Positions 1 through 53,039 of a DNA stretch of 53,039 nt are shown here, in pieces (position 1 is the stretch's first letter; every line of letters starts with the position of its first letter). The position numbers were made by a program, and so were the translations under genes. The notes below the pieces were generated by a model. It did not search any database. It saw only the letters and a program-made list of their open reading frames with translations, and had not been told where the DNA came from. The DNA comes from Fragilaria crotonensis (taxonomy: Eukaryota; Bacillariophyta; Fragilariophyceae; Fragilariales; Fragilariaceae), in assembly GCA_022925895.1 (NCBI GenBank), contig JAKSYS010000435.1, positions 1 to 53,039 of the forward strand. The letters run 5' to 3'.

Positions 1-128
1 TCCGGCCCAAGCACGCTCCAGCCGTTATTTGTGAAATCGATGAGCGCTGACGCCAGCCGTCCTCCGATTGGCGTGATGCGACAATTTTAGCCATCTTGTT
101 GATCCAACCGAGCCGGCAAGGTCTTCTT

Positions 129-590
129 TGTCAGCAATTTTTCAGTCTGTCAGCAAATTCTGTAAGCAAATCTTAGTGTCAGCAAATTTTGTCAGCAAAT
201 TTTTGCTGTCAGCAAATCAGATTGTCGTAAGCAAATTGTGTAAGCAAATCAGCAAATTTGATTGTCGTAAGCAAATTGTATCAGCAATTCAGCAAATGTC
301 TTTAAAAAGAAAAACGTGAGTCTTGATTCCCATGTCCACGGCGACATAAACTAATGTTCTACTATGAAAGCCAATTCTGTAAACAATTATTTTTGCTGAC
401 GAAGCAAATTCGATTCACCCTAAGCAATTTTTGCTGAATCAGCAAATTCGATTCTCCGTAAGCAATATTTTTGCTGATTCAGAAAATTTGCTTTTCAGTA
501 AGCAAATTTGCTTTTCGTAAGCAAATTGTTTATGCAATTTTATTCTGTCAGCAAATTTGTCTTCCTGTAAGCAAATTTTTTTGCAGACGC
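129..590. repeat. Degenerate minisatellite of (gt)cAGCAAATTt / gtAAGCAAATt words
   Basis: About 460 bases are built from loosely repeated words such as GTCAGCAAAT, GTAAGCAAAT and TCAGCAAATT, at irregular spacing of roughly 10-30 bases. The short open frame across it (MSAIFQS...) is only translated repeat and shows no domain. The array is flanked by GC-rich text containing CGCCAGC and CGCCGGC words. The reverse complement of the words (TTTGCTGACA) is the unit of the array at 38144-38415. Confidence 0.75.
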
Positions 591-914
591 CAGCTGCACT
601 ATAATCACGCCGGCATATCCAGTTTTACACCAGCCAGACATTAAACGGAACCGATTTCTCCTCCGGCCGGCGCGTTTCTTCTTCATTCACGATTCAGTAC
701 CTATGTGCCGGACCTTCCTGTACATACAGCAATCTGCAATCAATGGCGGCCCCAAACCAGGCACCACCCAAGCCCGCGAGTTTTCAAATACCTTGGAATC
801 AGTCGTATACAGGAACAGAGGACAGACCACCGCATCACGACATCTCATATCAAACGAGAATTCTACCAGTACATACTTAATACTTTCATACTAAAAAATG
901 TAGGCGTGACATAC

Positions 915-998
915 CTGATCACTGATCACTGATCACTGATCACTGATCACTGATCACTGATCACTGATCACTGATCACTGATCACTGATCACTGATCA
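915..998. repeat. (CTGATCA)12 tandem array
   Basis: Twelve perfect head-to-tail copies of the heptamer CTGATCA fill exactly 84 bases. The unit holds the palindrome TGATCA, so the array can fold on itself. It is followed by CATATGACATATG-type words. No gene overlaps it. Confidence 0.97.
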
Positions 999-1644
999 CC
1001 ATATGACATATGCTGACATATGATACACCGAAGTCCAGTGTTCTATGATGTACACTGTATACTGTATACCATGTGAAGTACAGTACTCCAGTACCAAGCA
1101 TTGGATTGCAGATTGCAGCTATGCATAAATTCTATATTCTACGAACAGGAAATGGCATCTTGTGTAGCACCCTGATGAAGCCTGACGCAGTAAATAATCT
1201 AAAAATGAACGTACAGCTCTGACATCACAAAGCGAAGCAAGTCTCATGTTGGAAACGCGTTCGATTCACTATGACATTGCATGCCATATATTGCAATACC
1301 TACACCATTTCACTGGATGCTTCTTACAGTTATTACAGTTGCATGGTACTACGGTACCATGTACTGGAATCCCGGTAAGCAGTACACCGAGTCAACGCCA
1401 GTTGCGAGTTGCGAGCAATACAGTAGAAAGTCGAATATCCGAACGCTTCGGCACAGTTCGGTGAGAAAGCAAATCCCTTCACCGATGCTTCTCCTGTAAT
1501 ACACTGGAGTAGGAGTACTTGCTATCGGTACCCACCTTTCACAGAGTACAATACACAATACACTGTCTCAACTTTCGATCTCAAATCTTTCACTTGTCCT
1601 CCCCGCCGTCGCATTCTTCACATTTCATTCACTTGACGCCAACA
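999..1644. other. Non-coding upstream region of the proteasome gene
   Basis: I see no supportable gene. The stretch is rich in GTAC-containing words (TGTACACTGTATACTG, GTACAGTACTCCAGTAC) and probably contains the promoter and 5' leader of the gene starting at 1645. No clear TATA box is evident. Short open frames here lack any recognisable protein feature. Confidence 0.5.
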
Positions 1645-2256
1645 ATGTCTATTTTGGAGTACAATGGTGCCGCCATGATTGCCATGGCCGGCAAGGATTG
1701 CGTTGGGATTGCCTCCGACCGTCGTTTGGGTCTTCAAGCGCAGACGGTCGCGTGCGACTTTCAAAAGGTGTTTCCAATGGGTGACAAGCTCTTCGTCGGC
1801 TTAGCAGGACTCGCCACAGATGTTCAGACGGTCCGCAATCTCCTCCAGTATCGATTGGGACTGTATGAACTTAATGAAGAGCGGACCATGTCACCAAAAG
1901 TCTTTTCACACTTGCTGTCGAATCTATTGTACGAGAAGCGATTCGGGCCGTACTATATTGAACCCATTGTCGCTGGATTGGATGAAAACAATAGGCCTTT
2001 CTTGAGTGGAAGTGATCTCATTGGCGCCACAGTCCTGGCGGATGATTTTGTTGTCAGCGGAACCTGCACTGGAAACCTGTACGGAATGTGCGACTCTCTA
2101 CCAACCTAACATGGATCCGGACCAGCTATTTGAGACACTCGCTCAAGCCTCCTGGCGTCCACCGATCGGGATGCTCTCAGCGGGTGGGGCGGAATTGTGC
2201 ATATCATTACGCCGCAAGGAGTCACGACCAAGGAACTCAAGGGGCGAATGGATTAG
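1645..2256 (+). CDS. PSMB3: 20S proteasome subunit beta type-3 (two frame breaks)
   Basis: This is the non-catalytic beta-3 subunit of the 20S proteasome core. The start at 1645 gives [20 protein letters not shown], the usual beta-3 opening, followed by GIASDRRLG, the [14 protein letters not shown] strand and [13 protein letters not shown]. The corrected product is about 204 residues, the normal family length, and there is no propeptide Thr because beta-3 is inactive. The frame leaves phase near 2097 (after YGMCDS) and returns near 2150. Between these points the second frame reads [13 protein letters not shown], and after them the first frame reads [13 protein letters not shown]...LKGRMD and stops. 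Both breaks are small indels; loss of this essential protein is unlikely, so I infer consensus errors. It converges with the gene ending at 2378. Confidence 0.9.
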
Positions 2257-2377
2257 GAGACAACGTGTAGGTCAATTCCTATTAGTAACCAAGATACCCA
2301 ATACGGCCATGCATCTTTTCCAACTTAATAGAGTTTATTCGAGTGCATTCGTCTAGTAGAGAGTTGTTACTAGTACG

Positions 2378-2833
2378 CTAATCGATGATGGCCACCTTGC
2401 TAACTACGGTCTTGGGGCCTTGGACACCGTTTTCCCACGTGGCTGTCTTGTATGTGAACGTTTCTTGAGCTGCAGCTTTGCGCTTGGCAGGTTCCTTCAG
2501 GGCGGCACGGATTGTGCTGGCAGACTTGCTCACATACTGTAAAATATCGAAATGACGAGAGACAACACGTGAGATTAACGCTTGATCCAGAACAAAACGA
2601 AGTCATCTGGGCTGCACGGCTATATTGGTTTCCGGCCCAATCTCGAAGTCGAAGTAATCGAATATGGCGAAGCCAATCGTTGTGGTCAAGCACGAGTTCA
2701 TCCTCCTTTCGAAATGGTTGTATGCTCTTCCACTGTCAGTTGTCCGCCGTTATCATCATCATCTTCTTCGTACCTGCAAATACGACATGCCGGCTATGCG
2801 CCAAACGGTGGTGGCTGCTGGGGTAGAAACCAT
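2378..2833 (-). CDS. Mitochondrial ATP synthase subunit epsilon (two exons)
   Basis: This is the small epsilon subunit of the F1 central stalk (ATP5E/ATP15 family). Exon 1 (2833-2774) gives MVSTPAATTVWRIAGMSYLQ and exon 2 (2536-2378) continues YVSKSASTIRAALKEP. The WRxAGxSYxxY..xxxxxRxxLK pattern is the family signature. The 237-bp intron (2773-2537) has a GTACGA donor and a TTTTACAG acceptor, and splicing is in phase 0. The product is 72 residues, normal for the family (about 50-75), and ends with a Lys-rich tail (GPKTVVSKVAIID). Neither exon has a frame break. The 3' end lies 121 bases from the convergent beta-3 stop. Confidence 0.85.
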
Positions 2834-3655
2834 GGTGGAATGTTCAACCAAAGAGTCTTGCGATGTGCTGGTCACGATGGTTACACAGTATGATATCACT
2901 TGTAGTGGACGCTGGAGGGCGATTCGAATGTGTACAAATCTACCGTTACTTGTACCATGTATGAAATAGTACGATTGCATCTGGGTACTACAACAACAGT
3001 ACCAGTAGTTGTACCCTGTACTAGTACCCCGTACTCCCAGTGCAAAAATCGAGTTTTCCAACGTCTGGCCATGGATATATGGGATAGGGATAGGGGATAG
3101 GTCTTCCTACCGTCATTTGATAGCGGTACTCTAGAGAGTACCTGGTATCGAAACACACAAGTAGTTATGTTCGGAAATTGGACGCATAGACGTACACGTT
3201 GAAGTGTGGCGTGTCCCCCTGTCGTAAACCTCGATTAATGAAGCAAGCGAGGATAGAGACCCTAGGATGATAGCTAGCTCAGTTCTCAGAGGATACTGAA
3301 GTGCAAATGTGGTAGGATGTGCTCGGTGTACGCGATGTGTTCATTCTGTGAACCCTCTCATCCACTCTACTTCACAGGCTGGGCGCCTATGCAGTCCTGA
3401 CACCCACAGAAGACTTTTTTGGTTCAATAATGAATTTCGGCACAAGAATAACTTACTGAAAACATAGAAAAGCCAAAAGCTGCGGCGTGGACCATACACG
3501 ACCTGGGGAGTAGGATGGTGGTATACTTGGCTAGACTCAGTGTTACCCTACTTGCTATTGCGTATGCAAAAAGAATCGTCTAACCACTCGTAGTAAACGA
3601 GTCCACACTGACGCGCATGCACGACGCCACCACAACAAACTCTTCGGACACAAAA
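2834..3655. other. Intergenic, no gene seen
   Basis: About 820 bases without a supportable gene. It includes GTAC-rich words around 2940-3030, a GGGATAGGGATAGGGGATAGG run near 3080-3105 and generic AT/GC-balanced DNA. It should contain the promoter of the epsilon gene and the 3' end region of the next gene. Confidence 0.5.
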
Positions 3656-4844
3656 CTAAAGTTCTTCAATGGCAATCTCAGCTGCACCGAGAGGTGATGC
3701 TGCCACCTGCTTGGCCCAACTCGATACCAAGCTCACCAGGTGCGCCTGTTCCGAATCTTGTGCGGCGTTCATAATGCACTCCTTAATGGACTCGTGGATT
3801 TGCTCCATCTTCGCTGCAAAGTGAAAAATTCGAGACGACGAATCATGGCTGTTACCACAAGCATTTGGAACAGCTGGATCCTCCCAGCAATATGAATCTT
3901 CTTCAATACACTGATCATCCATGTCGAGCTGAAAAGCATCAAAATCCGTAGTAGATTGCACTGAGGCATGAATCGTGCGAGGACCGACAGGCTTGAACTG
4001 TTGGAATTGCCAGGGATTGGGTGAAACCGACCAAAGTCGTTGATTTCGGGCGTCATATGGTTGAAAGGATCATCGACGCTTAAATTGTCAAACGGTAGCA
4101 GGCCAAAAATTAGTGGGGAGTGTCCGATCGCTTCGTACGCTTCAGCTGGCGCTGGAACATTGCATCTGGCCCAGCTCTCACCCGCACTCCCTTATTGACG
4201 GCTCGCTTAGCTGAGAAGTATACATGAAGCAGTCGATACTCCAAATCTTCTCGTCCGTCCGTTCCGTACTGCAGCAGCAGCGCCAGATGGTGAGAAAAGG
4301 AATCAGATGTGATCACAGAACAATGGCACTATGGAGACATACCATGGTCCAAAGTGCGCCACCCTTTGGCTGCTGTACATGGGGTCTCCTTCGATAGCAG
4401 TATCGTTGCTGAATCGCAGTCGGTTGAGGAAACTGTGGGCCACTGAGGCTCCACGGGCAGTTTGTTTCGGAACGTTTGGCATAAGACAGTCCATTAACTT
4501 GGAAGGAACCTTGGGCTGATCTGAAGCATGTATACTTTTTCTTCTGAAGTGGCTTTAGCAAGATGTAGAGACCATCTTCGGAGAAAAGGGTACGTGTTAG
4601 TCGAACTTTCCATAGGTTTTCATGATCAGTTTTGAAACTCACCATCAAACTGAAACGAGGGAGGCGAAAGCTTCAGACCGTCAGTTCCAACCGGTACAAT
4701 TTGAAAAGGTAAATGCGATGGCGCATTGGTGTTGTTGTGCACACACTCAAATATGGCACGAACATCATCGTCGGATAAGCGTCGAATTGATGCCATGTTT
4801 ATGACAGGGTTGTGCGAAAGTTTCATTTTGTGCGAGACGTGCAA
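3656..4844 (-). CDS. Unrecognised spliced protein gene with frame breaks
   Basis: I do not recognise the family. Good coding text on the minus strand begins MASIRRLSDDDVRAIFECVH (Met at 4796; an in-frame Met at 4844 is also possible). A 67-bp intron (4642-4576, GTGAGT...GAAG) joins SFQFD to DGLYILLKPL. Later segments read VAHSFLNRLRFSNDTAIEGD, YGTDGREDLEYRLLHVYFSA, HSPLIFGLLPFDNLSVDDPF and SPNPWQFQQFKPVGP. The C-terminus holds a likely helical stretch, KMEQIHESIKECIMNAAQDS, and ends AAEIAIEEL. Linking these needs several frame changes (near 4545, 4310, 4180 and 4061) and possibly one more intron, so the exon structure is uncertain. The length would be about 350-380 residues. No membrane segment or signal peptide is apparent. 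Confidence 0.5.
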
Positions 4845-4891
4845 CTGGATTGCCCCCCAATCAGTTCAGACGCAGATGTGAAGTGCAACAT

Positions 4892-5289
4892 TTAATACCG
4901 TCGCCACAGTTTTCCAATTTCAAAATATTTTGAAATGCCAACGGTAAGCGTGGTATTTTCTAGGAACTGTACTCCGTTCATTATTCGACATACTTCGGCC
5001 GTGGAGAAGTGCGTGACCATCAGCGTGTACTTGAAGAGTGCGCTCAAGTGTTCATCAATGCATCGCCCGTATGGAATGTACATAGTGATGTGGCATCGCA
5101 GTCGAGAAAGATTCGATGCGTCGTAATTATGAGTCTTAGAATTTGATGCCAACCAAGGTATGTAACGCCATCGACAAGATCGTCACTTAGATTGCTGCAA
5201 GATGGAGAGACAAGAAGAGGCGAAGACGAAGTTTGGTCCAGTTGTTGATAACCTGCATAGCGGACAGCACCTTTTGTGCGCCGTGGCAA
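4892..5289 (-). CDS. Possible coding exons, unrecognised
   Basis: Two overlapping minus-strand frames look protein-like: AVRYAGYQQLDQTSSSPLLV (upstream) and DEHLSALFKYTLMVTHFSTA...EIGKLWRRY (downstream, stop at 4892). They could be exons of one small gene or the 5' part of the gene at 3656-4844, which begins only 48 bases further on. I find no recognisable domain. The splice or indel structure joining them is not evident. Treat as tentative. Confidence 0.3.
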
Positions 5290-5326
5290 ACCAAATCAAA
5301 GTCATCCATCGACGTCACGTCTGAGT

Positions 5327-6790
5327 TCATTCTCCGTTGCTTTTCACTTCCCCATTCACAGTCGACTTCCCATTGACATTTGCTGTGCCATTCTCCCCGT
5401 CGCGGTATTCTCGTCGAGTTGTGGAAGGTGGCATTCTACCATTCTTGAGCCACAATTTGGAGGCTGTTTCAACTTGAGGTTTGAGCCAAGCAGTCGCTCG
5501 TGGCATGGCGCGCCGAGCCGCATAATCAACAATGAACGAGGGAAGCATATGCGATACTCGCAATTCGCAAATGAGCCACACTCGGGTCCATTCCTTGAGA
5601 GAATAGAGAAAAACATGAGCTTCAACATAGATTACCACGAACTCCAGCTACAAGCTGTAACTCACCTCACCACGGCCATCTGGATTCGTTTGGGTATACC
5701 AAATGCCCTTCGCACTCTGCAACACTACATTAGTGCATTCTGGATCTAACGTGAATACCATGTAATGTCCATCCGGGTGAGGCCGGTAATTGTGAATGGC
5801 GGCAATGTTCAGTCGAAACTTCGACAAGATGAAGGCGGCACGGGTCGTTGAGGGGCTTCCATAGCGTCGAAGTTCGCGGCCGGTACTCGGGTCAATGGGT
5901 TTTTCAGCAAAGTAACCAGACTTGAGATTCTCGCTGGAAAAGAATCTGACGTCGCGAACCGTTGGGATAGTAGTCGGGTAGGATTCGAAATCCAACAAGC
6001 ATTCCCATACAACATAAGGTGGAGCTTTGACGTCAAGCACAACATAGCCAGATCCTTCGCCTCCCATTTTAGATTGTTCTTGTATCCTCTCGCCAGCTTC
6101 TAGCCTCTCTTTCTGGTCCTGTGTTAGAACGGGGAGTGTAAAGGAAGTGGGTCGGCATAGGCAGCAGGTAGATCAGCTCGAATCGCGTCCACTTCTGCAG
6201 AGTATCTTTTCTCTCGTTGAGGAGAATCTGCCAAGACGAGCACTTCTTCTGGATTCCTTTTGTGCTTAATGACAGGAGACATAGTGGATGCCGGATCCTT
6301 AACGCCATTGACTTTCGTCGTTGGTGTCGTCGCTAGTCTCTGATACTCGAGAGCAACTTCAACGGAACCATCACCCAAGCCACCAATAGATGCCGCATCT
6401 GCAACAATACTGGATGCTGTCTGTTGAGTCTTTATTTTGCGGTAGGCGGGTTGCTGCTGTCGTTCATCGTCGTCCTCCTCTTCGGAGGATGAGTTGCTGA
6501 TACCAGTTCTCGATTTCGCTTTCGCCAAAACTGCTTTGACTCGCCGACGAACTCCTAGCGGAGATTCACCTTTGAAAAGCTAACTTGTTGCTGTTCCTCG
6601 TCAGCGCCTGAAGTTGAGTACAAAGATGTTCCAGTCATTCCAGTGCCTTCCGGGACGATCCTCGACCGTGATGGGTTGTTCCAGAGAAGCGATCTCGAGA
6701 AGAGACAAATCCATCAATAACTTGTATTGATGAACTTAGAACCAGAGCGACACATGCAACCAGATGGCGACGGTGCGATTGAGGAGCCAT
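5327..6790 (-). CDS. Plastid-type START/polyketide-cyclase (SRPBCC) family protein
   Basis: The protein carries an SRPBCC fold related to polyketide cyclase/START proteins, which bind hydrophobic ligands; its ligand here is unknown. The Met at 6790 opens a hydrophobic leader (LVACVALVLSSSIQVIDGFV) that resembles a diatom signal peptide plus a Phe-containing transit start, suggesting plastid import (inference). A low-complexity region (SSSEEEDDDERQQQ) follows, then the domain: GSGYVVLDVKAPPYVVWECL, DFESYPTTIPTVRDVRFF and the strand HYMVFTLDPECTNVVLQSAK. A phase-0 intron (5665-5594, 72 bp) joins GRGE to EWTRVWLICELRV. The last exon has PSFIVDYAARRAMPRATAWL, then a polar tail. Frames change near 6660, 6569 and 6140, the last two in G and T runs, so the gene is probably intact in the cell. 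Confidence 0.75.
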
Positions 6791-8302
6791 GATTAGGAGT
6801 TATGATTGTTGCTGGTTGTGAGACGCAGAAATTGTTGTAGAAGAATACGGTAATGGATGATGTGTGTGGTTTGGGGGAATCTGTGAAATAAAAAAAAAAA
6901 AAACTTGAAATCTATAGTCAGAGGCGTTCGGATTCAATGATGCTCGGTGGATGAGCGTTGATGTGCAGAAACGAGGCACGAGACACGCCTACATGTACGG
7001 AATCAGCACCACGACGTACTTGTACTCCGAGTGAACGAGTAGAATACGCCGTAGCACGTAGTACCTGATAGCGCACAAGTATATGCCGATACACTTCCAC
7101 TCGTAGTCTTCACGACCACGTCACGAACTGGAGATTCAGCAACCTGATTAACGCCATCCCATGAAGTTCCCTAGTTTCATACGTCATACATACGTCACAG
7201 AGTTTTTTAGCCTTACATATGTGTACATACGTGCTCAGTTACTTCATATGCAAGTCAGCCCACCAGCTCTTCTGTATGTTTTTTGAGCTTTCAGTCTTGC
7301 ATCATGTACAGATGTCTGCATATAGTGCATCTACCCAGCTAACTACTGGGCCTTTGGTATGTTCGTGGTCTGTGTGGCTGGTACCGTGAGCGTAGCTAGT
7401 ACCATAGAACCATGTGTATACCAGTCATACCTGGTACCGGAACCGTATGCAGGTGGTAGACAGTATGACTTACCCAACGTTTATCTATCTTATCATCTTG
7501 CGTATTGCGGTACAAGTACCAGGTAGAACGCTACTTGCATGGTAGTACATTCCTTTTTTCTCCCATTCAGTGACGTATGCACTGTGTCGTTTAGTACTGA
7601 TACACAGCACCAGTGTGATTGTCCTGTCGTAAGGACATGTGCGTGCTGGACCACCGAATCTATGCTTGGCTCGTTTGCAAAAGGACGTACGGCTCGTATA
7701 AGTTTTACGACGAACGCAGTTTTCCTCGTGAACTCTGCGGCCTGCAGCGATCACAACTCTTTTGAAGCGGTACGTAGCGAGACGGCGAGGAGCCTTCGGC
7801 TTCCTCCTCCCGTCCTAACGTGGAACACGTTGATGTTTCCATTCACTTAGCATCTTCGCGTTTTGGTTGCGGTGGTAGGATCATGTGCGATCGAGAATTT
7901 GTTCTCAGCAGCCAGAACAACAACGGAAGATTATCAGACTTGAAATTCCGACGTGCGCAGCAGCTTGTAAAACTTTAAGTGTCCTTTCATGACGTTATGG
8001 GCAATGCGTTACTGAATGAAGTATCGAGGCTTCGAACCGTTTGGTTGTTCTTAGATTCAGATATCAGTCAGCCATTGCCTCCTACATCTGTCATTGCCTC
8101 CGATCAGTCATTTTCGTCTTCGCTAAAAATTCCGTTTTCCACGTATGATTTTCGGTACAAAATTAACTGGTTTTCACGTGCAGTCGGATCCCAGAAGTGA
8201 AAAAGGATTCTATATCCGTCACACATTGATTTCTCACCCTTCGTTTAAAAACTCTTATTTACACACAAACTTTAACAAACCACCACAGACTCGAATTCCA
8301 TC
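6791..8302. other. Intergenic region between divergent genes
   Basis: About 1.5 kb lies between the divergent START-domain gene and the ADP/ATP carrier, so it should hold both promoters. It has an A-run at 6889-6902, many GTAC words (e.g. 7380-7450) and no supportable gene. The open frame at 7539-7850 has no domain or compositional sign of coding. Confidence 0.55.
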
Positions 8303-9208
8303 ATGTCCCAAGATTTCATTGTCAATTTTCTTGCTGGAGGCGTCTCCGGTGCCGTCGCCAAGACCATCACCGCTCAATTGAGCGTGTCAAACTCCTCATC
8401 AAACTCAGGATGCCAACCCCAAGATTATCTCTGAGAAGTCAAACGCTACACCGGTATTATTGATTGCTTCGCCCGTGTTTCCAAGGAACAAGGTATCAAG
8501 GCCTTCTGGCGTGGTAACTTGACCAACATCATCCGTTATTTCCCTACCCAGGCGTTCAACTTCGCCTTCAAGGATACCATCAAGGCACTGTTCCCAAGAG
8601 TCGACAAGAACAAGGAGTTCGGAAAGTTCTTCATGATCAACATGGCCTCTGGAGGTCTTGCCGGCGCTGGGTCCCTCTTGATTGTATACCCACTTGACTA
8701 TGCCCGTACCCGTCTTGCCTCTGATGTCGGTGCCGGAAAGCAGCAGTTCAATGGTCTTATTGACTGCATTGCGAAGACCGTCAAGGGATCCGGAATCTCT
8801 GGACTCTACAACGGTATCGGAGTTTCCATCCTCGGAATCATCCCATACCGTGGAGCCTACTTCGGTCTCTTCGATACCCTCTCCGGATACAACCCTTACC
8901 AAAAGGATACCAACAACTTCTTCCGTGCCGGATCCAAGTTTGTTTGCGCCCAGGTCTCGGCGATTGCTGCTGGATACGCTTCTTACCCATTCGACACCGT
9001 CCGTCGTCGTCTCCAAATGCAGTCGGAGAAGCCTAAGGCTGAATGGGTCTACAGTGGAACTATGGATTGCTTCACCAAGATCATCAAAGATGAGGGTACT
9101 GCTGCTCTTTTCAAGGGAGCCGGCGCCAACGCTCTCCGTACGATCGGAGCCGCCTTGGTGCTTGTGCTTTACTCAGAGATCACCGCCGTGTTCGGATCTG
9201 GAAAGTAA
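8303..9208 (+). CDS. Mitochondrial ADP/ATP carrier (three single-base losses)
   Basis: This is a six-helix mitochondrial carrier that exchanges ADP and ATP across the inner membrane. The start at 8303 gives MSQDFIVNFLAGGVSGAVAK, the typical first helix. The three Solcar repeats are visible: the first PxExxK motif region is damaged, the second reads YPLDYARTRLASDVG and the third YPFDTVRRRLQMQSE. Corrected length is about 302 residues, the usual size. Three frame breaks near 8376, 8398 and 8433 each fit loss of one base from a C or G pair; from 8519 to the stop the frame is clean. The family hexapeptide RRRMMM reads RRRLQM here. No intron is needed. It converges with the TAZ gene ending at 9492. 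Confidence 0.93.
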
Positions 9209-9491
9209 AAACAAACTCAGATTTTTTTATGATATTAGCGCAGAGAGAGTTGATTCAACTATTTACAGACCGATAATCGTTTGTTTATCTAATGCCTATC
9301 TTCGATGTTGAGTCCCTGTTGTAGTGTCGTGCTCTTCCGCGCTGCATTCGATAGACTTTAAAAACAGTCGCTAGTATAATCAGCCTATGTGTGTCTGCTC
9401 AAAATGCTGGACAAACGCTGGCACTCCAAATAGGTGCATGTCGCATTTTTATGCCGGAGCGAATTACATTCGCTGGTGCACCTCCCTTGAA

Positions 9492-10283
9492 TCATCGCAG
9501 TCCCATGATTCGCTTTCTTGTTTCATTGATATTTCCGAAATCATGTATCTTCTGGGCGTTCCCAAACAGAGTCGGGGAGGAGATGGCGGGAGATTGTTCC
9601 GACAAGAGACTTGGCGGTGAACCACCATCATCCGGCACTACCCTCGGTTGGAAGTGCACATATTCTGAAGACAACCTGGCAGGCTCGCAAAGGACGCAAT
9701 CGTCCACGACACATTGTCGCATGTGATGATATGCGCTGCGATAGTTGGCGCATCGAGGCACTGGACATTTTGAAGCGACGCATCGACGAACATGATAGTA
9801 GAGGGTCCGGACAGCAGAGCACGTTCTCGACGATGAACATGTATCTCCCAAAGTAAGATTCGAGGAACAGACTGCTGCATGAAGGAGATTCTTGACTACA
9901 ATTTGCTTTTTCTCAAGGCACTTGGAGGTATCGCCGAACTTGTCGTTTGAGAACGAGGAGGAAACGGCGCTCATTGTCGCTGTCAGGCTGCCCCGATAGT
10001 AGGATCCACTTGTGGATCTAGATTTGTGCAAGGACACAGTCTTTGGATTCGGTGGAAGATGTTCGACAAAGTTTGAACTTTGCAACATATTTGAAATGTA
10101 TCCGTTGGCTGAATTCGAAGCCATGTTGTCCGCAAGAACTTGAAACCTGGAGGGTCGAGGTGGATTTGAGGATGGTGCTGGTGGCCGAAAATTTGTGGGT
10201 GCCACGGCGAACTCCCATGGGTCCCATGTCAAGTTCTGCAATTTTGAAAATTCATAGGCGACCACAGGCGCGTCTTTATACAT
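9492..10283 (-). CDS. Stand-alone TAZ-type zinc-finger protein
   Basis: A 263-residue protein with one TAZ-like zinc-binding domain at about residues 130-205. It shows the spaced Cys/His ladder: LLHAAVC, CSAVRTLYYHVRRC, CPVPRCANYRSAYHHMRQC and CVLCEPAR. TAZ domains are best known from CBP/p300 acetyltransferases, where they bind transcription-factor activation domains. This protein has no acetyltransferase, bromodomain or KIX region, so any role as a transcriptional adaptor is inference. The N-terminal 125 residues are Ser/Pro/Asn-rich and look disordered, as does the tail after residue 205. The frame is unbroken. It is divergent from the pseudouridine synthase gene (524 bases apart), so the two may share a control region. 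Confidence 0.75.
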   Translation of the reverse strand: MYKDAPVVAYEFSKLQNLTWDPWEFAVAPTNFRPPAPSSNPPRPSRFQVLADNMASNSANGYISNMLQSSNFVEHLPPNPKTVSLHKSRSTSGSYYRGSLTATMSAVSSSFSNDKFGDTSKCLEKKQIVVKNLLHAAVCSSNLTLGDTCSSSRTCSAVRTLYYHVRRCVASKCPVPRCANYRSAYHHMRQCVVDDCVLCEPARLSSEYVHFQPRVVPDDGGSPPSLLSEQSPAISSPTLFGNAQKIHDFGNINETRKRIMGLR

Positions 10284-10807
10284 ATATCTAGTACGCCATT
10301 GTAATATCCAATATGGAAATTCAAAAATTGTATTACCGATAGTCTCCTAAATAAGGTCCTGAGAGTATCGTCTATCCAAACCATATAAAGGCGACGAACG
10401 GAGGTTTTGAGGAAATGCATTTTCCTAATTCTGTGATAGTTAAAGTTGGCTCGAAATTTCAGAGCATGCCCGGAGCCCAGTCTGTCTGTAGTCTGTATGA
10501 TGTACTCTGAGTATATGATATCCGTTCTAGTTAGAATCATTCACCGTCCGTTATTACGCAGGTACCAGTACTCTTGAACTTGGAATTCGGAATGCTTCAG
10601 TACTGTAGAATATTCCGAATAGGCACAACCCAGTAGGGTCGTGTTCGTTTCCTTTTCTTTCCGTGACAACGTGACTACCCGGTAGTCACCGTCGCCGGCA
10701 GGTCCTTGCCATGGCCATCAACGCCTTCGTCCTTCCAAGCCAAGGCGACTCAACCATGCCAGCTGTCCTAGCCTGAAACAACATCGAGTTCAGTTCTCCT
10801 TGACTGC
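10284..10807. other. Divergent intergenic region
   Basis: 524 bases separate the starts of the TAZ gene and the pseudouridine synthase gene. It is AT-rich near the TAZ start (TTTATACATATATCTAG) and GTAC-rich around 10555-10610. A small inverted repeat, TGACTACCCGGTAGTCA, lies at 10671-10687. No gene is seen. Confidence 0.5.
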
Positions 10808-11928
10808 ATGATTGCGACACGCGTTTGCAAGGCTTTGAATCGCATACCCCGTCAACAACTCTTACTTGCATCTTGGTACACAGTAAGCAGCCCGGCATTC
10901 GAGGCGGCGATGGCTAACGAGTTGTGCGATGTGTATTCGACACGCATCGAAGGCGACAGATTGTACGTGACAGTCCAAGACTCTGGTTGCGGGCCACAAA
11001 TAACGGAGAAAACAGTCACATCGGCCATCCCGGAGACTGTTTTGAAGTATGAACAACACACGAGAAAGGTAAACGCAGCCAAGAGGGCCTCGGCCGATGT
11101 CACGGAAGATGATCATCTTCGCGTCATCTATGTTGATGATCACTTGGTGGTTGTTGACAAGCCATCCGGTGTTCTCTGCGTTCCAGGAGTGAACCATCAC
11201 TCATCTCTCTTGACGATCGTTCACGAAAAATTTGCCCCTACCATTTTGCCTATGGACCGAATCGTTGTTCATCGACTGGATATGGATACCTCCGGTTTGG
11301 TAATTTTCGGACGAACTATGGAGGCCGTGAGCAAGTTGCATCAACAGTTCCGTGATCGGCATGTGGAAAAGTCGTACCAAGCGCTCGTTTGCGGTCACGT
11401 CATGGCGAATGCTGGTACGATCGACTTGCCCTGCAACGAGATCACGAACGGCCTCCCTTTATGCGCGTCTCAACGCCCTGATCCGAACAAGCCGCTGCAC
11501 AAGCTGTACAAGATTTACAACACTTTGGTTATAAAAGCATGCAACGTAAACCAAAATCGAGTGCGACGGAGTTTCAAGTCTTGTCGCGGGAGTATTACAT
11601 GGGCGAACAGTGCCTGCCCGTCACGCGGGTTGCACTGAAACCAATCACCGGAAGGACGCATCAGCTTCGAGTTCATTGTGCTGCATTGGGCCACCCCATT
11701 GTGGGTGATCCTGCTTACGGGATTTACGGCGAAGCCTCACCAAACGGTGGGATATTGGAGGCGTACATGGATTCCCTTTCGCCCAATAGAGCGTCGCTTG
11801 AACTACAACGTCAACTCAATGCTGCTCTACCATTAGTCAGCACCATGTGTTTGCATGCCAAGGAACTTTCCCTCATGCATCCTTTGACCGGAGAAGACAT
11901 GACCTGGGAGGCACCAACTCCATTTTGA
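10808..11928 (+). CDS. RluA-family RNA pseudouridine synthase (one frame break)
   Basis: The enzyme isomerises uridine to pseudouridine in rRNA or tRNA; the target cannot be told from sequence. The catalytic motif is [18 protein letters not shown], with the Asp of HRLD as nucleophile. Upstream is the family strand [19 protein letters not shown], and downstream the conserved [20 protein letters not shown] followed by PAYG. The first Met (10808) leaves about 100 N-terminal residues without a clear S4 domain; an in-frame Met at 10910 is an alternative start. The frame shifts once near 11525, where one missing T in a T run would join KLYKIYNT to the [11 protein letters not shown] frame. The C-terminal part then runs to EAPTPF at 11928. 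Corrected length is about 373 residues. Confidence 0.88.
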
Positions 11929-14403
11929 ACAAACACGTACGTTCAGGTGTTCATGACATGGTCTAGCAGTACAGGCTGTACACTGTACCAGGTACCGTCG
12001 TACACTGTACAGGCACAGGCGGACACTTTGCGCGCTTTGAGGATATCTCCTAGAGTAGAGTACTGTACCAGGTACTCGAGTACCGGCGGGTGCAAGTACT
12101 TGTACTCGGGGTAATGAGTAATGATAGTTGGAAGGTGGACCCACTGGACATTGACCTAACTACTCTAACTTGTTCGTTTTATTCAAGGAAAGTGCCTCAG
12201 GGAGCGTCCGGACAAGAAAACTTGGCACCAAGTTTCGAAGTTTTCGAAGTGCTCGAACTAATCGACTCGTGATTCAACTTCGAATTCTGAGTTAGTGGGA
12301 CTCGTCTTTCGCGACTTTTCGATTCGAACCTAACGAAAGACTTTTATCCAAGTTTGCAATGCCAAGTTTCATATCCTATTAAGCTATTTATTTTAGACCA
12401 CTCATTTTGTTAGAGTGATTATGCTTCAATAGAAACAGATGCGTCGCGGTGCGAATGATTTGTTCATTCGTCCAATTGATGAAAACAATAATCCAAGCTG
12501 CATCATCGAATCGAAGAGCCTTGCTCATCATTGCTGAGACAACAGAAGAGCGGGAGAGCAAGGCCAAGCGATGCGCATCGGAAGTGCGGCTGACTTGCTT
12601 TGTTACCTGCTTTGTTAGCGGTTCGGCTCGGTACCCCTTCCAAGAATTGTGATCATACCGCTTTCCAGAATCCATTCCAGTCACTTCAATACCAGCGTTC
12701 ACCCAACAAAGCGTTCGTTATCACGTTGCAGCCAGAAACGTTCCCAATGTCGAGATGTGTGTTCACTGTCGGAATGATTTTGCGACCAAGTGAATAGCTT
12801 CAGAGTTAGTGGTGATTCGAAAGCACTTCAGTTTTCAGCGCAATTGTGACGACGACGCGAACTATCTTATCGGAGAGCATTCGCCGAGCAATAATGAATG
12901 TGCAAAGTAAAGTGGAACTGTACGTTTGAACAACATCTGGGCAAGTGACGAATCATTGGTACTCGGACAAGTAACAATCCTCCGAGAACAGCACACACAC
13001 ACGTTACACTACCGGTAGTTGATTACTTCAATCAAACACTCCTTCCTAAACCCGGAGCAATGTAATTAATGTTATAGCTCTAGTATCAGTACCCCTTCAA
13101 ATGTTGGCACTATCAAGCACTGTTTACTCTCTCCACGTCCGCTGCAAACTTTAGAACACAAGACTTGGAGATCAGCAACGAGGTGAACAAGTGAACCGTA
13201 GAGGTGGAACATCGACATATGTAGAGTCTACCGGTAGAGGCGTACATCGAATGTCCAATGACAAATGACGACGACGTGGTACTCACGTTCGACCTACGAA
13301 GCGGAAACTTGGGAGTTCAGAACTTGGAAACTTGGATCTGCAGTTTTCTTGTCCGGACGACACTTCAGGACAAGAAAATTGGAGATGACATTATTTGGTT
13401 ATGTGCCCTTGGAACTTCGTGCGAAGTTTTGTTGTCCGGACTCTGCCTCAGTCGTCATGCAGTCATGAGGTAGCCATCATCCGCAAAACAATACCCTCAG
13501 AAATGCATGATGATTACAATGGACAAATTTTACGATACATGTTTCATGGTCTATTTCACTTGCAGGATTTACGCATGCGAGAAGAAATTCCTCGTATGGG
13601 AATATGTCATACGGTCATAAGTTATACAGTAGAAGACATTTGCATATTCCTCTAGAGTAGCTACTGTACCAGTATGCATAGCTTACTTTTTTTTTTGGGA
13701 CGACTCTCCAGAAGGAGGTCCGGTAAAATGAGGTTCCTTCTCGTAGCTTCTACATGCAATTAATACCAAGCAGAAGTGCGTGGTCCACACGACTGGTCGT
13801 ACCCCGTACAAGGACTCTACTAGTAGGAGAACATCGGACGGAATACAACTCCGAGGAGTACAAGTAGCATGTATGCAGTTTTTATTGTGAACTCGGAGTG
13901 TCGGTACTGGTACTGTATCTCTGTAGTAGTACGCAGTACGTATCATATCATACAGATGAACCTGAAGATTCTTGAAGATTCATCAGGCGATGTTTCATGT
14001 GTCATGTGTCATGTGTCATGTGCCATATTGATCGTGCACCACTGATATGTAAATATGTTGGTATATTTCAATAAGTGAGGTATTTTTTGGTCCCCAGTAT
14101 CCTTTTTTTATTTGCCAATCCTCAACGAAATTACCCGGACTTTTTTTCACTCGTCCTATGGTCGACTCCGATAGATTAGAACAACAAAAAGAAAGGCCTG
14201 GTAAATGACGGTTTAAAAAGGAGGAAGGATAGCCAAATTTCGTAATTGCTGGACCTCTATGGGGATAAATTGATGTGACGAGCAAGAGCGGCTATGACGG
14301 TGCTGGATGCACACGCCAAACGTCCAATGGGGGGTTTGCCCATGCCACGATCAGGTCATCACACAAACACAACTTTCATCGAGGATCGTTCAAATAAGAG
14401 CTC
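11929..14403. other. Gene-poor intergenic region
   Basis: About 2.5 kb holds no supportable gene. It contains a very GTAC-dense segment (11960-12115), the degenerate inverted repeats annotated at 12189-13456, a CA run near 12995, T runs near 13687 and 14104, and a (TGTCATG)-type repeat near 13994-14020. The open frames at 13258-13655 overlap the inverted-repeat segment and show no domain. Confidence 0.5.
12189..13456. mobile_element. Candidate degenerate TIR element
   Basis: A segment near 12196-12240 (GTCCGGACAAGAAAACTTGG) has an inverted partner near 13408-13455 that matches about 36 of 45 positions. A further inverted copy of GTCCGGACAAGAAAACT lies at 13338-13358. This pattern of terminal and subterminal inverted repeats around about 1.2 kb of non-coding DNA suits a decayed non-autonomous DNA transposon. 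No target-site duplication or transposase is visible, so the ends are approximate. Confidence 0.35.
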
Positions 14404-16158
14404 ATGGTTCGACTACTGCAGCTATTGGCACTCCTTCTTTTCGGTTGCTACCCGGGGCATTCGCAGTCACTGAAGAAGTCCACTCGCATTGTCGGTGGTT
14501 CTGTAGTGACGAACAAGGATAAGTATTCCTATTTCGCCCTTGTGAACGCGAGGTATACCGATGGCACGGGGACAGTTCGTACGATCACGTGCGGAGGGAG
14601 TCTCTTTACTTCGTCTGCCGTATTGGTAAGTAGTGACGAGATGCTGTGTATCCCTTCTCATCCTCACTTTCTGTTCTAGTTTTCTGGCTCTCACACGTCT
14701 GTGCATTCCCTTCTTTGTTGCGTCTGCAGACAGCAGCCCACTGTCTATCGAATCCAAAAATCACGGCCATCACTATTACTCTCGACAACGGTTCAGAGGT
14801 GCGAAGAGTACGGGCCAAGTCTTGGGTCACTCATCCATCGTTTGATCCTTCTTCGGCTGTTAACGACATCGGTGTGATTCGATTGGCTCTGACAGTGCCC
14901 AGCAGGTCCTTCGAGCCAATAGCCACCCGATTCTCCACCGGATTTCCGCAACAGGGAAGGTGACTACTGTCATTGGTTTTGGATACACAAGCCAAAACGG
15001 TCCACTCCGATGATCTAAGGCGGGTTCAATTGACAGTACGAGATGGCGCCGTGTGCGACAATGTGTTTGCATCCTTCAAAGAGACGATTGAAATCTGCGC
15101 CGGTGGGTTAGGAAGGTATGCCACACCTCAGCGATCGCCTGCTATGCTCGATTTCGATAATCTTCATGATTCGACACTTTAGACTCACCACGTGTATCTT
15201 CCCTGCAACAAAGGTCCCATGTTCAGGTGACTCGGAGGACCCATGGTTGTGATAGAAAGTGATGGCACTCATCTCCTAGCAGGTATTGTTTCGTACGGAG
15301 GCGACGGGTGCAACGAATACCCTGCCGTCTTTACCCGTGTCAGTGCATTCCAAGTTTGGATCGCAGGCGCTCTCGACTCCGAACCAAACAAAGCACCGGC
15401 CTTGGGATGCTTCGCAGGGTCCAACTCAGTGGAGGTCCGCAATCGTGGACCTGTCCGTATGCAGGATTTGAAGCTAGGTGACGAGGTGATGGTTGGCCAA
15501 GGGAAGTACGAACCGATCTACAGTTTTGGCCATGTCGCTCCGGAGACGATCGCCACATTTCTGCACATTCAAACATCAAGGTCACAGTTGCGTCTCACAG
15601 AAGATCACATGGTGTTCACCTCGTCGCAGGGGGGCTGTACCAGCATCTTCTCTTCATGTGGGAGACTTTCTGCTCGGGGGCACGGGTTTGAAGGATCGCA
15701 TTGAATCGATAGAAGTTCTTCAAGACACTGGCCTTTTCGCGCCGTTTACACCGTCCGGTAAACTTATTGTGAACGACATTCTGGCATCGTCCTACGTCGC
15801 TGTAGTGGACCAAGAGGATCTCAATCTCGGCTGGACGATTCTAAATCTACATTGGTTGAGTCATGCAGTCCTATTTCCTCGTCGACTGATTTGCTGTCAT
15901 CTTGCAAGCTGTCCCTCCGAAACCTATAATTCGGAGGGAATTCCTCTGTGGATAGATCCTGTCTATCGAGCATTTTCGTGGCTGCTGAGTTTCAACAGCT
16001 TCGTAAGGGTTTCCTTGATTGTCACCATGGCTGTGGTAGCTACATTTGTTACTGCTGTGGAGACGTGGATCTGGTTTCCTGCCGCGATGATAGCATTATG
16101 CATGCTGTTGAGCCTGTCCGTGGCGCGCAAGTTCCACATCAAGATCAAGCGCAACTGA
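14404..16158 (+). CDS. Secreted trypsin-like protease fused to a Hedgehog-type Hint domain and membrane segments
   Basis: The start at 14404 gives a signal peptide (LLQLLALLLFGCYPGHSQS), then the zymogen junction TRIVGG. Exon 1 ends after CGGSLFTSSAVL; a 104-bp intron (14626-14729) leads to TAAHC, the catalytic His. The Asp lies in VNDIGVIRL and the Ser in CSGDSGGP, after a second intron (15116-15213). The protease ends with GCNEYPAVFTRVSAFQVWI. The Hint domain starts at GCFAG (Cys codon 15408) with VRMQDLKLGDEVMVG, the TxxH-like LTEDHMVF, then LHVGDFLLGG, and closes with LFAPFTPSGKLIVNDILASS, as in Hedgehog C-terminal domains. After it come HWLSHAVLFPRRL and two hydrophobic spans (about 16005-16130). 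Frame changes near 14960, 15003, 15114, 15234 and 15632 are needed; most lie in A or G runs. Function as an autoprocessed, membrane-linked protease is inferred. Confidence 0.85.
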
Positions 16159-16392
16159 ACGACCAGTTTTCTAATCAAATTGCTAAATCCTTATGGGTTT
16201 ACAATAGTAAGAATTAGTAACCAACGGTACAACATTCTCAGCGCGAACACGCTCCGGCATCACCCAATTCCAGAGTCAAATTCTATAACATTCGTTCGTC
16301 TAGCTTTCCACGTAGTCGGGCATGCCGCAGTTCGGTATTCACAGAGCCCTGTAGGTCTCAATTGTCATTGTCAGTACTCAATTTCTGCTGCG

Positions 16393-17556
16393 CTAGTGAT
16401 TCATTGCGCCCGGCCTCCAACATGAGGTCCAACCCTCTTCCGTGACCAATCCACCCATACCTCGTTCTTTGAACTCAGCGTCCCATTCTCGCTCTATGCG
16501 GCGCTGCTTTGCCAAGGTCGAAACGAAGAATGTCAATGCGAATGCGACTAGGAAGAGGGCGATCCCCGCCACTCGAAGGGGATGCAACGGAGTTGGTTCC
16601 AGCGGCTCGTAGTATGGTTGAGTCCATGTGGCATGTTCTTGACCAACGGTGGACGTTTGTCCAATGTTATCGATTCGCTTATCAAAATCGCCATCCTCCA
16701 AACGGATCGCCAGCGCCGACTGCGCAACCGACTGAACGGCTTGCAAGGCATCGTCGTCAGACATGTCTTTGTACTTAACGCCAACATGCAACAATGGATA
16801 CTTGACTAGCCATCCGGTAAAGTTAAATCCTTGTCGCGAGCGGTCTTCGACGACAAATTCAACTTGTTCGGGGCGAATGATGGATTCCCCTGTATATTTC
16901 GCGATCGCCAAGCCGTTGTCTTGCAATTCTCGCATGCGCCGACCCATTGTTGCTGTGCAGCTATCACCATTGTCGTTGTCAAGTAGGACAAAGTCCGTAT
17001 CTTCGCAGAGGACATACAATAGGGCATTCGTGATTTTGGTAACCACGGTTTGATTTTGTCCGCGACGCACTGACGCCGCCGTAACATCATCCGCTAATAA
17101 TGAAAAAGTAAGATTGACAAATCCCACAATTCCAGTAACCGATGGCGACGTTGACGGAAATTTTGAAGGACGTCCAGTCGACGGAAATTGGGATGGAGAT
17201 TGGGACGGAGATTGGGACGGAGATTGGGACGGAGATTGGGACGGAGATTGGGACGGAACTTTGGATGGGACTAAAGTGGAAGGAGACAACGTTGGTGGAA
17301 CAAGGACTCCAAGAGCTGATGGCTGTGCAGATCTGGTAGGAGCTGCCGTCGGTGATGGCGACGGATACGGTGACTCGGTTGGAAAGTCAAATTCAGTGGG
17401 AGATGCAGTCGGTACCTTATTCTTATTGTTGTTGTCTTGCAGTGACCGTGAATCAAGGACGTATTGGTTGGTTTTGGCTCCACGAGGCAAGCTGTGCGCC
17501 TCGGAGTGAGAAGAACAAATCAATAAAAATACCAAGGCTGAAGGTAATCGTATCAT
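16393..17556 (-). CDS. Secreted Ser/Pro-rich single-pass membrane protein
   Basis: A 387-residue protein with an intact frame. Residues 1-21 (MIRLPSALVFLLICSSHSEA) form a signal peptide. Residues 50-145 are Ser/Pro/Thr-rich, with five perfect QSPS-type units encoded by a 12-bp tandem repeat; this region is a likely O-glycosylated stalk. Residues 146-310 form a globular part with several Asn-x-Ser/Thr sites (NLTF, NQTV, NFTG) and two Cys. A transmembrane helix (VAGIALFLVAFALTFFVSTL) is followed by a short basic cytoplasmic tail. I do not recognise the globular family; similar Pro/Ser-stalk architecture is common in diatom surface proteins. It converges with the protease-Hint gene, with 234 bases between the stops. 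Confidence 0.75.
   Translation of the reverse strand: MIRLPSALVFLLICSSHSEAHSLPRGAKTNQYVLDSRSLQDNNNKNKVPTASPTEFDFPTESPYPSPSPTAAPTRSAQPSALGVLVPPTLSPSTLVPSKVPSQSPSQSPSQSPSQSPSQSPSQFPSTGRPSKFPSTSPSVTGIVGFVNLTFSLLADDVTAASVRRGQNQTVVTKITNALLYVLCEDTDFVLLDNDNGDSCTATMGRRMRELQDNGLAIAKYTGESIIRPEQVEFVVEDRSRQGFNFTGWLVKYPLLHVGVKYKDMSDDDALQAVQSVAQSALAIRLEDGDFDKRIDNIGQTSTVGQEHATWTQPYYEPLEPTPLHPLRVAGIALFLVAFALTFFVSTLAKQRRIEREWDAEFKERGMGGLVTEEGWTSCWRPGAMNH
17195..17254. repeat. Five copies of a 12-bp unit (GGAGATTGGGAC)
   Basis: Five perfect 12-base units lie head to tail inside the gene on the minus strand and encode a repeated Ser-Gln-Ser-Pro stretch of the stalk. Imperfect units flank the array on both sides. 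Because the unit is a multiple of three, copy-number change would keep the frame. Confidence 0.95.
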
Positions 17557-18463
17557 TGTTGTGTTAGCTCACTAAAAGAACTGAACAGAAAGGTTCCTCG
17601 GCCTTGATGAAGTGTTATGCGGTGTAGCTATTCCAGTCCTGAATTAATCCGAGTTTGAGATACTCTAGCATATACAAAAACCAAAGATCAGGAGTGCGGA
17701 ATGTGGAGGGTGGTGTTGAAGAGGAACAACGTAACAGTGCTGCTTGAAACACACAATTGTACTCGTGTACTCTCTCTAGAAGAGATGCGAACGGTTCACA
17801 TGTTAAATGCTTGCAGGTGCTGTGTTCTTTTTGTTTGCTCCTACCCCATCGTCGTAGTACTCTAGCAGTAGCACTGCTAGGGAGAATAGTAGTATCATAT
17901 TCCTAACCCTCTATGGATATAGCATATATACTATATACATCTCTTTCTTGTCATGTTGGGGACCACACGGGTTGTACCCTTCACGGAACAATGCATTCGT
18001 ATATTTGTAACTGTATATTTCAATAGTCCAGCTCCAAGCATATTGCGATACTATTACGATCGAACGCGCAGCCGAAAAATGGATACATTCTTTCCTAATC
18101 TGCTAGTACGATTCACTCTCGGAGTGCAGCGTGCAGCATTAGCAATTAGCAGTCACCACTCACGCACGACGGCTCGAGCTATCATATGACATACGCATTC
18201 CACCGTGTCTTTCTTGGGTAATTTGTGTACCAGGTACTAGTATTGTTTTTCTGCAGTGTAATGCTCCTTTTTTTGCGCTGAACGCTTGATACATGTGATT
18301 CACGATTCAAAACTATTATTATATGTCGTAGTCGGAGAAGCCATATTTGTACCCCACCCCCACACACCAAAAGGACTGAGACTCTAAAACAAGTTTTCGA
18401 AGATATGTGTATGCGAGTTCGGTATTTCAACACTTTTCTTAAACTAAAAGCTCCTATGTCATA
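17557..18463. other. Intergenic, no gene seen
   Basis: About 900 bases hold the promoter side of the minus-strand membrane-protein gene and otherwise show no coding signal. A TAGTACTCTAGCAGTAGCAC segment (near 17855) and ATATAGCATATATACTATAT (near 17920) are the only patterned words. Confidence 0.5.
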
Positions 18464-19193
18464 AGGCCAATCCTTATCTTGCGACGAAAAACCATTACCA
18501 AAATGCGATTTAATAGAAACCTAATAAAATCGCACGTCATTTTCGTTCTTGCGATTTTGTTACCCTTACCGTAAACTGTAACGAAAACGTTATTCGAAGT
18601 AGTCAAAACGGAATCTTGGTTTGCTGCTTCGTCCAGATCGGACATAGCATGACATGTCGCACGTCACGTACAAGTGCGACAAATCCAAATCATCAGCAAA
18701 TGACGACTCCGGCACCTTTCAACACGCAACCATCGGCAGTGCTGTCGTCTTGTGAACGAGGACGCGGGAGTAGCTACTGATGAATCATAGTAAAAGCAAA
18801 GCAGAGGAGGCCGTAGAATTGTCATTACAAACGAGGTTGTACAGTGTAGATTTGTTCTGTCTTACCGGCACTAGCTAGTCGTATTAGTATGTACTCGCCT
18901 ACTGTAGTCTGCAAGAACTCTGTCAGCCAATCAGCAACCTTCATTTTTAGGTGTCGCGAGGGAACATGGAATTTCAGTGCACTGTGGTCCATTTCGGTCG
19001 GCCAACCGAAATTAACTTAATTTCGGTTGCGAATAGGTTATGATTACAGAGACAACCAAAATGGCACAAGCTTCATAACCCGTTAGGGACAAAAGGGGGC
19101 CCATGGTAAGGGTTGATTTTCGTGACAACCAAAACCAAAATGACCCAAGACTCGTTTTGGTTTTGGTTTTGGTGGCAAGATAAGGATTGGCCT
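18464..19193. mobile_element. 730-bp MITE-like element with 19-bp perfect TIRs
   Basis: AGGCCAATCCTTATCTTGC at 18464-18482 is repeated exactly in inverted orientation at 19175-19193. Inside the ends, CAAAACC-type words recur near both termini. An internal perfect inverted repeat (AACCGAAATTAA, one spacer base, then its complement) occupies 19004-19028. No transposase frame is present, so it would be non-autonomous. No convincing target-site duplication is visible: the flanks are TGTCATA and AAATGAA. Confidence 0.7.
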
Positions 19194-19574
19194 AAATGAA
19201 CATTCAAACTCAGACGCCAGAATTCAATGATCAATGATATACACCGATACGTTTGCTTGTTTCATTGTGTAGAAAACGAATTTGATGACGTTTCGGTGAA
19301 ATGCCAGGTTTGTCACTATTCATCCTTCTTATTTTGCATTAAATATCGGACGGAGGGAGTATGTGTTATGCGTCATGACATGGAGCGACTACATAGGCTG
19401 TACCTGGTTGCAATGAAGGAAAAATGGTAACCCATGAGAAGACCCTATGATAGCACAATATAATAGCATTACTAACCCTGCCTACCTAAAATTATCACGG
19501 CAAATTGCATGCTTCGTTCGTCTCACAATGGCGGTCAAAGATCTCTCAAGATCTCCGTTGTGTCTTGAGCTGCC

Positions 19575-19639
19575 GTGTTTCCTCAAAAGCATCTGGAATC
19601 ATTATTGAGCCCATGAGTTAAATGCTTTTGAGGAAACAC
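19575..19639. repeat. 18-bp perfect stem, 29-base loop hairpin
   Basis: GTGTTTCCTCAAAAGCAT at 19575-19592 pairs perfectly with 19622-19639. A transcript in either direction would fold into a stable hairpin. It lies in gene-free DNA and is not followed by a T run on the plus strand, so a terminator role is not suggested. A MITE core or small-RNA precursor is possible. Confidence 0.7.
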
Positions 19640-22600
19640 CAGCACAGCACCAAAATTCACAAATGTATGGCAACATCGGTGAACACACCACTGCGCTCAT
19701 TGTAGAAATGCCTCACTACTAGGGTCTCACGCACCATGCTTTAAAAAAAATCAACAATGAGAAGTTTAGTATGGCTCAGAACGTACTAGAATCGTTTAAT
19801 GTCAAATAAATGTATATGAGGATCTACGTAACCTACTAAAATCATCATCATGATGCAACCATTTCAGATGATTGGATTAGCATCTCTTCTGATGTGGCTG
19901 GGTTGACTGGTCTCCAGTGGCATCCTCCTCTCTCTACTTGCATCAAAGCTGGTATGCTGTACCACCTGCAATACACCACATGTACTACCCTTAGTGTAGT
20001 GTCGTACAGTATACTACAATTACTACTAATAACCAGTACTGTATTACAATACAATGGCCATGTACTATTGTACTTGTTGGATGTACCAGTAGACTAGTAA
20101 TACAACAGTGCAGTGCAACAATAGAACACTGATCCTGTACAACAGTACAACTGCTGTACAAGCAGCCAACACTATTTGATCATACAGTAGAATGAGAAGT
20201 AGTTGACAACTCCTGCCGGAGACTCAGTGAGTCTCTAGAGAATAAAAAAGAGAACAGTTCAATTCCATCAGGGATGGACTGCTCTCAAGTCTTCTATTAC
20301 TAGTCTCAAAACTTTTATAGTCAACAATTATCACCCCTTTAAACTAGCTACAAATTAATCTAAAACACTGGTTACTTCACGCGTAGGGCACCACCAATCC
20401 TCCTATACCTCCCCCTGTGATCACGCCACCCATGGTATTTCTACTCATGCACCTTCTACCCTTCGTGTGACTCTCACCACTTCTTTAACATGAAGATGAT
20501 CTCCCTACTCTGTAACTTACAACCAATTTTTGCAACATGAAATGCCCCCTCCTAGGTTAACTTTGTACATGAACATACTGCATAAAGAATTGAGTATACT
20601 ACTCCAGCAAAATACTGCCTATCATGCTGATGCATTCCTAGACTGGTGTGATCCCAGCACCTCTTACAAGCTTATGCGTCTAAATAGTAGTGGAGTCAAT
20701 ATCATAGCACTCCTCCAGAATTGTACTGCAGTACTACTACTACGACTCTAGTTTGTACCCGTCCGATGGGGGGGGTTGATCAACCCCATACTTGCCATCA
20801 ACGTTGGAAATGCTTCCCATTACCAAGGACAACGTCTTTTGGACTCAAAACTTGGCCAATCTCCTTCGAACAGCGAAAACTTTTTGTGGTTTAAGGAGAG
20901 GATTAATCACAGTTGTTTGAAATTGAGTTATTCAATATACTAGTAGCTGGGACTGAAAATTTCAAGGTGAATATTTTCATTTGCTGGAATATTTGACCTT
21001 CTTCTTGATGTCACATTGTGCACAGCTCATTGAGATCAACATGAAGAATTGAGTCAAGGAGGAGCAGCGTTGATGATCAATCCATTGATTTATCACAGCC
21101 TTAAGGGCACCAGCAACGTGAAATGAGCATTTGTGTGCAGGAAGCTCTTGCTGTTGATTTGGTCCCTTGTTCTTAGAGCCTGAGCAAAATTTTGAGCTTT
21201 GACAATCTCATGCTAAGTTGAGGAGGCTCTATCAAGAAATTACTCAATTCAATTTTCAAAATGTGAAGGGTGGTGAGACTATCCATCGCAAATGCGGAAT
21301 GAGAGCTAGAGACTTGAATAGGGACTTAAACATTAGAAGCCATCATTGAGAGAAATATGAATGTGCTGGTCCCTGTGGGCAGTTTGAAGGATCCAGTCAC
21401 ATCATATTTATGTTTTGACACTTAGAGGTAGGCAATTGAAACCACAGGTTCTCTTGCTTTTGTTGAAGGTAATCAACAGGACTGGCATATCTGTTGTCAT
21501 GAAAAGGAGGCAGGTGGATGCTGGTGATCACTTCATTACTAATGATTGGGCATTGCCTGAGTTAGAGGAACAACATTGACCCACCATTAGCATGCAATGG
21601 CTATGTTCTCTTTTGGATTTGTAGAGATGGTGGCTGAGTAATGCCTTGTTGTGGCCTTCAATGATTGCCACCACTCTGGAAAATTTTCAATCCCATCCAT
21701 ATGATGGCGCTGGCCAATCTTTGAGTTACAGGGCCAATACGAAAGGTTTCTGGTCACTGCGCAGAGAAGCATCTCCACTACCTACACTTCATCAATCATG
21801 ACAAAGCAAAGGTTAAATGATGATGAACTTCCCTTGTGTCGATGGACAAGCAAGCAGGAAAGGAGGGCTGGCTGCTGCGTGTGAAGAGAAAATTCTTTCA
21901 TTGGCTTCTGGTGACTAGACAATGCCATCTTCTGCATCGGATAGGTCTGTCAAAGAGAATAGGAAGACAAATCAGCATACAATGAGTGCCAATCTCATCA
22001 GATGTGGTCTGCCACCATGATACAAATGGTGAGAACTTAAGATGAGCGGAAACACCAGAGACGTCGGAACAAATAGGGAGGGCCACATTGCTTGTGCAGC
22101 ATTTCAAAGTTTCAAGTACCAGGGAATACGCAAGTACTAAGAACACCGAAAACTACAAGGTACTCCAGTACTTGTACAGTACTAGCAGGTGGATGTACAC
22201 GATGTACATAAAAATGTGAAATGGGAAACCCCGCCGAGTTCAACTTGTACCAATTACTACTTGTAGTCCAAGGTAGCTAGTATGTACAGGTACTTCTAGT
22301 GAGGTCAACTTGCTCTGCCCAACCAACAAAGGGCACCTCAGGCTAATGCAAACAGAGGAAACTTTGGCCATTGTCGGAAATCAACATCATTTTTGTTTGG
22401 TCTGACAAAATCCAATGCTTACTTAATTCTTTCTTCTTGGCTAAAGGCACTTAACAAATTCATATTTGTCAGTACATGCTTAATGGCAATTCATGCATAC
22501 GGGCATCCAGCCAGATGCTTCGGACAAAAGACCGCATGCTTAGGGCATTCCTTAACCAGACAAATATATTGTCACGTTGGACAGATTGAAAAGCATCAAA

Positions 22601-23892
22601 TACCGCCGTGTTAGCCAAGCCGGCCGGCTCAAGCAAGTGTGTCCGTCCCTTACCCTCCTCTGATAGTGATTTGAAACTGATATCACGGATACACTAATGT
22701 CTATTCAATTGATAAACATTGCTTCACAACTAAGATTTATATGCATTTTTAACATTTTATTCAATCAATAATGAATGATGATTGTCACCATGAAGAAGAG
22801 AAAGATGACTCCACTTTTTGCAATTGCAATTGCAGAACTGGTTGCACCACCCAAAGAGCAGGCCATCTACAAGGAGGAAGAATATGAAGATTGCGCATCC
22901 AAGGTGGTAAACTTACCCAAAAACATTATTGTGTTGGAATGCAAAATCTTGTTCGTCCTATCCAAAATGCAGGATTTGTTTGGCAGTATAACTGATGATG
23001 AAGCATACTATACTAGCTCTATTTTCAGCTTTCATGAGGCCACCTGTGATGACCCTGATGCAACACCTGGTTTTGTCAATGCTCAATGCATCTAAGGGTG
23101 CACCTTAGCTAACCAGACCATTTTGTTGACATGGTGGACCAAACTTGCACAGTCAATCCGAGTTTGGTTAAAATAGGCGTTTTTCATTCCTTACCAACCG
23201 TCGTGCCCACTGGACTTTTCTGCTTGCTGTGTGGTTGACAAAAATTACACTCGGTGGCATTTGCTGACGTAGTTACATACTTTGTCATAGATTCCATCAC
23301 CAAGCATTTGTGTAAAATTCCTCAAGCCATCATCTGGTGCACAATAGCATCAAAACAACACATTACAAATTCTTGCAAATGTTTGAACCTTGAACTAGAG
23401 ATCTCCAGACCTCGTAAGGAGAACACGGACCATGATGACTGATAAGAAGGATGCTACAGTACAGCAGCCTTCTTGCTTGTCAACATTATCCGTAGTTGGC
23501 CAGTTTTCTCATCACTGGCTTGGACTCCATTGAGACTTCTCAAGTTTGTTTTGTTGTATGTCAAACAACGCTGGACAAAGCAAGGCGCACCTTTCTCTTC
23601 AGGAGTTCAACATTATTGCCATCTTGCATGAAATATTCTCCAAATCTCTCCTCATCAAAATGCCCATTTTGTCAAAACAATCATCTTTGGTGAGCGATCG
23701 GAACATTGCCACCAAAACCGCACAGACCCTGATGCATGTCAATAATGGCGACAAGTGTTGATAATAATGATAAGAACTAATTATCGGGTTGTCACCGCTC
23801 TCAGTCTTTGTTCAAGACCGAAAAGTGTACCCCACCATGGCCACGTCATATTTCAGGGTCGCGACGGTTATATAATCCTAACCCAAATGTCC
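19640..23892. other. Long gene-poor region
   Basis: More than 4 kb has no supportable gene on either strand. Parts of 20800-22100 have the even base mix of old coding or transposon DNA, but every frame is broken by stops every few dozen codons and I recognise no motif. The 106-codon open frame at 22775-23095 (acidic/Lys-rich start, no known domain) is the longest candidate and is not convincing. A GC-only palindrome at 20772-20787 is listed separately. Confidence 0.45.
20772..20787. repeat. 16-bp perfect palindrome GGGGTTGATCAACCCC
   Basis: The sequence GGGGTTGATCAACCCC equals its own reverse complement. It is preceded by four more G residues. It lies in non-coding DNA just after an open frame that lacks support. 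No further copy was noticed. Confidence 0.9.
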
Positions 23893-24453
23893 CTAAGTTG
23901 TCGATGCCCTCGTTGCGCCAGTAACGGTACGTTGAACTCCGTAAAACTGGGTCAATAACGTCTGTCGTTTCCCATCCTGTAGCATACATTTTCTTGCCAT
24001 GGCTGTGTACCGTAGCCACCTTCTCCGGGTGGCTGCTGGGCTTTTGATGATTGACTCTAGTAAAGGCCGCTGACAGTAGTGTCGGTCTGCTACGGTTAAC
24101 TGGTTTGGTTGAGCATAGATGTGGCGTATCTCAGCCAGTTCGGAGTCTCGTATTTCTTGTAGGGATGTCTCATTGGTGCCGTGTAGAACTTGGTTCCTGC
24201 TCCGCCATAGGTGGCTTGCTAAGCGATGAAACTGTTTCAATGGCAACAAGTGTTGATGAAGCTTTCACACCCCAATCTGCTTGAGAAATGGCTTCAAATG
24301 GGGAGGAAGGAGGCAGAATATGGTCAGACAAACAATGTGCGAAACTTGTTGCCAATCGGACCAGAATCGATGCCTAGTATCACCCGGGCTGGTATCGTGT
24401 ACTCCAGTGTCTTCTTCAAAAACGGTGTCGAGCCGGGTCCATGGTTTTGCCAT
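23893..24453 (-). pseudogene. Remnant of a reverse-transcriptase-type polyprotein C-terminus
   Basis: Minus-strand frames read GDTRHRFWSDWQQV, then FHRLASHLWRSRNQVLHG, SELAEIRHIYAQPNQLTVAD and RRRWLRYTAMARK. The LWxxRNxxxHG segment, followed by the EIRxxYxxP, DRxY and RRxWL elements, resembles the C-terminal region after the reverse transcriptase in non-LTR retrotransposon polyproteins. The frame changes at least once (near 24255), no reverse-transcriptase core is found upstream and the stop at 23893 is followed by nothing element-like. I therefore call it a fragment. The exact clade cannot be stated. Confidence 0.45.
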
Positions 24454-24554
24454 GCCAAGAAAAACCGAAAATGTTCTTGTTTTGATTTATGTCAACTTTT
24501 AAGAAAGTTATAATTTAGTTTACACAAAAATGTGGTCGATCAAGATTGTGGATT

Positions 24555-24722
24555 CGATTAGAATGCAAGGAAATGACGTCAAGCCGTACGAGTACCAATC
24601 CAGCATGCTCTCCCTTCTCCCTATACTACTGTCGTACTGTAGTACTGTATCACCGTAGGTAGCACATGAAAGGTTCAGTACAATGACGTCATCCTTGACG
24701 TCATTTCCTTGCATTCTAATCG
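24555..24722. mobile_element. 168-bp MITE sharing its TIR with the MULE at 31239-36304
   Basis: The ends are 29-base inverted repeats that begin CGATTAGAATGCAAGGAAAT and continue with GACGTCAAG. The same terminal sequence bounds the 5.07-kb transposase-bearing element downstream in this window. The interior is about 110 bases with no coding capacity. TGACGTCA occurs three times, once in each TIR and once internally near 24684. It sits 466 bases before the ALG9 start. Confidence 0.85.
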
Positions 24723-25187
24723 AAACTATCATACAGTACGACGGTGCACGCTGAGCTCTGAGAGTACTCCAGTACAATTGTACTCTGGTTAATGTTTACT
24801 AATTTTTGTACGCATATTTCAGAGTGTATGGAATACGAATGTTATGATACTGCCGTGATACGTAATACGCATTGCACTAGTAGTAGATATTACTGGCAAA
24901 AAAGTATGATAGTACTCGGTACCGCTACTCTGAGCTCTGAGTACAGCACAGGTACTTGTACTACATACGAAGCAACGATAGGGGCTACCGGTTCCTGGTA
25001 CTGTACCCTACTACCGGTAGAGAGTTACAAGTACCAGAGTAGCCCAGGATTGGTCCAAAGGACCCAAGGTACGCTGGTACGCTCGGATCGCTTGCAAAGA
25101 CTGGCCATTAGCCATGTCGCACAATTTGCACCCCAACGCTCATGCCGAACTGCACATCCTGAGCCGGTGGGACTCTGCGGATCGAGA

Positions 25188-26842
25188 ATGGAATGGAAGT
25201 ACATAGTCCCGTTGTACATTTCGTGGCGAATCTACGCTGCGAATCGCATGCCCATTCTGGACTGTGACGAAGTTTTCAACTATTGGGAGCCACTCCACTT
25301 TCTAAGTTATGGTGATGGCTTGCAAACATGGGAGTATGCGCCACACTATGCGCTTCGAACTTACGCATATATACTTCCAATGCAATGGTATAGTTGGCTC
25401 GCGTCTAAGTCCTCCGTCGCTTCCTTTGTGGCGCCGATGCTAGTAGGTCATCAAGTCACCACTGCCAAGCTAGCAACCTTTGTACTGCTTAGGTCCACAC
25501 TGGCTGCTTTGTCAGCATGTGCGGAATTGCTACTTCTCACCGCTATCTCCGAAGACGTACCATTTCACGAATCGCTCACGAGACAAACCCTGGTGTCCAA
25601 GAACGTTTCCTATGCAGCTGCCCTCCTCTTCCTCACATCAACTGGAATGACCCACGCAGCGGGAGCCTACCTTCCATCATCGTCAGTAATGATTCTGTGG
25701 ATGATCTGTGCGTCGTGCTACGTGCGATTGCAAGTTCGAACTTTCTGTGCACTTGCGGTAGTTGCGACCTTGTGCTTGGGTTGGCCCTTCGGTGTTATTG
25801 TCTTTGTCCCGATGGGGGTCGATCTTCTTCGTCGCGACAGATCTCCGATTAGACTGTTGTTTGGAGTTGCCCTTTGGGCTTGTGTCGTGCAAGCTGCCGT
25901 CATGTTTCTGGATTATAAACACTACGGCAAGTGGACCTCTGCCGTTCTCAACATCTTTCGATACAACGCACAAAGCGGTGGGGATGAGCTCTACGGGATA
26001 GAGCCAGCTTCCTTTTATTTCAAGAATTTATCTCTCAACTTCAATTATGCTGCGTTGCTGAGTATTCTTTTCCTTCCAGCCTCTGCGCTTCTCAGACTTT
26101 GCAGGAGGCCTCTACCAACGTCCTTGATTGTACTCATCGCTCCACTCTACCTTTGGCTTGCAATTGTTGTGCCACGACCTCACAAGGAGGAGCGCCTTTC
26201 CCAGTTTATCCACCCTGGTAATTGCATCTGTCGTTGTGGTTCAGCAAGCGTGGGATGCGACGCCTGGGACGACGGTTCAGATCCAATGTGTTGAGGCAGA
26301 ACCTATGGATTCTTTGTTTGCTGCCATCATGTTTCATATCTCTAAGTCGCAGCATGGCCCTCTCCAAATACTACACAGCACCCCTTAAGGTGCTTGCCGC
26401 TGTCCCAGTGTCAGCTCCAGGCGTGGTTTGCACCTGCGGCGAATGGTACAGATTTCCGTCAAGCTATTATCTGCCTGAGGGGTACCAGCTCGCCTTCCTT
26501 CCGTCTTCATTTTCTGGTCAGCTTCCGAAGTATTTTGAAGCCGAAGGAAGTCGCGCTGGTTCCAACTTTAACGATGTCAACAGAGAGGAGCAAGATCGCT
26601 ATGTCAACCCCGAATCCTGTGACTACATTTTTGAATTGGAAACGTCCCCTGATGCCGATTGCCTTAAAGTGATGATGGGCTCGTCAGCAGAATGGACGAA
26701 ATTGGTGGATGTGCCGTTTCTGAACGCTAAAGAAACCGCCATTCTACATCGCATTCTCTACGTACCCTTCCTGCATAAAGGCGAGTACAATTCCTATTCC
26801 TTATACGCCAAAACGGTGAGTGCTGAGCCTATGGCTACTTGA
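25188..26842 (+). CDS. ALG9: ALG9-type alpha-1,2-mannosyltransferase (GT22), frame breaks near the 3' end
   Basis: This is an ER multi-pass enzyme that adds alpha-1,2-mannose from dolichol-phosphate-mannose to the lipid-linked N-glycan precursor. The signature DCDEVFNYWEPLHFL with QTWEYAPHYALRTYAY is diagnostic of the GT22/ALG9 group. Several hydrophobic helices follow, then PRPHKEER (the conserved luminal HKEER motif). The soluble C-terminal domain has CTCGEWYRFPSSYYLPEGYQ and LAFLPSSFSGQLPKYFEA. The frame changes in 26196-26216, where T and C runs appear shortened, and near 26332 in a T run. The start chosen is Met 25188 (MEWKYIVPLYISWR). Another Met at 25114 in a second frame gives a plausible N-terminus, if the duplicated GAATG pentamer at about 25186-25195 is an error. 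The end (SLYAKT...) meets a GTGAGT at 26816, so a last intron is possible. Confidence 0.88.
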
Positions 26843-27471
26843 CTTGAATCTGGAAGGACCAAAGGATTAGGAAAAGGACAAAAATTACTACGGTTTCTGA
26901 TATCCAAAATTCTGTGATTAGTGTTCCATTTTGGATGATGGTTCGTGCTAGAACTGTGTTTCAGAGCTCTTGATCCGAACCGCAAAACTCAACCTTTTCT
27001 CTGTCGTATAGAAATAGTTTGATGAAGGTGGAAGGTGACTGAGTCATTAGGCATGAGTGGATGTTTCCTCAACAGTTATGGTAAGGTTGCTGGTCACGTC
27101 GCAATGTGTCTTCTTCTTTCAATGTGATGATCATAACATTATTGGAGCTGTCTGACTTTATCACGTTGTGATGAACACATTTTTTTAACGCTATATATGA
27201 TCTGATTCTCTGACATCTCGGTTTTTGGTCCAAATTTGTGACACGTAATTGAGTTCTCACATCCTGCCCTACTCTCCTATGAAAGGTGTCGATGGGTAAG
27301 TTCAGCCAGGTCACGTCTCGAAAATCCTTCACTATCCGACGATATGATGATACCTATTCCAATTGCTGTCTGAAACACGCGTGTCGACAAAATTATTCAC
27401 ATAAACTGATCTCGAAAACGTAGCCCACCGGCTATGCCGCACCGACACGAACGATCTCTAACTCATCGTGT
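26843..27471. other. Intergenic or intronic, no gene seen
   Basis: About 630 bases of AT-rich DNA without a coding signal. If the GTGAGT at 26816 is a donor, the beginning could be intron of ALG9. Nothing else is recognisable. Confidence 0.4.
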
Positions 27472-28171
27472 TTGCTCCCACCGTGCAATGTGATACAGGG
27501 GGATATTTGGCTCTCCATTGGTAAGTTGCACCTATGTTTCTATGTAACACACAGAATTGAAAATGATGAAGCAATCGTAACCTTTATGACTACTGGCAAC
27601 AGAACTCATTGTGTTGATATTTCGATTGAGACTCCTGATCCTTTATTCACTCGCTTCGATCTTGTAACAGTTTATCTTTGATCACTCACTCCATATCCTC
27701 TTGTTTTCAGGATGTCCTCAAGGGGAACTGCACATTGTTCGTGCTCGCCTCGCGAAGTAGCGCTCACTGTCGCTCTGAAATAAGGAGGTGTGTTTATTCG
27801 TCCCGTCCATGTTCTCCGATTGCCTACCATCGAGCTAGGCCAAGGATGGGTGGGGCTCTACATTGGCTATCAGTTTTCGTCCCACCCACTCAATTGCTTA
27901 CCAACTCAATACTCGGAGACCAGAGCAGTGGATGGCTAAGGGTAGTAGATTTGGAGAATACAGCACCGGATTACTTTCAAGCTTCATTTCATTCGAGTCG
28001 GCCTTGCCCTCACTCACCCAAGGTTGTCGTCCTGTTCGTGCAATTGAAGTGGTTTGTTATCACGGACGAAAATTGAGGCCTCACGACTTTTATGACCATG
28101 CCTTTCACCAGAGTGGAGTAGCAGAGCTAGCCTCGATTGAGAGCTGGATTGATACTGGAGTAATAGAGTAG
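27472..28171 (+). CDS. Unresolved coding-like region
   Basis: Segments with coding character occur in different frames: CNVIQGDIWLSIG before a possible GTAAGT donor at 27521, CPQGELHIVRARLAK after a TTTTCAG acceptor at 27709, then LGQGWVGLYIGYQFSSHPLN, and finally HDFYDHAFHQSGVAELASIE ending in a stop at 28171. They may be exons of one gene broken by indels, but I cannot join them with confidence and recognise no family. It converges with the TPR gene on the minus strand. Confidence 0.3.
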
Positions 28172-28175
28172 TAGT

Positions 28176-28541
28176 AGTATGTACTTGCTCCTGCCTGGAT
28201 GGCCGAGACTTATAGTTGCATTCGTTCTCGGGATGAAGATAAGATTGATGTACATGCCTTTATTGGAATGGCTTTATTTCCTTGATATGCCTTAATTGCA
28301 TCGTATCCCGCATCCCGCACTAGATCAAGAGCTTACTTCACATCTGTGGTTTAAGCGTATGTAGTAAGTACTTTCTCCTGCCTGGATGGCCATGATTCAT
28401 AGTTGCATTCGTTCTCGGGATGAAAATAGGAATGATAAATATGCCTCTTTAAAATTGCTACATTTGCTTGATATGCCTCAATTGCATCGTATCCCGCAAT
28501 AGATCAACAGCTTACTTCGCATCTGCGGTTTAAGCGCATGT
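28176..28541. repeat. Imperfect direct duplication, unit about 187 bp
   Basis: Two adjacent copies share CTCCTGCCTGGATGGCC, GTTGCATTCGTTCTCGGGAT, GCATCGTATCCCGCA and GGTTTAAGCG in the same order, offset by about 187 bases (for example 28188 and 28375). The copies differ by substitutions and small indels, so the duplication is not very recent. The second copy overlaps the last codons and stop of the minus-strand TPR gene. Confidence 0.8.
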
Positions 28542-30152
28542 TACACGGTGACCAGACATTTTGCTCCCATTCACGGTTTTTTTTGGCATCCAATAGTTAA
28601 GATCAATCGAATCATCTGCCTCCGATGAGCAGTAGAAGATGCTGCATCCTGCAGTAGGATACTTCAACACCTGGTAATTGACTTGGCCCATGAGCTTCTG
28701 TGTCATCTTCAAATCATTTGGATCCGTGCTTTCCGATTCGAGCTGAATATCTTCAAGAGCGCACAGCGACTTGAGGGCAGACTCAAAGTCTTGTAACTTG
28801 AGTTCAACGAAAATGATCTTTTGCAGAGTCTTGCCGCAATCGGTCTGTTTCAGCGTATGATTTCTCCTGACTACAATAAAGCTCCTTGAGAGTCTGTGGT
28901 GGAATTTGGTTAGTACAAGCAGGACACCGACTTATTCACCCGGAGAAAAAACAAACACTCACGGCCAATGCCTTGTCGTAAGAGCCTTGGACTGCGTAGG
29001 CGTAGCCTAGGTTGTCGAGGGTACTTAGCACCAATTTGTTGTCAGCTCCAAGAAGCAACTTTTGGATCGCCAACGACTCATTAAAAGTCGAAATCGCTGA
29101 CCTGTAATTCTCTTGCTCGAGATCAATGTAGCCTTTATTGCACATAGTGGAAGCCATGGTGAGAAAGCCAGGCTTGGTGGCTGGGTTCGTGAACGAAAAC
29201 GACGAAACCTCTCCAAGCGTTTTCTTCTGCAATTGAATTGCATCAACGAAGGCGTCCTTGGCTGCTTCAAATTTTTTACTCTCGAAATTCACACAACCAA
29301 TGTTGTTCAAAACTTTCGCGACTTTAAGATTGGTCTCCTTGACTTCCTCGGGAAGAACTACATCGTCTGCTTCAGCTTCCCTCATCTCCAAAGCCTCCAT
29401 GAAAGTCTCAAGTGAATCCGAATATTCTTTCATTGAGAGCAGAACGATTCCTAGTTCGACAAGCGAATCCTGCATGAAGGAAATTGGCTGTTGAGGGAGA
29501 TCCATCGATACGTATCCTTTCGCAAAGGTCTCTGAACTTACCGCGACTTTCGGGTCGTCTGGACCCAGGGTTACCTTGCGGATACGAACCGCTTCTTCTA
29601 TGGCATCCATAGCGTCGGCAAGTTTCCCTGCTCGAAGGTTCGCAATTCCTACATTGTGCAATGCTGCGCCAACTCGATGGTGAGTCTCCCCGAAGCGTTC
29701 CAGGATCGACGCCAGAATCGACTCAAACTTCTTCAGCGCTTTAGAGAACTTTCCACTCTATCATTATCCTGGAGGTTAGCCAATGTCGTGGACACAGGGG
29801 AAGCAGGCTACTCCTTGTACACTTCAGCACTTACTCTCATGTATTTGCATGCCTGACCATGACGAGCACGTATGTCGCGGTCAAACTCAGCGAGGCTATC
29901 CTCGTCTGCGGTATCCAAATCAGACTTGAAAGACTCTGATAGCTGCCTACCTTTTTTTCCACGCCGAGAGTTGCTTGGGTATTGATCTTCTATGCTGTCG
30001 CTGCCAACACTGTCATCAGAGTAGTCAGTTTCGTCTCTGGTTTCAGTTCTTGTGGCAGCATTGAACCAATTTGCGAAGAAGCCGCCTTTGCTTGACCGTT
30101 CATCTTCGGTCACGGTCTCTGCTTGTGAGAGAGACGGTTTGCGGCTGACCAT
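28530..30152 (-). CDS. TPR-repeat protein, kinesin-light-chain-like
   Basis: The start at 30152 gives MVSRKPSLSQAETVTEDERS. Exon 1 encodes an acidic, Ser-rich, probably disordered N-terminus. Intron 1 (29834-29769, 66 bp, GTAAGT...CCAG) leads to about five tetratricopeptide repeats, e.g. VGIANLRAGKLADAMDAIEE, LNNIGCVNFESKKFEAAKDA and LDNLGYAYAVQGSYDKAL. Intron 2 (28962-28894, 69 bp) joins KALA to TLKELYCSQEKSY, in phase 0. TPR arrays bind partner proteins; the 42-residue spacing with RKxxLGxDxP tails is typical of kinesin-light-chain-like TPRs. The partner is unknown. Frames change near 29752 (a shortened A run) and near 28832. The C-terminus has HRVTCA and lies inside a local duplication. 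Confidence 0.8.
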
Positions 30153-30694
30153 GTTTCTTTGCCCTCTGGTGGTGTTTCAAGGTTTATCACCTTCACAGCA
30201 AACCAAATTGTCAAGCAAAATGATAACTTGTTCGATGTCAGCTGTCAGGCTCAGCGGCGATATCCAACACTATACGCGAAGTGAGCGAGGCGAACGTTTT
30301 TTAATCCAAGTATATGATCCTGTTTAAAAGGATTAATCCAGAAGGGCGTGCGGCGTGCGTCTCTGGCACCAATCCCTACCATACTTTGTAGACCCTGGTA
30401 CTAGTACTTTAATAGTCTTTTCAATTCTCTATATGTATAGATATATATGAAGCGAAGATCGACGATTATGCGCAAGAGTGGCGCCAAGCATGGATCACGA
30501 ATCACAATCCCAACAACAGATACTCCAGTCTCCAGGGACATCCGGAATTCCTTCTTATTCTGTTAGTGCATGACACAGATAACTATGCATACGTAGATTT
30601 AAAACTGAAATTTCATCAATATACAAAACTGAATATGTTCATTGCGATGTCGGAAGAGTATTGGCTAGCGTGCGAGCCAGCGTGGCATCGTGGC
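30153..30694. other. Intergenic, no gene seen
   Basis: About 540 bases upstream of the TPR gene, expected to hold its promoter. TATATGTATAGATATATATG near 30430-30450 is a simple AT tract. No coding signal is apparent. Confidence 0.45.
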
Positions 30695-31017
30695 GAACTT
30701 ATTTACGAGAAGAAATCTGATCGTGAACTTATTTACGAGAAGAAATCTTCTCGTGAACTTATTTACGAGAAGAATTCTTCTCATGAACTTATTCATAAGA
30801 AGAAATCTTCTTATGAACTTATTTAAGAGAAGATTTCATCCTGTCAATACACTTTCTCGTAGAAGTCTAACTTAAAAACGAGAAGGTATCTAATCGTGAA
30901 CTTATTTACGAGAAGAAATCTTCTCATCAACTTATTTAAGAGAAGAAATCTTCTCATCAACTTATTCATGAGAAGCTTTCTAATCGTGGACTTATTTACG
31001 AGAAGAAATAACCTCCG
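30695..31017. repeat. 30-bp minisatellite, nine units in two blocks
   Basis: Units of the type GAACTTATTTACGAGAAGAA + ATCTTCTCGT run from 30695 to 30844 (five units) and, after 53 bases of degraded repeat, from 30898 to 31017 (four units). Each unit contains an inverted repeat (GAGAAGA / TCTTCTC), so each can fold as a small hairpin. Because 30 is a multiple of three, the array is open in one frame and reads as a repeated ELIYEKKSSR peptide, which I do not consider a gene. It ends about 220 bases left of the MULE terminus. Confidence 0.9.
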
Positions 31018-31238
31018 AGCCTGCCAAGCCCCCACTTGCATTCATGACGCCAGCCAGTATCCATTGACGTTATTTATTAAGCGGTCGTGTGTCACGTGAC
31101 TCGATTTGACATTCAAAAACTCTCGGTAAAGTGAGGTTGAAGAAGGAATTCCGATGTCCCAGTCTCCCGTACCTGGTACTCGAGCACAACTCCCGTATAG
31201 TGCTGGAGTACTTGGAGTTCCAGGTACAATACTGGATC

Positions 31239-31280
31239 CGATTAGAATGCAAGGAAATGACGTCAGCATTTTCGTCACAG
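31239..31280 (+). repeat. Left TIR of the MULE
   Basis: This begins CGATTAGAATGCAAGGAAAT, continues TGACGTCAGCATTTTCGTCA and ends CAG. It pairs in inverted orientation with 36264-36304. Confidence 0.9.
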
Positions 31281-31718
31281 TAATGAAGCTGCGTGGGACC
31301 ATCATGTAGAGCACCTGTGACACGCGTAGGCCGAAGAAAACACGGAATCTTTGTTTCTCATTTCTTTCATTGGTTTTCCAATACGCCGGCCCAGCCTCTG
31401 TCATGCCAGCCAGTTAATTTTTGAAATTTGTTATGCATGGAACAGCATACGTGATACGACACTCCGTTGGTCTATGATAACGGAATGATTTCCATTGCTA
31501 CGTGTGCACATGATATTTAGCCCTGGGCCGCCACACGGACAGCAGGGCGGCAATTGCAAATTTTTTTCTACCAGTAATGCCGCCACTTGCTTGCGAAAAT
31601 TCAGTGCGTCAGTGGCGCAAACGTCATCAAAGAACATGTTGTTCAGAACTGCACTCCAGCAATTTGTGTGCATTATTTGCCATCTCGTCATTGTTAGCGG
31701 ATGTTGAAGGATCAACGC

Positions 31719-32110
31719 GGAAACCTTTGTGAGGCGTAGTACAGTTGTGAAAAAGGACACTGCTAGCTGTGACATTGTTCATGGTAGCAGCAGATCCGAG
31801 ATCAACGGAAACAATCATGAGGCGAAAATCGCTGGGAACAAGGACAGCAAGGAAACCTTTGTGAGGCGTAGTACAGTTGTGAAAAAGGACACCGCTAGCC
31901 GTGACATTGTTCATGGTAGCAGCAGATCCGAGATCAACGGGGAAACAATCACGAGGCGTAGTACCATTGGGAACAAGGACAGCAAGGAAACCTTTGTGAG
32001 GCATAGTACAGTTGTGAAAAAGGACACCGCTAGCCGTGACATCGTTCACGGTAGCAGCAGATCCGAGATCAACGGGGAAACGATCACGAGGCGTAGTACC
32101 GTTGTGAAGA
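31719..32110. repeat. Three tandem units of 132-135 bp inside the MULE
   Basis: GGAAACCTTTGTGAGGC recurs at 31719, 31851 and 31986, followed each time by the same approximately 130-base text with a few substitutions. Spacings of 132 and 135 are multiples of three. Consequently both strands stay open: the minus strand (same direction as the transposase) reads repeated VLFHNCTTPHKGF and FPVDLGSAATMNNVTAS, the plus strand RRSTVVKKDTAS. I cannot say which, if either, is translated. Confidence 0.9.
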
Positions 32111-32368
32111 CCGACAACTCCTCTATCTTTGATGTTGGCAGCACCAAAAAACGAGGCTTCCAACACGTGTACAAATCAAGGAACACTACTTCAAGTTGCA
32201 GAGTCCAGGTGGCGTTCAACTTGTCAGTACAGTACTGTTATCCTCGAAGCAAGCAGGCGTGAAACGCGATAAAGCAAAGAAGAAGAAGATAGATTGCCTG
32301 CAGATCATTTCTTCATCACCACGGCATGCAGTGTTTTAGTCCTTCTTCTTGAGCAGTAGACCTATCTT

Positions 32369-34872
32369 CTATAGTGGAACACTGGACACGACTGCAATCC
32401 TTCCACATAATATTGGTAATCCAATTGTTCTAACGGTCACTGAACATCTGCAAGTTGTTGACACTATTTCTGGAGCCCGATTGGAATCGGCATGTGGAGA
32501 CACTGTATTCACGTTGATTCCGAGACAGGCTGCGATCAACAAGTTGACGCATGTCAACAAAACAATCATCTCGCTTTACGCACTAGAGGACGCGCAAACA
32601 AAAGCTGAAGTACGAGGAAAGAAAAGGGTTACAATTGCAGAAACGGATGGAAGGTACACAACCGTCGGTCTAAAACCAAACAGAGGTACTCCTGGCATTA
32701 CAGAGTCTTGGCCAAAGAAGTTAAGCGTATGCGCGCGGAAGAATATTTGCAACTTAATGACTAGATGCGAAGAAGTTGCAAAAGGGTACATACCCTCAAA
32801 TGCATCGTTGACAGTCAGCGAGGTACTCCAGGTTGCTCTTCCAAGCAACGCGGTAGCTAGATGACGACGATAGAGGTCAAACTTGTTACAATCCATATCC
32901 AGCTGAATTTTGGCCGATTTGTCGATTGCATGCTGTGGAAGTACACGGGAAGGACCAGATTTGATGGCGTGATTGGTCCCTTCATGACCAGAGTTTGCAG
33001 TGGTTTCAAAGTGCCTAATGCCCTTCCGCAAGTAGAAACAATAACTTTGCTCATGTGGGATGATACAACCACGGATGAAGTCCAACAGTTTCTTCCACCA
33101 TCATCGCCAAAATGGCCTTAATAACATCTGACTTCAAGTAAATAATTAATAGGGCCTTACTTCTGTAGTCACATTGATCATGTTAGGTACAGTCAACGAC
33201 ATACATGTGGAGACCACCAAATAATTTGACTTACACTTCATATTCTTCTTTGAATCTACCCATGGCGCATCCAGCTATACAGCCAGTTTTGAATTACTCT
33301 CACCTGACTTCTTGCAGCATCTCTTTCCCTTCCGAAAGCCTAAACCTCTGCATTCTCGTCTCCAGCCTTGATGAACAAGATGCCATCCACAGCGACTACG
33401 AACTGCATTGACAAAATATGTCGCAATGGCATAGTCGACCTGCGCCATTTCTTGGGAGTCGCCATCTGTCATGACAAGCTTAACCAACCGCAATGTTTGA
33501 GTACCTAAGAGCACAGGAAGGGCTTCTTGAAATAACCAACGGAACAACCAAGATCTTTCATTTGGGGCAAAGCATCTGACCACTACCATCACATTTCCGT
33601 CCGAAGTCCTTGACAGAAAAGCAAGGGTCTGCTTTCATTGTTTGTCTCATGCGTCCCATCAATGCAAACAACTTCTGGAAAGGCTTGAAAGAGACGTCTA
33701 CCATCTGGCAACACCCAGCAACATGCAATAAGAATGTCCTGGTCGTCCCTTGCTCCAACGGCGTGCCTACTTCTCTGGGCATATTCCTTGAAATCGGCAG
33801 TCTCTGTGACCTCCAGAGGTACAGACTTATGGGCTGGGGCGCTTTCCATTGTGGTCACCATGGAAAGGCTCGTTAGATTAACCCCATCATCAACAGGATT
33901 GCCTTCAGTTCGTGCAGCCTTGCGATTTTGACCACGTATTTCTTTCGTATTCCCATTATGAAACAGACAGACAAATGATGCGCCAATTTTGGAGATAATT
34001 CAGCATACTGTCTGACGGTGACGTCAGAGGGTAGTGCAGCACCCTGAGGTGACAAATCCATTAAATCTTGTGCCATTCGGGAGAAACCTTGAACATAAGC
34101 CATCTGTCCGCATGTAAACAGCTCACCAGTACTGCTTTGGGTGAACAATGCAGCTTGTGAGGGCAGGATATTGGCAGCAGCCATTGCAGCTGCATTTTCC
34201 AGGGTTGGAGCGTCCAGAAAACGTTTGCGATTGGTTATCTCGCATGAGACATGGGTGGCCCTATGCTGGTTGTCTCCGACCCCACAGACTAGATGAAAGC
34301 TGTACTGGTCCAGTCGGATGACAATTTTGCAGAACAAGTGCACCTTGTATCGCGTTGCGTGCAATTACGTCGTCGCAATGCCTTTCCTGAGTTATTGGAA
34401 CCACGAGAGTTTTTTTGTCACCAATATAGGTTGTCACACGATAAGCATCGGCTTGGGCACCATCCAAACGCTGATGATGATACTTACGGCCGTTACTGCA
34501 CAACAAAACACGTTGGTCCTTGCAGGCTTTAGCACTACTTCCATTGGATATCAGAGCACAGTTACCATGAGATCTGGTGGCTCGGCATAAATCAGTGATA
34601 AGTTTTTGGCCTCCGGAATCCTTGCCGAATCCTCCCACAGTAGGGTACAGCAATGGACTGAAGCGCACAATAAACTTCATTGGGCCTTTGTATAGGGAAC
34701 TAGTAGTGTACTCGAACAGGTCGTGCTTCGTTTCCGATGAGGCACAGAAATCTTCGGAAGGTAAGCAAAGGTGTCCATTGAATGGGAGGGACCCAATCCA
34801 CGTCGCAGTCTTGAAAGCAGTTAAAAAAGCATCCACAGGCTTTGTAGGGGAAACTACTAACTCGTCTGGATC
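32369..34872 (-). CDS. MULE transposase with C-terminal SWIM-like zinc finger (frames broken)
   Basis: The gene lies between the element's TIRs. Upstream, a TTTTCCTGCCTTTAG acceptor precedes 34872, so a first exon or leader lies to the right. The N-terminal part contains VLLCSNGRKYHH and RVTTYIGDKKTLVVP, a possible DNA-binding region. The MULE catalytic domain shows FPEVVCIDGTHETNN (first Asp), APNERSWLFRWLFQEALPV, LVMTDGDSQEM (second Asp) and RCGWHLVHQGW. HEGTNHAIK is the likely conserved acidic site further on. The C-terminal CRCSVTVRTIGLPILCGR resembles a SWIM finger, in which the usual final His is Arg. Frame changes occur near 34350, 33868, 33590, 33090 and 32575. Some are in homopolymers, so activity cannot be judged. 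Confidence 0.75.
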
Positions 34873-36263
34873 CTAAAGGCAGGAAAACAAATGGAGAGAG
34901 TATCGTGTGAGCATCAAAGAGTATTTTGGCAAAGCAACACAGATTGAAGCAACAAAAACAAACGAACCATGGTGTGGACCATAAAAGGTTGAATCTGTGG
35001 TAAATCGTGGCGGAAATGTTGTGGGTACTATTCAATGTTATAATCACATTAACAGACGAATATTTTTATTACTGTTCAAACAAATGTCGGGCAGATTTAT
35101 GTTCCTTATCCATGACGAAGTTTTGACTAAGGTTCATGGCTCCTGTTAGTAACTAGCATTTTCAATAGATCCAAAGATATGATATTTCAAGACAATGTTA
35201 GCTAGGGGGTAACTAGTCAACTTTAGTAAGATAACCATTTGCAATTACATCTGAACTTCACAATATTTCGGTTCATTGAAGAGTCAGAAGGTGTGCATGT
35301 ACAACTAGTGCAATCTAGTTTGTGGTCAATATTACATCCTGCTTTGCAGTTAGGTTTGAGGCTTTCTATTCATCTGGCAATACTGAAAATGATGCCAGCA
35401 TGTCAAGTCTCTCAAGGCAGGCAAAATGAGAGGTTACATTTTCTGTTTGTACATGCCATTCATTGAACAGCAACCCCCACACAGCTTCAGTAAGCCAACA
35501 TAGAAAGTGTCATTAGTCCAAGCAGGAGGGATGGCACCAAGAAGTCAAGGTGTTCTGCAATTGCGGCATGCATACAACCATCAAATTAAGGCCTCTGAGG
35601 AAGAACCATGTAAATGCTTCACTCTTTAGACCACCATGAAATGCATTGAAGCACATTGTCAGCATCATGGCTGGCTCTCTACCATTGCATTTCTTGCAGG
35701 AGGTTTTACACCATTCATCATACAATCACTTTGTAGATGCAGGATTCCTACTTAGAAACAACATCTGAGCACTGGCTTAGAGATGCAAAGAATGGTGTTA
35801 TAGCATGATCATATGTTCAAATTGGAATGACACTCACTTGTCATTTTTTATGCATACTGCCCATTGATGTTTGCAATTTAATGAACAATCCCCTCCCCAC
35901 TATTAGTTCTGATGCAGGATATATTTAAACTAACCATTTGGTTTTGCACATTTTCATCTTCACCATCCAATCTGTAGATAGTAATATACAATGGACATGG
36001 ATGAAATGAAGGTGTTCACCTGTCACATTCACGTCATTACATGTTTGTAGTACTGGTAGTAGTACAAAACACAACAGTAAAATAGTAGGTTTGTTAGTAA
36101 GTTGAACTTACTTTAGGATAAGGTGCGTTAGTTATCCGCGTTAGCTTTAGGCTACTTTAGTAGTCAAACCTACTGGCGGACTTACTGACTAACACACCCT
36201 GCTAAGGTTGTTTTGAAAAATGGCTCCTGATGAAGCGAAAATGAAGATTCCAAAAGTCAGATT
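34873..36263. other. Right non-coding arm of the MULE
   Basis: About 1.4 kb between the transposase gene and the right TIR has no supportable second gene. It should contain the transposase promoter and any untranslated first exon. Short open frames (e.g. 35239-35466) show no domain. Confidence 0.5.
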
Positions 36264-36304
36264 CTGCGACAAAATGTTGACGTCATTTCCTTGCATTCTA
36301 ATCG
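36264..36304 (-). repeat. Right TIR of the MULE
   Basis: Read on the minus strand it begins CGATTAGAATGCAAGGAAAT and continues TGACGTCAACATTTTGTCGC. It differs from the left TIR by one missing base and two or three substitutions. Confidence 0.9.
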
Positions 36305-38143
36305 CTTATAGTACGCAGTACTCAGTGCTACAGTAACCTGATTTCCTTCCGTACCCTACCCGTAGTAGTACTGGGGACAGGTTCTCCAGTACTGACGAGT
36401 ACTGAGTACCAGGGATTCCCATTGGCTTTTTGCAATGCATACCAGAAATTTGTGTGGAATACTGACTACTGTAGCATCTTGAAACAAGCTCATCATTGAG
36501 ATAACTTGTGTTCACGTTAAAGATTATCATGTACCTCTGAATCAAATAATGATTGCTATACAGGTTAAAATATGATGAAGTTGCTTCCAGCAAGCTGATG
36601 ATGGCTTGGAAAAATTGGGAAGGGAAATGAAATGATGGAGAAAAAGGCCAGCATGGTGAAGCAATGATCTGCTATCATTTTTATGTTTGTATAGAATGGG
36701 CAGGGGACAAAAGTGTGATAGAGAAAACAATGACAAGAGAAGGCATGATACAGTAATTGGTGCTGGACAAAGAGGAATGAGTAAAATTGTCAATCCCAGA
36801 AGGTTCCTGTCCCTGGCTGTGAGGTTGTAACCCTACTGTAATGATTCTTCTCATCAACTAGAATTGTTATAAGGAAAGTCAGTTGCTACTAGATAGTAAA
36901 CCTCTGCTAATAGACAGAACTTCTCCAGACCAAAAGACTGTGAAGTGCTCATATGGTGTCAGTCACTTTGCTGTAGACCATCGTTATGTTTCCACGTTTC
37001 GGCAATGGCTGCTGGCGTGCTTTGTCTAAACGGCCATTACAAAGAGGAAGTTCTGCGTATGTTTGAATAATTCTGACTATGCTGCTTCATCTCATATCTG
37101 CTGTTCTTTATAGACACACAAATTGTTAGCTACTTAGTACATAAGGGAGAATGAAAACAAATGCTTATGTTTGTGGTTGAATAACAATTTCTTGGTCAAA
37201 TCTTGATGTTACAAAATATTGTATGTCTGGATTCACGAAATGCATAAGGGTACCTGAACAAATGGTGGTAATTGGTCATGGGCATGCAAGAACCCAGAGA
37301 TTCGGTTGTTAGTAGCTACCTTTCAGAAGGAAGTATTCATCGAGGATTTCCGTCCTGTTTCTAACTTTTCTGCGCAGCGGTAAGTTTTTTGTTCATTTTT
37401 GTCTGCCCTGAAGGTCAAAACTGAACTTAGGCCCTGGGCTTTACCAATCGAAACAAAGCGTGTACAACCTGCAAGATAGAAATTTTGAATTGAAAAAAAT
37501 GAAAATGAAAATCAAACGACGACGTCTGTATTTAATGTTATACATGGATTCATACCATTCATCACGAACATTACAAATACAACTATACCTCCTAGCTACA
37601 ACATCAGAGAATACAATCAGCAACATCCTCCGCCACTTCTTTCCTACAGTCCATGACGACAACACAGATGAGGAGTGACACCAAGACACAATATTTTTCT
37701 ATAGGATATGATTTGTAACCACAAATAATAAGATAAGACAAACAATAATCACTATGGTTGAATTCCACTTACGGTAAGTGAAATTCTATGCACCGTAAGT
37801 GAAATTTCACTTACTCACAACCCGAAAGACACACGTGTCACCTACTACGCAGATCAGTATGAGGACATTTATTGTAAGTGAAATTTCACTTTGCATAAGA
37901 ATACCCTGCCGGCTCGTTTTGATCAACCGTTATAGCTACAAATATCGCAAAACACGTTATGGGAAGCCAGCGTCCGTGGAACTGACTACGGCTACATAGC
38001 TTAACGGCTCTACAAGCTAGAACTTGGTTTGGCAGGAAGGTCGGCAATACACGCTTAATGAATCAAGGTCGAATACACGCCCGGAGGCGAAAATCATTTC
38101 CGCTCGTGTCTGGCTGTTGCAAAACTGATATGCCAGCATCATC
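36305..38143. other. Gene-poor region
   Basis: About 1.8 kb with no supportable gene. It contains GTAC-rich words right of the MULE (36310-36410), generic AT-rich DNA and the TAAGTGAAA palindromes annotated separately. Confidence 0.45.
37764..37893. repeat. Cluster of TAAGTGAAATTTCACTTA palindromes
   Basis: The 18-base palindrome TAAGTGAAATTTCACTTA is perfect at 37796-37813. A near-perfect copy lies at 37875-37892, and half-sites (TTCCACTTACGGTAAGTGAA) start near 37764. The repeated dyads lie within 130 bases in otherwise gene-free DNA. Confidence 0.8.
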
Positions 38144-38415
38144 TTCGTTTTGCTGACACTTGCTGACAAAAAGACAGATCTGCTGACATGCGCTGACAAA
38201 AAAGAATCTGCTGACATCTGCTGATGAAAAACGAATCTGCTGACATTTTCTGACATATGTTGACAAAAACGAGTTTTTCCCAGTACAAAAGCTACGGTGA
38301 TGCTGACATCTTCTGACGTTTGCTGACGAGAATCAAGTTTGCTGACATTTTCTGATGAAAAGCAAATCTGCTGACATTTGCTGACAAAAAGAGATCTGCT
38401 GACATTTGCTGAACC
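38144..38415. repeat. Degenerate TGCTGACA(TTT) minisatellite
   Basis: Repeats of TGCTGACATTTGCTGACAAAAA-type text occur at irregular 8-20 base spacing. An open minus-strand frame through it is only translated repeat. The unit is the reverse complement of the words in the array at 129-590. Both arrays are followed on the right by CACGCCGGC and, about 100 bases on, by TGCCGGACCTTCC. Confidence 0.8.
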
Positions 38416-38615
38416 TTGCCAGCTCGAATGAAACGACACAGATCCTAACAAGCACTCATCACGCCGGCCGGACATTGGCTGGCGCGCCCATCCTCAAGGT
38501 ATATCTATTTAATCGCGAACGTGCTTGCCGGACCTTCCAGGACCTTCCTGTAAAACGCAGGATCCTGGTGAAGTCACTTCGCCCAGGCGTCGATTGATGA
38601 TCACATATCACCATC

Positions 38616-39049
38616 ATGACTTACTCCAATCCCACCACTGAGTCCTCCTTATCGGCGGCTCGTTCAAATTCATCATATGTCTTGTTCCTTTGACTCAACG
38701 AAGACATCTGGGAAGAAGCACGACCAAGTAACATCTGTCAGACGATTGGGTATCAGTTGGCTTATTCTGTTGAGGAAGAAGGTGCTCCCGTTTTGATGCA
38801 GTGCCAGCGGAGGAGGCAAAGGCAGAGTTACTGAAGGCAGGGCCTTTGGAAACCCCGACTGGAACGTTGAGAGTTGCCCGTATTAAACCTGCGTCATTTT
38901 CGATCCGAGAGCAAAGATCTGTAGACAACGAAACAAGTCTGGCTCCCATCGAGGAACAGTTACTTGAAGAAAGCACGGCAGAGAAATCAATTTCTGCAGG
39001 AAATGGAAGAGGAAGTCTGTTCTGTGGTTGTTTTGACCTTTCGTCGTGA
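38616..39049 (+). CDS. Small hypothetical protein ending in a FCGCF-type tail (frame breaks)
   Basis: I recognise no family. The Met at 38616 opens MTYSNPTTESSLSAARSNSS, a Ser/Thr-rich stretch. Later coding text in another frame reads AEEAKAELLKAGPLETPTGT, VARIKPASFSIREQRSVDNE and IEEQLLEESTAEKSISAGNG, then ends LFCGCFDLSS. At least two frame changes (near 38690 and 38795) are needed to join the halves, or an unseen intron. Closely spaced Cys near the C-terminus could be lipidated (inference). The neighbour at 40037 has a comparable acidic body and also ends in CGCF, so the two may be diverged duplicates. Confidence 0.45.
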
Positions 39050-40036
39050 ATTCTCATCATCGTCTGCCGTAGAATGTTCAAGAGGATGACGAGAACTCAC
39101 TAGACAGTCGTTCTTGGCCCAATTTGTTTTTCTCGCTCACCATGTTCTTTTCTGCCTTCTGTGGTACTCCAGTACGGTGCAAGTACCTGGTACAAGTACG
39201 ATACGTGTACTCCGGCAATACTGGTAGGGAGCCCGTGTATGTCCCCAATCGAGCCATCACCTGCAGTATTGTACAGGAGTACTGAGTTCTACTTACTACT
39301 GTTACACTGTACGGTATTTCTGTCCTCAGAGTGAGCAGTCTGAGATTTGTAGGTAAAGTTGATGTGTAACTTAATTTGCAATATAATTTCATGGAGTTGA
39401 TTTTTTAGAAAAGTCGATCGGCTGATTAGGGGACATACACGCCTCCCCTTGTACAAGTCTGCAGGGTTATAAGATCCCTTTGCCCATTACAATACTCCCT
39501 ACGCTGCTGCTACTCGTTTTTTGTAGTAAACGCGAACTCGTTAATTAACGGATTCAGAGTGGCTGACAAAGCGGCCGCGCGCACGCACGGCCTGCACGGA
39601 TGTTCGAGAACTCGAAACAGCGAACATTCCTTTTTGGAAATGTTGTGGACTTACCCTGTACGTGTTCAAATAGTATAAATATTCACATACGCGGCGCGGC
39701 AGTGTTTGAGACGGCTGACTCTGATCGATGAAACGATGAACAACGAAAAAGACTATAATTGAGAGTTGGTCGTGCCTTATACTTGGAATAGTTAGCGATG
39801 CAGTCAAGGCACCAACGCCTACTTTAGTATGGAGTCCTGGAACCAACCCTGGGGTGAAAACGCCTGTCTGGGGTGGCCTGCGCGTCCAACGGTTGTTCCG
39901 TACCACCTCTTACCACAAGTAATGAGTCTACAAGACGGAATATATCTAATGTTCAAAATTCTCACGAGACTCTCAACTCCGTGTCTCATCCCAAAGAAAA
40001 ATCACAATTTCTCTTCCACGCACCACAAACAGCAGC
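39050..40036. other. Intergenic region
   Basis: About 1 kb without a supportable gene, probably including the promoter of the gene at 40037. GTAC words are dense at 39165-39300. The minus-strand open frame at 39541-39906 shows no domain and is left unannotated. Confidence 0.45.
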
Positions 40037-40544
40037 ATGATGTAAGTTTTCCTTCCTTCTTTCGTTCGGTTACGAGCTGCGCACATGGACAGAACTGACC
40101 CCACTTTTCACACATAGGACCGAGGAGAAGACGGAGCCAACTGCTGAGGAAACCCCAGCCCCAGTCACGGAGGAAACACCAGCGACCTCTCCAGTGGACG
40201 AGACACCCCCTGTCGAGGCAGCCGCTCCTGAGACAAAGGAAAAGGTCAGTATTTTCAAGCAACTTTTCTCGTGCGGAATCTTGAAGAAGAAGTCGAAAGC
40301 AATTGAGCCTCCTGTCGAGGATGTGACACCTGCGGAAGAACCTGTCGTTGAAGAAACGCCTGTGGCGTCACCGGAGGAAGTGCCCCCCCCCACAGAAGAG
40401 AGCCCCCCTGCAGAGGACGAAAAGCCCGAACAACCACGTGAGGAAGAAGAGGTGAAGAAGGAAGAGGATAAGAGTCTCGATCCTGCGTCGAAGAAGACGG
40501 AAGTAGTGGACTTGTCCAATAAATTCTGGTGTGGTTGCTTCTAA
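40037..40544 (+). CDS. Acidic Glu/Pro-rich protein with CGCF C-terminus (two exons)
   Basis: Exon 1 is only five bases (ATGAT, 40037-40041). A 76-bp intron (40042-40117, GTAAGT...CACATAG) follows, and the splice recreates MMTEEKTEP. The 143-residue product is dominated by Glu, Pro, Thr and Val (EETPAPVTEETPATSPVDET), so it is probably disordered. One conserved-looking basic/hydrophobic island, VSIFKQLFSCGILKKKSK, lies near the middle, and the C-terminus is NKFWCGCF. The island and terminal Cys pair suggest a membrane-peripheral or lipid-modified protein, but I know no family. The frame is intact. A poly-C run (40385-40392) lies inside the coding region. Confidence 0.65.
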
Positions 40545-41159
40545 AGATCAGGCTGGTGAATGACGTTTGATTAGAATAATGGAAAATTATGACGGAAAGA
40601 GTCAGAATTCACCAAGATGTGTTGAAATTCGGGAAAGGCTCCAGTCCCTGTACCCCATCAGAGAAGGAACTGTTGATGCCTTGGTTCGATGTTACGTAGA
40701 GGTAAATGAAGATGCAAGTGCGACTTAAGTTCTGGTCCGTAGGTACTGTACTTGTAATAGGTGTCGTGCATGGGGTGATGGCGTAGAGGGACTACTATAG
40801 TCTGAGTGCTTGGCATGCTCGATGGCAATCATTGTTGAGTGTTCGGAGTTCGAATGCGGCTTCTGGCTCTGTGAATCAAACCGGGTTTAACTGAGTTATA
40901 ACGGCTATCCTAGACTCTGTGTTCAGTACGTCGTATGATACGACAGGTAGCTCGTACATGTGTTACGTGGCATCATATGATGCTCATATCTCATATGTCA
41001 TATGTCATATGTGTTGTACTGTACTCGTTACTGTACTACTAGTAGAAACAGTATGGTGTAGAACCTGCTCAAGTACATGCGTAGTAAGGCGCAAGTAAAG
41101 GTATGTTTATCATACTTGTATGAATAAATGAATAGACCTACAAGTAGTAATCGGATAAG
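40545..41159. other. Intergenic up to the retrotransposon
   Basis: About 600 bases with no supportable gene. TCATATG words recur at 40975-41012 (CATATCTCATATGTCATATG). The left LTR starts at 41160. Confidence 0.45.
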
Positions 41160-42044
41160 TGTTAAACATTCCGTATCGCCCTACATATTTACATTATCCC
41201 TATCCTAATTACTGACGCCCGAGTGCACAGTAAAACAATACATCGATGCTCCAGTAACCAGTGCGACACTACACGACTGGAATCAAAACTCAGTCGATTC
41301 AAAACATGTTCATCTCATCCCATGAGATTGAACAATCATTTCAAACGAGCTCAACGCCTCGTATACCAAAAACAACGTCGCGACACGAAACGACGTCTTC
41401 CCGAAACGAGGAGTGTTCCTTATTGTTCCAAAGGAACACTCCCTTCATTCAGACCTCTCATCACGGTCGCCCTTCACTTCTTCCCACAATTGTCAATTTT
41501 GTACATTTTTAGTGTCACTCACCTTTTTACTTACACTTTATATTTTCTCACGATGATGATGATTGACCATGACGAGTTTTTACCCGCCGTCGTCATGACA
41601 TCATATACACCGTGCTGTACAAATATTGGTAGACAGTACGACGGTACTCACTACAACGACAATACAGCACAACACGACGACGGTACAACAGTACTCCTGC
41701 ACATCACTTCTCTGCCCGTCGATAGTACGCGCACGTCTGAGTTTAACGTTACTGTACATAACGATAAACCAATAGACAGTGCCCACTATACGACACGCGA
41801 TATTTCTACTAGTCAGTCTCGCACATTCATGTAGCGATAGAACGACAGATAGTACACATATCGTTATCTGTAGCGGTAGACAGCACTGCGTAGCTGTACC
41901 GTTTATAGATGAACTGATGCAGTAGTCAGTGTCGTACTAGACACTTACCTACTGGGGCGTACCCGTAACGGTTACGTCCTGGTTCTTAACCCGAACCCTA
42001 TGCCGACCTGCGCGTCGCAGGTTCCGTTAACCCGAACCATATCA
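41160..42044 (+). repeat. Left LTR, about 885 bp
   Basis: It begins TGTTAAAC and, by placing the end next to a TGG-starting primer site, finishes ATATCA, giving the usual TG...CA ends. The LTR contains repeated GTAC-type words (near 41635-41690) and would carry the promoter and polyadenylation signals. Compared with the right LTR most differences are run-length changes (e.g. TTT versus TTTTT, CC versus CCC). Confidence 0.9.
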
Positions 42045-42062
42045 TGGTTGCTCGCCAGACCT
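42045..42062 (+). promoter_or_regulatory. Candidate primer-binding site
   Basis: TGGTTGCTCGCCAGACCT starts with TGG directly after the LTR's CA end, as expected for a site complementary to a tRNA 3' CCA end. The tRNA was not identified. Confidence 0.45.
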
Positions 42063-45000
42063 CTGTCCTGGCCCATATCCTGACGGTCGCCGGGTTCCCT
42101 CCCGAAACTCCGACCTGTCTCAATTTAAATCTGGTGCCTAGCACCGATTTAAATTGCTCTAACCCTTGTTCTTTTCATTCCAGCCCTCACCCAATACCAG
42201 CAGTACATGTCCCTACTGCTGGGAGAAAGAAATTCTCATTCCTTGCGCTCACTTTTTTTGCAAAACTGTTCTCACCCAACTAACACTTCATCCTCAACTT
42301 TGCAACACTCACATGGCCAACCCAGCGCCCACCCGTTCGCCTCCAACCAAGGCCAACCCTCCCTCCGCCCATTGTGTGAAGCCTACGAAGCACATGGCGA
42401 ACTACGTCGCCGCCGACGGCGATTTTGCAGCTCCTTTTGATGCACTCAAAATGCTGTTCTCCTTGCAACACTTCAAACATCTATGTTGCAACTTCTAACC
42501 ATCACTAACACTTATCCTACAGCTGGAACTAACACCTTCACGCCCAAGAAGAGCACCAACAAAGCTCCAGGCGATTTTCAGCGCGCTCGCACGGCCCTGA
42601 CTCCTGAGCAAGAGTCCGCCGCGAGATCTCGCGTTTCCTTGCACTCGTCGAGCAAGAACGCGCCCAAGACAACAAGACCAGGGTTACCTACGCCTGCAAA
42701 CCCTCCAACGAAGCAGGATCTACCGAAATGGGTCGCTCCCATTCTATTTCCAACGCAAACGGCGCCACCAACGACATCGAAGCCGCCGAACCCAAAATGA
42801 CAACGACGACGACGCGCGCAATAACACCCTTCCACCTCCCTCCCGCGCCAAGAAGACTTCCACTCGCCTCCTACGAAAGGCCTATCAAGAAACAACGTGT
42901 TAGCTTTGATACCAACGTCGCAATCATCAAGAACAAGACTACAATGAAGTCGCGAAATGCGACTCTTTCAAGATCCCGGCGTTTGACGCCGAAGACTCTC
43001 CAACGACAAGAGGGGTACCATTCCAACCGTCTCCGAAAGTGCTTTCCAATGCACTTCTCCATCCGCAATCCGACGATTACTAGAGAAATCGTCGAACCGC
43101 GAAGCCCATCAAGTTATTTCAAGAAAACGCACGTTTCACTACCGTGCTCCCGAAGACGCTCTCCCGAGAATTCTGACGACGCCATCCTCTCCGGCGACGA
43201 AAGAGCTTTCGAACAAGACCTCACTGACCTTAATCCGCCAGAAATTGGCGGAGAACGAGACGAAACAGTGACGGCAAAATGGATGACAACCATTCCAAAA
43301 ACGCAAATTCATGTATGGCGCCGACAACGAGTATACACCCGCGACGCCAGAACATGTGGTTTTTCCTCCTGGTACTGTTTTTACGGCGGTCTCTACGACA
43401 GACGAACAGTTCTTTCGCGAGTACTGCCCTTCTACGCCTGGGCACGCTACGCTTTTCTACCCACACCGCATCAATGCGGTCATACACCGCGGCACAGTGT
43501 TCTTCCTGGGACTCCGCCCAGCACAACCTCCGGCCGCACTCGCGGCATTTCAGTCACCAGTCTCCCCGACGAGAACACCCCGTCCACGGTGACGCCATCA
43601 ATGGCCCTGGTCACAACGACGGCATTGGTCCGATGTCCGAGCGCGATCCCGGAATCGAAAATGCCGTTAACCCCAACTTCAACGACGACATTTGCGAAAA
43701 TGTCCTTGCTGTAGTTAACATGTCAGCCAATACCTCTATCTACTCGCCGCCTGCGCTGAGTAGTAGACGTAGCGCATTTGTACATGCCTGAACTCACACG
43801 TACGTCATGTACTCCCACACTGCCTTTACAGACGGAATCCGAACAAAACCAATGGACGAAATATTCATCAAGACTCCTCCCAGGACGAAATCGAAATTCC
43901 CTACGTCGAATTGCCCTCCCACTGACGGACACGGACACCACCTACGTCTGTGGACATGCTGACGTCTACGTTTCCAGCACAGCCACACGCAATGTCCGCC
44001 TTCCATCGCCCGGACACCAAGATCTACGGTGAGACAGACAAGACGAACAAGAAAACTACCCGCTTTTCGTCAGTCACATATCACAATTTTTCATCCAAGA
44101 AAACTGCAGCCCCTACAAACTGCAACCCCTTTTATTTTCAACCCATCTCCGAAGACCCTCATATTCTTCATCCCATCGTCGACAGCGACGACTACGAGAC
44201 ATCATCTACCGCGTGCAACGCCTCACGTCTCATTCAAGACCCTGAAGCTTTTAGGATCCCAACGCCCTTCAGCTTCGACAGACATCCATCTCCCTTCACG
44301 TTTGCATCCGAAACTTTTTCGCCTTTATTCTCCCACTTCACCGCCACCGACGGCGCCTACGACTGCCTTTCTACGACTACAGGCATCACCAACTTCGTCG
44401 AAGCCATGTCAAGTGATCACCCTACGGATCCCTACCGACTTGACACTCCGTTTGTCCCCTACCGACAGACAGCACATTGGACCCAATCCACCATGTGCCC
44501 TTCCTGCAGCACTCCTCTGAGCTTGACTCAAGGACTAACCTCATGCCGCCCTTCTATATTACCCTGATGCAACTTTGCAGGATAATGTTAATGGGCCAGT
44601 CACCATGCGCAATCTACCTGCATGCGTTGACGTTAGCATCACCGCTGCATCCTTCTGCCTCCGATACATCCAATCGGACGCCGCGACCAAGAAATGTATC
44701 CGTGACCTCACTACGGACCACCTACGTCATTTCTTCCGCGAACTTCACCCTGTCCTAACTGTGGATCATACAACTATTGCTGACAATGATGACAGCATTG
44801 AGTACATCCAATGTATGCAACACACTTTGAACAGGACAACCAACTTAGTCATGGACAATTTACCTGCTGAATTGCTCCAAACTAACTTCCCAGATGGCAC
44901 CCCTGCCTCTTATCTGAGTCTCCTGACTGATCATGAGCCAGACACCCCAGGCCATGAATGTGCCCTTGCCATTCTCTATGCCTTCAAGACACTGCATCTT

Positions 45001-46960
45001 GTTCACTTTCTGACCTACCCTTCAAGTCAAGATTCCACTTTCAAGTTCATGCCACATGACCTCTCTGATATCATCCGAATGTGCCATCCTTGCGACAGCA
45101 CTGCGTTTATTTCCCAACCGAAGTAATTTCAGAGACGTCCCTGCATTCATTCACACTTTCTTCCAAGACCAGCAAGTTGCTTCCAACCCCTCGACAAGCG
45201 ACAAGACAGCCAACGCTCATCCTACAATGAGCATCCTACCAACTTTGGCTCAACCTCACTATTTGCCTTCACTTATTCTCCGCTTGTGAACGGCTTTGGT
45301 GACCCATCTCCGAAATCCCACCTAGAAGCTCTAGCTGCTAGGTCCCTCATCTCAGCTGCCCTCCAACACCATGCATCTCTCTCTACCAAGGTCACCAATG
45401 GTGATGACCCAGATTTGCAACCTACCAACATCATTCTTGGAGCCCTACCCCAGCTGACATGATCTTCAACTACCATTGCTCTGCCTTCCCAATGGCTACT
45501 CTACCTACAACTGAGCAGCTCCATGGCAACACTACCTATGCAATGAACCCTGCTACCACCCTAGCAGTGAACTTTGTGATTTGTCGAGATATATCTCCAA
45601 ATTACCTCCAAGAGATCGACATCCCCGCTGGAAACCATCAATATTCCTCGGACAAGTCCCACTTCATCCCATTTCTACCAACACCTACAACTACTCGATC
45701 GACTTTCTACCAGATCATGAGTATCTACTCTTCCGTGTTGTCAAGACTCGATGTTATCGATCCCCAACGTAGCTACCGCAGACCCCAGAACCATCCAATG
45801 TTCTCATCTTCCAAGGTACACACTCAGAGAACCCATCCTACACCTCTGGATCTCAAGTTGAACTGCCTATTCCAAAGGAAGGAGCACACCTTCCCTATCA
45901 TCTATGATTCTGGCAATCTGCCCATCATTTTTGATCACAGAAATGGCAATGTTGAACCCTACACTTCAACCACAGTTCAAGCCCTTTTTCAGACTCAAGC
46001 TTGCATTCCTATGACTGCAAACTATGAAGCAAATCAATGGGCATGTCCTAACAATCCCAGTCAACTTTGGCGCCAGTCAAACCCTGTCCACCATGTTGTT
46101 GATGATCCTCACACTGTTCCCTTGATCTTGCTATCAGACTTATCCAAGTTATCACCACGAAACGTGGATCCGACAATGTCTACCGCGCTTGGGCCTTGCC
46201 ACATCTTCAAGACGCCCTCCAAAAGCCGGCTGATCAGATCAAACACAATCGCTTTTCATTTTTCTGGCAACAGCACAATCACCCAGAATACCCATACACA
46301 AACAAGACCCAGAATTACTCCTTAATGTCATTCCTGGTGAGTCTAGTTCCTTGTGTTCTGACAATGAAAGCACAGCCAAATCTATTACTTGCAACTCACT
46401 TATCCCTCCTGGCCACAGACACAATGATGTGAATGTAGCAACAGAGGATAATTGCAATGTAATTAGATATGAATTGAAAAACAACAATGTCCTCTTGAAC
46501 ACAATGCATTAGTTGTTCTCACACGCAGATCATCGCTTCTACCGGAAAACAACCCGGGAATCGAACCTGCAACCCCAATCCTGAAAATTGACAGTTCTAC
46601 CGAAATTGACGAAACAGAACATGAAACGTCAGCAATTCCTGAAAACTCACCCATTTCTGACACTCCTGCTCCTTTTATTGACACTTCAACAAAATCCGAC
46701 AGAAAATCCGTCGAATCCCTTGCAGCGTCTGTCACGTGCAGTCGGACAAATTCTAACACCAAAACCCCTTGTCCGACACAGCAGACCAAACCCAGCCTCC
46801 ACCCGCTGAAATTGTTCCCAAAACACCAACGTCAAGACCAAACGCTCCGTTACCGACAAAACGCTCAGAACTCACCCAACGTTCGCTTACCCGCCAAGAC
46901 AAGAGACATTCTTCGACGACGACGACCAAGACGACGAACAAGAAGACGACAACGGACCGC
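42063..46960 (+). other. Long coding-like region upstream of gag, unassigned
   Basis: About 4.9 kb on the sense strand reads as long open segments that switch frame repeatedly, for example MANPAPTRSPPTKANPPSAH, the frame at 42728-43714, FSSVTYHNFSSKKTAAPTNC (44060), VNGPVTMRNLPACVDVS (44585) and YQIMSIYSSVLSRLDVID (45708). The amino-acid usage looks protein-like (balanced hydrophobics, no simple repeats). I recognise no gag, env or host domain. The easiest reading is one long additional protein of perhaps 1500 residues with many indels; a nested or captured gene is an alternative. Copia elements normally do not need such a region. Confidence 0.5.
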
Positions 46961-48140
46961 CTCAGATTCCCTTAGGTTCTCCTGATGCCCTGACTTCATC
47001 AACAAGAACCGACTTCACATATCCTCCGATTGAAGATCTAACAAGAACGCTCCTGAAATACGCCAAGACTGCAAACCTTCAAAGCTGAACTATCCAAGTG
47101 ATCTTCTCCAACGACGACGTCAGTTCAATGCCTTTATGGACAACCTTCGAATTGTTTGCAACATATCTCCATGGACACGCAATGTCTTTGACCTTCTGGC
47201 CAAAGCAAATCAGCTACTCCCATCCATGCATTGGCACAGCACTCTACAACCTGATCTTCACCAACATCAGTGATCCTTGCCAGAAGCACATCATTGACTG
47301 TCCACCTGATGCCAGAACTGCCATTCTGACTCTAAGACGTCATTGTGCTCCACTCACCCAAGATCACATTGAACGCACGCGCGAATCCTTCTACTCGATC
47401 AAACAAGGTCACCAAGAAGTTGCGACATCATACTTGAATCGCATTCGGACTCTAACGCGCGACTGCTATCATGCCGGTATCCCTAACACCGATGCCGACA
47501 TTATCAAGCGAACCATCCGTGGCGGCAGCAATCACCACTTTTATGCTGCTTCCTACCAACGTTTTGACGCCGACATCCGTCGAGCTGAGTTGAATGACGA
47601 AGAACTACCCACTTTTGCGGAACTTGAGAGCCATTTGCTGAACATCGACGACTCGCGTGGACTCACCTTCCCAAAATCAACGCAATTACAACCAGCATGC
47701 AAATTCTGCACGTCAACCGTTTTCAAACCAATCCTCTCCTGCCCTAAGCACACAACGTTTTCACCACGCCAACAACATGCCTTCAGTTCTATGATGCGAC
47801 CGTACACTGCTTCAAACAACAGACCACCGCATCGACCAAACAATCGAGGACCGAATCAAGCTCCTGCACCACCAAGACAACATAACAACAATGATCGCAG
47901 AAGCACACCACAACAATCTCGCCCTTCAACAACAGAATCGCGGCTCACGCCTCCTCTCAGACCGATATCTTCAAACAATGGAAATCAACGGCGCCTCCAA
48001 ACAACACACCAGCTGTGAGACGAAACCCTAACACATCCAATGCTGCAAATATTGTATGCAATAACTGTGGTAGACTTGGCCACTATGCTAATCGATGCAT
48101 AACCGCCAATCGCTCATCAACTAACCAGAACAACCGTGGA
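46961..48140 (+). CDS. Copia gag with CCHC zinc knuckle (frame breaks)
   Basis: Gag forms the nucleoprotein particle. The N-terminal part reads PIEDLTRTLLKYAKTANLQ, followed in another frame by RRRQFNAFMDNLRIVCNISP. From 47220 the frame at 47098-48018 gives LYNLIFTNISDPCQKHIIDC, SFYSIKQGHQEVATSYLNRI and ELPTFAELESHLLNID, the helical body of a UBN2-like gag. The zinc knuckle is CNNCGRLGHYANRC at 48057-48098, in the next frame. Frame changes lie near 47090, 47210 and 48010, so it is not readable as one protein in this sequence. Confidence 0.85.
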
Positions 48141-48698
48141 GGACCGCCGCCCAGAAATCCAAACAATGAAAATGCAGCACCCCGCAACCAGCGTGCTTAC
48201 TTCATTACTGACTCCACTGCATCTAACTCCCATGCTTTTCATCATCAAGCATACATGGCCTCCTGTGATCTCCAGGACACCTTCAATGCCCCATCTGCAG
48301 TTACCTCATGGCCTGATGTCAATGCTCCTCAGATGGAAATCAACAGAGCATTGCTCAACAATGATTTCTTACCATCAGCACCAAACTCTCCACCCAACAC
48401 AGGCTCAACAGAACTCTTCCCTGAAGACCCCTTATCAACACATCAAAGATTTGGACCACCAAGTCTTGACAACTGGCTACCTGACAGTGGTGCCACATGT
48501 CATTATACACCCGTTTTCAGCGATCTTCGTGATGTTGAAGCCTGCCACATCCCTGTCTCTCTTGCTGATGGAACCACCAAGATCTCAACATTCAAAGGAA
48601 CTGACTGCTACTTCACCTCTGATGAAGGACAAAAGTCTATCCTTGGCCTAACTGATGTTTATTATATTGAAGGTCTCAGCCACCGCCTTCTTTCCTGA
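48141..48698 (+). CDS. Copia aspartic protease region
   Basis: In frame with the zinc knuckle, a Gly/Asn/Pro-rich linker leads to WLPDSGATCHYTPVFSD. The DSGA motif (Asp codon at 48483) is the retroviral-type aspartic protease active site that processes the polyprotein. It continues VSLADGTTKISTFKGTDCYF and LGLTDVYYIEGLSHRLLS, the usual copia protease C-terminal strands, to a frame-ending stop at 48698. Confidence 0.88.
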   Translation, partial: GPPPRNPNNENAAPRNQRAYFITDSTASNSHAFHHQAYMASCDLQDTFNAPSAVTSWPDVNAPQMEINRALLNNDFLPSAPNSPPNTGSTELFPEDPLSTHQRFGPPSLDNWLPDSGATCHYTPVFSDLRDVEACHIPVSLADGTTKISTFKGTDCYFTSDEGQKSILGLTDVYYIEGLSHRLLS

Positions 48699-50168
48699 CA
48701 ACCATCTCTGCAACCCAGAATTTCACAGTCATCATCCAGAACAGAGCCACTACAATCCAGTTCCCAAACAATTCAAAATACACATGGCCCCTGCTCCTGC
48801 ATGAACTCCCAACACAGAATGCCTTTTCTACCATGGCACAACCTGTGGACACCACACCTGATGAAACTTCCTTCTCCCTGCATTTGACCAACATGTTGAT
48901 CCTACACAAGCTGACACCTCAAGACCAACAACTTCTTTGCCTCTTGAGACCATATCCCGTCGCCTTGCGCACCGAAATTTCCGCAATCTCATGACCGGAT
49001 CCCTGCATCACGCTTGAATGATCATACACTCGCCTGCGATTGACAAAAACACTTGGCCAATTCGTATCTCGATCAGCCAAAAACACGCTCGCAGCAAAAT
49101 TCCTCTCAGACAAGGCTCAGAACCGTTTCACCAACTTCACCTTGATCTCATGAGAAACCCTTTCGGTTTGGACTCACCACTGCAACAAACTATTCAGCCT
49201 ACCTCTTTATCGTCACAACACCTGGCAAGCTAACTGGCTGGATAGGACTTCCAACTGAAAGCACCACATCCATCATCACAGCCCTTAAGTCCTGGCTTAC
49301 TCAGACAGAACTACTTGGCCGCACAAAGTCCGTCCGCTTCATCCGTACTGATGCCGGATCTGCCTTTACATCTGCAAAATTCATCACAGAATGCACCAAC
49401 CTTGGAATCAAACTTGAAGCTGCTGCTCCAGAACACCAAGAAATGAATGGCATCTGTGAAGCCAAATGGAGAGAAGTTCACAACACTGCAAATGTACTTC
49501 TCAACACTGCCCGACTTGGCGGTGCCTTCTTCCATCATGCACATGCCTATGCTGTTAGCATTATTAATGCTTGTCCAGCCAAGAATGTGACTGACCAACA
49601 TGGCAACCCAACCACACCTTCCAATACAGCTATGGCAGAAAACCAAGCCTTGCCAACTTCCGTATTTGGATGCCCTGTCTACTTCAAGCGCTACGAACCG
49701 ACCTTCCGCAACAAGCTGATTACCTATAAGCAACAACTCCAACGTGCTTCCCGTGGTATCTTCATCGGATTTGAGAACTCAGCCGGATGGCTAGTTTACT
49801 CTCCTGATCATCCGCAGCGCATCGTAATCACTCGCGACGCCTACTTTGATGAAGACTTCAGCTCTGCCCTTGCCTTTGATTCAAAGCCCTTTGCCGGAGC
49901 CATTCCCATCCGATCTCACTTGGATCCCAATGGACTCCAATCTTTGGACAACTCTGAACCATCAATTGTCCACCAAACCGGATCTGCTGCCAATCTAGGC
50001 ATCACACCATCCACCTATCTTGAAGAACTCCATGACTCTGAACAACTTTACAAGCACAAGACAATGGCCCTTCAAGCCCTGCCCATCCAGAAGATGATAT
50101 TGATGACACTGATCCCATCACAGAATCTGACATCTCTCCTGGACCAACACCACCAACTCCTCAGCTGA
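48699..50168 (+). CDS. Copia integrase (frame breaks)
   Basis: A pre-integrase zinc-binding segment (HRNFRNLMTG near 48970) and HLDLMRN (first catalytic Asp, near 49143) come first, in broken frames. The second Asp is in RFIRTDAGSAF (near 49350) and the Glu in GICEAKWREV (codon 49458), completing the DD35E set. From 49443 the frame is clean through FGCPVYFKRYEPTFRNK and ASRGIFIGFENSAGWLVYSP, which are the copia integrase C-terminal signatures. The enzyme inserts the cDNA into host chromatin. Confidence 0.88.
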
Positions 50169-51615
50169 TCAACTGGACCTTTCACCAACTGAGACACACC
50201 CCACTTCACAAGGAAATGACTTTATACTTCCAAGAGTGTGCTGAATCTCTGCCATCAGTTGATCCCATCCACACTGCCATGCTTGCTGTTGACGCATCCA
50301 CAACTTCGCCCACCGACGATCCAGTGGACAAGTATCTTCCTGAACCGCAATCCTTCAAAGCCGTTCTCAAACTTGACGATGACGTCCGCAATGCCTGGCT
50401 ACATGCTATTCGCATGGAAATCAAGAACTTAATCGACCACGATACCTTCATCCTAGGTGAACAACCCCGGAAAGATGAACTCATCATCCCTGTCAAACTT
50501 GTCTTGAAAGCAAAACAAACTGCAACTGGTAAACTTGAAAAACTTAAAGCTCGCCTTGTCGCCCGTGGCGACTTGAAAACGACGATTGAAGAAAACTAAA
50601 GCTGCTTACCAGCAATTTCTCCAACAACAAAAACAAGACAATGCTGAAAACAATCCTGAATCCAGCAAGACAACTAACACCATCCCAATTGAGGTACCTC
50701 AACCTTTTGAGGACACATGGTCACCCTGTGCATCTTCAAGAGGGGTCAAGTTACTTCTCTCAACAATCTGTGCATCCCACCGCACTCTCAAAAGTGCCGA
50801 CTTCATTGGCGCATATCTACAAGCCAAAGTCATCGGTCGCCACTTTGTCAGACTTCCACTTGAGTATGCATATTACTTCCCTGAATATGCTAAATACTTT
50901 GGAACTCCAGCCCTTTTGAACAAGGGAATCTATGGACTTGTTTACTCTGGAAAATATTGGAACATTGAATTCTCTGAATGGCTTTACTCCAAAGGATTCA
51001 TCCAATCCCAGTCTGAACCCTCCTATTTTGTCTTTTACAACAAACACAACCAATGGTTACGCCTTCTTCTTTGTCGACGACATGCTCTACGCTGGCAGCA
51101 ATGACGCCATCGAAAAAGAATTCGAAGAATCTGTCCGCAATCGCTTTGACGTCAAGTTCCTTGGACCTGCTCAATGGTTCTTGCAAATGCGCATCCATCA
51201 ACACAAAGACAAAACCTACACCTCGACCAACATCGCTACGTTCTCAACACTTTGCAACGTTACGATCCCAACTCCGAGTTCCCTGAACGTGAAACACCAT
51301 TCCCACCGGATTACCTTCAGTAAAGACAATCGACCTGTCACCGATCATGACAAACAAGTTGTCGAACAACACGAAACGCCTCCCATTCCGCTCCGCTGTA
51401 TGTACGCTACTCTATCTTGCCTACAACACCCGTGCTGATATCCTCTTCGCAGTCTGCAAACTTGCAAAGCCTGCGTCTGCCCTGGCGAACTCGACTTCCG
51501 TGCTCTTATCTGGCTGATTGGCTACCTACGCCGTCGCCCATATTATGCCATCAAGTTCTACCCGGATGCCACGACCAACCCTGTTTACGACATATGTCGT
51601 CAACACCGCATTCCC
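50169..51615 (+). CDS. Copia reverse transcriptase (frame breaks)
   Basis: It begins with PEPQSFKAVLKLDDDVRNAW and MEIKNLIDHDTF, then KARLVARGDLK, the typical copia fingers. After a frame change near 50590 come SADFIGAYLQAKV and LLNKGIYGLVYSGKYW. The catalytic box is FVDDMLYAG (Asp codons 51076 and 51079), reached after a further frame change near 51050. AYNTRADILFAVCKLAKP near 51420 is the C-terminal conserved block. The enzyme copies the element RNA to DNA. Confidence 0.88.
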
Positions 51616-52182
51616 CATTCCGACTTAACCGTATTTTCCGACGCCAGCTGGCAAGATTGCCCTGACACTGGCCGCTCTACTGTCGGTTATATGATCTTTC
51701 ACAACGGTGCTCTCATCGAAGCCAACTCTACGATGCCAACACCAATTGCTATGTCAACGTCCGAGGCCGAATACATGGCCGCATGCTCTGCATCCATGGC
51801 CACAGCTCACATTCGGATGCTACTCTACGACATGACATATCTCGGAACCAAACATTGGCGCGAATCTATGCAGCGTCTTCCAACCATCCCATCGATTCTC
51901 ATGATCGACAACGAAGCCACTGTGCAGATCGCCAAGAACGGCAAATTAACCCGCAAGACTCGTCACATCGAACGACGTTTCCACTATGTCCGTCAAGGTC
52001 AACAAGACGGTATACATCAACTACATTGGATACCTTGCGATTCTCAACTTGCCGACATCCTCACAAAAACACAAGTCTCTTCCAAAATTGATCAACACAT
52101 TGACAAAGTCTTCTGTACACTCCTGATCACATGCTACAATCTACAAGTGAATCTACAGAGATTTGATTCAAGAGGGTGTTAA
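51616..52182 (+). CDS. Copia RNase H, ending in the right LTR
   Basis: The domain includes DTGRSTVGYMIFHNGALI, the STSEAEYMA block, ILMIDNEATVQIAKN and TRHIERRFHYVRQ, then HWIPCDSQLADILTK, all standard for copia RNase H. It degrades the RNA strand during reverse transcription. The frame from 51691 is intact. The stop codon TAA (52180-52182) is made by the first bases of the right LTR (TGTTAA). Confidence 0.9.
   Translation, partial: HSDLTVFSDASWQDCPDTGRSTVGYMIFHNGALIEANSTMPTPIAMSTSEAEYMAACSASMATAHIRMLLYDMTYLGTKHWRESMQRLPTIPSILMIDNEATVQIAKNGKLTRKTRHIERRFHYVRQGQQDGIHQLHWIPCDSQLADILTKTQVSSKIDQHIDKVFCTLLITCYNLQVNLQRFDSRGC
52170..52176 (+). promoter_or_regulatory. Polypurine tract
   Basis: AAGAGGG directly precedes the right LTR, the expected position of the plus-strand primer. 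Confidence 0.7.
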
Positions 52183-53039
52183 ACATTCCGTATCGCCCTA
52201 CATATTTTTACATTATCCCTATCCCTAATTACTGACGCCCGAGTGCACAGTAAAACATTACATCGTGCTCCAGTAACCAGTGCGACACTGCACGACTGGA
52301 ATCAAAACGTCGATTCAAACATGTTCATCTCATCCCATGAGATTGAACAATCGATTTCAAACGAGGCTCAACGCCTCGTATACCAAAAACAACGCCGCGG
52401 CACGAAACGACGTCTTCCGGAAACGAGGAGTGTTCCTCATTGTTCCAAGGAACACTCCCCTTTCATCAGACCTCTCATTTCGGTCGCCCTCTCCTTTTTC
52501 CCACAATTGTCAATTTTGTACATTTTAGTGTCACTCACCTTTTTACTTACACTGCATATTTTTCTCACGATGATGATGATTGACCATGACGAGTTTTTAC
52601 CCGCCGTCGTCATGACATCATATACACCGTGCTGTACAAATATTAGTAGACAGTACGACGGTACTCACTACAACGACAATACAGCACAACACGGCGACAG
52701 TACAACAGTACTCCTCGCACATCACTTCCTCTGCCCGTCGATAGTACGCGCACGTCTGAGTTTAACGTTACTGTACATAACGATAAACTAATAGACAGTG
52801 CCCACTATACGACACGCGATATTTCTACTAGTCAGTCTCTCGCACATTCATGTAGCGATAGAACGACAGATAGTACACATATCGTTATCTGTAGCGGTAG
52901 ACAGCACTGCGTAGCTGTACCGTTTATAGATGAACTGAGCAGTAGTCAGTGTCGTACTAGACACTTACCTACTGGGGGCGTACCTCGTAACGGTTACGTC
53001 CTGGTTCTTAACCCGAACCTTATGCCGACCTGCGCGTCG
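52177..53039 (+). repeat. Right LTR, truncated by the window end
   Basis: It matches the left LTR from TGTTAAAC to the point equivalent to 42017, so about 27 bases remain beyond the window. Substitutions between the LTRs are few. Confidence 0.93.

Follow-up and report, generated by a model that had tools for sequence, protein, structure and literature searches.

The forward strand of a contig of the ochrophyte diatom Fragilaria crotonensis (JAKSYS010000435.1, whose 53,039 nucleotides were analysed whole and are here called the window) was described in an earlier note as carrying a secreted serine protease fused to a Hedgehog-type Hint domain. This raises the question of whether the two halves belong to one gene and, if so, what a Hog module might do for a protease. 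The features of the gene are given below, where P0001 is a separate, uninterrupted public protein of 518 residues with Trypsin and Hint domains and 98% identity over residues 270-518, P0003 ("serine-type endopeptidase") is the NCBI model of F. crotonensis that corresponds to the window gene, and the composite is a protein assembled from both genome copies of the gene, each of which is interrupted elsewhere.

14404-16158, + strand: whole gene, three exons; start ATG at 14404, stop at 16156-16158
14404..14466, + strand: signal peptide MVRLLQLLALLLFGCYPGHSQ (translation read by inspection)
14404..14625, + strand: exon 1, with signal peptide, zymogen site R/IVGG and first protease strands
14626..14729, + strand: intron 1, 104 bases, GT..AG, missing from P0001
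14730..15115, + strand: exon 2, carrying the catalytic His (14739-14741) and Asp (14865-14867) of the protease; its frame is broken in the contig
15116..15213, + strand: intron 2, 98 bases, GT..AG; splice choice backed by GLGKVPCSGDSGGP in P0001 and by P0003
15214..16158, + strand: exon 3, protease end with catalytic Ser, Hint, post-Hint helix and hydrophobic spans; frame interrupted in the contig
15408..15795, + strand: Hedgehog-type Hint domain; Cys1 TGC 15408-15410, His46 15531-15533, T-x-x-H 15597-15608
15847..15912, + strand: candidate adduct-recognition region, a kinked helix behind the Hint domain that has a Cys pair and the motif H-x4-P-x-R-L (motif compared with human SHH as given in parts of PMC7242414)
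15997..16131, + strand: two hydrophobic helices, likely a membrane hairpin (P0001 model helices 466-491 and 493-510; composite hydropathy peaks 461-479 and 485-503)

Sequence evidence supports a single protease-Hint gene

Translation of the window placed the signal peptide (by inspection) and the motifs TRIVGG, TAAHC (at 14730), NDIGV (at 14862), LTEDHMVF, FAPFTPSGKLIVNDILASS and, in the post-Hint segment, HWLSH where the earlier note had them, and both of its proposed introns have GT..AG borders, with the splice choice for intron 2 in agreement with P0001 and P0003; an alternative acceptor near 15182 was set aside, as both proteins favour 15213. The GDSGGP motif that had also been reported has no single legible frame in the window contig, although it can be read in a second copy of the gene (C753:121478-123230). 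In profile searches of the raw window, Trypsin matched 14730-14957 (E 4.4e-6), the open frame at 15231-15701 held both the Trypsin end (6.4e-5, 23.3 bits) and the Hint start (1.5e-12, 48 bits), and the remainder of Hint followed in the open frame at 15490-16155 (6.5e-11, 42.7 bits), against cut-offs of 20.6 bits for Trypsin and a curated 29.7 bits for Hint (PF01079); the composite scored E 1.5e-36 for Trypsin and E 9.7e-25 (87.8 bits) for Hint, so that PF01079 passes its cut-off in the raw pieces and the composite alike. Trypsin and Hint both match within one protein, as had been predicted, whether in raw frames, the composite or relatives, and the stop-free frame shared by the Trypsin end and the Hint start disfavours, at the level of sequence, the split into two genes between 15350 and 15408 that had been named as the opposing case.

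The reading frame is interrupted in both genome copies (genome size 62.1 Mb, 881 contigs), at several places in the window contig, as might be expected of a pseudogene, a chimera or an assembly artefact. The second copy is 99% identical to the first and is interrupted at different places, and comparison of the window contig with C753 over 26.6 kb of aligned pieces counts 64 mismatches and 129 gap openings (row sums), so that differences in length occur throughout the aligned pieces and not at this gene alone; we infer that the two copies are two haplotypes with unpolished homopolymer runs. A protein search with the Hint half returned 63 proteins, of which 14, P0003 and P0001 included, have precomputed Trypsin and Hint domains together, and P0030, whose source label is MMETSP transcript, type complete, has the same fusion. 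With the shared stop-free frame, the copy-specific interruptions, the uninterrupted P0001 and these relatives, a pseudogene or artefact is very improbable, the two-gene reading is likewise disfavoured, and a single gene for secreted protease and Hint domain is supported.

The protease half

The N-terminal half has the His-Asp-Ser triad of an S1 serine protease in a chymotrypsin fold; the P0001 model begins with a low-confidence helix at residues 2-12, in the signal peptide region. Val, at the second position upstream of the Cys in CSGDSGGP, stands where trypsin has Asp189, and because of this specificity-pocket residue a trypsin-like preference for basic residues is unlikely; hydrophobic or small side chains would be the likelier targets. 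S1 chymotrypsin-family proteases come without a C-terminal Hog module and, in trypsin, with Asp189, whereas the window protein has both the module and Val.

The Hint domain retains catalytic residues and predicted fold

Cys1 and the T/S-x-x-H motif are present in the window and in 103/103 rows of the family alignment, and Cys1 and His72 likewise occur in all 103 Hint sequences. Where Hedgehog has Asp46 the window has His, as do 102 of the 103 rows (Tyr in the other one), a count that is partly built in for the 21 rows from the same genome, as these were picked requiring His, Tyr or Phe at this position, while the 82 public proteins were kept regardless. At the position of the motif-J Cys (Cys400 in Drosophila) the window has Ser, and the alignment has S in 68 rows, N in 24, T in 5, A in 4, and C and V in 1 each (n=103). 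The Gly-Cys pair reported at the Hint start is true of the window; it does not hold as a family rule, since the residue before Cys1 is Gly in only 18 of 62 sequences, with Phe in 17 and Ile in 9. The Hedgehog/intein fold was found in a model of a relative, P0002, which was folded for Hint since whole-protein fold searches gave protease matches only among the matches listed, the protease domain filling that list. Taken together, these comparisons and the model indicate that the Hint domain keeps its catalytic residues and, as predicted, its fold. The earlier note mentioned neither the His at position 46 nor the Ser at the motif-J position, nor that other secreted proteins carry this tail.

The domain does not belong to Hedgehog proper. 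No Hedge signalling domain was found in profile scans of the composite and P0001, in which only Trypsin and Hint pass the cut-offs, and Asp46 and Cys400 are both missing. Hedgehog HhC (1AT0; D46H mutant 6TYY) thus differs in its Hedge N-terminus, Asp46 and Cys400 from the window protein with its protease, His46, Ser and predicted membrane spans. An intein was also rejected: by reading, the Hint domain ends in ILASSYV, with no splice junction, terminal Asn or C-extein nucleophile, and because inteins and bacterial intein-like domains have a C-extein junction that is lacking here, no splicing is expected. Nematode Hog proteins may share this His, in which case it may be the common state outside Hedgehog.

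A conserved kinked helix and hydrophobic spans follow the Hint domain

In the P0001 model, Hint is followed by a broken helix (416-423 and 425-433) with the motif H421-x4-P426-x-R428-L429. Of 97 sequences, the 6 of 103 rows without an anchor being excluded, 72 contain the pattern H-x4-P-x-R-hydrophobic, where shuffles would give 0.17; since the rows are relatives, this excess speaks for conservation and not for independent origin. Among 62 sequences, R is kept in 61, H in 55 and P in 54, while E440 and G446 are kept in 62/62.

Passages of PMC7242414 describe the first helix of the human SHH sterol region, with W372, H374, P379, R381 and L382 and a kink at P379; they report that H374, F377 and R381 are needed, that H374A and R381A proteins have no cholesterolysis, and that P379A does not lower the cell-associated share. 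The spacing from H to L is identical in the two motifs, and the Trp lies one residue further away. SHH F377 has no matching Phe at its spacing: the column mainly holds Glu, Leu or Asn, and Phe is common one residue earlier. Because the Hedgehog profile alignment stops at the Hint end and does not extend into the helix, it is the motif match that suggests homology to the first SHH sterol-region helix.

The two membrane spans of the earlier note correspond to two predicted hydrophobic spans by hydropathy. Such spans number two in 55 of the 103 rows, one in 43 and none in 1, with 4 rows too short. SHH sterol regions, in the account given in parts of PMC7242414, have no sequence predicted to span the bilayer, in contrast to the window protein.

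Proposed self-cleavage and fate of the thioester

Our leading reading, to which we assign a probability of roughly 0.48, is that the gene encodes a secreted zymogen with a membrane-held Hog module that cuts itself and releases the protease with a lipid end. The precursor would enter the secretory pathway, where Hint would fold and the C-terminal hairpin would hold the Hog module in the membrane. Cys270 would then attack the carbonyl of Gly269 in an N-to-S acyl shift aided by Thr333 and His336, and an external nucleophile would resolve the thioester so formed, most likely a hydroxyl group on a membrane sterol or similar lipid. The post-Hint kinked helix would position this lipid, and His311 (Hedgehog position 46) would act as the base. 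The protease would leave with its lipid end while the Hog half stayed on the membrane, and a separate trypsin-like cut between Arg28 and Ile29 would activate the zymogen. This scheme draws on the sequence evidence for one gene, on relatives with an unbroken frame, on the catalytic residues, on the predicted folds and on the conserved helix. Within it, Hint self-cleavage appears likely, the choice of lipid over water is about evenly balanced overall, and zymogen activation, membrane topology and location are presumed.

Several observations speak against this reading: the motif-J Cys is mostly replaced, 25 of 97 sequences have no helix motif, F377 is unmatched, and residue -1 is not always Gly. 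Parts of PMC4695875 report that Cys400 mutations inhibit both steps in Hedgehog. The strongest rival is hydrolysis in place of lipid transfer, in which Hint would cut itself, water would resolve the thioester, and the tail would serve as a tether with self-timed release of an unmodified protease. The N-to-S shift would in this case use the same catalytic residues, the motif-J Cys and a counterpart of SHH F377 at matching spacing are both missing, and in parts of PMC13060885 the D46A mutation makes DTT-induced cleavage of vertebrate SHH, which needs no sterol, 2-6 fold faster; yet the post-Hint helix and His46 are conserved beyond what simple hydrolysis seems to need, and we hold hydrolysis to be a serious though tentative alternative. 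It is unlikely that Hint no longer cuts and that the C-terminal half is a mere membrane anchor for a surface protease, as the two hydrophobic spans, the Ser at the Cys400 position and the variable residue -1 would allow, given that Cys1 and His72 persist throughout the alignment despite very different N-terminal regions.

The Hint tail occurs on diverse secreted proteins

Profile scans of the 62 aligned relatives found Hint in 62 and Trypsin in 13, and others with LRR, Sulfatase, DUF1028 or Reeler domains. A second protein search, with 22 matches, added the Trypsin-Hint proteins P0064 and P0065 and relatives with PF06468 and PF00144, which we take to be spondin-type and beta-lactamase-type domains, respectively. 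The phosphate-binding-type domain PF12849 appeared in the result of a search from the divergent P0083 (3 matches, query included). Two short peptide patterns matched 18 stretches in viral contigs and 27 in prokaryotes (one genome per species), none of which was confirmed as a relative.

Within the F. crotonensis genome, profile searches gave at least 32 Hint matches at at least 29 places, one match lying below cut-off and some places probably being second copies, and at least 69 Trypsin matches. No other place than the window gene and its second copy has Hint and Trypsin matches 1 kb or less apart; in the nearest remaining pair they are separated by 8.3 kb. Ten other Hint frames of the genome comprise 2 with Peptidase_M43, 2 PBP-like, 1 with a PT disordered repeat and 5 with nothing further over cut-off. 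The M43 metalloproteases with the same Hint tail (L022 and L027) are a second protease class with this tail in the genome. Five loci (L010, L015, L019, L021 and L023) form a distinct Fragilaria Hint clade with support 100; four of the five have Pro-Thr-rich repeats before Hint, and only L015 has Tyr at position 46.

A quick tree of 103 Hint modules with SH-aLRT support was built leaving out P0003 (also left out of alignment A1), L029, L030 and L032-L038. The trypsin label, given to 26 of the 103 rows and in part judged by eye from a trypsin remnant, requires 4 changes on this tree, with support of 91 for a 21-row trypsin clade. The starred branches alone are compatible with one trypsin-Hint origin. 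The AU test, however, rejects a tree with all trypsin rows in one clade (p 0.0003), which makes more than one origin of the fusion probable. We can speak with certainty of a diatom family only where the Fragilaria loci are concerned, P0003 being the sole public relative with an organism label.

Relation to known Hog proteins

Parts of PMC2362128 place non-Hedgehog Hog proteins in protists, red algae, mosses and nematodes and name GIN1 and Hoglet as the only Hog proteins with other recognised domains as of 2008; a word search of its main text gave no diatom, Thalassiosira, Phaeodactylum, heterokont, stramenopile or protease. Other sources describe, in the portions drawn on, kelch-Hog combinations in Cyanidiophyceae red algae (PMC13353863), AIG1-Hint proteins in coral (PMC3723955) and counts of bacterial Hint_2 (PMC12487129), the latter two with no protease-Hint fusion in those portions. 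Like the window gene, non-Hedgehog Hog proteins in these accounts often pair a secreted N-terminus with Hog, vary in that N-terminus and often replace the motif-J Cys; unlike it, those described in the portions consulted have neither a protease domain nor a diatom member. Parts of PMC12803021 count more than 290 genes with Hint domains in Pleurosigma pacificum and 112 in Seminavis, and parts of PMC3879662 note Hint proteins in Seminavis during sexual reproduction. The portions of the open-licence literature consulted describe neither a protease-Hint fusion nor natural His46, a weak sign of novelty.

Passages of PMC7242414 and PMC7906309 treat covalent ligation to cholesterol as a property of Hedgehog proteins alone. 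The diatom gene family and its many unlabelled relatives combine Hint catalytic residues, a natural D46H base swap and key helix residues on ordinary secreted enzymes. We tentatively suggest, as a possibility short of an even chance, that Fragilaria, and probably diatoms generally, have a general lipid-tagging system in which one His46 Hog tail on many secreted proteins yields sterol-anchored surface enzymes. If so, the tail would have been swapped onto two protease classes, phosphate-binding-type and other secreted proteins, with sulfatase and LRR proteins among the unlabelled relatives, and would join each of them to sterols of the membrane while tolerating a wide range of these, His46 being the state that chemists engineered in Hedgehog. 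The gene family itself suggests how diatoms may attach enzymes to their cell surface, makes the age of protein-sterol ligation testable and offers natural domains for protein lipidation.

Neighbouring features of the window

Convergent to the gene lies a frame of 391 residues (16396-17568, - strand); it has one hydrophobic stretch at the N-terminus and one near the C-terminus, a Pro-Ser-Gln-Ser repeat and no Pfam match. A region of about 10 kb (42163-52791, + strand) whose GC skew is strongly negative looks like a retroelement, its five scanned frames giving SH3_retrovirus over cut-off in one, Retrotrans_gag below cut-off in one and nothing in three. Other frames encode a TAZ zinc finger (9495-10346, - strand), a pseudouridine synthase (10772-11635, + strand), a tetratricopeptide repeat protein (28939-29757, - strand) and an Alg9-like mannosyltransferase (24762-26291, + strand; PF03901, E 5.4e-58).
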